A DNA stretch of 50,481 nt from Bacteroidota bacterium (lineage in GTDB: Bacteria; Bacteroidota; Bacteroidia; Bacteroidales; JAADGE01), in contig JAJRUH010000061.1 of NCBI GenBank assembly GCA_024277895.1, forward strand, positions 1 to 50,481. The letters run 5' to 3'. The notes below the pieces were generated by a model. That model saw only the letters and a list, made by a program, of their open reading frames with translations, was not told the DNA's origin and made no database searches. A program made the position numbers and the translations under genes. This document shows, one piece after another, positions 1 to 50,481 of the stretch (the first letter of the stretch is position 1; the number at the start of each line of letters is the position of its first letter).

Positions 1-1325
1 ATTATTTTTGCCGCTTGTGTCGCTTGTTTAATTCTGTCGGCTAAACCTACACCGTCACGCATACTTCCCGCCAAATAAAGATTTTTATATTTACTTTCAA
101 TCGCTTTAATTGCCTGCAACCGTTTTTCGCTGTCGGCACCATATTGTGCAATTGCTCTTTTATGATAAAATAATTTAAACAAATCCGGTTTAAAATCTGC
201 CAAACCCAACAATTCCTGTAATTCTGTTTTTAAAATATATATTAAATCTTTTTCGGATTGTTTTGTTATTTGTTTGTTTTTAGTTCCGCCTACAAATACT
301 GTTATTAAAGCTCCGTTTTCCGGTGCCCTGTTTTTAAATAAAGTTGACATAAACAAAATTCCGAGTAAATTTTTATCTTCTTTCGATGGTATTAAACCTC
401 CGAAAGCATTTAAATTAATTCCTTTCCACTCATTAAATCCGATTGCCGCTTCAATAACTTCAGCATATTTAAGATTTATAATATCTTTTATATCATCTTT
501 GCTTAAAAAAGGAAATAAATGTAACAACTCTTCAGTATTTGAAGTATTAATTATATGTGTAAACTTTTCTTTTCCAATAACATAAAGGTCATTTTCTTTT
601 TCTACACGAATATTTGCATTCAATACAATTTTATCTTTTCCTACAAATTTTTCAAGAGCTTTTACGACGGAAGACAAACCTCCTTTTGCCGAAAAAATTT
701 CTTTTGTAATTTTTTTGTCATTTGCTGTTTTATGTTCTTTAGCTTTTTTAACGGCTCCGCCTATAAAACTCCCGTATTTTTGTTCAAGATTATATAATTT
801 AGGCAAAGCATATTTGGTAACCAAATAATCCGGATCTCCGGCATAAATACCGGAAATAAACGGATCTATTGCATAGTCTAAGAATGATTTTCCTAATCTC
901 CTGACAACTAAATCAGCAATTGTTTCAAAAGGATTTTTTCCCGGTTTTCGAAATGGTTCTCCTAAAATTCTGAATTTATCTTTCAAAGAAAATAAAGGTG
1001 TAGAAATTGCGGAAAATATTCCGGAAGGCAATGCGTGCCATTCATTATTTTTTAAGATAAGACGTTTTGCAGCCGATTTATCCGCAAAATCTATCTCAAA
1101 ATCCGTACTCAGGTTTTCAAAAAGTTCAACAGTTTCAATATTTGATAATGTGCCTGAATTAGGTCCCGTTTCATAAACAAATCCGTTTTTAGAAATTGTT
1201 TTTATCACACCGCCTATATGGTTTGTTTTTTCAAACAATTTAAAATCAACACCTTCTTTTTTAAGATAATAAGCTATTGTTAAGCCTGTTATTCCGCTGC
1301 CTATAATTGCTGTTTTTTTTTTCAT
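1..1325 (-). CDS. hemG: Protoporphyrinogen oxidase (HemG/HemY type FAD amine oxidase), C-terminus cut by window edge
   Basis: Not in the ORF track because it runs off the left edge. Manual minus-strand translation from ATG at 1325: MKKKTAIIGSGITGLTIAYYLKKEGVDFKLFEKTNHIGGVIKT (FAD-binding GxGxxG) ... YLAGSMRDGVGLADRIKQA near the end. Adjacent to hemN with a 1-nt gap. Confidence 0.88.
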   Translation of the reverse strand, partial: MKKKTAIIGSGITGLTIAYYLKKEGVDFKLFEKTNHIGGVIKTISKNGFVYETGPNSGTLSNIETVELFENLSTDFEIDFADKSAAKRLILKNNEWHALPSGIFSAISTPLFSLKDKFRILGEPFRKPGKNPFETIADLVVRRLGKSFLDYAIDPFISGIYAGDPDYLVTKYALPKLYNLEQKYGSFIGGAVKKAKEHKTANDKKITKEIFSAKGGLSSVVKALEKFVGKDKIVLNANIRVEKENDLYVIGKEKFTHIINTSNTEELLHLFPFLSKDDIKDIINLKYAEVIEAAIGFNEWKGINLNAFGGLIPSKEDKNLLGILFMSTLFKNRAPENGALITVFVGGTKNKQITKQSEKDLIYILKTELQELLGLADFKPDLFKLFYHKRAIAQYGADSEKRLQAIKAIESKYKNLYLAGSMRDGVGLADRIKQATQAAKI

Positions 1326-1326
1326 T

Positions 1327-2700
1327 TTATAACGATTTTGAAAATTGTTTTTCTGTTTGTTTTCTTAAAGGATCGAAAAGGTTTGCAATATTTCGTAAAA
1401 AGAACATCCCTTGATATGTAACCGAAATTTCTTTTTTATTAATTTTTATAAGACCTTCATTTTCAAAAACAGTCAATAAATCATAATCAATTTTAGTAAT
1501 CTCTTTAATTTCATCATAAGATACATTAAATTTTTGTTCAACATCTTTAAATGAAATAAAACGATTACTCATAATTTCGGTAATAATGTAACTGACAATT
1601 TTTTCATTTTTATTTAAAAAATAAACTTTCTCAAAAGGGAAAACTCCTTTGTCAATACTTTCCGAATATGTTTTTAAATTTTTGGTGTTTTGCAAATAAG
1701 CATTATCAAGTTGGCTGATTCCGCTTACACCGACGGCATATACCTGTCCCGTTGTTTTTTTCGTACAATATCCTTGAAAATTTCTGCTTAACTCCTTGTT
1801 TTGCAGTGCTATATATAATTCATCATCCGGTTTTGAAAAATGGTCTAAGCCAATTGATACATAACCGTTTTCAGTTAAAATATTAAATGCTTTTTCAAAT
1901 AAATGTATTTTTGTTTCGGCATCCGGCAAATGGTATTTTTCCAATATTTTTTGATGCGGTTTTACCCAAGGAACATGTGCGTAAGAAAATAAAGCTAATC
2001 GATCGGGTGCAATTGAGACAGCTTTTTTAATTGTTCCGGAAAAACGTTCAATTGTTTGCCCCGGTAAACCGTAAACAAAATCCAAATTTACCTTTATTTT
2101 GTTCTCATGTAAAAAAGCAACCATCTTTTCAACCGGTAAAATCGGTAACACCCTGTTCACATTCCTTAAAACATCTTTATCAAAATCTTGTATCCCTATG
2201 CTTAAACGGTTGAATTGCAAATTAACAAGTTCATTCATAAAATCATAAGTCAAATGTGCCGGATGGCATTCCATTGCAATTTCAGCATCATCAATAAAAT
2301 TAAAATTCTCATAAAAGATACTCATTATTTCCTGTATTTGTTTAATATCTAAATAATCAGGAGTTCCGCCTCCCCAATGAATCTGAGAAATTTTTCTTTG
2401 CGGAGACAATATCTTTTTATATAATAAAATTTCTTTTTTTAAAGTCTCAACATATTCACTTATAAGAGATTTATTATGAGTAATATGCGTATTGCAACCG
2501 CAATAATGACACAGTTGAGAACAAAAAGGAATATGTAAATAAAAAGAAATATTTTGAGTATTTTCTTCATTCGATTTTATTAACGCATCCGTTGCTTCGG
2601 AAGGTTTAAAATTATCAGAAAAGAAATTTGCCGGCGGATAACTTGTATACCGCGGAGTCGGGACATTATACTTTTTAAGTAATTCTTTATTTATGTTCAT
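1327..2700 (-). CDS. hemN: Oxygen-independent coproporphyrinogen III oxidase (radical SAM)
   Basis: 457 aa; PRYTSYPPA N-terminus and FYLHIPFCSQLCHYCGCNT (CX3CX2C radical SAM motif, HemN-specific CGCNT). Confidence 0.95.
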   Translation of the reverse strand: MNINKELLKKYNVPTPRYTSYPPANFFSDNFKPSEATDALIKSNEENTQNISFYLHIPFCSQLCHYCGCNTHITHNKSLISEYVETLKKEILLYKKILSPQRKISQIHWGGGTPDYLDIKQIQEIMSIFYENFNFIDDAEIAMECHPAHLTYDFMNELVNLQFNRLSIGIQDFDKDVLRNVNRVLPILPVEKMVAFLHENKIKVNLDFVYGLPGQTIERFSGTIKKAVSIAPDRLALFSYAHVPWVKPHQKILEKYHLPDAETKIHLFEKAFNILTENGYVSIGLDHFSKPDDELYIALQNKELSRNFQGYCTKKTTGQVYAVGVSGISQLDNAYLQNTKNLKTYSESIDKGVFPFEKVYFLNKNEKIVSYIITEIMSNRFISFKDVEQKFNVSYDEIKEITKIDYDLLTVFENEGLIKINKKEISVTYQGMFFLRNIANLFDPLRKQTEKQFSKSL

Positions 2701-2719
2701 AAAATGTTTATTATACTAA

Positions 2720-3922
2720 TTATTCAATATCTGTTTTAAATTTATACAACCGAGGAAAAAAGATAAAAATAATGACGGAAAAGACTAATTCCGCAATAAA
2801 AAGTCCGTGATAACCAAAATTGTGTGCTGCTTTACCGCTTAAAACGGCTAATATTAAGCTCCCGAGATGAGTTAATACAATTTGAATAGTAAAATCTGTA
2901 CCTTCTCTGCCCTTTCTGACACAGTCCATAGCAATAGTATAAACAGAAACAGAATTAACACCGTAAACACTCCAAATTAAAAGGACACCCAAAAGTACAA
3001 AGCCACTTTCATATCCTATATAATTTAATGATACAAAGTATGTTGTAACAACAATCGTATAAGCTGTAAATAATTTCAAGGTTTTTTTTCTTCCGAGAAT
3101 TTTTATCAACTTACCTGCAATAAATGCTGATAAAAAACCCGCAGAAGCACCGTATATTCCCGAATAAATTCCGATTTGTTTAATATCATATCCCAAATCA
3201 ACGAGCCAAGGTTTTAACATTGTTAATATTCCGACCATACCGGAATAGAAGAAAAAAAGTAACAATATATGTTTATAAATACCTTTACGAGTAAAAAAAA
3301 GATATAAATCTTTTGCTCTGATTTTATTGCCTTTATCAGTTTCCTTTATCAGTTGTTTTTTATAAAACATTAAAGGGAAAAGTGCAATAAGTACAAAACC
3401 TGCAAGCCCGAACATTAAAATTTTCCATCCGTAAAGTGAATAAATAATAAGAAGAACTCCGCTGCCTATAACCGTTCCGAGGAAACTGCCTCCTGATTGC
3501 ATTGAATTTCCTATACTTCTTTCTTCTTTCTTTAAAATCAAAATTGCAAAAGCATCGGTAGCAATATCTTGCGTTGCCGAAGCCGTAAAAGCAAAAATAA
3601 GCAGGACTATAATTAACTTAAAATCAATTTGTAAGTTAAAAAAACCTATGGCAATAATTAAAACTGCATAAATCAATTCGGAAGAAAAAATCCATTTTTT
3701 AAAATCACTTAATTTACCGCTTGTACCGTCAACAAGAGGTGCCCACAAGAATTTTAAAATCCACGGAAGTTTAACCAACTGCAGTAAACCAATTGACGTA
3801 AGCGAATAATCTTGTTGCCTCATAATCACCGGCATAACCGTTGAAAAAAAAGTCATCGGTACCGATTGGGCAATGTACAGACTGAACAGAGCAAAAAATT
3901 TATATCCTTTATTTTCTTTCAT
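2720..3922 (-). CDS. MFS transporter, AmpG / RhtX-FptX-like single-component permease
   Basis: 400 aa, about 12 hydrophobic segments; LPWILKFLWAPLVD typical of the AmpG/RhtX branch of MFS; sits next to a TonB receptor. Confidence 0.75.
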   Translation of the reverse strand: MKENKGYKFFALFSLYIAQSVPMTFFSTVMPVIMRQQDYSLTSIGLLQLVKLPWILKFLWAPLVDGTSGKLSDFKKWIFSSELIYAVLIIAIGFFNLQIDFKLIIVLLIFAFTASATQDIATDAFAILILKKEERSIGNSMQSGGSFLGTVIGSGVLLIIYSLYGWKILMFGLAGFVLIALFPLMFYKKQLIKETDKGNKIRAKDLYLFFTRKGIYKHILLLFFFYSGMVGILTMLKPWLVDLGYDIKQIGIYSGIYGASAGFLSAFIAGKLIKILGRKKTLKLFTAYTIVVTTYFVSLNYIGYESGFVLLGVLLIWSVYGVNSVSVYTIAMDCVRKGREGTDFTIQIVLTHLGSLILAVLSGKAAHNFGYHGLFIAELVFSVIIFIFFPRLYKFKTDIE

Positions 3923-3981
3923 AAGAATAAAACACAGATTTGTTGCCGAAAGTTAAACCTCCGGCAACATATTTAAAGTTT

Positions 3982-6075
3982 TTAAAAGTAAATTTTCACA
4001 AATGCATTTATTTGTAAAGGATTTCCGAGTTGTACATATGAATTTCCTACGGCTTCAAAATAATATGAATTATAATCGGTATTCAATAAATTTTTTCCGA
4101 AAAAACCGAACTCAAAATGCTTACTTGTATTAACAGAAATATTTGCATTAAATAAGCCGTAAGCATCTTGATAAGCCGTATTTGCGTCATTCCAATAGAA
4201 TTTACCTACCTGTTTATAGTCTGCAACAAAAAATATTGATTTAAAAAACGAACCGCTTAAATCCATTTTATAGCTAAATCCTAAATTGCCGGTATATTCG
4301 GGAATATAAGGAATAATATTCCCGCTGTAATCTGTTTCTTCATCTTTAACATAATCTAAATAACGAACATCATTATACCCTGTATTTAGCCAAATTTGTA
4401 AATTGTGGACGGGCTTCGTATTCAATTCAAATTCAACTCCTTTACTTATTGAATGTCCGGCATTTTTCAACATTGCACCCCTCCCGCTCGGCACCGGCTG
4501 ATATACTTGTTGATCTTTCCAATCAATATAAAATACGGCAGTATTTAGCGATAATTTGTCATTCATCATCCTTGCCTTAACGCCTAATTCATAATTATAA
4601 CTGTATTCAGGGTTAAAACTTATGTCCTCATCTCTCTCAAAAGTTGAATTAAAACCACCGGCTTTATACCCTTTCGTAATACTGAAGTATGTATTGATAT
4701 CATTGTTCACTTCATACAATACACTTATTTTAGGTAAAATTTGATAATAAGTATTAAATGTATCAACATCTTGAATTTGAGTCAGATTATCGTTTAATTC
4801 TCTTTTATAATTATAAATCATATTATCTTTTTCGAAATCTCCTCTAATTCCTGCAGAAAATTTAAATTTATAAACCGGTATTGTTATTTGACCGTATGCC
4901 GCTGCACCCTGAACCGGTTGATCGTAGGTTTTATATAAGGTCATTGCACCGGGTAAATGATATGCTGCAACCGCATCCTCACCATAATTTACTTTAACAT
5001 CTTTATTTTTAAGTTGAGAAAAGCCAAATAAGCCGGCAACCCATTTAATTTTTGACACCGGTATTGATTTTACGGTAAATTCTTGAACGAAAGTATTGTG
5101 TTTACGAACTTGATTTACAAAAAACAAGTCTTTTGCCGTAAAATCTTGATCTATTCGTTGTGTGTCCGCCAAAAATTGAAAACTTGTCGCACTGTTTAAA
5201 ATAAATGCGGAAGTTTTATAATTAATATTTAAACCTGAAGACAATAAATCTCTGTGATAAGTACTTAATTGATTATAATTAATATCGAAAGCTTTTTGAG
5301 TTGTTGTATCATAAACGGCATAAGGATACCCGTTTTCAAGATTTTTTTCATAATTAACGGAAAAATTAATTTTAAAATTTGAACTCGGGGCATATTGAAC
5401 TTTCATTCTTCCCGAATACGTATTATATGAATCTGCGGAGGTGTTTAAAAAGTTATTTGTAAAAAAACCGTCGGAATGCGTGTAAGCACCGTCTAAAGCA
5501 AATATCAATTTCTTCCCGAGAGGTTGATTATAGTGTAAAACAGATTTAATACGATTGTAATTCCCGTAATCAGTTCTCAATGAAACATTCTCATTATCAG
5601 TCAGCTCAGAAGAATACATATATATTAAGCCGCCCATTGTATTTCTTCCGTACAAAGTCCCTTGAGGTCCTCGAAGAACTTCAATTTTACTGATATCGTA
5701 AAGTTCAAAATTAAACGATCCGAGTTCGAAATACGGAATATTATCGACATATAAGCCCACTGCCTGAGAATTAATTCTTGAACCGATTCCCCTGATATAA
5801 ATCGGACTGGTTAAGCGAGAACCGTGTTCGGGAATAAATAAATTCGGTATTCGAGAATTCATATCTTCAATGTTATTAATGTGCATCGTTTCAATAGTAT
5901 TCTTATTAAGAACCGATGCCGAAACAGGAGTATTGTGAACTAATTGGTTAACTTTTGTTGCTCTTACAATCACTTCGTCTATTTTTTGAGTTTCCGTTGT
6001 ATCATTTTGAGCTGTTAATTCTGGGAATATTGAAATTACAAAAATTGCTGAAAGGATAATATTTTTCATTTTCAT
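3982..6075 (-). CDS. TonB-dependent outer membrane receptor
   Basis: 697 aa; signal peptide, plug domain (DEVIVRATK, IYIRGIGSR, VEVLRGPQGTLYGRNTMGG), beta-barrel with terminal aromatic residue (KIYF). Confidence 0.93.
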   Translation of the reverse strand: MKMKNIILSAIFVISIFPELTAQNDTTETQKIDEVIVRATKVNQLVHNTPVSASVLNKNTIETMHINNIEDMNSRIPNLFIPEHGSRLTSPIYIRGIGSRINSQAVGLYVDNIPYFELGSFNFELYDISKIEVLRGPQGTLYGRNTMGGLIYMYSSELTDNENVSLRTDYGNYNRIKSVLHYNQPLGKKLIFALDGAYTHSDGFFTNNFLNTSADSYNTYSGRMKVQYAPSSNFKINFSVNYEKNLENGYPYAVYDTTTQKAFDINYNQLSTYHRDLLSSGLNINYKTSAFILNSATSFQFLADTQRIDQDFTAKDLFFVNQVRKHNTFVQEFTVKSIPVSKIKWVAGLFGFSQLKNKDVKVNYGEDAVAAYHLPGAMTLYKTYDQPVQGAAAYGQITIPVYKFKFSAGIRGDFEKDNMIYNYKRELNDNLTQIQDVDTFNTYYQILPKISVLYEVNNDINTYFSITKGYKAGGFNSTFERDEDISFNPEYSYNYELGVKARMMNDKLSLNTAVFYIDWKDQQVYQPVPSGRGAMLKNAGHSISKGVEFELNTKPVHNLQIWLNTGYNDVRYLDYVKDEETDYSGNIIPYIPEYTGNLGFSYKMDLSGSFFKSIFFVADYKQVGKFYWNDANTAYQDAYGLFNANISVNTSKHFEFGFFGKNLLNTDYNSYYFEAVGNSYVQLGNPLQINAFVKIYF

Positions 6076-6603
6076 CTTTGATTTTTTTATCAGATAAATA
6101 AATAGAAAATTAATTTCTGCATACGTCTCTTCCGATACATCATCTTATCAGTTTCAAAATTATATTATTTTGAAACAAACTGACAGACAATATACTATAC
6201 CAAATAACAAGAAGAAAATAAGATATTCTTGTAAAATGCAGAACTACAAATATGAATTAAGCAGCGGGGGGAGCTCTCGGGACAGAAAAATTAATAATTC
6301 TTTCGGAATATCGGAATATGCTATGCCTAAAATAAACATTTATTTTACGAGCAAATATTAGAGAATTCTTGCTACAAACAATAGTTGCAGAATCTTGAGA
6401 TAGGTGCAAATTTTTTACATTTCCCTTATCGGATTTCAATTTTTTTGATGCTCCGGATTTATTTACCGGATTGTGAGCATATAAATCAATTTTATAAATT
6501 ACCTTCAAGTGCATCTCAATGAGATCACTAAGGGTAAAAATAATAAATACCGATAAGAGAAACTTATTCAAATAATTTTTAACACTATGTAAATAGCTAA
6601 AAT

Positions 6604-6915
6604 TCAAACCTTTTTACTTTTTTTCTTAAACCAACCTTTTTTTACTCGTTCCTCCTGCTCAATTGTTTCGTGAATTCCCCAAAGAAATATAAATCCGAAA
6701 GCGGATATTGCAGCCGAAAATAAATTTTCGGGAATAAAGAGAGACAGAGAAACGGCAATTATTCCGATTGTAAAAAAAACAATCCAAAATTTCTTTGTAA
6801 AATGATATTCACCCCAAATACAAAGTCGGCGAGCAAAAATAATAACGATAAAAACAAACAGTCCGATAATAAAACCGGAAAGATTAATTTGTGTATTAAA
6901 GATTTCTGCATTCAT
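6604..6915 (-). CDS. DUF4491-like small membrane protein (copy 1)
   Basis: 103 aa; hydrophobic helices, EYHFTKKFW ... FGFIFLWGIHETIEQEERVKKGWFKK; paralogous to the next ORF. Confidence 0.75.
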   Translation of the reverse strand: MNAEIFNTQINLSGFIIGLFVFIVIIFARRLCIWGEYHFTKKFWIVFFTIGIIAVSLSLFIPENLFSAAISAFGFIFLWGIHETIEQEERVKKGWFKKKSKKV

Positions 6916-7202
6916 TCGTTATAAGTTCTGTCAGGATTTTTTTTAACTTGCCCTTTTAATGCCCTTTCGTGCTGTTTAAACATTTCAATTGAACTCCAAA
7001 ACATTGCAAACGCAAAAATTCCAAATAAAACAGAATAAGTTTCATTTGAAAAAAACGAACAGATTAAAAAAATAACCCCGGGAATAAAAAGAACCGGCCA
7101 AACTTTTTTTCCGAAGTGATATTCTAATTTTGCAACTAAAGGATGACAAAGCCCGATTATCAAGAAAGCTGCAAATCCGAGAAATAATCCTTCCCAATTC
7201 AT
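6912..7202 (-). CDS. DUF4491-like small membrane protein (copy 2)
   Basis: 96 aa; LEYHFGKKVWPVLFIPGVIFLICSFF ... FGIFAFAMFWSSIEMFKQHERALKG; overlaps copy 1 by 4 nt. Confidence 0.75.
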   Translation of the reverse strand: MNWEGLFLGFAAFLIIGLCHPLVAKLEYHFGKKVWPVLFIPGVIFLICSFFSNETYSVLFGIFAFAMFWSSIEMFKQHERALKGQVKKNPDRTYNE

Positions 7203-7379
7203 TTTTTTATTTGTATTTTCACCAAAATTGTAAAAAAAAATTCAATTAACATCTGTTTTTCGAATGTTGAAAAACAAATATACTTATTGTAAGCACAACA
7301 TCCTATGTATAAACAAATTACATACAATATGTTTCAAAGCATAAATACCTCTGATAAATATCATTGTATTAGGTCAAAA

Positions 7380-8339
7380 CTAAACTTTTAAATTTAATAT
7401 TGATTGTCTGTTTCGATTCACAGTTAATTGAGTAATATCCGGCCTCGAATAATGCCCCGAAGAATCAAAATTTTGTCGTTCTTCCGAAATTCGATTAAAA
7501 AATAATTCGGCAGTTATTAATTTTTCTTTTCCCGAAATAGGCGAAACAATCCAATTCCCGTCGGGTCCGGCAATGCAAGACCCGCCGTCAGCAAGAACTT
7601 TCGGGACGTTCTCAATAATTTTCGAATAATACGGAATATTTTTAGGGATATCATCCTTTCGTAATAATCCGGAAACAGACAAAACATAAGACCTTGATTC
7701 TTCGGCGATAAATCGCGTAATATTTATTGTATTTCTCTCGGCACCCGGCCAAACAGCTATATGTAAGTTTTCACCCATACCGTATAAAGCTGTTCTTGCC
7801 AAAGGCATCCAATTTTCCCAGCAATTTAAGCCTCCTACACAAAAATCTTTTAATTTATGAACTCGCAATCCGTTTCCGTCTCCCGGAGCCCAAACCAAAC
7901 GTTCTTCATAAGTAGGTTGCAATTTTCTGTGAACTGATTTTATCTTACCGTCAGAATGGATATAAACCAAAGAACAATACAAACTATGCCCGCCTCTGTC
8001 TGCAGGTCTTTCAACAATTCCCAGATAAACAGCAATTTTGAGTTCAAAAGCAAGTTGACAAATATCAGCCAAATCTCCCTTCTCAATTTGTACGGCATTA
8101 TTAAAATAGTAAGAAAAAATTTCTTTTTGCATACCGGAATTAAAAGTCGAAGCTGAAGTATAAGTTAACCAAAAAGGATAACCGGGTAATAAAGATTCTC
8201 CGAAAACAACTAAATTACAATTCTTTTTTCCTGCTTCAATAATATATGATTTTATTTTATCTTTTGTTTTTTCTTTATTAAGCCAAACCGGAGCAATTTG
8301 AGCTAAAGCAACTTTTATTTTGTTTAAATTTGCAGCCAT
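7380..8339 (-). CDS. Carbon-nitrogen hydrolase, nitrilase-like
   Basis: 319 aa with Glu-Lys-Cys catalytic contexts GESLLPGYPFW, RKLQPTYEERLVWAPGDG, GGLNCWENWMPLAR. Confidence 0.9.
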   Translation of the reverse strand: MAANLNKIKVALAQIAPVWLNKEKTKDKIKSYIIEAGKKNCNLVVFGESLLPGYPFWLTYTSASTFNSGMQKEIFSYYFNNAVQIEKGDLADICQLAFELKIAVYLGIVERPADRGGHSLYCSLVYIHSDGKIKSVHRKLQPTYEERLVWAPGDGNGLRVHKLKDFCVGGLNCWENWMPLARTALYGMGENLHIAVWPGAERNTINITRFIAEESRSYVLSVSGLLRKDDIPKNIPYYSKIIENVPKVLADGGSCIAGPDGNWIVSPISGKEKLITAELFFNRISEERQNFDSSGHYSRPDITQLTVNRNRQSILNLKV

Positions 8340-8470
8340 AAGTTCTATAATTCGTTAAAATAAGTCAAATATACAAAAAAGAAAACGCTCAAACCAATAA
8401 ATAGTTAATTATTGAAATCTTTGTAAAAACAAATAAAATAGCTTATTTTTAAATTTCAAATCAAACAACT

Positions 8471-10393
8471 TTGAGTACATACAAACAAATACTGACTAAA
8501 TACTGGGGATATTCAAAATTTCGACCTTTGCAGGAAGAGATAATAAAATCTGTTGCCGAAGAAAAAAAAGATGTACTCGGATTATTGCCCACGGGAGGAG
8601 GAAAATCCGTAATATTTCAAGTAGCCGCATTAGCTTCCGAAGGTTTTTGTCTGGTAATTACACCTATTATCGCTTTAATGAAAGACCAAGTTGAAAATCT
8701 TAAAGAAAAAGGAATTAAAGCGGCTGCCGTGTATTCCGGAATGTCTAAAGACGAAATTGACATTGTTTTGAATAATGCCGTTTTCGGAGCTTATAAATTT
8801 CTGTATCTTTCACCGGAAAGATTGGCAACTCAAATTTTTTTAACACGCTTGCCGGATATGAATATCAACTATGTTGCCGTGGACGAAGCCCATTGTATTT
8901 CTCAATGGGGTTATGATTTCCGCCCTTCTTATCTGAACATTGCAAAAATTCGTAAAATTATACCCGACATTCCTTTTATAGCCCTTACTGCAACAGCTAC
9001 ACCGAAAGTTGCCGAAGATATTCAGGATAAACTTCTTTTTAAAGAACATAATTTATTCAGTAAAAGTTTTGAACGAAAAAATTTAATATACATAGTTCGC
9101 GAAGTTGAAGATAAATTAAAATATCTCCTGAAAAGTGTCGTAAAGGAAACCGGAAGCGGAATTGTTTACGTCAGAAGCAGAAAAAAAACCTTTGAAATCT
9201 CAAAATATCTTGCCGGTAAAGGTATTTCTGTTGACTATTTTCACGCCGGCATTGATGCAAAGCATAAAGACATAAAACAAAACAACTGGAAAACAGGAAA
9301 AACAAGAGTTATTGTCGCAACAAATGCTTTCGGTATGGGAATTGACAAACACAATGTTCGATTTGTTGTGCATATTGATTTGCCCGATTCACCGGAAGCA
9401 TATTTTCAGGAAGCCGGAAGAGCCGGACGCGACGGAAAAACAGCTTATGCAGTTTTACTTTATCATAAATCAGATAAAATTAATTTTGAAAAACGAATAA
9501 AGTCAAATTTTCCGGAAATTTCGCAAATAAAACGTGTATATTCCGCTTTATGCAATTATTATCAAATCCCCGAAGGTGAAGGAAAAGGTTTAATACGTGC
9601 TTTCAATATCAGAGATTTTGTAACAAAATTTAAATTGCCGATACAAACTGTGTTAAGCAGTCTTAAAATATTGCAAAGCGAAGGATATCTCGACTTTACA
9701 GAGGATAATTTCACACCTTCAAAAGTATTGTTTACGGTTAACAGAGAAGATTTATACCGATATCAGGTTGCCAATAAAAATTTCGACAGCTTTATAAAAT
9801 TAATTTTAAGAAGTTATACCGGACTGTTCTCAAATTATACATCAATTGACGAAGATTATTTGGCAAAAAAAGCTCATTGCAAACCGGAAATAATATACGG
9901 TTATCTTGAAAAATTAGCAGAACATAATATCATAAAATACATTCCGCAAAGGAAAATACCTTTTATAATTTTCATTTCGGAAAGATTAAACGAAAAAGAT
10001 TTACTGATTTCACAAGAACATTATCGCGAAAGAAAAGAAAGATATGTAAAACGTGCCGAAGCAATGATTAATTATGCCGAAAGCAAAGCAAAATGCCGAA
10101 GTCAAATTTTATTGAATTATTTCGGTGAAAAGAATGCTTATCGCTGCGGTGAATGTGATGTTTGCAAAAGACGTAACAAACTAAATATCAGCAACTACGA
10201 ATTTGATCTCATTAACAACGAAATTAAAAAAATATTAAAAGAAACACCTGTTGCTCTTGAAGAACTTACCGACACCATTGATTGTGAAGAAGAAAAAACA
10301 TTAAAAGTAATACAATGGCTTTTAGAATCCGAAAAAATAGAATATACTATTGATCAAAGGATTACTTGGAAGAAAAAGAATAAAACTCAGTAA
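8471..10393 (+). CDS. recQ: ATP-dependent DNA helicase RecQ
   Basis: 640 aa; LLPTGGGKSVIFQ (Walker A), VDEAHCISQWGYDFRP (DEAH), Zn-binding CGECDVCKRR. Start codon is TTG at 8471. Confidence 0.95.
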   Translation: MSTYKQILTKYWGYSKFRPLQEEIIKSVAEEKKDVLGLLPTGGGKSVIFQVAALASEGFCLVITPIIALMKDQVENLKEKGIKAAAVYSGMSKDEIDIVLNNAVFGAYKFLYLSPERLATQIFLTRLPDMNINYVAVDEAHCISQWGYDFRPSYLNIAKIRKIIPDIPFIALTATATPKVAEDIQDKLLFKEHNLFSKSFERKNLIYIVREVEDKLKYLLKSVVKETGSGIVYVRSRKKTFEISKYLAGKGISVDYFHAGIDAKHKDIKQNNWKTGKTRVIVATNAFGMGIDKHNVRFVVHIDLPDSPEAYFQEAGRAGRDGKTAYAVLLYHKSDKINFEKRIKSNFPEISQIKRVYSALCNYYQIPEGEGKGLIRAFNIRDFVTKFKLPIQTVLSSLKILQSEGYLDFTEDNFTPSKVLFTVNREDLYRYQVANKNFDSFIKLILRSYTGLFSNYTSIDEDYLAKKAHCKPEIIYGYLEKLAEHNIIKYIPQRKIPFIIFISERLNEKDLLISQEHYRERKERYVKRAEAMINYAESKAKCRSQILLNYFGEKNAYRCGECDVCKRRNKLNISNYEFDLINNEIKKILKETPVALEELTDTIDCEEEKTLKVIQWLLESEKIEYTIDQRITWKKKNKTQ

Positions 10394-10542
10394 ATTTATT
10401 ATCTGTTTCCTTTCAATTCAAAACTTTTAATCTGCCCTTCAATAATTTATTTTCAGAATTCATTAAAAATATAAAACTTCGCAGCATATTTCAAAAAAGA
10501 ACAGATAATTCTTTTTCGGTAATAATTTAATGAGCTCTTTTA

Positions 10543-11163
10543 ATGAAAGATATTTTTGAAAACGGAAAAAATTTACCTCTGATACAAGAATTTTACACAA
10601 TTCAGGGAGAAGGTTATCATACAGGTAAGGCTGCATATTTTATCAGGATCGGCGGTTGCGACATAGGTTGCAGTTGGTGCGACACAAAGGTTTCGTGGAA
10701 TGCCGACATACATTCTTTGGCAAAAACCGATGATATAATTGAGAAAGCTTTTCTGTCCGAAGCAAAATCAATTGTTGTAACAGGCGGAGAACCTTTAAAT
10801 TACAATTTAGAATATTTATGCAAAAAAGCCGATGAAAAAAAATTGCAAACTTTTATCGAAACTTCCGGAGCTTATCCTATGAGCGGAAAATGGGATTGGA
10901 TTTGCCTGTCACCAAAAAAACAGAAACCGCCTCTTAAAGAAAATTATCTTACCGCCGATGAACTGAAAGTTATTATTTTTGATGATAATGATTTGCTGTG
11001 GGCAGAAAAATGTTCCGAAAAAGTATCCGAAAATTGCAAATTATATCTGCAACCAGAATGGAGTACACGCAAAACAAATACATTAAAAATTATTGAATAC
11101 ATTAAAAAAAATCCGAAATGGAATTTATCTGTACAATTGCATAAATATTTGCTAATTCCGTAA
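10543..11163 (+). CDS. queE: 7-carboxy-7-deazaguanine synthase (radical SAM)
   Basis: 206 aa; EFYTIQGEGYHTGKAAYFIRIGGCDIGCSWCDTK (CX3CX2C), VVTGGEPL. Confidence 0.92.
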   Translation: MKDIFENGKNLPLIQEFYTIQGEGYHTGKAAYFIRIGGCDIGCSWCDTKVSWNADIHSLAKTDDIIEKAFLSEAKSIVVTGGEPLNYNLEYLCKKADEKKLQTFIETSGAYPMSGKWDWICLSPKKQKPPLKENYLTADELKVIIFDDNDLLWAEKCSEKVSENCKLYLQPEWSTRKTNTLKIIEYIKKNPKWNLSVQLHKYLLIP

Positions 11164-11222
11164 TTTAAAACTTCTATGTCTTCCGTTTTTTCTTTTTAGC
11201 GGCAGGGAAAAGGATATTATTT

Positions 11223-11466
11223 AGGGCTTGCTGAAAAATGCTAAATATATTGTAATTCAACACTTTATACTTGTATTTTTGTGATAAAGTGCAAGGTTTT
11301 TGAATGAAACATCTTGAAACTCTTGCATTTATTTTGATAAAACTACCAAATTTTTGCTGCTCAGCTGCACATCTTTTTTGTATTTTATTCAATTTGAAGT
11401 ATTTATATACATCTACATCTCACAAAATCCAAAATAGACGCACATCTGAGCTTTTCAGCAAGCCCT
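11223..11466. mobile_element. MITE-like element, copy A (244 bp)
   Basis: Perfect 15-bp terminal inverted repeats AGGGCTTGCTGAAAA / TTTTCAGCAAGCCCT, flanked by ATTT on both sides; homologous in reverse orientation to 46994..47228; no credible ORF. Confidence 0.85.
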
Positions 11467-11477
11467 ATTTAAAATAA

Positions 11478-11597
11478 GCCGATATCCGGGTAAATTCGGG
11501 TGCAGGTATCAGTTTTGTTGATTTTAAAAAAGGAGATATTGTCAGACATCGCTTGGTAACACCCATTGTAGAGGCGTTTGAAAGGACGGAGAGTTAA
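11478..11597 (+). pseudogene. Decayed C-terminal gene fragment next to the MITE-like element
   Basis: Open frame without start codon: ADIRVNSGAGISFVDFKKGDIVRHRLVTPIVEAFERTES-stop; protein-like composition, in-frame TAA just upstream. Family not recognised. Confidence 0.5.
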
Positions 11598-11614
11598 AAG
11601 TTAAAAGTTGAAAG

Positions 11615-13270
11615 TTACTGTTTCAACAATTCTTGTGCATTTTTAAGAGCCGCATCGGTAATGGTTTCTCCGCTCAGCATTGTTGCGAGTTCTTTTATAC
11701 GCTCTTCGTTGTTTAATTTTTTAATATCGGTTCGGGTATCATACTCATCTTCAATTTTATAAACTTTGTAATGAAAATCGGCTTTTGCGGCAACTTGCGG
11801 AAGATGAGTGATGCTTATTACCTGCATATTTTCTGACATTTCTTTCATTATTTGTCCGATTTTTTCTGCAATTTCTCCCGAAACTCCGGTATCTATTTCA
11901 TCGAAAATTATTGCCGGCAATGCTATTGTATCGGCAATAACCGATTTTATACTTAACATTAAACGCGAAATTTCTCCGCCCGATGCAATATTTGCAATTT
12001 CCTGTATATCAGAGTGTTTGTTTGAAGAAAATAAAAATTTCACGGTATCTTTTCCGGTTTCCGTAAATTCATTCAGCTGTTCTGTTTTTATTTTAAATTG
12101 TGCGGAAGGCATTCCCAAACGTTGCAAAATTCCTGTTATTTTATTTTCTAATCTTTCCGATGCTTCTCTCCTTCCTTTCGACAATTCGTTTGCCGATTTC
12201 GCTAATTTTGTTTCCTGTTCTGCCGATTTTTTTTTCTTTTCGGCAATTTGCATATCAAATGATGAAATATCGTCCAATTCTTCTTGTAAACGAACTTTTA
12301 TTTTCAATAATTCTTCAACAGATTCGACCTTATGTTTATTTTGCAGAGCATAAAGAGTATCAATACGTTCCTTAAGAAATTCGGCACGTTCGGGATTATG
12401 CTCAACATCTTCGTTAAGTATTTCCAATTCGCTTGAAATGTCTTCAATTTCAATTTTTGAACTTTCAAGTCGTTCATTCAATATTTTTACTTTATCAGAA
12501 AATTTTTGAATATTTTTTAATGAAGAAATTGCATCTCTTAAATTATTTAAAACTCCGTTTTCTTCATCGGATAAAACAGAAAAAGCAGTTGTTATATTTT
12601 CAATAATTTCTTCGGCGTGGTTTAATTGTTTTAACTCATTTTCAATTTCACTTTGCTCTCCTGTCCGTAATTGCGCCGCTTCTAATTCGTCAAATTGAAA
12701 TTGTAAAAAATCAAAATCCGATTTTTCTTTTTGTGCCCGTTCAATCAACTCGGCAAGTTCTTTTTTTGTTTTAATGTATGAAGCAAATTTTTCTTTATAA
12801 GAAATTAGAGTAGGAATAAGTTTTGCAAATGCATCTAACACATTCATCTGAAAACGATTATCATTCAAATTCAGATTTTGATGTTGCGAATGAATGTCTG
12901 TTAATCGTAAACTTAAATCTTTCAGAACATTTAAGGTAACCGGTGTATCATTTACAAATGCCCGAGACCGACCGCCCGGCATAATTTCACGTCGAATGAC
13001 GGTAATTTCATCATAATCAATATCATTTTCATCGAAAAACACCTTCAACGAATAACGTTGAATATCAAATTCGGCTTCAACGGTACATTTTTTTTCTTTA
13101 TTTTTCAGAATACCCGTATCGGCTCTGTTTCCCAAAATTAAAGATAAAGCACCCAAAAGAATTGATTTTCCGGCACCTGTTTCTCCCGTAATAACGGAGT
13201 ATCCGGCATCGAAATCTATTTCGAGTTTTTCGATTAATGCATAATTTTGTATGGAAAGATGTTTCAGCAC
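11615..13270 (-). CDS. recN: DNA repair protein RecN
   Basis: 551 aa SMC-like; MLKHLSIQNYALIEKLEIDFDAGYSVITGETGAGKSILLGALSLILG, ASGGEISRLMLSIK, IIFDEIDTGVSGEIA. Confidence 0.96.
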   Translation of the reverse strand: MLKHLSIQNYALIEKLEIDFDAGYSVITGETGAGKSILLGALSLILGNRADTGILKNKEKKCTVEAEFDIQRYSLKVFFDENDIDYDEITVIRREIMPGGRSRAFVNDTPVTLNVLKDLSLRLTDIHSQHQNLNLNDNRFQMNVLDAFAKLIPTLISYKEKFASYIKTKKELAELIERAQKEKSDFDFLQFQFDELEAAQLRTGEQSEIENELKQLNHAEEIIENITTAFSVLSDEENGVLNNLRDAISSLKNIQKFSDKVKILNERLESSKIEIEDISSELEILNEDVEHNPERAEFLKERIDTLYALQNKHKVESVEELLKIKVRLQEELDDISSFDMQIAEKKKKSAEQETKLAKSANELSKGRREASERLENKITGILQRLGMPSAQFKIKTEQLNEFTETGKDTVKFLFSSNKHSDIQEIANIASGGEISRLMLSIKSVIADTIALPAIIFDEIDTGVSGEIAEKIGQIMKEMSENMQVISITHLPQVAAKADFHYKVYKIEDEYDTRTDIKKLNNEERIKELATMLSGETITDAALKNAQELLKQ

Positions 13271-13313
13271 AATTTTACAAAAATATAAAAAATCACATTA
13301 ATAATTAATACGT

Positions 13314-15131
13314 CTAAAAAATCTGCAAATCATATAATTTTTTATAACTGCCGTTCAATTTAATTAATTCATTATGTGTTCCTTTTTCAATAATTTCACC
13401 TTTGTGCATAACACAAATTAAATCGGCATTTCTTATTGTAGAAAGGCGATGGGCAATTACAATTGAAGTTCGATTTTGCATTAATCTGTCAAGTGCATCT
13501 TGCACGGCTTTTTCCGATTCGGTATCCAAAGAAGAGGTTGCTTCGTCCAAAATCATAATCGGCGGATTTTTCAGTACGGCACGAGCTATGCTCATTCGTT
13601 GTCTTTGTCCGCCGGAAAGTTTTGTACCGCTGTCGCCGATATTCGTATCATAACCGGCTTCTGTTTGTAAAATAAAATCGTGAGCATTGGCAATTTTTGC
13701 CGCTTCAATTATTTTCTCATCCGGAATATTTTCCGAACCGAAAGCAATATTATTTCTTGTGGTATCATTAAATAAAATAGGTTCTTGATTTACATTGCCC
13801 ATTAAACTTCGCAAATCATCAATTTTAATATTTTTAATATTTTTTCCGTCAATAAGAATTTCACCTTGTGTAATATCATAAAATCGAGGAATTAAATCGA
13901 CTAAAGTTGATTTTCCGGAACCCGACTGACCGACTAAAGCAACAGTTTGTCCCTTTTTAACCGTAAGATTAATATTTTTTACAACAAAAGCATTTTCGTA
14001 AGCAAAAGAAACATTTTTAAATGTAATTTCTTTTTCAAAAGATTTCATTTCAACGGCATTCTCTTTCTCTGTAATAGTATTTTCGGCATCTAAAATTATA
14101 TTAATTCGATCAATTGAAGCAGCACCTTTTTGGACATTATAGAGTGCTGTTGAAAAAGCTTTTGCAGGATTAATTATTTGTGAAAAAACAGCAATATAAC
14201 CAATGAATGCTTCGGGAGACAGTGAACTTTGATTTCCCAAAACCAAAGAACCTCCGTAATACATAATTCCGGTTATCATCAAAATACCGAGAAACTCACT
14301 CATCGGAGAAGCTAAGTAATTTTTACGATAAACTTTATTCATTGTATTATTATAGGTTTCGTTATGATTAACAAAATTTTTAAATACAAAATTTTCGGCA
14401 GTAAATGCCTTAATAATCCTTAAACCCGAAAGTGTTTCTTCAATTTTTGAAAGCAGAGTTCCCATTTGATCCTGAGCTCTTCGAGATGTTTTTTTCAAAG
14501 AGCGTCCGATGGTTCCGATAAGGGCTCCGCTGACAGGAATCAGAATCAGTACAAAAATAGTCAATTGCGGACTCATAACAAACAAAGTAATCAGATATAC
14601 AATGATTGTCAACGGATTACGAATCAGCATCTCAACTGAAGTCATTATTGTCCACTCGATTTCTTTTAAATCATTTGTCATTTTGCTTATAATATCTCCT
14701 TTTCTTTCTTCCGAAAAATAAGAAAACGGTAATTCAAGTATTTTTTTGTAAATTGAATTACGCATATCACGAATAACTCCGTTTCTGACAGGAACCATTA
14801 CATATTTAGAGAAATAAAATAAAATATTTTTCATTAATATCATTACAACGACAAAAATACTTACAACCAAAAGGGCTTCTTTTTTTCCGTATGTTTCGAT
14901 GATTTGCCCCAAATAATAATTAATAATATTACTAAATGCTTTTCCTGAAAAAGAAAAAACAGGTTTTACGGTAACAATAGCTTCTTGTGAAAATAAGACC
15001 CTCAAAAAAGGAATAATCATTAACAACGAAAAAACTGAAAATAAGATTTGAAATATGTTGAGAACAAAGTTCAAAATAAGGTTCACATAATAAGGAACGA
15101 GATATTTTAATATTTTTTTTAATTTTTTCAA
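13314..15131 (-). CDS. ABC transporter, fused permease/ATPase (MsbA/lipid exporter type)
   Basis: 605 aa; TM domain then ALVGQSGSGKSTLVDLIPRFYD (Walker A), KLSGGQRQRMSIARAVLKNPPIMILDEATSSLD. Confidence 0.94.
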   Translation of the reverse strand: MKKLKKILKYLVPYYVNLILNFVLNIFQILFSVFSLLMIIPFLRVLFSQEAIVTVKPVFSFSGKAFSNIINYYLGQIIETYGKKEALLVVSIFVVVMILMKNILFYFSKYVMVPVRNGVIRDMRNSIYKKILELPFSYFSEERKGDIISKMTNDLKEIEWTIMTSVEMLIRNPLTIIVYLITLFVMSPQLTIFVLILIPVSGALIGTIGRSLKKTSRRAQDQMGTLLSKIEETLSGLRIIKAFTAENFVFKNFVNHNETYNNTMNKVYRKNYLASPMSEFLGILMITGIMYYGGSLVLGNQSSLSPEAFIGYIAVFSQIINPAKAFSTALYNVQKGAASIDRINIILDAENTITEKENAVEMKSFEKEITFKNVSFAYENAFVVKNINLTVKKGQTVALVGQSGSGKSTLVDLIPRFYDITQGEILIDGKNIKNIKIDDLRSLMGNVNQEPILFNDTTRNNIAFGSENIPDEKIIEAAKIANAHDFILQTEAGYDTNIGDSGTKLSGGQRQRMSIARAVLKNPPIMILDEATSSLDTESEKAVQDALDRLMQNRTSIVIAHRLSTIRNADLICVMHKGEIIEKGTHNELIKLNGSYKKLYDLQIF

Positions 15132-15150
15132 TTCCGTATTTATTTAATTA

Positions 15151-16107
15151 TTAAAATTCTTTGCCTATTATATTCCAATTTGTATAACCGAAAAGTTGCT
15201 TTCCTCCCAAAATCTTTTTTGAAATAAAAGTTAATAATTTACTTTTAAATTTTTCGTGTTTCATTTTTGCACGAGACGGTTTATAATTCTTCTCATAATG
15301 CAATTTATCCGCCCAATTAAATTCCTTTATTTTGTTTTCCATCACTTTCGGATGTGTTCCTTCAAAAACCGGCAGTTTTGACAAATTTCCGTAATCAAAT
15401 TCAGGGGCTTTCTCTTTGTAAATTTCAGCAACTTTACTTTTTCCTTTATGAATAGTATCTAAAGATTTTGTCTTTTTTTGCATATATTCGGGGGGGCGAA
15501 CCCAGCCGTAGTGATAAATATATGCATCTAATTCAATAACATTAAGAGGAAAAGTACCGTGAGACTGCCGGAAATTTTTTTTGTCAAAATCGGGAACACG
15601 CTTAAATGATTGTGCCGAGCGAAAAGAATAAATATCGGGTTTATTTCTGATTAATCGGATTTCTTTTGGATACCAGCCGTGTGCATTTTGAAAATGATTA
15701 TAATCTCCGAAAAAATGTTTATATTGAAATAAAAAACCTTCAACTCGTTCATTATCAATATATTTTTCACAAGCATTCTTTATTGTATCAAGATATTTTT
15801 CGTGAATAACTTCATCGGCTTGTAAATGCAAAAGCCAATCACCGGTGCAAGACTCTTTGGCGATATTCGTTTGTCGGGCATTTTCGGTTCCGTTCGGAAA
15901 TTTTACTATATCCCAAACCGTATGTATAATTTTGATTTTCGGTGAATTAATTTGCTTTATTATCTCTTCGGTATTATCATCTTCATCGCTGTCGCCCAAT
16001 GCAATAACAAATTCATCAACAATAGGCAAGATTGATTCTATTGACTCGCGTATCGGATAATATAATTTCGATACATTTTTACCCATTGTGAATCCGCTTA
16101 TTGTCAT
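15151..16107 (-). CDS. Family 2-like glycosyltransferase
   Basis: 318 aa; VDEFVIALGDSDEDDNTEEII, GDWLLHLQADEVIHE acceptor/metal-binding region. Confidence 0.75.
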   Translation of the reverse strand: MTISGFTMGKNVSKLYYPIRESIESILPIVDEFVIALGDSDEDDNTEEIIKQINSPKIKIIHTVWDIVKFPNGTENARQTNIAKESCTGDWLLHLQADEVIHEKYLDTIKNACEKYIDNERVEGFLFQYKHFFGDYNHFQNAHGWYPKEIRLIRNKPDIYSFRSAQSFKRVPDFDKKNFRQSHGTFPLNVIELDAYIYHYGWVRPPEYMQKKTKSLDTIHKGKSKVAEIYKEKAPEFDYGNLSKLPVFEGTHPKVMENKIKEFNWADKLHYEKNYKPSRAKMKHEKFKSKLLTFISKKILGGKQLFGYTNWNIIGKEF

Positions 16108-16119
16108 ATATTTATAATT

Positions 16120-16974
16120 TTAAAATAATGAATTTTCTTTTGCAAACTCTATGCATTGTTCTCTGTCCTTCCCGTAAAATATTTTATATTCAGAAAGTTG
16201 TTCTTTGTTTATCAATTCTTCTTCAAAATTTACGGGAATTAACTTTGCAAGGTATAAAAATATATGCAAAATCAACCATCGGCTTCTGTATTTAATCCAA
16301 GTTACATCTTTGTCCGTAAATTCATAAGGGTCTTTTTTATAGAACTTTCTTGTTAATTTACGAATAAATAACAGTTGTTTGTCCGAGTATGATTTATGTT
16401 TTGGTTTTAAATCAACAGAATTTTTATCGTATGTCGTATTTGTGTAATCAGCTATTTTTTTGAAAACTTTATGCGGATTTTCTTTAAATTCTTCATAAAA
16501 AAGAATTAAGGGTTTTTCGGAAAAGTGTCTTATTAAGAATTTTAATTTCGGCAAAAATAATGCTTCTTCAATTTTCCAAATACCTTTATTTGTTTTGATA
16601 TTTATGAAATCATCAAAAGAACGAGATCCTCCGTTTTTCACATATCGTCTGTATTGCGAAGCAATCCATTTTTCATTTGAACGCAGAACGATAATAATTT
16701 TTGCATAAGGATATTTTTCTGCAATTTTTATGGTTTCATCAAAAAATTGTCTGTCAAATTCGCGAGAAAATAACAGTCGATTTTCGTCACTTTGCCTGAT
16801 AATTTTGTTATAGCGATAAAATTTTGATGTATGGATATATTTTATTCCTTCGAGTTTATGAAAGAATTTATTTTGCAAATAAGTTGAACCGGTTTTTGCC
16901 AGCCCTACGTGAAAAAACAGTTCTTTTATATTTTTCGTATTTTTTTCTTCCACAATTTGTTTGAAATTATTCAC
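16120..16974 (-). CDS. Sulfotransferase-family protein (PAPS-dependent-like)
   Basis: 284 aa; [20 protein letters not shown] (5'-phosphosulfate-binding-like loop) and [22 protein letters not shown] (3'-phosphate-binding-like). 8-nt overlap with lysS. Confidence 0.75.
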
Positions 16975-18688
16975 ACCATTTTTTCACATCATCCGCAGAA
17001 GGATTTTTTAAACCCAATTTTCCTTTTTTATTCAATCCGCATAAATCATTAAAAAGTTTTCCGGGCTTTGCTTCTTTTAAACTTTCGACTGTTTTAAAGC
17101 CGAGTTTTTGAATAAGAGAAACCCATTCTTCAGGAATTCCTTTTTCAAAATATTTTTCGGGCTTGTCAATTTGTTCTTTCTTTTCCGGACGCATTTGCGG
17201 AAAGAATAATACATCTTGAATTGAATCTGAATTTGTCATAATCATTGCCAAACGGTCAATTCCGATACCGAGACCCGATGTAGGGGGCATTCCGTAATCA
17301 ATTGCTTTGAGAAAGTCTTCGTCGAGCATCATTGCTTCGTCATCGCCTCTTTTCGCAAGTAAAAGTTGTTCTTCAAAACGTTCTCTTTGGTCAATAGGGT
17401 CGTTAAGTTCCGAATAAGCATTACAAATTTCTTTTCCGTTGCATATTGCTTCAAATCGTTCTACAAGTCCTTCTTTGCTTCTGTGTTTTTTTGCAAGCGG
17501 CGACATTTCTACCGGATAATCTGTTATAAAAGTGGGTTGAATTAATTTGCTTTCGCACTTTTCTCCGAAAATTTCATCAATTAATTTTCCTTTTCCCATT
17601 GATGCATCTGTTTCAATACCAAGTTTTTCGGCTGTTATTTTCAATTCATCTTCATCCATATTTGAAATATCGATGCCGGTAAAATGTTCTATTGCCTCAA
17701 ACATTGTGTAACGTTTCCAAGGACGTTTAAAATCGATTATATTTTCTCCAACCTGCACTTTTGTAGTTCCGTGAATGTCCGAAGCAATTTTTTCCACCAT
17801 TTCTTCAACGGTATCCATCATCCAGAAATAATCTTTGTAGGCAACATAAAGCTCCATTTGGGTAAATTCGGGATTATGAAATCTGTCCATTCCTTCGTTA
17901 CGAAAATCTTTTGCAAATTCATAAACACCGTCGAAACCGCCGACAATTAATTTTTTAAGGTATAATTCGTCTGCAATTCTGAGGTATAAGGTTTGGTCGA
18001 GTGCATTATGATAGGTTTTAAACGGGCGTGCAGCCGCACCGCCGTATATAGGTTGCAAAATCGGTGTTTCTACTTCCAAATATCCTTTTCCGTTAAGGTA
18101 TTCGCGCATAGAATTTGTCAACTTTGTTCTGTTTATAAATGCTTCTTTTACGTGAGGATTAACAATTAAATCCAAATAACGCATTCTGTATCGTTGTTCG
18201 GGGTCAGAAAAAGCATCGTATATTTTTCCGTCTTTTTCTTTAACTACGGGTAAAGGTCTGACTGATTTTGTAAGAATTGTGTATTCTTTGGCTTTTACGG
18301 TAATTTCTCCGGTTTGCGTAATAAATACATCGCCTTTTATGCCGATAATATCTCCTAAATCCAATAGTTTTTTAAAAACCGTGTTGTACAGAGTTTTATC
18401 TTCTCCGGGACAAATTTCATCTCGACTTACATAAACCTGAATTTTCCCTTTTGAATCCTGTAATTCGATAAAAGAAACTTTTCCCATAATACGACGGGTC
18501 ATAATTCTTCCGGCAATACTTATATTTTGGAAGTTTTTTTGTTCATCGTTATAATTTTCTTTAATATCAGAACTGTATGCAGAAACTTCATATTTGGCTG
18601 CAGGATAGGGATTTATTCCGAGTTTTTTTATTTCTTCAAGAGATTTTCTTCTTAATTGTTCTTGTTCGCTTAATTCAAAATTGCTCAT
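16967..18688 (-). CDS. lysS: Lysyl-tRNA synthetase, class II
   Basis: 573 aa; OB-fold, [75 protein letters not shown]. Confidence 0.97.
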
Positions 18689-18758
18689 ATTTTTTGTTAT
18701 GGAAAATTAGTTTGCAAATATAAACAAGTAATCAGTATTTTAATAATTAAGTTTTGAC

Positions 18759-18792
18759 TATTTATTATTGATTATTGATTATTGTCTATTGT
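18759..18792. repeat. Short tandem repeat, period 7 (ATTATTG)n
   Basis: TTTATTATTGATTATTGATTATTGTCTATTG between lysS and pgi. Confidence 0.7.
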
Positions 18793-18812
18793 TAATTTTT
18801 TGACAAAGAAAA

Positions 18813-20099
18813 TTAATATCCGGGTTTTCCGAGAATTTGAAACATATTGCGTTTGTATGCTTCTACACCCGGCTGATCAAACGGATTTACACCTAAAATA
18901 TAACCGCTTATTCCGCAAGCTTTTTCAAAAAAATAAATTAATTCGCCGATATAAAATTCGTTAATTTCCGGAATTATAATTTGAATATTTGGGACATTTC
19001 CTTCCAGATGAGCTTTTAATGTTCCCGATTCGGCACTTTTGTTTATTTCTTCTATGTGTTTTCCGGCTAAATAATTTAATTTATCAAGATTATCGTCATC
19101 TTCCGGAAGAATAATATTATTTTTAGATTTTTCGACGGAAATAACCGTTTCAAAAAGATTGCGTTTTCCGTCCTGTATGTATTGCCCCAATGAGTGTAAG
19201 TCAGTAGTAAAACTGACACTTGCCGGAAATATGCCTTTACCGTCTTTGCCTTCGCTTTCACCGTAGAGTTGTTTCCACCATTCGGAAAAAAAAGTTAATT
19301 TAGGATTATAGTTTACAAGAATTTCATTAGTAAAACCGTTGTTATACAAAATATTACGAACTGCCGCATAAGTTTCTGCATCATTTCCTTTTTTAGTTGA
19401 AAGTTTTGCAAAATTTTTTACTCCTTCAATTAATTTTTGAATATCAAATCCGGCAACGGCAACAGGAAATAAACCGACAGGCGTTAAAACCGAAAATCTT
19501 CCGCCTACATCGTCGGGAATAATATATGTTTTATATCCCTCTTTATCAGCAAGTTGTTTAAGAGCTCCTTTTTGCTTATCGGTAATTGCAATAATTCGTT
19601 TTGATGCCTCATTTTTCCCGTATTTATTTTCCAATTCGTTTTTTAATATTCTGAAAGCAACGGCAGGTTCTGTCGTAGTCCCTGATTTTGAAATAATAGT
19701 CATTGCCCAAGATTTATCTTTAAGCAAATCAACAAGTTCGTACAAATAATCTTCACTTAAATTATTACCGGCAAATAACATTTTAATATTGTCCCTGTCT
19801 TTAAAATTTGAAAAATTATCCGAAAGAGCTTCAATAACCGCCTTTGCACCGAGATATGAACCGCCGATTCCTACGGTTACCATAAAGTCTGCTTTGCTTT
19901 GAAGTTCTTTTGCCGTATTTTCGATATCGGAAATTAATGCTTCGTCAACTTCAAAAGGTAAATTTATCCAACCGAGAAAATCATTTCCCGAGCCGTCTTT
20001 ATTTTGTAAAGAATTATTGGCATTTTGTGCTTTTTTTTGATATTTTATCAATTTATCTTTACTTATAAATTTTTCAGTATTTTTAATATTGAGTTTCAT
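18813..20099 (-). CDS. pgi: Glucose-6-phosphate isomerase
   Basis: 428 aa; TVGIGGSYLGAKAVIEAL, ISKSGTTTEPAVAFRI, GYILGVNPFDQPGVEAYKRNMF. Confidence 0.96.
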   Translation of the reverse strand: MKLNIKNTEKFISKDKLIKYQKKAQNANNSLQNKDGSGNDFLGWINLPFEVDEALISDIENTAKELQSKADFMVTVGIGGSYLGAKAVIEALSDNFSNFKDRDNIKMLFAGNNLSEDYLYELVDLLKDKSWAMTIISKSGTTTEPAVAFRILKNELENKYGKNEASKRIIAITDKQKGALKQLADKEGYKTYIIPDDVGGRFSVLTPVGLFPVAVAGFDIQKLIEGVKNFAKLSTKKGNDAETYAAVRNILYNNGFTNEILVNYNPKLTFFSEWWKQLYGESEGKDGKGIFPASVSFTTDLHSLGQYIQDGKRNLFETVISVEKSKNNIILPEDDDNLDKLNYLAGKHIEEINKSAESGTLKAHLEGNVPNIQIIIPEINEFYIGELIYFFEKACGISGYILGVNPFDQPGVEAYKRNMFQILGKPGY

Positions 20100-20144
20100 A
20101 TTTTTCTTATTAAAAAATTAGTAAACTTTCAAATTATGAATTTA

Positions 20145-20759
20145 TTATTTTTCGCCGTTATATTTGATTTTATAGTTCCCGTTTAAAGACAGCAGTTTTT
20201 TATAAATCAGGTAAGAAACCCAAGCATCTGTTGCGGCATATCTCAACTGCGATTCGGTATAAATATCATTTGACCAATCAGACAGTCGGGCACCTTTAGA
20301 TATTCTGAAATTGAGCAAATTTGCGGTTAAATTTTTTAATCCGTTGTCTTCAATACCGTATTCATCGGAAAAAGTTTGCAGCTCAACAAATCCTGCAGGA
20401 GTAAAATATTTTATTTTCTTTAATGCTTTTAAATCATCTCTAATTGCGACTCCTGTTTTTATAATATCCTCATCAGCAAGAATTTGCAAAATTTGTTCGG
20501 GAAGACCCAATTTTTTTAATTTAAATAAAAAAGCTTTGTCGGAAGTTGCCAATTGAAGTAAGGAAACATTATATGAAATTCCTTTTTTAAAAGCCGGGCG
20601 TGTTTCCGTATCGAAACCCAAAACTTCGGCATTCCGCAGAAACGGTAATATTCTTTTTAGTTCTTCATTATTTTGAATGAAATAAATTTCACCTTCAAAA
20701 CTCCTGACGGGAAGTGCATTTATAATATCTTTAGGTATTTTTTCAAAAAATGTATTCAT
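20145..20759 (-). CDS. 3'-5' exonuclease, RNase D/DEDDy type
   Basis: 204 aa; LGFDTETRP (DxE), NVSLLQLAT, LRYAATDAWVSYLIY. Confidence 0.88.
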   Translation of the reverse strand: MNTFFEKIPKDIINALPVRSFEGEIYFIQNNEELKRILPFLRNAEVLGFDTETRPAFKKGISYNVSLLQLATSDKAFLFKLKKLGLPEQILQILADEDIIKTGVAIRDDLKALKKIKYFTPAGFVELQTFSDEYGIEDNGLKNLTANLLNFRISKGARLSDWSNDIYTESQLRYAATDAWVSYLIYKKLLSLNGNYKIKYNGEK

Positions 20760-21739
20760 TTAATTTCTTTATTCAGAGTTCCGCCCGTAATACCGATTTT
20801 TGAGACATTATGCGGTTTTAAATAATTATACTTAAAAAATTCATCGGGAAGTTCTTTTTCGGCGAAATTATAATATTTTCTGAATATTCTTCGAGGTATT
20901 TTAAGATTTTCTTCTTTGTTGTCGAGAAGAGGCAAAATATCATTTAAATTCAAGAATTTTGCAATATTATAAGTTGAAATATTATCGCTTATTTTATGGC
21001 AGAGTTTTTTATTTCGAGATATTAAAAATTTTGCTGTTCCAATCCGGTTATATAATAAGGCAATATCAAGCGCATTAAGATTATGAATATTAACGGCAAA
21101 AATGTCGCTTCCTTTTTCTGTTAAGAATTTTACCGCTTCGGTATTTCCTTTTCGAGCAGCAATCATTAAAGCAGTGTATCCGTAAATATCTTTTGTATTA
21201 AAGTCAGCATAAAAATCCCAAAGAACTTGCATTATATCCGTATCATTATACCAAGCAGCAATCATAAGAGCATCAAAACCGAAAAAATTTTTATGATATG
21301 TGTTTGCTCCGAAATCACATAAATATGCGGCAACCAAGGGATACCCGAGAGTAGCCGCAACTATTAAAGGAGAATTGTTATATTCATCAGTAATCTCTGT
21401 ATCGGCATTATTATTAAGTAATACTTCAACAATTTCCGGATTATTGTTTTTTACTGCCGTAAGCAATGCAGTCATTTGATTATCAGGTACTTTATTTACG
21501 TCGGCACCGTATTTAATAAGCAATTTCGTTAAATACAAATTATTGTTATCCGCAGCATACATTAAAGGAGTTACATTTTTATCATCGGCGGAATTTACGT
21601 CAATACCGCCTTTTAAAAGATAATAAACTTTCTTTTCATTGTTATTATAACAAGCATTTAAAAGTTCAAAATAATTTTGAGATTGCAAAAATTGACCGGT
21701 GAACAAATAAAATACTACTAACAGAAAACTTTTTTGCAT
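20756..21739 (-). CDS. Secreted ankyrin-repeat protein
   Basis: 327 aa; signal peptide; repeated units DDKNVTPLMYAADNNNLYLTKLLIKYGADVN, DNQMTALLTAVKNNNPEIVEVLLNNNADTE, YGYTALMIAARKGNTEAVKFLTEKGSD. Confidence 0.9.
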   Translation of the reverse strand: MQKSFLLVVFYLFTGQFLQSQNYFELLNACYNNNEKKVYYLLKGGIDVNSADDKNVTPLMYAADNNNLYLTKLLIKYGADVNKVPDNQMTALLTAVKNNNPEIVEVLLNNNADTEITDEYNNSPLIVAATLGYPLVAAYLCDFGANTYHKNFFGFDALMIAAWYNDTDIMQVLWDFYADFNTKDIYGYTALMIAARKGNTEAVKFLTEKGSDIFAVNIHNLNALDIALLYNRIGTAKFLISRNKKLCHKISDNISTYNIAKFLNLNDILPLLDNKEENLKIPRRIFRKYYNFAEKELPDEFFKYNYLKPHNVSKIGITGGTLNKEIK

Positions 21740-21769
21740 TTGTTTTTAATCATTTTATTTCAAAATAAA

Positions 21770-21794
21770 ACCCCTTTTTAGGGGGTCTTTTTTT
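21770..21794. terminator. Intrinsic terminator-like hairpin
   Basis: ACCCCTTTTTAGGGGGTC followed by a T-run on + (T-rich on - too). Confidence 0.6.
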
Positions 21795-22656
21795 AAATCT
21801 TATTTAAAGCAATAAAATCTGATTTTAAAAATTTATTGGGTTTCTTTTTACCTTTTATTCTGTGAAAATCAAAATAATAAATATCGGCATTTGCCGCACT
21901 TAAAATCATTTTCGTTACTACATTGCCTTTTATGTTGCGAGAAGGTGCGACCAGATGCAAAACTAATACATCTTGATTTTTATTATCAACAGCTTGTTTA
22001 ATATCGTCTTTGGTTACAAATTTTACGTCTCCGTCATAATATTGTTTAATTTTCGCAAGAGTATTAACATATTGACTCATTTCGTTTTTCAGCAACCACA
22101 ATGTTTTGTTTTTTGTACTTTTTCTGCTGTTTTTATAGTGATTAAGCAATACTCTGTCTTCAACATGCGGATTATTCTTGAGCCATTGAACATGATTTTG
22201 CATAAACAGTAATGCTAATCCGAGTTTGTAATAATAATTATCGTAATCCACATCGCTGTATGCAAGCGGAACGGTAATAATATCAGGCATTGTATTTATA
22301 GTTCCTCCGGGTTTCCCGAGGACTAAACTTAAAGAAGTAAAAACACCAAGATCTTCTTGTCCTTCAAAATGTGATTCGGTTTGCACCACCATCGATGCCG
22401 TAGAAACATTCTTTTTTTTCTTAAATTCGTCTTTATTTATAAAATCAAAATCTGTTATTTTCCAATGTTTATTTGCAGCATCTTCAATTGCCGTATTGTA
22501 CATTCCGAAAATATTATTATCATAAACGAAATAAGTACGTGAATTCAAAAATCTTGTTACCTGTTTTGCCGTAGGTAACATTTGCTGAGCATGAGAATCT
22601 ACAGAGAATATTGTAACAAATAATAATACTAAAAATAATGCTTGTTTTTTCATCAT
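21793..22656 (-). CDS. Secreted hypothetical protein
   Basis: 287 aa with Sec signal peptide MMKKQALFLVLLFVTIFSVDSHAQQ; no family recognised. Confidence 0.75.
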   Translation of the reverse strand: MMKKQALFLVLLFVTIFSVDSHAQQMLPTAKQVTRFLNSRTYFVYDNNIFGMYNTAIEDAANKHWKITDFDFINKDEFKKKKNVSTASMVVQTESHFEGQEDLGVFTSLSLVLGKPGGTINTMPDIITVPLAYSDVDYDNYYYKLGLALLFMQNHVQWLKNNPHVEDRVLLNHYKNSRKSTKNKTLWLLKNEMSQYVNTLAKIKQYYDGDVKFVTKDDIKQAVDNKNQDVLVLHLVAPSRNIKGNVVTKMILSAANADIYYFDFHRIKGKKKPNKFLKSDFIALNKI

Positions 22657-22802
22657 ATTAATTTTAAAGTATTGTTGAAAAATTTAGTTTTATTTTTAAA
22701 ACGAAATATCTTTTTTATTGGTATCTGAGTGTAAAAGTTATTATTAATTTTTCGGAAAATATACAGGGTGCTTTTGATTATATTTTCTGATGTACACAAA
22801 TT

Positions 22803-23408
22803 TTAATTTGTTTTTTTTCGTTTGCTTAATTTTGAAAACTCTTCATACAATTCAGGATCTTTTGAAATAACGGCTTCAACAGATTTTACATTAAAATCAT
22901 AAATTTTCCCGGTTTCAAAATCTAACAGATATTGCATCAAAACGGTTTTTTCAGAATATGAGTCATTATAATAATAATACGAATTATTATAACGATACGG
23001 ATCATATTCCTGAATTGTTTTGTTTGCCGTAAAATGACTTATACTGCCGAAAACAGGAATGCGATTAAATTCATCATTCAAATTAATGAATAAAACTCCT
23101 CTGTTACTAAACCCCCATATTCTGCTTGTATTAATTTTTTTTTGTATTCCCAAATTATCGTAAATTGTAATGTATTTATTTTGAAATAATTTATTGTAAA
23201 AATCAAACGCATTATAATCAATTGTTGTAAGAATTTGAGATTTCGGAACGGGATTATTATCTTTTACCTGTTGAAAATTAAGAAATATACCGTCTTTAAA
23301 TTTAAAAGCAGGTGTATATTTTACTTTATCCTTACGGATATTACCGGTTTGCGAAAAAGTAAGAATTACTGAGAATAAAACTATTGTACTTAATATTAAA
23401 CGCTTCAT
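22803..23408 (-). CDS. Secreted hypothetical protein
   Basis: 201 aa with signal peptide MKRLILSTIVLFSVILTFSQTG; no family recognised. Confidence 0.7.
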   Translation of the reverse strand: MKRLILSTIVLFSVILTFSQTGNIRKDKVKYTPAFKFKDGIFLNFQQVKDNNPVPKSQILTTIDYNAFDFYNKLFQNKYITIYDNLGIQKKINTSRIWGFSNRGVLFINLNDEFNRIPVFGSISHFTANKTIQEYDPYRYNNSYYYYNDSYSEKTVLMQYLLDFETGKIYDFNVKSVEAVISKDPELYEEFSKLSKRKKTN

Positions 23409-23460
23409 ATCTGTAATATTAACGAAATTTTATGATGTTTTGTTATTCTTTAAGGCATTT

Positions 23461-25560
23461 TTATTCTTCATCTTTCGGATATTCAACTCGTGTATGATAA
23501 ATATTTTTCAACTTTGTTTTCAAAACTTTCTTAATTTTATCAATTTCGGCAAAAGTAATATCGGCATTTATTAACAAATTTTGCGTAATTTTCGACTGTA
23601 CAATTTGTTCAACAAGTGCATCAATGTTTTCTTCTGAATATTCTTTCAAAGTTCTGGAAGCAGCTTCAACGGAATCGACTATCATTACTATTGCTGTCTC
23701 CTTTGAATAAGGCAGTTTACCATGATATTTAAATAAATCTTCATTAATTTCTTCTCCGGGATGCAGTTCCTTATATTTATGTAAAAACCACATTATTTTT
23801 CCGCTTCCGTGATGCGTAGGAATAAAATCTGCAACTTCTTTAGGTAAGCCGTATTTTGCAGCAATTTTAATTCCGTCATCAACATGTTTTTTTATTATTT
23901 GTACACTTTTTACAGGATCAATTTTATCATGCGGATTTTCACCATGTTGATTCTCAACAAAAAAAGAGGGATTATTCATTTTACCGACATCGTGATACAA
24001 TGCACCGGTACGAACTAAAAGAGCATTTGCACCGATTTCGCGAGCCGCTTCTTCCGAAATATTTGCGACTTGTACGGTATGTTGAAATGAGCCGGGAGCT
24101 TTTTCTGAAAGTAATTTTAATAAAGGTCTGTTTGTATCGGAGAGTTCAATTAAAGTAACATCCGAAAGAAACCCGAATAATTTTTCAAAAAGATAAATTA
24201 AAGGATATGCCATTAATACCAATATACTGCTTACGGCAAACCAAATTAGATAAGACGTTTCAATACGCGAAATATCACCTTCGCGAACAATTGTAAAAGC
24301 AGAGTATAAAATCAAATATGTAATAAAAATTATTAATGCCGTCCAAAGAATTTGACTTCTTCTATATAACCGACTAACACCGGAAATAGCGACAAATCCG
24401 GCAATGAACTGAATAAAAATATATTCAAAACCGTTAGCAGCGATATAACCGATAATCATAATTGTTACCGTATGATGTAAAAATGCTGTTCGCGGTTTAT
24501 AAAAAGTTGCAGTTATTAAAGGTAAAACAGTTACCGGAACTAAATAAATATTAGTACTGTCAGTCTTTGCCGCTATAGCGGAACTTATAATAAATAATAA
24601 AGTTAAACTTATAAAATATAATAGTTTGCGATTACTGTAAAAAATCGGCTTATTATAAAAGAACAAATGCAAAAATAAAATAGCAAGTATAGCACCTGTT
24701 AATACAAATTGCCCTAAAAATACAATAAATTTATCCGTATAAGAATTTTGTTCCGACAAATATTCTTTTTTCAAAGACATTAAAATCTGATATTTTTCAT
24801 CATTAATCAGTTGTCCTTCGTATATTATTCTTTGCCCGGCTTGTATCATACCTCTTACGGGAGATAAATCATTAAGTAATCGTTCTTTGGATTTTTCGGT
24901 TAATTCAGAATTAAAAATAACATTGTATTTAATATACTTCGAGAAATTAATTTCGGAAACACTAACCGGACTTTTTTCCGTATAATTTTTAAAATAATTA
25001 TAGAGAATATTATAGGATTGCTTTGAAGAATAGAAATCAGAATATTTTGCTGATTCCGCCACATTATTTCTTAACACATAAATTTCATTATTATCAGAAT
25101 TAACAGTATAATTTTCGGGTAACGGTTGTATAATTCCTTTTTTATAAATTGATTTTATTTTTCGTTTAAATCCTGTTATAAATGAATCGGTAAAAGCAGT
25201 AAATTCCTTATGATTTTTTTCCGGTACAGTAAGCCCTGAAAATAAAACTTTTATATCGCTGTCAACTTCATTTTCAATTGCTTGAGAAGTCGTCAGATTA
25301 AAAATATAATATGGCTTGGCAAGTTTTAAAACACTGTCTTTTTCTGCTTTAATTGTTTCGTCACTTTTATATACAGGAAAATCAAATTCAGCAATCAAAC
25401 TTTTGTGTTTCCAAGGCTCTCCTTTTTGAAATTCGTATTTAAATTTATTACTGTGAGGTAAAATAAAAACTGTAATTAAAGCCGCAACTGTAAAAATCAG
25501 TATTTTATAAAAAAAATTAAGCCTTTTTTTTTGCATATGAATCAAATATAACATTTTCAA
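23461..25560 (-). CDS. 7TM-HD domain phosphohydrolase (PgpH/YqfF-like, probable c-di-AMP phosphodiesterase family)
   Basis: 699 aa; extracellular 7TMR-HDED region, 7 TM helices, HD motif LVRTGALYHDVGKMNNPSFFVENQ. Confidence 0.92.
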   Translation of the reverse strand: MKMLYLIHMQKKRLNFFYKILIFTVAALITVFILPHSNKFKYEFQKGEPWKHKSLIAEFDFPVYKSDETIKAEKDSVLKLAKPYYIFNLTTSQAIENEVDSDIKVLFSGLTVPEKNHKEFTAFTDSFITGFKRKIKSIYKKGIIQPLPENYTVNSDNNEIYVLRNNVAESAKYSDFYSSKQSYNILYNYFKNYTEKSPVSVSEINFSKYIKYNVIFNSELTEKSKERLLNDLSPVRGMIQAGQRIIYEGQLINDEKYQILMSLKKEYLSEQNSYTDKFIVFLGQFVLTGAILAILFLHLFFYNKPIFYSNRKLLYFISLTLLFIISSAIAAKTDSTNIYLVPVTVLPLITATFYKPRTAFLHHTVTIMIIGYIAANGFEYIFIQFIAGFVAISGVSRLYRRSQILWTALIIFITYLILYSAFTIVREGDISRIETSYLIWFAVSSILVLMAYPLIYLFEKLFGFLSDVTLIELSDTNRPLLKLLSEKAPGSFQHTVQVANISEEAAREIGANALLVRTGALYHDVGKMNNPSFFVENQHGENPHDKIDPVKSVQIIKKHVDDGIKIAAKYGLPKEVADFIPTHHGSGKIMWFLHKYKELHPGEEINEDLFKYHGKLPYSKETAIVMIVDSVEAASRTLKEYSEENIDALVEQIVQSKITQNLLINADITFAEIDKIKKVLKTKLKNIYHTRVEYPKDEE

Positions 25561-25633
25561 TTAAGCAAATGTATAATTAAGCATTGAAAATGAGAAATAA
25601 AATTTAGAAAACTCAAAAAAAGAGATGCAAAAA

Positions 25634-25663
25634 TTTGATTTATAACTTTTTTATATAATTTTG
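25634..25663 (+). promoter_or_regulatory. Bacteroidota-type promoter TTTG-N18-TAATTTTG
   Basis: TTTG at 25634-25637 and TAATTTTG at 25656-25663, upstream of the 25707 ORF; fits the -33 TTTG / -7 TAnnTTTG consensus. Confidence 0.6.
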
Positions 25664-25706
25664 CATAAGGAAGAATTATTGTTATTAACAAAAATAAAAA
25701 ATCAAG

Positions 25707-26078
25707 ATGGAAGAATCAATGACTGACGGAGCCAAGAAATTTAGGGAGAATGTTTTTACCAGTTCAGTGAGAGCAGGAAAAAGGACATATTATTTTGACG
25801 TGAAAGAAACAAAAGGCGGTGAAAAATACATTACCGTTACAGAAAGAAAACGACGTTACAATGAAGACGGAAGTTACAAAGTTGAAAAACACAAAATTTT
25901 CCTTTACAAAGAAGATTTTGATAAATTTGCAGATGCTTTAGATGATGTTATTGAATTTGTTGAATCCGGAAAATTACCGAAAAAAACAGAATATTCTGAT
26001 GATACGGAAAAAAAAGAAACAATTGAAGATTATACCGATGTTAAATTCGAAGATTTAGATACAGAGAAATCGGAGTAA
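25707..26078 (+). CDS. DUF3276 / PUR-alpha-like nucleic-acid-binding protein
   Basis: 123 aa; FTSSVRAGKRTYYFDVKETKGGEKYITVTERKRRYNEDGSYKVEKHKIFLYKEDFDKFADAL. Confidence 0.88.
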   Translation: MEESMTDGAKKFRENVFTSSVRAGKRTYYFDVKETKGGEKYITVTERKRRYNEDGSYKVEKHKIFLYKEDFDKFADALDDVIEFVESGKLPKKTEYSDDTEKKETIEDYTDVKFEDLDTEKSE

Positions 26079-26103
26079 TATAACTTATTTTAATATTTTT
26101 TTT

Positions 26104-26131
26104 AAGAGCGGATTATATAAAATCCGCTCTT
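26104..26131. terminator. Bidirectional intrinsic terminator between convergent genes
   Basis: Perfect 11-bp stem AAGAGCGGATT / AATCCGCTCTT with T-rich flanks on both sides. Confidence 0.85.
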
Positions 26132-26139
26132 TAAATTTC

Positions 26140-28110
26140 TTAAACAAACTCAATATTTGCGAACTTCTCATAATCTTCAAGAACATTTAGTTTCTCAGCA
26201 GTTTTTCTGTTAACGAATAGTTTTACCGAATCAGGTTTAAAAACCCTGGAAGCAACCGGATTACCGTCTAACAAATCCATTGCAATTTTAACCGAAGCAT
26301 CGGTTACGGCATCCCAGGGAATAACATAACCTTCCAAACCTCCTCTGATTACGGTATCTTCAAGCATACAAACCGTAGGAAAATTATCGGTAATGATACT
26401 TAATAAATCATATCCTGATGAAGCAATAAAAGTACTCGTTCCTATATAAATCCATTTAACATTTTTACGTTTAAAATATTTTTTAGCTTTTTCAAAGTCT
26501 TCAATTTCCTGAATTTCATAACTTATAACTTCAATTCCTTTTTTTTCGGTATATTCTGTAATATCATCATATTGAATTTCTGCCTGCAACTCTCCTCTGC
26601 GATATAAAACTCCTATTTTTTTCAGATTCTTATCCGATATTAAAACAGTATGCTCAAATTGATCTTTAATTTCCGGAGCATAACAAACAGCATAATAATT
26701 ATTGTTATGATTTTTTTCAAAATCGGCAATTATTGCAGAACTGTATATTCCGGTAAAAACAACCGGAATTTCTTCATTTTTAAGATATTGTCCGATTCGC
26801 ATACTGACAGGAGAACCGATTGAGAATATTAAATCCGCTTTATCTTTTTTCAACTTATCAACAGCATGCATTAAATTTTCTTCATCGCGTTTACAATTTA
26901 CATAAGTAATTTGCAAATTATTATCTCTTTCTTTTCTGAAAATATATCCCGCTTTTTTTAAACGAGCCTCAATAATATTAATTGATTTTATATAAATTTC
27001 TAAATTATCCCAATAAAGAATACCTATCTTTTTAACTTTTTGCGTATAATGTTTGGCTCTCTCCTCACCTTTAAGTACACGTAAAGCACCCTGTGCCAAT
27101 GCTTTAAGCTCCGCTTCGCCGGGATATATATTTACTTTCCCTAAAAAATCAATACGTTCTCGAATCCAACCTGTCAACAATTCAGAATGAGCCAAACCCC
27201 CTGTAATAATTATTCCGTCAATTTCACCTTTTAAATTAGTAGCTCTTCTTCCGATTTCTTCAGCAATTTGATAAGCCATTGCTTTATAAACCAATTCGTA
27301 TTTTTCAGAACCGGCTGCAACAAATCGCTCAACATTTCTAGCATCGTTAGTGTTAAAATATGACATCAATCCGCCTTTTCCCACAACCATTTTTTTTAAT
27401 TCAGTTTCAGAATATTTTCCTGAAAGACATTTATCAAGATATTTAAAAAGAGGCAAACTTCCGCTTCTTTCGGGAGAAAAAGGTCCTTCATATAAACCGT
27501 GATTTACGTTTACGGCTTTTCCTTTTTTTAATGCGGCAACCGTAATTCCTCCGCCGAGATGTGCCACTATCAGATTTAAATCAGTTATTTTTTTCTTTAA
27601 AACTTGAGCATGTTCACGTGCCGTAGCAAAAATATTTAAAGCATGCAGCAACGACGATCTTTCAAAATCTTTATGTCCGGAAATACGAGCAATCGGTTCC
27701 AAATCATCCACAGCCGGTGGATCAACAATAAATGACGGAATCGAATTCTCCCAACCGATACTGTATGCAATAACACATCCCAAATTAGAAGCATGTTGTC
27801 CCTGGTAACCGTTCCGTGCGTCATTTATCATCTCCTGATCAACATAATAAGTTCCGCTGGGTATCGGTTTTATTAAGCCGCCTCTGCCTACAACTGCATC
27901 TAATTTATCTAAATTAAAACCATTCTTATTAATTGCCCCGATGATTTCTTCTTTACGGAATGAATATTGTTCCCAAATATCAGAATATTGTTCTAACTGT
28001 TTGGGACTGTGACTTACATTAATTTCAAACAAACATTCTTCATTTTGAAAAACACCTATTTTAGTAGAAGTTGAACCCGGATTTATTGTTAAAATATGAT
28101 ATCTTTTCAT
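26140..28110 (-). CDS. Fusion protein: butyrate kinase-like (N-terminal ~355 aa) plus ABC-type substrate-binding protein-like domain (C-terminal ~300 aa)
   Basis: 656-aa uninterrupted ORF. N-term: ILTINPGSTSTKIGVF, VVGRGGLIKPIPSGTYYVD, VAHLGGGITVAAL, GRRATNLKGEIDGIIITGGLAHS. C-term: KKIGILYWDNLEIYIKSINIIEARLKKAGY, DLIFSIGSPVSMRI, IPVVFTGI, GGLEGYVIPWDAVTDASVKIAMDLLDGNPVASRVFKPDSVKLFVNRKTAEKL. Confidence 0.88.
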   Translation of the reverse strand: MKRYHILTINPGSTSTKIGVFQNEECLFEINVSHSPKQLEQYSDIWEQYSFRKEEIIGAINKNGFNLDKLDAVVGRGGLIKPIPSGTYYVDQEMINDARNGYQGQHASNLGCVIAYSIGWENSIPSFIVDPPAVDDLEPIARISGHKDFERSSLLHALNIFATAREHAQVLKKKITDLNLIVAHLGGGITVAALKKGKAVNVNHGLYEGPFSPERSGSLPLFKYLDKCLSGKYSETELKKMVVGKGGLMSYFNTNDARNVERFVAAGSEKYELVYKAMAYQIAEEIGRRATNLKGEIDGIIITGGLAHSELLTGWIRERIDFLGKVNIYPGEAELKALAQGALRVLKGEERAKHYTQKVKKIGILYWDNLEIYIKSINIIEARLKKAGYIFRKERDNNLQITYVNCKRDEENLMHAVDKLKKDKADLIFSIGSPVSMRIGQYLKNEEIPVVFTGIYSSAIIADFEKNHNNNYYAVCYAPEIKDQFEHTVLISDKNLKKIGVLYRRGELQAEIQYDDITEYTEKKGIEVISYEIQEIEDFEKAKKYFKRKNVKWIYIGTSTFIASSGYDLLSIITDNFPTVCMLEDTVIRGGLEGYVIPWDAVTDASVKIAMDLLDGNPVASRVFKPDSVKLFVNRKTAEKLNVLEDYEKFANIEFV

Positions 28111-28219
28111 AAATTTAATTCCTTAGTGAAAATACAATCAATAAACGTGCAAAATAAGATATTTTATATCATTTTAAGGAATATTATAAAACACAAAATA
28201 AAATAAATTCGATAAAATC

Positions 28220-28250
28220 TTTGAATTATAAAATTATAAGGTTAGTTTTG
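28220..28250 (+). promoter_or_regulatory. Bacteroidota-type promoter TTTG-N19-TAGTTTTG upstream of rpsA
   Basis: TTTG at 28220-28223, TAGTTTTG at 28243-28250; exact match to TTTG/TAnnTTTG with 19-nt spacer. Confidence 0.7.
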
Positions 28251-28304
28251 CGGCTCAAAAAATATTACTATATATAATGTCTAACTTATTAATTTAAAAT
28301 TAAA

Positions 28305-30482
28305 ATGAGCGAAAAAAAGAACGAAAACGAAGAAAAAGAAATTCAGGAAACAATTGAAGAAAAAGTTCCTAAAGAAGAAACAACTGTTAATGAACAAACA
28401 GAAGAAACTAAAACTGAGCTTATTGAAGAAACAACTCCGAAAGAAACGGTAACTGTTGAAGACACAAAACCGGAAGAAAAGGTAACTGATAATGAACCTT
28501 CAGAAAAAACTAAACCCGAAGTTGTTGAAGAAACTAAACCAATTGAAATTCAAAATGCATCAACTCTTGATTTTGATTGGGATTCAGCAGCTGTTGAATC
28601 AGATGAATACTCAGGTAAAAAAAGAGAAGAATTAACAGACTTATATGCTGAAACATTATCTGTAATTTCAGAAAAAGAGGTGCTTGACGGAACAATTATA
28701 GCACTTACCGATAAAGATGTTGTTGTAAACATCGGTTATAAATCCGACGGTGTAATAAGTAAAAACGAGTTCAGATATAATCCCGATTTAAAAGTCGGTG
28801 ATTCTATCGAAGTATATATCGAAGCTCAAGAAGACAAAACAGGACAACTAATACTTTCTCATAAAAAAGCAAGAACTCTCCGCTCTTGGGAAAGAGTTAA
28901 TTCATCATTAGAAAATGACGAAATCATTAACGGATTCATTAAATGCCGTACAAAAGGCGGTATGATTGTAGATGTTTTCGGAATTGAAGCATTTTTACCC
29001 GGTTCTCAAATTGATGTCAAACCAATAAGAGATTATGATGCTTACGTAGGAAAAACAATGGAATTTAAAGTTGTTAAAATTAACAAAGAATTTAAAAATG
29101 TTGTTGTTTCACATAAAGCTCTTATTGAAGCCGAACTGGAAGAACAAAAAGCTAAAATTATTGAACAACTTGAAAAAGGGCAAGTTCTTGAAGGAACTGT
29201 TAAAAACATTACGTCATACGGTGTATTCATTGACCTCGGAGGCGTTGACGGTTTAATCCACATTACCGACCTGTCTTGGGGCAGAGTAAACCATCCCGAC
29301 GAAGTTGTTGAACTGGATCAAAAACTGAATGTAGTTATTCTTGATTTTGATGAAAGTAAAAAACGTATTGCTTTAGGATTAAAACAATTACAGGAACATC
29401 CTTGGGATTCTTTAGACCCCGAATTAAAACCCGGAAATACCGTAAAAGGAAAAATTGTTGTTATTGCTGATTACGGTGCATTTATGGAGATTAAACCGGG
29501 AGTTGAAGGTTTAATTCACGTATCGGAAATGTCTTGGTCTCAACATCTGAGAACCGCACAAGATTTCTTTAAAATAGGAGATATTGTTGAAGCTCAAATC
29601 TTAACTCTCGAAAGAGAAGAAAGAAAAATGTCTCTCGGCATTAAACAATTAAAACCGGATCCGTGGGAAGATATTGAAAAGAAATACCCCGAAAATTCTC
29701 AACATACAGCAAAAGTCAAAAACTTTACGAATTTCGGTATTTTTGTCGAACTTGAAGAAGGTGTTGACGGATTAATCCACATTTCTGATTTATCTTGGAC
29801 TAAAAAAATTAAACACCCGGCTGAATTTACAGAAATTAATGCCGATATTGAAGTAGTTGTTTTGGAAATTGATAAAGAAAACAGAAGATTAAGTCTGGGA
29901 CATAAACAATTAGAAGAAAATCCCTGGGATGTTTTTGAAACTTTATTCGGAATTGACAGCGAACATGAAGGGACAATTATTAAAATCGGAAATCGAGAAG
30001 CTTTAATTGCAATGCCTTATGGCGTAGAAGCTGTTTGCCCTGTTAATCACCTGAAAAAAGAAGACGGAAACATGCCTGCGGAAGATGAAAAAATTATGGT
30101 CAGAGTAATTGATTTTCATAAAGATGCTAAAAAAATAGTTGTTTCGCATTTAAGAACTTATAAAGAAAGAAGCAAATCAGCCAAAACAAAAGCAAACTAT
30201 CAAAATGATATCGAGAAAACAACACTCGGAGACATCAGCAGTCTTTCAGAATTAAAGGATAAACTCAACAAGGATTCTAAAAAAGCTAAAAAGAAAACAA
30301 CTAAAAAAACAGTTGAAACAAAAGAAGAAAAAGCTGAAACTGAAACCGCTGCAGAAAAAGATGAAAAAAAAGAAGTTGCTGAAAAAACAAAGAAAAAAAC
30401 AACCTCAAAAAAAGCAAAAGCAGATGATAAAGAAGCAAAACCTGCAAAAGATGATGCTCCTGCAGAAAAAGATGAAAAATAA
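28305..30482 (+). CDS. rpsA: 30S ribosomal protein S1 with long low-complexity N- and C-terminal tails
   Basis: 725 aa; six S1 domains, e.g. GTVKNITSYGVFIDLGGVDGLIHITDLSWGRVNHP and GKIVVIADYGAFMEIKPGVEGLIHVSEMSW; Glu/Thr-rich N-tail and Lys/Glu/Ala-rich C-tail. Confidence 0.95.
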   Translation: MSEKKNENEEKEIQETIEEKVPKEETTVNEQTEETKTELIEETTPKETVTVEDTKPEEKVTDNEPSEKTKPEVVEETKPIEIQNASTLDFDWDSAAVESDEYSGKKREELTDLYAETLSVISEKEVLDGTIIALTDKDVVVNIGYKSDGVISKNEFRYNPDLKVGDSIEVYIEAQEDKTGQLILSHKKARTLRSWERVNSSLENDEIINGFIKCRTKGGMIVDVFGIEAFLPGSQIDVKPIRDYDAYVGKTMEFKVVKINKEFKNVVVSHKALIEAELEEQKAKIIEQLEKGQVLEGTVKNITSYGVFIDLGGVDGLIHITDLSWGRVNHPDEVVELDQKLNVVILDFDESKKRIALGLKQLQEHPWDSLDPELKPGNTVKGKIVVIADYGAFMEIKPGVEGLIHVSEMSWSQHLRTAQDFFKIGDIVEAQILTLEREERKMSLGIKQLKPDPWEDIEKKYPENSQHTAKVKNFTNFGIFVELEEGVDGLIHISDLSWTKKIKHPAEFTEINADIEVVVLEIDKENRRLSLGHKQLEENPWDVFETLFGIDSEHEGTIIKIGNREALIAMPYGVEAVCPVNHLKKEDGNMPAEDEKIMVRVIDFHKDAKKIVVSHLRTYKERSKSAKTKANYQNDIEKTTLGDISSLSELKDKLNKDSKKAKKKTTKKTVETKEEKAETETAAEKDEKKEVAEKTKKKTTSKKAKADDKEAKPAKDDAPAEKDEK

Positions 30483-30494
30483 AATAAGAATTAG

Positions 30495-30528
30495 CGAATG
30501 AAAGATTTTTATCTTTCATTCGTTTTTT
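30495..30528 (+). terminator. Intrinsic terminator after rpsA
   Basis: Perfect 11-bp stem CGAATGAAAGA-tttttA-TCTTTCATTCG followed by T6. Confidence 0.9.
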
Positions 30529-30564
30529 GTATTTTTACACATAAATAATTAACAAATTATAATT

Positions 30565-30918
30565 ATGGAAAAGAAATATGATGTAATAAAAAAAGATAAT
30601 CATACGATTATTCAAGTTTTGGCAAAAAAACTTGATACCAGCATAGCTCCTTCATTTAAATCCGAATTAGTGATGATTGCAGGAAACGGTGAAAAAAATA
30701 TGATTATTGATTTAAGTAATACAGAATATTGCGATTCATCAGGATTAAGTTCTATTTTAGTTGCAAATCGTTTGTGCAAAAATGCAAAAGGAAAATTTAT
30801 TCTATCCGGTTTGCAAAATGCTGTCGAGCGGTTAATTACAATATCTCAATTAGATTCAGTTCTTGATATTGAAGAAAATTTAGAAAAAGCCGAACAAAAA
30901 ATTAACACTGATAATTAA
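30565..30918 (+). CDS. STAS-domain protein (anti-sigma factor antagonist-like)
   Basis: 117 aa; MIIDLSNTEYCDSSGLSSILVANRLCKNAKGKFILSGL. Confidence 0.9.
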   Translation: MEKKYDVIKKDNHTIIQVLAKKLDTSIAPSFKSELVMIAGNGEKNMIIDLSNTEYCDSSGLSSILVANRLCKNAKGKFILSGLQNAVERLITISQLDSVLDIEENLEKAEQKINTDN

Positions 30919-31850
30919 TGCCTTTTGAAATTACTGTATTAGGAAGCAGTTCTGCTCTTCCTTCATATAATAAGTTCCCTTCCGCTCATGTAATAAATAT
31001 ACATGAGCGTTTTTTTTTGACAGATTGCGGAGAAGGAACTCAAATAAAACTAAGACAATATAAAATTAAAGTATCTAAAATTAACCATGTTTTTATCTCT
31101 CATCTTCACGGCGATCATTTTTTCGGCATTTTCGGGTTAATTTCATCTTTCAACCTTTTAGGAAGAAAAAATGACTTACACATATTCTCTCCCGGAGATT
31201 TAGAAAAAATAATATATACAGTAATTAAAAAAAACGATTTGAAATTTCAACTCTTCTTTCATCGTTTAAATACCGATACAAAAGAAACCGTTTACGAAAG
31301 CAAAAGGATTAAAATAAGCTGTTTCCCGTTAAATCACAGAATTGAAACTTATGGTTTTTTATTTGAAGAAAAGCAAAAAGAAAAAAATATCAAAAAAGAA
31401 CTTATTCAAAAATACAAATTATCAATAAAAAATATTCTTGCTATAAAAACAGGAAATGACTTTATCACAAAAGAAGGAATCTGCATCAAAAATTCAGATT
31501 TAACTTTACCGGAAGAAAAACCGCGCTCATATGCCTATTGTTCTGATACAATGTATTTTACGCAAATAATTCAACATATAAAAAACGTCGATTTGTTATA
31601 TCACGAAGCTACATTTACCGAAAAATTAAAAGAAACAGCCACAATAACAAAACATTCTACGGCTTCAGATGCCGCTAAAATTGCATTACAAGCTAATGTC
31701 GGAAGTTTATTAATCGGCCATTTCTCTTCAAGATATAAAAATGATACACCTCTGTATGATGAAGCAAAAAAAATATTTAAAAATACATTGATTGCTCAAG
31801 ACGGATTAATAATTAAAATTCCCGTACAAGAAATTAAAGAAAATTTATAA
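30918..31850 (+). CDS. rnz: Ribonuclease Z
   Basis: 310 aa; VFISHLHGDHFFGIFGL (HxHxDH), YCSDTMYF, LYHEATF, HSTASDAAKIA, LLIGHFSSRY. Start overlaps upstream stop as TAATG. Confidence 0.95.
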   Translation: MPFEITVLGSSSALPSYNKFPSAHVINIHERFFLTDCGEGTQIKLRQYKIKVSKINHVFISHLHGDHFFGIFGLISSFNLLGRKNDLHIFSPGDLEKIIYTVIKKNDLKFQLFFHRLNTDTKETVYESKRIKISCFPLNHRIETYGFLFEEKQKEKNIKKELIQKYKLSIKNILAIKTGNDFITKEGICIKNSDLTLPEEKPRSYAYCSDTMYFTQIIQHIKNVDLLYHEATFTEKLKETATITKHSTASDAAKIALQANVGSLLIGHFSSRYKNDTPLYDEAKKIFKNTLIAQDGLIIKIPVQEIKENL

Positions 31851-31882
31851 TTTTACATTTTAAATTTCTAAATAAATGAAAA

Positions 31883-33121
31883 ATGAAAAAAATAATATTT
31901 ACAATTGCAGCTTTTATGATAACTGCAAGTCTGTTTGCTCAAATCAAAACAGACAAGGCAAAATTTCAAGAATATAAACCGGGATTTTACCAAAACTCCA
32001 TTTTGAAAGATGTGAGACATGTGAATGAAAGTTTGAAACCTAAAGAAGTTAAAAAACATTTTCAAATGGTTCAAACCGGATATAACATTCCGAATAAAGT
32101 AAGCGATTACAAAAGAGAATGGGCAAATCCCGTTATATCACAAGGAAATGCAGGAACTTGCTGGTGCTATTCTACAGTTTCTTTTTTAGAATCCGAAATT
32201 TACAGGCAAACCAAGAAAAAAGTCAAATTGTCCGAAATTTATACCGTTTATTGGGAATATGTTGAAAAAGCAAAAGAATATGTCAGAACCAGAGGAACAA
32301 GTAATTTCTCAGAAGGGTCAGAGGGAAATGCCGTAACAAGAGACTGGAAAAAATACGGAACAATGCCCTATTCTGTATATACCGGATTAATTAACGGCAG
32401 GAAATATCATTCTCATGCAAAAATGTTTAATGAAATGATAACATACCTGAAAGCAGTAAAAAAATCCGATGCTTGGAATGAAAAAGAAGTTGTTGAAACA
32501 ATTAAAGCAATTATGAATTACAATATCGGAGAACCTCCGACATCTTTTATCGTTGACGGAAAAAAATACACACCGATTTCATATATGAAAAATTATTTAA
32601 AAATTAATCCTGATGATTATATCGAAATTTTATCATACGAACAAGAACCGTTCTGGCAAAAAGTAGAATATAAAGTCCCGGATAATTGGTGGCACAGTAA
32701 AGATTATTACAACATTCCTCTCGAAGACTTTATGAAAGTATTAAAAAAAGCCATCCGCAGCGGCTACACAATGAGTATCGGCGGTGATGTTTCAGAAGCC
32801 GGATTTTTAAGAAGCACACAAGCTGCAGTTATACCTTCTTTTGATATTCCCTATCAATACATTGACGATAATGCAAGACAATTCCGCTTTTCTAACGGCT
32901 CAACAACCGATGATCACGGAATGCACCTTGTGGGATATACCGAAAGAAACGGTATGGACTGGTATTTAATCAAAGATTCAAGTTCAGGGTCCAGAAATAA
33001 CGACCCTAATGCTCCGGAATTCGGTTATTACTTCTTCCGCCAAGATTATGTAAAGTTGAAAATGATGGGCTTTACAATTAATAAAAATGCAGTAAAAGAC
33101 ATTTTAAAGAAATTTAAGTAA
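31883..33121 (+). CDS. Secreted C1-family (papain-like/aminopeptidase C-like) cysteine peptidase
   Basis: 412 aa; signal peptide; ISQGNAGTCWCYSTVSFLESEI (Q/C motif), DDHGMHLVGYTE (His motif), then WYLIKDSSSG where NSWG is usual. Confidence 0.85.
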   Translation: MKKIIFTIAAFMITASLFAQIKTDKAKFQEYKPGFYQNSILKDVRHVNESLKPKEVKKHFQMVQTGYNIPNKVSDYKREWANPVISQGNAGTCWCYSTVSFLESEIYRQTKKKVKLSEIYTVYWEYVEKAKEYVRTRGTSNFSEGSEGNAVTRDWKKYGTMPYSVYTGLINGRKYHSHAKMFNEMITYLKAVKKSDAWNEKEVVETIKAIMNYNIGEPPTSFIVDGKKYTPISYMKNYLKINPDDYIEILSYEQEPFWQKVEYKVPDNWWHSKDYYNIPLEDFMKVLKKAIRSGYTMSIGGDVSEAGFLRSTQAAVIPSFDIPYQYIDDNARQFRFSNGSTTDDHGMHLVGYTERNGMDWYLIKDSSSGSRNNDPNAPEFGYYFFRQDYVKLKMMGFTINKNAVKDILKKFK

Positions 33122-33137
33122 ATACTAAAAACACAAT

Positions 33138-33176
33138 AATCCTGTCAGGTTTTTAAAATCTGACAGGATTTATTTT
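33138..33176 (+). terminator. Intrinsic terminator after C1 peptidase gene
   Basis: Perfect 11-bp stem AATCCTGTCAG / CTGACAGGATT followed by T-rich tract. Confidence 0.9.
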
Positions 33177-33186
33177 ATCCGAAGTA

Positions 33187-34074
33187 ATGTTGTCAATCCT
33201 GATACCTATTTATAATTATGATGTGAGAGAATTTGTTTCACAACTGTACAATCAATCAATGCAGGAAAATATTAAATTTGAGATTATTCTCGCAGACGAT
33301 GCTTCTGAAAATAAATACAGAAAAAAAAATTCGGAACTTACCGAACTCGAACAAGTTACATACATTCAACTTGAAAAGAATATCGGTCGTTCAAAAATCA
33401 GAAATTTTTTAGCAGAAAAAGCAAATTATAAAAACTTATTATTCGCGGATTGTGATATGCTGATAAAAAACAAGAATTTTATTAAATCATATATCAAAAT
33501 CCATAACTCCGATTCAGTAATTTGCGGAGGAATTTGTTATCAAAAACAAGAACCAAAAAATAAGCAACTGTTGTTTAGATGGTATTACGGTATTAAAAGA
33601 GAAGAAAAATCTGCAAAAAAACGAAGTCTTAATCCATATTCCTCATTTATGTCCGGAAATTTTTTTATTTCTGAAAATATCTTCAGACAAATACAGTTTG
33701 ATGAAAATATTTCAAAATACGGACACGAAGATACACTTTTCGGAATTGAATTACAACGGAGAAACATCACAATAATACATATCAACAACCCATTGATTCA
33801 TAAAGGATTAGAAGATAATCAGACATTTATTAATAAAACAAAAACCGGAATTAAAAATTTAATTTATATTTCAAAAAATTATAATTATTCGGAATTACAC
33901 AAAAATATTCAACTTTTGCAAACAGCACACAAGTTACAATTTTTCAAACCTCTTATTCTCTTTTTATTTTACCTATCTGAAAAAATAATTCTTAATATTT
34001 TAAAAAGCAACCATCCGAAACTGTTTCTTTTTGATTTTTATAAATTAGCTTATTTTTACAAAAAATCAGTTTAA
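33187..34074 (+). CDS. Family 2 glycosyltransferase
   Basis: 295 aa; LSILIPIYNYDVREFVSQLYNQS, EIILADDASE, LLFADCDMLIKN, MSGNFFISENIFRQIQFDENISKYGHEDTLFGIEL. Confidence 0.9.
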   Translation: MLSILIPIYNYDVREFVSQLYNQSMQENIKFEIILADDASENKYRKKNSELTELEQVTYIQLEKNIGRSKIRNFLAEKANYKNLLFADCDMLIKNKNFIKSYIKIHNSDSVICGGICYQKQEPKNKQLLFRWYYGIKREEKSAKKRSLNPYSSFMSGNFFISENIFRQIQFDENISKYGHEDTLFGIELQRRNITIIHINNPLIHKGLEDNQTFINKTKTGIKNLIYISKNYNYSELHKNIQLLQTAHKLQFFKPLILFLFYLSEKIILNILKSNHPKLFLFDFYKLAYFYKKSV

Positions 34075-34174
34075 CTGTTAAAAAGTTTATTGTCGATTTG
34101 CAACCAAACGGCATATTTTTTGGTCTGCACATAAAATAAAGAAACCCGACTTTCGTTAATATAATAAAGAAAAA

Positions 34175-34591
34175 ATGACACGAAAACTACTTTTGACATT
34201 CTTTGTAATAATGCTGTCAGGCATTTCACTATTTGCACAATGGGGCGGCAATAACAACAATTCAACATTAAGCTCAGGAAAAGATGCTGATGTAAAATGG
34301 GAAAAAAAAATTATTGATTTAGGAACCATAAAACAATATCACCCTGCCGAAGCAGTTTTTAAATTTACAAATATCGGCGGAAAACCCATTATTATAACAA
34401 ATGCTAAAGGCTCTTGCGGATGTACGGATATTGATTATCCGAAAAAACCCGTATTGCCGGGTGAAACAACCGAAATTGTTGTTACTTATGATGCAGAATT
34501 ACTCGGTGTCTTTAACAAAACGGTTACTCTTACTATGAATATTGAAAAAAGTTCTCAAATCCTTCATTTAAAAGGGACTGTTACAAAATAA
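34175..34591 (+). CDS. Secreted DUF1573 protein
   Basis: 138 aa; IIDLGTIKQYHPAEAVFKFTNIGGKPIIITNAKGSCGCTDIDYPKKPVLPGETTEIVVTYDAELLGVFNKTVTL. Confidence 0.9.
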   Translation: MTRKLLLTFFVIMLSGISLFAQWGGNNNNSTLSSGKDADVKWEKKIIDLGTIKQYHPAEAVFKFTNIGGKPIIITNAKGSCGCTDIDYPKKPVLPGETTEIVVTYDAELLGVFNKTVTLTMNIEKSSQILHLKGTVTK

Positions 34592-34653
34592 TTTTTTATA
34601 TTGATAACTTTGCTATTTTTGTACAAATTAATTATTATATAAAATTTATTTGT

Positions 34654-35181
34654 ATGAAAAAATCAGTACTATTTTTATTCACAGTTGTATTAGCAAGTTT
34701 CTCGGTAAGTTGCGGAGGAGGAAGCGGCAATTCGTTAGCTGATATGAAATTAACAGAATTGAACCTTACAGACAAAGGCATTCCGATTACCATTCAGGCT
34801 CCGGAAGGTGCAGAAATAAAAGACGGAATGTTTATGGGTGAATTCGGCGGAATTAAAATGCTTGATTATGAAATCGTAAAAGGTGAATTCGTTATAGAAG
34901 TATCGATGGATGATACAAAAGAAACAAGAACTGTTGAACAAATTGTTAATGATGCCGAAGAAACAGCTAAAACCGAAGAAGGTTTTGTCAAATTTGTTAA
35001 AAAAGAAACTAACGGTTTTATTTATAAAGTTAAAATTGATGATAATGAAGACTATAAATTTCATTATGTATTAATGAAAGACGGCAAGGCAATTGAGTTT
35101 ACGGAAGGATTAAAACTGTTTACCGAATTTACTGAAAAAGATGCAGAAACACTTTATAATATTGCTGAAAATGCAAAATAA
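34654..35181 (+). CDS. Putative lipoprotein, unknown function
   Basis: 175 aa; lipobox-type signal FSVSCGGGSG; no domain recognised. Confidence 0.75.
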   Translation: MKKSVLFLFTVVLASFSVSCGGGSGNSLADMKLTELNLTDKGIPITIQAPEGAEIKDGMFMGEFGGIKMLDYEIVKGEFVIEVSMDDTKETRTVEQIVNDAEETAKTEEGFVKFVKKETNGFIYKVKIDDNEDYKFHYVLMKDGKAIEFTEGLKLFTEFTEKDAETLYNIAENAK

Positions 35182-35204
35182 TTAAAGAAACAATCACTCT
35201 TCAT

Positions 35205-35230
35205 AAAGTCTCTGAGAAATCGGAGACTTT
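35205..35230. terminator. Bidirectional intrinsic terminator between convergent genes
   Basis: 8-bp stem AAAGTCTC / GAGACTTT followed by T-rich tract. Confidence 0.8.
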
Positions 35231-35231
35231 T

Positions 35232-35837
35232 TCATTTTATCGGATTAGACTTTACTTTAATATGTTTTTTGTCAGAAGAAATAAATCCGCAAGAAATATT
35301 CAATTTTGAATTTAATTCCTTTATACTTTGAGAATCAGTATCTTTACAAGCTTTCAAAATCAAATTGGCACTCATCTCGGCATCTTCCAAAGCATGATGA
35401 TGTAAAAAAGAAAATCCGAAATATTTACCGATATTTCCCAAAGAATAACTTCCCAAGCCCTTCCAAGTTCTCCGTGCCACACGTAATGAACATGAATAAC
35501 TAAACTCCGGATAATCTAATTTATAAGTATTTAAAACAGCTTTTAACACTCCGATGTCAAATTCGGCATTATGGGCTACAATTACAGAATTATCAAACAA
35601 TAATTTTAATGATTTCCAATATCTGAAAAATTCAAGTTCATTTTCCACATCTCCGGGTTGAATTCCGTGAACTGAAATATTTTTATAATTAAATCGCAAA
35701 TCAGGCGGTTTTATTAATCGATATTTTTTATCTGTAATTTTCCCGTTTTCAACAATAACAACACCAAGCGAACAAACACTTGCCGGATTCTCGTTTGCAG
35801 TTTCAAAATCAATTGCCTTAAAAGAAATGCCGTTCAT
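35232..35837 (-). CDS. DnaQ-like 3'-5' exonuclease (DEDDh)
   Basis: 201 aa; FKAIDFETANENPASVCSLGVV, IVAHNAEFDIGVL, HHALEDAEMSANLI. Confidence 0.92.
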   Translation of the reverse strand: MNGISFKAIDFETANENPASVCSLGVVIVENGKITDKKYRLIKPPDLRFNYKNISVHGIQPGDVENELEFFRYWKSLKLLFDNSVIVAHNAEFDIGVLKAVLNTYKLDYPEFSYSCSLRVARRTWKGLGSYSLGNIGKYFGFSFLHHHALEDAEMSANLILKACKDTDSQSIKELNSKLNISCGFISSDKKHIKVKSNPIK

Positions 35838-35919
35838 AAAAAAATACTAAATTAGACACTTAACTAATATTGACATTTTTATTAATATCTGTTTCTATAT
35901 TAAATTTCACACAAAAATA

Positions 35920-35950
35920 TCTGTGAAACTCTGTGAGTTCTGTGTAAATA
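35920..35950. repeat. TCTGTG direct-repeat cluster
   Basis: TCTGTGAAACTCTGTGAGTTCTGTGTAAATA: three TCTGTG units at 9-10-nt spacing in a 330-bp noncoding gap. Confidence 0.7.
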
Positions 35951-36170
35951 CATCAATATTTTTAACAGTTTAACAATCATATTCAATATCAACTTAAGGT
36001 CTGATTCAAAAAAAGTAATTATATATCTTGATACAAAGATAAAATAAATGTATATTTGTATTGATTTTCAGAAAAAATGTAATCTTTTTTATTTTTTTTA
36101 TGGAATTTAATCTATTAATTCATCTTTATTTAAAATTCAAAAATTTATTATTAATTTAAATATTAGAATC

Positions 36171-36593
36171 ATGAAATTACAGAAACTTATTATGTTAACA
36201 ATTGCCGTATTTGCTTTTAGTTTTATAAGCTACGGACAAGTAGAACCTGCAGAAGCCCCTATGTTCGGAAATGTCAGAGGCGTAAAATCATCTTTCAGTC
36301 ACAATTTCGGAAAAGTAACCGGTACTGTTCAATCGTATAATTTTAAAATCAAAAATACCGGCTCAACTCCTTTACACATCATTGATATTAAATTACCCGA
36401 AAAAATTGGTGTTACAGTTGTTGATATGCACATTAAACCCGGTCAAGAAGGTGTAATAACTGCAACAGTTGATCCTACGGTAATGAATAAAGGTAAATTT
36501 GCCGAACAAATTATCATTACAACAAAACAAAAAGATAAAGGTATTACAACAACAAAAGAAATACCTTTTATTGTAGCAGGTGAAGTAAAATAA
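36171..36593 (+). CDS. Secreted DUF1573-like protein
   Basis: 140 aa; signal peptide, SHNFGKVTGTVQSYNFKIKNTGSTPLHIIDI ... VTVVDMHIKPGQEGVITATVDPTVMNKGKFAEQIIITT. Confidence 0.82.
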   Translation: MKLQKLIMLTIAVFAFSFISYGQVEPAEAPMFGNVRGVKSSFSHNFGKVTGTVQSYNFKIKNTGSTPLHIIDIKLPEKIGVTVVDMHIKPGQEGVITATVDPTVMNKGKFAEQIIITTKQKDKGITTTKEIPFIVAGEVK

Positions 36594-36616
36594 TCAGATT
36601 TATTTCAATTTAAAAA

Positions 36617-36659
36617 GCAATAATCACTTATCAAAAGATATGAGGATTATTGTTTTTTT
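36617..36659 (+). terminator. Intrinsic terminator-like hairpin
   Basis: CAATAATC ... GATTATTG followed by TTTTTTTA. Confidence 0.6.
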
Positions 36660-36781
36660 ATTTTAAATGCGAATATTTTTAAAAATGAATTATTGCCGCA
36701 ATCCGAAAAAAACTTAAAAAATAGTATTATATCTTTTTTCGATTTAAGAGAAATAAATAAATTTGCAAACCCGAATTCAAA

Positions 36782-36867
36782 GCCCGGATGGCGGAATTGG
36801 CAGACGCGCATGGTTGAGGGCCATGTTCCGAACTTTCGGAGTGCAAGTTCGATTCTTGTTCCGGGCA
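36782..36867 (+). tRNA. tRNA-Leu (anticodon GAG)
   Basis: Acceptor GCCCGGA/TCCGGGC, D-arm GGCGGAATTGGCAGACGC, anticodon stem CATGG-TTGAGGG-CCATG giving GAG, variable arm, GTTCGATTC T-loop; 3' CCA not encoded. Confidence 0.95.
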
Positions 36868-36869
36868 CA

Positions 36870-36899
36870 AAGCTCTGCTTCAGGCAGGGCTTTTTTTAT
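36870..36899 (+). terminator. Intrinsic terminator of tRNA-Leu
   Basis: AGCTCTGC-TTCAG-GCAGGGCT + T7. Confidence 0.85.
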
Positions 36900-36901
36900 T
36901 T

Positions 36902-37480
36902 TTAATACGGAAATCGTTCAAGCATTAATATTATTGAAACTCCGAAAGCTGCTCCGGCTGTTATTAACGTTAAATCTCGTCTTTTTACTTTAAAAAAAGA
37001 CACTAAAATTGTTGCAAAACTCAAATAACTGAGAACAATAATTATTTGTCCGAATTCTAAACCAATATTAAATGCAAATAACGGTGATACTATATTTTCT
37101 TCATTCCCGAGCAAATCTCTTAAATAATTAGAAAATCCCAAACCGTGAATTAAACCGAAAAACATTGCCAAAGCATATTTAAAATGATGTAATCTCTTAT
37201 CATTAATATTTTCTTTATAAAAGAAATCCGAAAAAGCAGAAATAAATATTGTTACGGGAATTAAAAATTCAATTAAATCTGTCGGTATCTTAATAACACG
37301 TAAAGTTGCCAATGCTAATGTAAAAGAATGACCTATTGTAAAAGCAGTTACTAAAATAAGCACTTTCTTCCAATCTTTCAGCAGGTAAACCGCTGACAAA
37401 GCCATAAGAAATAAAATATGATCATAACCGTTTAAATCGGTTATATGTTCAATTCCCAAATGCAAGTACATCGAAAACAT
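36902..37480 (-). CDS. HupE/UreJ-family membrane protein
   Basis: 192 aa; LGIEHITDLNGYDHILFLMALSAVY, FTIGHSFTLALATL, FGLIHGLGFSNYL, FNIGLEFGQIIIV. Confidence 0.85.
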   Translation of the reverse strand: MFSMYLHLGIEHITDLNGYDHILFLMALSAVYLLKDWKKVLILVTAFTIGHSFTLALATLRVIKIPTDLIEFLIPVTIFISAFSDFFYKENINDKRLHHFKYALAMFFGLIHGLGFSNYLRDLLGNEENIVSPLFAFNIGLEFGQIIIVLSYLSFATILVSFFKVKRRDLTLITAGAAFGVSIILMLERFPY

Positions 37481-37490
37481 AATACTAAAT

Positions 37491-38303
37491 TTACATAAAT
37501 AAAATTAAACTGACAGCCATTACCATCATTCCTGCGATAAGACCGTAAATTGCAGAATGCGGTTGCCCGTATTCTCTTGCTGTCGGCAACAATTCATCCA
37601 AAGAAATAAAAACCATAATTCCGGCAACGGCAGCAAATAAAATTCCGAAAACCGTATCATTTAAAAAAGGCATTAAAATCGCAAAACCTATAATCGCACC
37701 CACGGGTTCGGCTAATCCGGATAAAAACGAATACCAAAAAGCCTTTTTCTTATTCCCGGTTGCATAATATAAAGGTATAGAAACGGCAATACCTTCAGGA
37801 ATATTGTGAATGGCAACAGCAACAGCAATAGCAATTCCGAGTGCAGGGTCGGTTAAAGCAGCCGTAAAAGTAGCCAAACCTTCCGGAAAATTATGAATAG
37901 CAATGGCAACAGCCGAAAGCATACCCATTTTCAGCAGCTTCTTTTTTTTCATTGCTTCAACTTCATTCTCTACATTCTCAATTTTATGAATTTCATGCGG
38001 GTTTTCAAATTCAGGAATTAATTTATCAATAATTGCGATAATAAACATACCTCCGAAAAATCCGGCAATTGTGTACCAATTTCCTAATCGCTCCCCGTAA
38101 ACTCCGGTTAAACTGATTTGTGCTTTTGAAAAAATCTCGACCATTGAAACATAAATCATAACACCGGCTGAGAACCCGAGAGATACCGATAAGAATTTCG
38201 TATTGGTTTTTTTTGCAAAAAATGCCAAAGCACTTCCTATGCCGGTAGATAAACCGGCAAAAAGTGTTAATAAAAATGCACGTAATATTACTTCTGTTGT
38301 CAT
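37491..38303 (-). CDS. zupT: ZIP-family metal transporter (ZupT-like)
   Basis: 270 aa; [52 protein letters not shown]. Confidence 0.93.
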
Positions 38304-38313
38304 AAATTTCTAA

Positions 38314-39249
38314 TCAGCTAAATAATTCTTTCACTCTTTCAATCTGTTTATTAAGAGGTAAATACCCGTCAATTTTATAAATTTTATGACCGTCTTTTTC
38401 CATTTTTCGGAACCAAGTCATTTGGCGTTTTGAAAATTGATGTATTGCAGTTTCCAATTGGGAAAACATATCTTCATAAGTTATTTCACCGAGAACATAT
38501 TCTGTAATAAATTTATATTCCAAACCGTAATATTTTAAAGTTTCCGCAGAAACCCCGCTTCCTATTAATCTCTCAACTTCCTCAATCATACCGCTTTGCA
38601 GTCGTTTTTTCAATCTTTGGCTTATTCTTTTTCGTCTCGAATTTCTGTCAAAAACAATTTGAATATTCAAACTTTTAATTTCAGGATAAGAAAAATCAAT
38701 ATCCTTATTTTTTTTATAATACAGAGCAATTTCAACCGCTCTTATCAGTCGTTTTCTGTTTGTAATATCGCTTCGGTTATGTAAATCCTTATTTTGTTTC
38801 AAAATATCAATCAACTCTTTGTCTGTTTGTTTTTCAAGTTGTTCTTTTAATTTCTCATTATGCGGAACATTAATTAATTTATATCCTTTTAAAACAGCAT
38901 CAATATACATTCCGGTGCCTCCGCATAATATCGGTAATTTTCTTCTGTTTTTAATATCTGTATAAACGCTTAAAAAATCTTTTTGATATTCAAAAACATT
39001 ATATTTAGTTCCGGCATCTGCAATATCAATTAAATGATAAGGTATTTGCTTATCGTTAATAATAAATTCTTCCAAATCTTTTCCGGTTCCTATATTCATT
39101 CCGCGATACACCTGCCTTGAATCGGCACTGATTATTTCGCCGTTAAACTCATAAGCCAAATTTGCCGCAAATGAAGTTTTTCCTCCGGCGGTAGCACCCA
39201 TAACGGTAATAATATCAAATTTGTCGTTTTCCATAAATATGAAGAACAA
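38314..39249 (-). CDS. miaA: tRNA dimethylallyltransferase
   Basis: 311 aa; VMGATAGGKTSFAANLAYEFNGEIISADSRQVYRGMNIGTGK, LCGGTGMYIDAVLKG, AIHQFSKRQMTWFRK. Confidence 0.96.
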   Translation of the reverse strand: MFFIFMENDKFDIITVMGATAGGKTSFAANLAYEFNGEIISADSRQVYRGMNIGTGKDLEEFIINDKQIPYHLIDIADAGTKYNVFEYQKDFLSVYTDIKNRRKLPILCGGTGMYIDAVLKGYKLINVPHNEKLKEQLEKQTDKELIDILKQNKDLHNRSDITNRKRLIRAVEIALYYKKNKDIDFSYPEIKSLNIQIVFDRNSRRKRISQRLKKRLQSGMIEEVERLIGSGVSAETLKYYGLEYKFITEYVLGEITYEDMFSQLETAIHQFSKRQMTWFRKMEKDGHKIYKIDGYLPLNKQIERVKELFS

Positions 39250-39319
39250 AAATAAATACTTTTCAGTAATAATTTCATAAACTTTCGACTTTTCAAACTT
39301 TTAACTAATTTTGCGGCTT

Positions 39320-39793
39320 ATGGCAAATTTTGTAAACATAAAAAATAAAAAAGCAAGACACGATTATGAACTTCTTGATAAATTTATTGCAGGAATTCAA
39401 CTTTACGGAACAGAAATAAAATCAATACGTTCCGGCAAAGCAAGTATTAATGAAGCCTATTGTGTTTTACTTCCTATGCCCGGAAAGCCGAATAAAAAAG
39501 AGGTTTTTATAAAAATGCACATATCAGAATATTCTCACGGAACCTATGCAAACCATGACCCGAAACGCATCAGAAAATTGCTTTTAAGCAGGAAGGAAAT
39601 AAATAAAATTGATAAAAAAATAAAATCAACTTCTCTCACACTCATCCCTACTCGACTGTTTATAAATGATAAAGGTTTGGCAAAATTAGAATTTCACATA
39701 GCTCGAGGAAAAAAATATCATGATAAACGCGAGACCTTAAAACAAAATGACGATAAACGCGAAATGGACAGACTTAAAAAAATGAGATTATAA
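39320..39793 (+). CDS. smpB: SsrA-binding protein
   Basis: MANFVNIKNKKARHDYELLDKFIAGIQLYGTEIKSIRSGKASINEAY ... ARGKKYHDKRETLKQNDDKREMDR. ORF track begins at a TTG (39311); the ATG at 39320 is the likely start. Confidence 0.95.
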   Translation: MANFVNIKNKKARHDYELLDKFIAGIQLYGTEIKSIRSGKASINEAYCVLLPMPGKPNKKEVFIKMHISEYSHGTYANHDPKRIRKLLLSRKEINKIDKKIKSTSLTLIPTRLFINDKGLAKLEFHIARGKKYHDKRETLKQNDDKREMDRLKKMRL

Positions 39794-39874
39794 ATCACTT
39801 CAATGGAAAAGTACCTTTATCATCATAAACACACAACCCTTGAAATATAAAGATAATTGCATGAATAATACGTC

Positions 39875-40495
39875 CTACGAATGAAAACTTTTAACTGATT
39901 CAGCAATTAAATATTGTGCAGACCAATATAGTACGATGGTTGCTATTTTTGAAAATTCATAATCATAATAAAATTTTGTAAATGCAATATTAGTATCTGA
40001 AAAAACAAACAATACTGCTCCGATAAATGCAAATTTTGAAATATTCGAATAGTCCTTTTGCACATAAGAACGCCAAGCCATTGTAACAATAATGAAGATA
40101 TAAACCATTACAGGCATTGTCATTTTTCCGGTATATTGAGAAAAAAACAGAGCTAATAAAATTGCTGCCGCATAAAAAGGAATCGAACTCAGCAATTTCA
40201 ATTTTTTGTTTCTTTTAATAAAAGCTGTAATATAAAAAATATGAGCAATTAAAAATGCCGCCAAACCGAAAATAAATTTATCAATTACTTTCATTAAAAA
40301 AATATCACCTGCTAATGAAAAAATGAACCCTGCAAAAATTAATTTGGCATAAACAGAATTCGGTTTTATTAAAAAAATCAGAATTAATACCGGAATTGGT
40401 TTTGTAACAGTGCGTAATAAATCATTACCGGTATAAACTGCAAAACAAAAAATTAAAGCCGATATTACAAATAAACCCTTTAAAATATTTTTCAT
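39875..40495 (-). CDS. YhhN-family membrane protein (lysoplasmalogenase-like)
   Basis: 206 aa, multiple TM; TKPIPVLILIFLI, FSLAGDIFLM, FVFSDTNIAFTKF, YWSAQYLIAES. Confidence 0.82.
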   Translation of the reverse strand: MKNILKGLFVISALIFCFAVYTGNDLLRTVTKPIPVLILIFLIKPNSVYAKLIFAGFIFSLAGDIFLMKVIDKFIFGLAAFLIAHIFYITAFIKRNKKLKLLSSIPFYAAAILLALFFSQYTGKMTMPVMVYIFIIVTMAWRSYVQKDYSNISKFAFIGAVLFVFSDTNIAFTKFYYDYEFSKIATIVLYWSAQYLIAESVKSFHS

Positions 40496-40531
40496 AACTT
40501 TTGAATTAATTTATTTCTCAAATATATAAAA

Positions 40532-40562
40532 TTTGCAGAAACCGGCATAATAAGTATATTTG
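40532..40562 (+). promoter_or_regulatory. Bacteroidota-type promoter TTTG-N19-TATATTTG
   Basis: TTTG at 40532-40535, TATATTTG at 40555-40562, just upstream of the small Cys-rich ORF. Confidence 0.7.
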
Positions 40563-40589
40563 CATCCTTTAAACTTTAAATATATTAAA

Positions 40590-40772
40590 ATGGAAAATAA
40601 AGAACATACTTGCATTGTATGTAAAAGAAATGAAAATGAAGTTCCTTTAATTTTAATGAAATATAAAGGACAAGATTTAAGAATATGTCCGCAACATGTT
40701 CCTGTATTAATACACGATCCTCAAAAATTGGTCGGGTTAGTAGAAGGTGCGGAAAATTTTACTGCCGGATAA
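40590..40772 (+). CDS. Small Cys/His putative zinc-binding protein
   Basis: MENKEHTCIVCKRNENEVPLILMKYKGQDLRICPQHVPVLIHDPQKLVGLVEGAENFTAG; CxxC ... CxxH. Listed ORF starts at 40560, but the promoter overlaps that start. Confidence 0.72.
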   Translation: MENKEHTCIVCKRNENEVPLILMKYKGQDLRICPQHVPVLIHDPQKLVGLVEGAENFTAG

Positions 40773-40793
40773 ATTATTTGTATTCAAAAAGAT

Positions 40794-40820
40794 AAAGTTC
40801 GGAAAAGCCGGACTTTTTTT
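40794..40820 (+). terminator. Intrinsic terminator
   Basis: AAAGTTCGG-aaaag-CCGGACTTT + T-run. Confidence 0.8.
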
Positions 40821-40823
40821 ATT

Positions 40824-41240
40824 TTATTCTCCGATAATTTTCACCAGCACACGTTTTCTTCTTTTTCCGTCGAATTCGCCGTAAAAAATTTGCTCCCAAG
40901 GTCCGAAATCTAATTTACCGTCAGTAATTGCAACTACAACTTCTCTGCCCATAATTGTTCTTTTTAAGTGAGCATCCGCATTATCTTCAAATGTATTGTG
41001 ATTATATTGCGAATACGGTTTTTCAGGAGCTAAGCCTTCAAGCCATTTTTCAAAATCTTTATGTAACCCGCTTTCATCATCATTAATAAATACACTTGCG
41101 GTTATGTGCATAGCATTTACCAATAATAAACCTTCTTTAATTCCGCTTTTTTGCAGTTCTTTTTCTATATCAGAAGTAATGTTAATTAATTGGCGTCTTT
41201 TAGTTGTATTAAACCAAAGCTCTTTTCTGTATGATTTCAT
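40824..41240 (-). CDS. YjbQ/UPF0047 family protein
   Basis: 138 aa; [90 protein letters not shown]. Confidence 0.92.
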
Positions 41241-41278
41241 TTTTAATTAAATATCAGATTTTAGGTATAACAAGAAAG

Positions 41279-41410
41279 AGAGGCTGTCTAAAAAGTCTCG
41301 TTGTGAATAATTTAATTAAAACAGAAAAACATAAAAGTTTTTTCGTCAGTTAGTAAAAAAATCACACCGAGACTATAATTCTATAAATAACGACTTTTCA
41401 GACAGCCTCT
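41279..41410. mobile_element. Short MITE-like element (132 bp), different family
   Basis: 19-bp terminal inverted repeats AGAGGCTGTCTAAAAAGTC / GACTTTTCAGACAGCCTCT (18/19 match); no ORF. Confidence 0.75.
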
Positions 41411-41429
41411 TTAAACTTAAAATAACCGG

Positions 41430-42893
41430 TTATTTTTTCTTATTTTGTTTTATTTCTTGGGCGTCTTCAATCTTTTCATTTTTTGAATTACCTTTCAAAT
41501 AATTAGGAAGTTCCATCCCTGCCAACTTAAATAAATCTTCAAGCGGAGGAACCGCACCCATCATACCTTTCATAAAATTTGCCGTAGAACTGCTTCCGTC
41601 TCCGTCTCCGTTTCCGCTGTCCCAAACAGTTATTTTATCAATTTTAATATTTTTTATTGCTTCCACTTGTGTTTCAACCAATTCGGGGAGTCTTTCCGCA
41701 ATCATCATTAATACGGCATCACGTGCATTTTCTCCGGCAGATTCAACCATTAATTTATAACCGGCAGCTTGTTTGCTTAAAATTTCATAAGTTCCGCGAG
41801 CTTCAGCTTCCATTTCAAGGAATATGGCATCGGCTTCACCTTTTGCTATACGTCTTTGTTTTTCGGCTTCGGCATCGGCTTCAATAATTTTCTTTTGTTT
41901 TTCAATTTCGGCAGGAATTAGAATATTTGCTTTTTGCGTAGCAGCTTCTCTCTCGGCTCTTTTGAGCTCAGCTTCTTTTTCCGCAAGATATGCAGCTTCT
42001 TTTGCCTGTGCTTCATTCACTTTTTCAGCTGTAACAGAAATTTTTTCAGCTTCAGCTTCTTTTTTCATTCTTTCGGCATCGGATAATGCAATTGATATTT
42101 TAGCTGTATTTTCGCCTTCAATAGCTTTAGCATTAGCTGCTGCAACATTTGTTCTTTGTTTTTGGGTTGCAATTGCTTCTCCGATTTCAGCTTGAGAATT
42201 TGCGTCTGCAACTTTAATACGTTGATCCATTTCTGCATTTGCTCTGCCGATTTCTCCGTCTCTGTTCTTTTCTGCGACTTGTCTTTTAGCTTCATTTACG
42301 GCACCGGCAGTAGCTTCTTTCCCCAAAGCTTCAATATACCCGGCATCATCAGTAATATCAGTAACATTCACATTAATTAATTTCAAACCTATTTTTCTTA
42401 ATTCGTGTTCAACACTGGTAGAAACATTTGTTAAAAACTTTTCTCTGTCGGCATTAATTTCTTCAATATCCATTGTAGCGATAACAACTCTCAATTGTCC
42501 GAAAATAATGTCAGCAGCTAAATGACGAATTTCTGCCTGTGTAAGACCGAGCAAACGTTCAGCTGCATTTTGCATAACTCCCGGATCTGTATAAATAGCT
42601 ACCATAAAACGAGAAGGTACATTTACACGAATGTTTTGTTTACTTAAAGCATTTTCTAAACCGATTTCAATAGGAATAGGTGTTAAATCCAAAAATTCAT
42701 AATCTTGAATAATCGGAATGATAAATGCCGCTCCGCCGTGCACACATTTTGCAGTTCGTCCTGAATTGCCGATTTTTCCGTAAACAACAAGTATTCTGTC
42801 TGAAGGACATCGTTTATAACGTTTTACCAAAAAGGCAAACATTCCTAAAAGTAAAAAAACTAATAAAATAATCAGTACTGCTGCTGCTCCCAT
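41430..42893 (-). CDS. Flotillin-like SPFH/band-7 protein
   Basis: 487 aa; N-terminal TM, SPFH domain, Ala/Glu/Lys-rich coiled coil (EAEKISVTAEKVNEAQAKEAAYLAEKEAELKRAEREAATQKANILIPAEIEKQKKIIEADAEAEKQ). Confidence 0.93.
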   Translation of the reverse strand: MGAAAVLIILLVFLLLGMFAFLVKRYKRCPSDRILVVYGKIGNSGRTAKCVHGGAAFIIPIIQDYEFLDLTPIPIEIGLENALSKQNIRVNVPSRFMVAIYTDPGVMQNAAERLLGLTQAEIRHLAADIIFGQLRVVIATMDIEEINADREKFLTNVSTSVEHELRKIGLKLINVNVTDITDDAGYIEALGKEATAGAVNEAKRQVAEKNRDGEIGRANAEMDQRIKVADANSQAEIGEAIATQKQRTNVAAANAKAIEGENTAKISIALSDAERMKKEAEAEKISVTAEKVNEAQAKEAAYLAEKEAELKRAEREAATQKANILIPAEIEKQKKIIEADAEAEKQRRIAKGEADAIFLEMEAEARGTYEILSKQAAGYKLMVESAGENARDAVLMMIAERLPELVETQVEAIKNIKIDKITVWDSGNGDGDGSSSTANFMKGMMGAVPPLEDLFKLAGMELPNYLKGNSKNEKIEDAQEIKQNKKK

Positions 42894-42940
42894 AATGTAT
42901 AAATTTAACAGATTAATTAATAATTAAATGATTTAATGTG

Positions 42941-43552
42941 TCAGCGTTTTCGCTTAACAACTAATGTATCGTTAACAACTTCAATAACTTCAACAAAACT
43001 GCCGGTTTTAATATCTTCGGTATCTTCTGTAACCGCATCTAATGTTTTATATCCCTCTTGAATAATAATTTGGACTTTCCCGTTTCCTTTCTTTTTTGCG
43101 GGAATGGTTAAATACACCTCAGCTTCTTTTCCGAGAGCATTTTCCATTACTAATGTACCGCTGGACTGAAGTTTTAACAACATAAAAAATATCCAAGCGG
43201 TAAAAAGCATCATAATTAAACCGAGAGCAAGTGAAATTCCCGAAACACCCCACCACACATGCATTCCTCTGTCAATTGCAGCTAAACCGCCCCAACCGTA
43301 AAACATCAAAAATGCTAATATACTTTTAACGGAAAAAATATGCATGCCGGCATCTTGATCTCCGCTGAAATCACCATTATGATCTGCGGAAGTGTCTAAA
43401 TCGGAATCAACTCCTGCCGTTAAAGAAATTATTAGTTGAATGACAAAAATAGTTGTTGAAGGCAGTGCAATTGCCCAATGTATTTTTTGAAGTGATGATA
43501 ACGCATCCCACCAAGAAGATATTTCCATAACAAAATTATAATAAGAAACCAA
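42941..43552 (-). CDS. NfeD/YqiJ-like membrane protein with C-terminal OB-like domain, flotillin partner
   Basis: 203 aa; TM helices, then LGKEAEVYLTIPAKKKGNGKVQIIIQEGYKTLDAVTEDTEDIKTGSFVEVIEVVNDTLVVKRK; directly upstream of the flotillin gene. Confidence 0.8.
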   Translation of the reverse strand: MVSYYNFVMEISSWWDALSSLQKIHWAIALPSTTIFVIQLIISLTAGVDSDLDTSADHNGDFSGDQDAGMHIFSVKSILAFLMFYGWGGLAAIDRGMHVWWGVSGISLALGLIMMLFTAWIFFMLLKLQSSGTLVMENALGKEAEVYLTIPAKKKGNGKVQIIIQEGYKTLDAVTEDTEDIKTGSFVEVIEVVNDTLVVKRKR

Positions 43553-43585
43553 ATATATGACAATTAATTATGATATCCTAAAAAA

Positions 43586-43607
43586 AAGACCCGCTAATGC
43601 GAGTCTT
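43586..43607 (-). terminator. Intrinsic terminator
   Basis: AAGAC-C-CGC-TAAT-GCG-A-GTCTT with T-run on minus strand. Confidence 0.7.
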
Positions 43608-43627
43608 AATTAAAATTATATTAAGAT

Positions 43628-43828
43628 TTAATTTTTTTCTTCTTTTTGTTGTTTATAAAGCTTCCTTGCACCGTATGTTGCTCCGGCAGCAATTAATAAA
43701 AACAAACCTCCGTCTATCGGAATATCCTGCGGCGGCGGCGGCGGCGGTTGAGCTGCAGCATCTTTAACAAGTCCCGGTAAAACTAATAATGTAAAAACAA
43801 TAGTAATTGTGAGTAAAATCTTTTTCAT
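43628..43828 (-). CDS. 66-aa secreted protein with PID-CTERM-like sorting tail
   Basis: Signal peptide, QPPPPPPQDIPIDGGLFLLIAAGATYGARKLYKQQKEEKN: polyproline, PIDGG, hydrophobic segment, basic tail. Confidence 0.7.
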   Translation of the reverse strand: MKKILLTITIVFTLLVLPGLVKDAAAQPPPPPPQDIPIDGGLFLLIAAGATYGARKLYKQQKEEKN

Positions 43829-44082
43829 AAAATCTAAATTAAAAATTCGTAGTTTACAGATTAGGCAGTTTTTATGGGAAAACGATATTTTTATAAAATT
43901 ATTATATGCAAATTAAAACGTAAAAAATTTAATATCAAAATTTTTGTTTATATTTTTATAAAAAATTACTGAACAATAATTAAATTTAATACTTTTAAGA
44001 CGTACAAATATATAATTATTTATTAAAATTATGTATAATTTTTTGATAAAATGCAGTATATCGAAGATAAAAAAGAACAGCT

Positions 44083-44616
44083 ATGTATAAAAAGAACAGT
44101 ATTCATACCAACGTCGCCTTTTCCGCCATTAAAGAGTTTCTTATCACAAATTCGACTCAAAGGATTGAAAATAAGAAAGTTCCGAATGAACTTTCTTACA
44201 AAGCAGCGTGTTTTGTTACTCTTAAAACAGATATTGATAAATTGAGAGGTTGCATCGGTACGTTAAAGCCTGTATATAAAAATTTATATACAGAAATTAT
44301 TAAAAATGCCGTAGCTTCAGCTTTTCGAGATAATAGATTTTATCCTCTTACTTCAGAAGAACTTAACAGTATTATCATAACTGTTGAAGTATTATTTCCG
44401 CCGGAAAAAATTGAAGATATTTCTATGTTAAATCCTAAAATTTACGGTGCAATTGTATCAGATAAATTCGGAAGACGCGGAGTTTTACTGCCTGGTATTG
44501 AAGGAATTGATACTGTTGAAAACCAGATACAAATTATAAAACACAAAGCAAATATTATACAAAAAACTAATACTAATTTAACTTTTTATAGATTTAAAAC
44601 AGAAAAATTTCATTAA
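44083..44616 (+). CDS. AMMECR1-domain protein
   Basis: 177 aa; CFVTLKTDIDKLRGCIGTLKPVYKNLYTEIIKNAVASAFRDNRFYPLTSEELNSIIITVEVL. Confidence 0.88.
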   Translation: MYKKNSIHTNVAFSAIKEFLITNSTQRIENKKVPNELSYKAACFVTLKTDIDKLRGCIGTLKPVYKNLYTEIIKNAVASAFRDNRFYPLTSEELNSIIITVEVLFPPEKIEDISMLNPKIYGAIVSDKFGRRGVLLPGIEGIDTVENQIQIIKHKANIIQKTNTNLTFYRFKTEKFH

Positions 44617-44782
44617 ATATATCTTAAGCAGTTAAAAAATTATTAATACATCTTCTGTTTTTTGTTAATTACATCAAATTTACGAATCGGATTACAGAAC
44701 CAAAAAGAAAAAATTAAATAAATTTAAGCTTTCGGTTTTTTTATATTTTCTTTGTATTGTTATAAATTAAATAAAAAAGCAT

Positions 44783-46939
44783 ATGAAACGATTATTATTG
44801 ATAATAACGATTATTTTAAGTTCTGTTCTTTTTGCTGTTTCTCAAAAAAAGCAACTGACAATTGAAGATGCGGTAACAGGACAATGGCGTCAATTATACC
44901 CGAAACATATTCAGGGAATAAAGCCCTATTCAGATAATGATTTCACTTATGTAACAAATTATAAGGAAATCCATTTGATGAATAAAAACGGGAAAGACAT
45001 CAAAATGATTACCGATTTGAAAGAACTTAATTCGGCATTAAAAGAAACCGGACATAAAGAGATGAAATTCTTTCCGTATTGGAATTACAAGTGGACAGAT
45101 GCACAACATTTAAATTTTATAACCGACAGTATATTTTATGTTTACAATATTCAAAATAAAAAAATTGAAACTGATGTTCTGCTTCCGAAAAATTCAAAAA
45201 ACATAACTGTTTGTTATAAAAATGATTACGTAGCTTTTACAATTAAAAATAATTTATATTTTTCCGATGAAAAATCCAAAACAGTTCAAATTACTTTTGA
45301 TGAGAACAAAGGAATTGTAAACGGCAGCAATTATGTTCACAGACAGGAATTCGGTATAAATAAAGGAATTTTTTGGTCTCCGAAAGGAAATGCAATCGCC
45401 TTCTACAGAAAAGATGAGACTATGGTTGCAGATTATCCTTTGGTGGATATTTCAACTCGTATTGCAACCGTTAAAAATATCAAATACCCGATGATTGGTG
45501 AAAAAAGCGAAGAAGTTACACTCGGAATTTACAATTTAAAAACCGGAAAAACAGTTTTTTGTAATGTAAAAGATTTTACCAACGAGCATTATCTCACAAG
45601 TATCACTTGGCGTCCCGACGGAAAATATATTTTTATCGGTGTGCTTAACAGAGAACAAAATCATTTAAAAATGAATATGTATAATGCTTCAACCGGGGCA
45701 TTTGTAAAAACTTTATTTGAAGAAAGAAACGACCGCTATGTTGAACCCGAGCATCCGCTTTATTTTTTACCAAACAGTAATGACGAATTCTTATACTACA
45801 GTGAAAGAGATGGTTATGACCACTTATATCTTTACAATACAGATGGAAAATTATTAAAACAAGTTACAAAAGGAAATTGGGTTGTACTGGATTTTAAAGG
45901 TTTCGATAAAAAAGGAAAAAATATTTTTATTACTTCAACAGAAGAAAGTCCTATTGAAAAACAATTATATAAAGTAAATATCAATACCGGAAAAATACTA
46001 AAATTAACAACGAATAAAGGAACTCACACAATTATTCTTTCAAATTCAAGAAAATATTTCTTTGATTCTTATTCAAATACTAAAGTTGCAAATAATAACA
46101 GAATTTGTGATGACAAAGGAAAAATTGTTCAGAATATTTTAAACGCAAAAGACCCGCTGAATGAATACGACTTAGGCAAAATGTCAATAGGAACAATAAA
46201 AGCAGCCGACGGAAAAACAGATTTATATTACAGATTAATAACACCGCCTAATTTCGATCCTAAAAAGAAATATCCTGTTGTTGTTTATGTTTACGGCGGG
46301 CCTCATGCCCAATTAGTTACAAATTCACGTCTCGGAGGTGCAAGATTATGGAATTATTATATGGCACAAAAAGGATATATTATGTTTACACTTGATAACA
46401 GAGGTTCTGCAAACAGGGGTTTTGCATTTGAAAGTATTATTCACCGACAATGCGGGCAAGAAGAAATGAAAGACCAAATGAAAGGTATCGAATTTATTAA
46501 AAAATTACCCTATGTTGATGCCGACAGAATAGGAGTTCATGGCTGGAGTTACGGCGGATTTATGACAGTCTCTTTAATCACAAATTATCCGGAAACATTT
46601 AAAGTTGCCGTTGCAGGCGGTCCTGTTATTGATTGGAAATATTACGAAGTTATGTACGGAGAACGCTATATGGACACCCCGAAAGAAAATCCGGAAGGGT
46701 TTAAAAAAACAAGTTTATTAAATAAAGCAAAAGATTTAAAAGGCAGATTATTAATAATACACGGCTATGTCGATCCGGTGGTTGTTCCGCAAAACAGTTT
46801 GGATTTTATTCGTTCCTGTATAAAAGCAGGTACCGATATTGATTATTTTTTATATCCCGAAAGCGAACATAATATGAGAGGTAAAAAACGTGTGCATTTA
46901 ATGAAAAAAATAACGCGATATTTTGATGATTATTTGTAA
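44783..46939 (+). CDS. S9-family prolyl oligopeptidase / dipeptidyl peptidase IV
   Basis: 718 aa; DPP-IV beta-propeller, GVHGWSYGGFMT nucleophile, YVDPVVVPQNSL and ESEHNMRGKKRVHL. Confidence 0.95.
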   Translation: MKRLLLIITIILSSVLFAVSQKKQLTIEDAVTGQWRQLYPKHIQGIKPYSDNDFTYVTNYKEIHLMNKNGKDIKMITDLKELNSALKETGHKEMKFFPYWNYKWTDAQHLNFITDSIFYVYNIQNKKIETDVLLPKNSKNITVCYKNDYVAFTIKNNLYFSDEKSKTVQITFDENKGIVNGSNYVHRQEFGINKGIFWSPKGNAIAFYRKDETMVADYPLVDISTRIATVKNIKYPMIGEKSEEVTLGIYNLKTGKTVFCNVKDFTNEHYLTSITWRPDGKYIFIGVLNREQNHLKMNMYNASTGAFVKTLFEERNDRYVEPEHPLYFLPNSNDEFLYYSERDGYDHLYLYNTDGKLLKQVTKGNWVVLDFKGFDKKGKNIFITSTEESPIEKQLYKVNINTGKILKLTTNKGTHTIILSNSRKYFFDSYSNTKVANNNRICDDKGKIVQNILNAKDPLNEYDLGKMSIGTIKAADGKTDLYYRLITPPNFDPKKKYPVVVYVYGGPHAQLVTNSRLGGARLWNYYMAQKGYIMFTLDNRGSANRGFAFESIIHRQCGQEEMKDQMKGIEFIKKLPYVDADRIGVHGWSYGGFMTVSLITNYPETFKVAVAGGPVIDWKYYEVMYGERYMDTPKENPEGFKKTSLLNKAKDLKGRLLIIHGYVDPVVVPQNSLDFIRSCIKAGTDIDYFLYPESEHNMRGKKRVHLMKKITRYFDDYL

Positions 46940-46952
46940 ATTAATAATTCGC

Positions 46953-46981
46953 CGAAGTTGATGTCTTTAAGAAAAACTTCG
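46953..46981 (+). terminator. Terminator-like hairpin after S9 peptidase gene
   Basis: CGAAGTT ... AACTTCG 7-bp stem with a 15-nt loop. Confidence 0.45.
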
Positions 46982-46993
46982 ACAAAAATAAAT

Positions 46994-47228
46994 AGGGCTT
47001 GCTGAAAAGCTCACAGGTGCATTAGATTTCAAGTTTCTCGTTTGAAGTCGTATATAAATACTGTGAAATAAGAGAAATTTGAAAGATGGTGTGCCTGCGG
47101 GAAGCTAAAATATTTTACACAAGTGCAAGGAAATAGGGTGAAATGAATTAAAAACCTTGCACTTGCATATGTAAATAACCTTATAAGTAACTGAAACACA
47201 AATATATTAGCATTTTTCAGCAAGCCCT
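46994..47228. mobile_element. MITE-like element, copy B (235 bp), opposite orientation to copy A
   Basis: Same perfect 15-bp TIRs AGGGCTTGCTGAAAA; flanked by AAAT on both sides; internal CAAGTGCAAGG/CCTTGCACTTG inverted repeat. Confidence 0.87.
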
Positions 47229-47240
47229 AAATAACCAAAT

Positions 47241-47275
47241 AAAAAAGAGAGTTTCATTACAAAACTCTCTTTTTT
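47241..47275 (-). terminator. Intrinsic terminator of rplS
   Basis: 14-bp stem AAAAAAGAGAGTTT / AAACTCTCTTTTTT. Confidence 0.85.
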
Positions 47276-47295
47276 TATAATCGTTAAGAATATAT

Positions 47296-47643
47296 TTAGA
47301 ATCTTTTTTCTTTAATTCTGGCTTTTTTACCTGTCAGTTTTCTGAAATAATAAATTCTTGCTCTTCGGACTTTTCCTTTTTTATTAACAACAATTTTATC
47401 AATCAACGGAGAATAAAGCGGGAAAATTCTTTCGATACCGACTCCTCCTGTTGATTTTCTTACGGTAAAAGTTTTTGTGGTTCCTTCACCTTTTTTTTGA
47501 ATAACAACACCTCTGTAATCTTGTATTCTTTCTTTTTCGCCTTCTTTAATTTTATAACTTACGGTTATCGTATCCCCTGCTCCGAATTCGGGAAAATCAA
47601 TTTCTTTTGCAAATGCCGTTTCAACTACTTTTAATAAATCCAT
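47296..47643 (-). CDS. rplS: 50S ribosomal protein L19
   Basis: 115 aa; FGAGDTITVSYKIKEGEKERIQDYRGVVIQKKGEGTTKTFTVRKSTGGVGIERIFPLYSPLIDKIVV. Confidence 0.97.
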   Translation of the reverse strand: MDLLKVVETAFAKEIDFPEFGAGDTITVSYKIKEGEKERIQDYRGVVIQKKGEGTTKTFTVRKSTGGVGIERIFPLYSPLIDKIVVNKKGKVRRARIYYFRKLTGKKARIKEKRF

Positions 47644-47735
47644 CTCTGTGTATATTTTGTATTTCTTTAAAATTGAGGACGCAAAAATATAATAAATTTA
47701 TTTACCGGCAATTAATTACGCCTCTTTTTTTCTTT

Positions 47736-48404
47736 TTATTCCGTAAAAACGTATTGAATAATATTTGCCCCTGCTTCTAATGCCTGCAAATGCTTTTCTA
47801 CAGGGTCATGATATACTTCGGTATCTTCCCATCCGTTACCCAAATCACATTCATAAGTATAAAGTAAAACAAGTCGGTTATCAAAAAAAATACCGAATGC
47901 CTGCGGACGTTTTCCGTTGTGTTTATGAATTTTAGGCAAACCGTTCGGGAAATCATATTTTTGATGAAATATCGGGTGCGAATACGGCAATTCAACAAGC
48001 CGCCGATCGGGAAACAATTTTCTGATTTCTCTGCGAATATATTTATCCATTCCGTAATTGTCATCAATATGCAAAAAACCGCCGCCGAGAAGATATGTTC
48101 TTAAGTTTTTTTGTTCTTCAACAGAAAAAATAACATTCCCATGCCCTGTCATATGCAAAAAAGGATAATTAAAAATTTCGGGACTGCCGACTTCAACCGT
48201 TGCCGGTTCCGAGTTTATTGAAGTATGAAGATTTTTATTGCAAAATTCAATTAAATTTGGTAAAGACGTAGGATTTGCATACCAATCGCCGCCGCCGTTA
48301 TATTTTAATCGGGCAATTTGATATGAACTTTGAGCCGAAAGCACAAAAAAACTAAAAAAACTAAAAAATAAGATTGATAAAATTTTCTTAATAAACATAC
48401 TCAA
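47736..48404 (-). CDS. Secreted DUF4159 protein
   Basis: 222 aa; signal peptide; ARLKYNGGGDWYANPTSLPNLIEF, FLHMTGHGNVIFS, LLGGGFLHIDDNYGMDKYIR, LYTYECDLGNGWED. Confidence 0.88.
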   Translation of the reverse strand: MSMFIKKILSILFFSFFSFFVLSAQSSYQIARLKYNGGGDWYANPTSLPNLIEFCNKNLHTSINSEPATVEVGSPEIFNYPFLHMTGHGNVIFSVEEQKNLRTYLLGGGFLHIDDNYGMDKYIRREIRKLFPDRRLVELPYSHPIFHQKYDFPNGLPKIHKHNGKRPQAFGIFFDNRLVLLYTYECDLGNGWEDTEVYHDPVEKHLQALEAGANIIQYVFTE

Positions 48405-48440
48405 AACTTTTAACTTTCTCCTTTTAACTAATAACGAACT

Positions 48441-49148
48441 CTACACATTCATAAAATCAATAATCTGGCAAGCAACAATTCCGGCTGTTTCGGTTCGTAA
48501 ACGAGCATCCGACAAACTTATCTCCGCAAAACCTTTTGATACAGCCTGTTTCACCTCATCTTTCGAGAAATCCCCTTCGGGACCTATTAAAATTAAAACA
48601 TTTTTCCCTTTTTCGTAAACTTCTTTTATATGCTTTTTAGTATCCGAATCGTAACAATGTGCAATATATTTTTGTCCTTCAAAATCAGAATTAATAATAT
48701 CTTTAAAAGTAACAAGTTTTTGAAGAACCGGTTTAAAGAACGCTTTCGATTGCTTAGTTGCCGATATAATTACTTTTTCGAGCCGTTCGGGTTTAACAGT
48801 TTTTCTTTCCGAATAACGACTGATAAACGGTATAATTTCATCAACGCCTATTTCTGTTGCTTTTTCAAGAAAAAACTCAAAACGACTGATATTTTTTGTA
48901 GGAGCAACAGCTATTTGAAAACAATATTCTTTTCGTCTTTCTTTTTCTTGAATATCAACCACCTTAACCGAACATTTTTTAGGATTATCATCCGTAATTT
49001 CGGTTACAAACAATTTACCCTTTCCGTTAATCAGTTGTATTTTATCTCCGTTTTTTAATCTTAACACTTTTATGCAATGTTTTGATTCTTCCTGCGAAAG
49101 TGTATATGTATTGCTTAATATGTCGGGGGTGTAAAAAATGTGCATCAA
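48441..49148 (-). CDS. rsmE: 16S rRNA (uracil-1498-N3)-methyltransferase
   Basis: 235 aa; HCIKVLRLKNGDKIQLINGKG, EIIPFISRYSERK, VLILIGPEGDFSKDEV, LSDARLRTETAGIVA. Confidence 0.95.
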   Translation of the reverse strand: MMHIFYTPDILSNTYTLSQEESKHCIKVLRLKNGDKIQLINGKGKLFVTEITDDNPKKCSVKVVDIQEKERRKEYCFQIAVAPTKNISRFEFFLEKATEIGVDEIIPFISRYSERKTVKPERLEKVIISATKQSKAFFKPVLQKLVTFKDIINSDFEGQKYIAHCYDSDTKKHIKEVYEKGKNVLILIGPEGDFSKDEVKQAVSKGFAEISLSDARLRTETAGIVACQIIDFMNV

Positions 49149-49228
49149 AAATTATTATAATTGCAAAAATACTTTAATTTCGTTATTGAAAAAACTGTTG
49201 AATGACAAAAATAGGATTACTATTCAAT

Positions 49229-49408
49229 ACTCTTACCGGTAATTGTTTGCAATGGCGTAAATTAGACTACATTCATCAAAATCCGGTTAAAGAATTGATT
49301 GTAGAGCATCCGGAAGAATATTTATATTCAAGTGCAAGAAATTATGCCGGTTTAGATGCAGTTTTAGATATTGAAATGTTAAATTTGCCATGGAAAACGT
49401 ACAATTAG
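49229..49408 (+). pseudogene. C-terminal remnant of an IS200-like/REP-associated (RAYT-like) transposase
   Basis: RKLDYIHQNPVKELIVEHPEEYLYSSARNYAGLDAVLDIE; the catalytic HUH/Tyr portion is absent. Confidence 0.72.
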
Positions 49409-49431
49409 TTAAATATTTGGAAAGTAACTTG

Positions 49432-49494
49432 TCCGTTTATCAACGGATAGTAGTTGAAAACTACTGTTATGAAAAATCGAAGTTGCAAACTTCG
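49432..49494. repeat. Cluster of three consecutive hairpins downstream of the transposase remnant
   Basis: TCCGTT-TATC-AACGGA (49432-49447), AGTAGTT-GAA-AACTACT (49449-49465), CGAAGTT-GCA-AACTTCG (49478-49494). Confidence 0.8.
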
Positions 49495-49538
49495 CCTATC
49501 GAGGGGGGATTTATACGAACATTTTAAATAATTGAATT

Positions 49539-50481
49539 ATGAAATATATTATTGTTATAGCTTTTACTTTTATTACTTTAAAAGCAATTAGTCAACAAGA
49601 TTCTATTTACAATTTTGTAAAACAAGATTTTGATAAAATTATTCAATATGAAAAGAAACATGAAACAGTTGTCGAATTTTATAAAAACAGGAAGTTTTAT
49701 TATACTGATAGTATAAAACAAACATATTTAGTAAACATAATTACTAATAGTAATTATGGGGCTAGTTTTAATGGTGTCAATAAATTAATATATATTGGAG
49801 AAAACAGCCCTTTCAAAACAAACAGGAAAAAAATCTTAAATCATTTATTAAATGTTTGTAGATACCCAGAAAGAGATGTTGGAGAAGTTTATGATTTTAA
49901 ACCAGAAGATTTTGACAGTACTGCAAGGCAAAGAATTGTTCAATTAATAAACGGAAGATATTCCAATGAAGAAAATATAATCATTCACAATTACAGAAAA
50001 AATGATTATATAAAACATTTTGATAATCAATTTATAGAATATAGAATTGATAATGTTATTAAGAAAACAAATAAATCAAGAAAAGAAATAAGAGATAGTA
50101 TTTTAGAATATGAATTAAATTTGAGGTTTGGAGATACACTTAAAATTGTTAGATACCCAAAATCTCTTTTTGATATTGCTGGAAAATTTTATATTTATGA
50201 GGCTATTCCTGAATTAGAATTGTTATTAAAAAAACTCGAAAAAAATAATAAAAAGTATAATGATAAAATATTTACAATAAAAAAAGCACTGGCAAGGCTT
50301 GGCAATGAAGAATATGCTAATCAAGTTACAGATTCATTAATAAATTTTATAAAAACTGTTGATATAGGCATTTCAAATTATGATGAGATATTATATACAG
50401 CATCATATATTTGTAATAATAAATCTGCAGAGGTATATAAAGCAATATTACAATCAAACTATAAATACATTTGTTTGTATG
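49539..50481 (+). CDS. Secreted hypothetical protein, truncated by right window edge
   Basis: Not in ORF track (runs off the edge). Manual translation: MKYIIVIAFTFITLKAISQQDSIYNFVKQDFDKIIQYEKKHETVVEFYKNRKFYYTDS ... with no stop seen to the edge; N-terminal signal peptide. Confidence 0.75.
   Translation, partial: MKYIIVIAFTFITLKAISQQDSIYNFVKQDFDKIIQYEKKHETVVEFYKNRKFYYTDSIKQTYLVNIITNSNYGASFNGVNKLIYIGENSPFKTNRKKILNHLLNVCRYPERDVGEVYDFKPEDFDSTARQRIVQLINGRYSNEENIIIHNYRKNDYIKHFDNQFIEYRIDNVIKKTNKSRKEIRDSILEYELNLRFGDTLKIVRYPKSLFDIAGKFYIYEAIPELELLLKKLEKNNKKYNDKIFTIKKALARLGNEEYANQVTDSLINFIKTVDIGISNYDEILYTASYICNNKSAEVYKAILQSNYKYICLY

Follow-up and report, generated by a model that had tools for sequence, protein, structure and literature searches.

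Why should a butyrate kinase carry, at its C terminus, a domain of the kind that binds substrates for ABC transporters? The question is raised by an open reading frame in a Bacteroidota bacterium, on a stretch of DNA of 50,481 nucleotides, called the window below. An earlier note, made from the letters of the window, had read this frame as one uninterrupted 656-aa polypeptide in which a butyrate kinase (Buk) is followed by a PF04392-type substrate-binding protein (SBP) domain, and had proposed that the binding domain is a cytoplasmic ligand sensor. The parts of the frame are as follows.

26140..28110, minus strand: buk-SBP fusion frame, 656 aa (ATG start, stop-free frame, homologues)
27052..28110, minus strand: butyrate kinase (ASKHA) domain, aa 1-353 (TIGR02707, invariant columns, alignment with Buk2, 1saz/1x9j)
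27034..27051, minus strand: short variable linker, aa 354-359 (secondary structure, conservation)
26143..27033, minus strand: PF04392/TrpX-like class I substrate-binding domain, aa 360-656 (profile match, alignment, model, fold search)

The fusion protein and its kinase

The profile searches for which the earlier note had called place both domains above their cut-offs, in a single ATG-started and stop-free frame. TIGR02707 (butyr_kinase) matches aa 6-353 with 475.4 bits against a cut-off of 289.1, covering model positions 2-350 of 351, and PF04392 (ABC substrate-binding protein) matches aa 384-644 significantly, with 86.2 bits against 25.9. The latter profile is matched by all 27 C-terminal domains that were scanned; the TrpX equivalog NF041285 is not reached (86 bits against a cut-off of 390). 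Conservation is 0.82 in the kinase and 0.65 in the SBP domain, and 0.58 over the linker region (aa 351-359). The named carriers are metagenome-assembled genomes, which could favour a reading in which an assembly or frameshift error has joined two genes. However, 28 full-length or near-full-length copies come from separate assemblies, the homologues being 52-94% identical and free of internal stops, and NG86 dN/dS is ~0.04-0.22, or about 0.1, in both halves. We therefore give the artefact reading practically no credence and regard the uninterrupted frame as real.

The kinase domain is complete. N10, R76, D130, H184 and R215 do not vary among the fused proteins (28 of 28), and the alignment shows them in Buk2 as well; their catalytic roles are assumed from those in acetate kinase. 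In the GTDB family of the window's genome (f1), the fusion is the sole Buk-type match found, the other match in each genome being acetate-kinase-like. Because these residues are invariant and no other Buk-type match was found in f1, the fusion should, judging from its sequence, be the working Buk of these genomes. Subunits of a 2-oxoacid:ferredoxin oxidoreductase are also present, and this enzyme is a plausible source of the acyl-CoA.

The polypeptide begins with the kinase (MKRYHILTINPGSTSTKIG...) and has no signal peptide, so it is predicted to be cytoplasmic, as the earlier note had concluded; the signal peptide of an exported lipoprotein, expected of PF04392 proteins of the TrpX type, is absent from the fusion protein. 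Systems of the TrpX type use a permease of the PF02653 family. Such a permease was found in 0 of 12 fusion genomes versus 12 of 14 controls, and the window's genome has one PF04392 gene only. Among PF04392 proteins, CD0873 and TrpX work in ABC systems (PMC6816091, PMC9382623), which is the precedent for a reading of the fusion as a transport component whose SBP domain serves an ABC transporter. Since the matching permease is absent from all 12 carriers, and a cytosolic kinase stands where a signal peptide would be needed, we consider this role very unlikely and reject it.

Distribution and descent

The survey that the earlier note had suggested shows that the fusion recurs, in 20 of 22 genomes of f1 and, beyond that family, in four others of the order. 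In a sample of 395 genomes from the order, it was found in 15, belonging to five families (f1, f37, f46, f67 and f71); with the f1 relatives counted, the carriers, a group of uncultured bacteria, span 11 genera. As for the two f1 genomes without a full fusion, one (G013) has a gene cut by a contig end, so that it was rejected as a case of loss, and the other (G021) retains ptb and the leucine-dehydrogenase-like gene described below, though no fusion was found there. One genome, G020, holds a second copy (G020:C232, L093) almost identical to that of G014; G020 is rated 7% contaminated, and this copy is probably contamination. The class sample (396 genomes) and the phylum sample (399) yielded only standalone SBPs, with open frames of ~317-349 aa. 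Outside the phylum the search consisted of one pattern scan tuned to close relatives, which distant convergent fusions could escape.

Three order-level matches of ~650-670 aa (L059-L061) were rejected as fusions, as they are tandem double SBPs without a kinase. These genes (L059:337-2346, L060:355-2331 and L061:1249-3171), from other families of the order, encode 640-670 aa with two tandem PF04392-like domains, and the gene that follows the tandem SBP of L059 has a start resembling a STAS (anti-sigma antagonist) domain.

The fused kinase domains all lie on one side of a branch with 100/100 support, apart from 12 standalone Buks of the order, and the fused SBP domains likewise all lie on one side of a branch relative to other PF04392 proteins. 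Kinase and SBP distances correlate (r 0.87). Because both trees separate fused from standalone domains and the distances are correlated, the data are most simply explained by one fusion event, apparently followed by joint descent. In RpoB comparisons the carriers are placed near each other, and a single clade of fusion genomes is not rejected (p-AU 0.34), nor is it proven; as RpoB is compatible with one clade, spread by transfer between families need not be invoked.

On the dN/dS values given above, both domains are judged to be under purifying selection. The SBP half evolves ~1.7 times faster than the kinase, as might be expected if it were a functionless, neutral passenger of an old fusion. 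However, its dN/dS is about 0.1 like that of the kinase, 20 columns are invariant across the five families, and no truncation occurs in copies free of contig-end cuts, all of which makes a passenger role very improbable.

Fold and cleft of the binding domain

If the SBP domain is retained by selection, does it retain a site for a ligand? Its closest solved relatives are 6hni (CD0873), 3lft (TrpX, SP1069) and 3lkv (VC_1101), whose structures hold Tyr, Trp and Phe, respectively (PMC6816091). The identity to such amino-acid-binding SBPs is ~19-24%, a remote similarity. In an AF2 model the C-terminal domain has a pLDDT of about 90, and in Foldseek the closed, Tyr-bound form of CD0873 ranks first (TMt 0.85), ahead of the open form (0.75). 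In the structure prediction, which the earlier note had proposed for the cleft, the fold is confident and near to closed CD0873, with conserved cleft-side loops. How the two domains are placed relative to each other is poorly determined (pTM 0.68), and the model says little on their mutual influence.

Three sites in the domain stand out.

27010..27015, minus strand: Y366-W367, invariant, at the cleft-side end of the first SBP strand
26584..26592, minus strand: E507-x-Q509, at the place of the (S/G)E-x-N motif when aligned with CD0873, TrpX and VC_1101
26314..26316, minus strand: W599, nearly invariant, aligned with Tyr279 of CD0873

The second of these lies within Y503-x-x-G506-E507-L508-Q509, in which E507 and Q509 are found in 28 of 28 proteins; the invariant SBP residues include Y366, W367, Y503, E507 and Q509. 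More generally, conservation is greater in the loops facing the cleft than elsewhere in the domain (only 5 of 290 circular shifts were equally extreme), and for this reason it is plausible that a ligand site has been retained. Two pocket positions differ from CD0873, namely L583 for Glu263 and W599 for Tyr279, the latter being the specificity residue of CD0873 (PMC6816091). Given these two changes and the remote identity, the ligand may be something other than an amino acid.

The domain could instead bind the substrate or product acid of the kinase, or its CoA or phosphate ester, and aid catalysis by capturing substrate or relieving product inhibition, without responding to a separate signal. 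Near the cleft loops the conserved residues include charged and aromatic ones (R505 in f1, E507 and W599), which could suit an acid better than a zwitterion. The kinase nevertheless has its full set of catalytic residues without the SBP domain, and the standalone Buks of the order lack it; we regard an aid to catalysis as rather improbable.

Partner genes, proposed function and known counterparts

In the window, the fusion gene is divergent from the gene for ribosomal protein S1 (28305) and convergent with a DUF3276 gene, across a hairpin:

26104..26131, no strand assigned: terminator-like hairpin between two convergent genes (from the sequence)

With this hairpin on one side and the divergent S1 gene on the other, buk-SBP looks monocistronic here. 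Elsewhere in the window, 31883-33118 encodes a papain-family (Peptidase_C1) protein with a start resembling a secretion signal and a partial domain match only. The earlier note had found no ABC permease, ATPase or ptb gene adjoining the fusion, which is true within the window, but for ptb the absence is local. In relatives the fusion gene closes an operon of the order ptb - leucine-dehydrogenase (LeuDH) homologue - buk-SBP, complete in four loci (L080, L083, L087 and L089), and the LeuDH-like - buk-SBP pair is found in L074-L079, L081 and L093, which include loci of f37, f46 and f67. In the window's genus the operon is split with both parts kept: ptb and the dehydrogenase homologue stand side by side on another contig of the window's genome (G000:C54:5087-7236, L091), where their linkage to the fusion has been lost. 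The earlier note missed the operon because this genome has split it. Searched with phosphate butyryltransferase models, the ptb of the window's genome reaches 356-365 bits, which falls short of the strict cut-offs of these models. The fusion enzyme belongs to a ptb-type acyl-phosphate pathway. Compact fermentation clusters of the form pta-like - 3-hydroxyacyl-CoA dehydrogenase-like - acetate kinase - ptb were also observed (L095, L102, L099 and L152), with a standalone buk after ptb in L095 and L102; in L099 the dehydrogenase-like gene is missing and the order is pta-like - acetate kinase - ptb - buk.

The middle gene of the operon lies, in the window's genome, at

L091:6172-7236 (G000:C54:6172-7236): LeuDH-like gene (leucine dehydrogenase match)

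and its product matches leucine dehydrogenases (phmmer E about 1e-52), the fold being assigned by sequence similarity. In 15 of 15 sequences, Ser or Gly occupies the positions of both Lys80 and Asp115, the second of which we take to be a catalytic residue of leucine dehydrogenase, and Ala-Ser/Thr replaces Gly41-Gly42. Lys80 is the general base of leucine dehydrogenase (PMC12018205), and both Lys80 and Asp115 are retained by true paralogues in G162 and in the window's genome (G000:C164). The LeuDH-like protein is thus predicted to be inactive as an amino-acid dehydrogenase. The gene on G000:C164 (L151:2998-4350) encodes a Glu/Leu/Phe/Val dehydrogenase of 450 aa, in which the GGGK and AEDVG motifs are intact, and lies downstream of an acyl-CoA dehydrogenase-like gene. 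Across the order sample, the LeuDH-like protein (>500 bits) was present in all 15 fusion genomes and in none of the 380 others. Of the clues to function, this strict association is the strongest, though shared ancestry explains part of it and may explain most, since RpoB does not reject one clade.

The SBP domain could contribute to such a system in at least two ways. First, it could be a docking or scaffold module that binds Ptb and the LeuDH-like protein to the kinase, with ligand binding vestigial or merely structural. The exact co-occurrence and adjacency of the LeuDH-like gene, as well as the short linker, are consistent with a scaffold; however, the cleft-side residues are the more conserved part of the domain, and its invariant positions include the Y..GE.Q motif common to ligand-binding relatives, so that we consider a scaffold unlikely. 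Second, it could act allosterically, as a cytoplasmic sensor that gates the flux from acyl phosphate to ATP in response to a ligand, probably an amino acid or an acid made from it. Because the cleft side is the more conserved part, the residues named above are invariant and transport is very improbable, we lean towards the sensor. The kinase would convert acyl phosphate and ADP to acid and ATP, with butyrate or branched-acyl substrates; the C-terminal class I periplasmic-binding-protein fold would close around a small ligand, for which an amino acid or an amino-acid-derived acid is the likeliest candidate, and thereby set kinase activity. The module of buk-SBP, ptb and a catalytically dead LeuDH homologue would then stand at the ATP-yielding end of amino-acid fermentation. 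The inferred elements of this scheme are ligand binding in vivo and its effect on the kinase, the ligand's identity, and a regulatory role for the LeuDH-like protein.

A more speculative extension is that the dead LeuDH and the Buk-fused SBP act as two receptors that jointly sense amino acids, and perhaps also the NAD state, and gate the Ptb-Buk ATP step. We put this forward tentatively, as possible but doubtful; if true, such a gauge would consist wholly of components recruited from metabolism, and no such principle of regulation has been described for acyl kinases. We know of no allosteric ligand-binding domain described for the Ptb-Buk pathway. The architecture, of which the earlier note knew no description, was likewise not described in the literature searched, with most subscription papers outside the reach of that search. 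As far as could be checked, the parts belong to known families, while their combination, the strict partner and the apparent use are new. Together, the fusion and its dead dehydrogenase partner suggest an undescribed form of amino-acid sensing that controls fermentation. A Buk that bears a receptor of the amino-acid type, in strict association with a dead dehydrogenase, would illustrate how regulators can arise from the receptor of a transporter and from an enzyme of metabolism, and the three-gene system offers a defined setting in which amino-acid sensing of fermentation could be tested with purified proteins.

How does this system compare with those already known? The fusion shares with butyrate kinases (TIGR02707; Thermotoga Buk2, 1saz/1x9j) a full kinase domain, the invariant ASKHA residues and ~48% identity to Buk2, but it has an additional C-terminal binding domain of 300 aa; the sampled standalone Buks of the order, one of them truncated at a contig end, measure 356-376 aa and are without this domain. 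With SBPs of the TrpX/CD0873 type (PF04392; 6hni, 3lft, 3lkv) it has in common the class I fold (TMt 0.80-0.85) and the Y..(S/G)E.(N/Q) motif, whereas it differs from them in having no signal peptide or lipobox, in being joined to an enzyme, in having no permease partner and in its changed pocket residues, and the fused SBPs sit on a long private branch of 1.84 changes per column. The ptb, bcd and buk genes of the Bacillus bkd operon show the same order of phosphotransbutyrylase, leucine-dehydrogenase family protein and butyrate kinase; here, in contrast, the dehydrogenase is without the catalytic Lys80 and Asp115, and Buk bears a binding domain. Finally, AmiC of Pseudomonas is a cytoplasmic amide sensor with a binding-protein fold, a separate protein that controls an antiterminator. 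AmiC is therefore a precedent for a periplasmic-type fold serving inside the cell as a small-molecule sensor, as predicted here, but one that, unlike the fusion, is not joined to a metabolic kinase.
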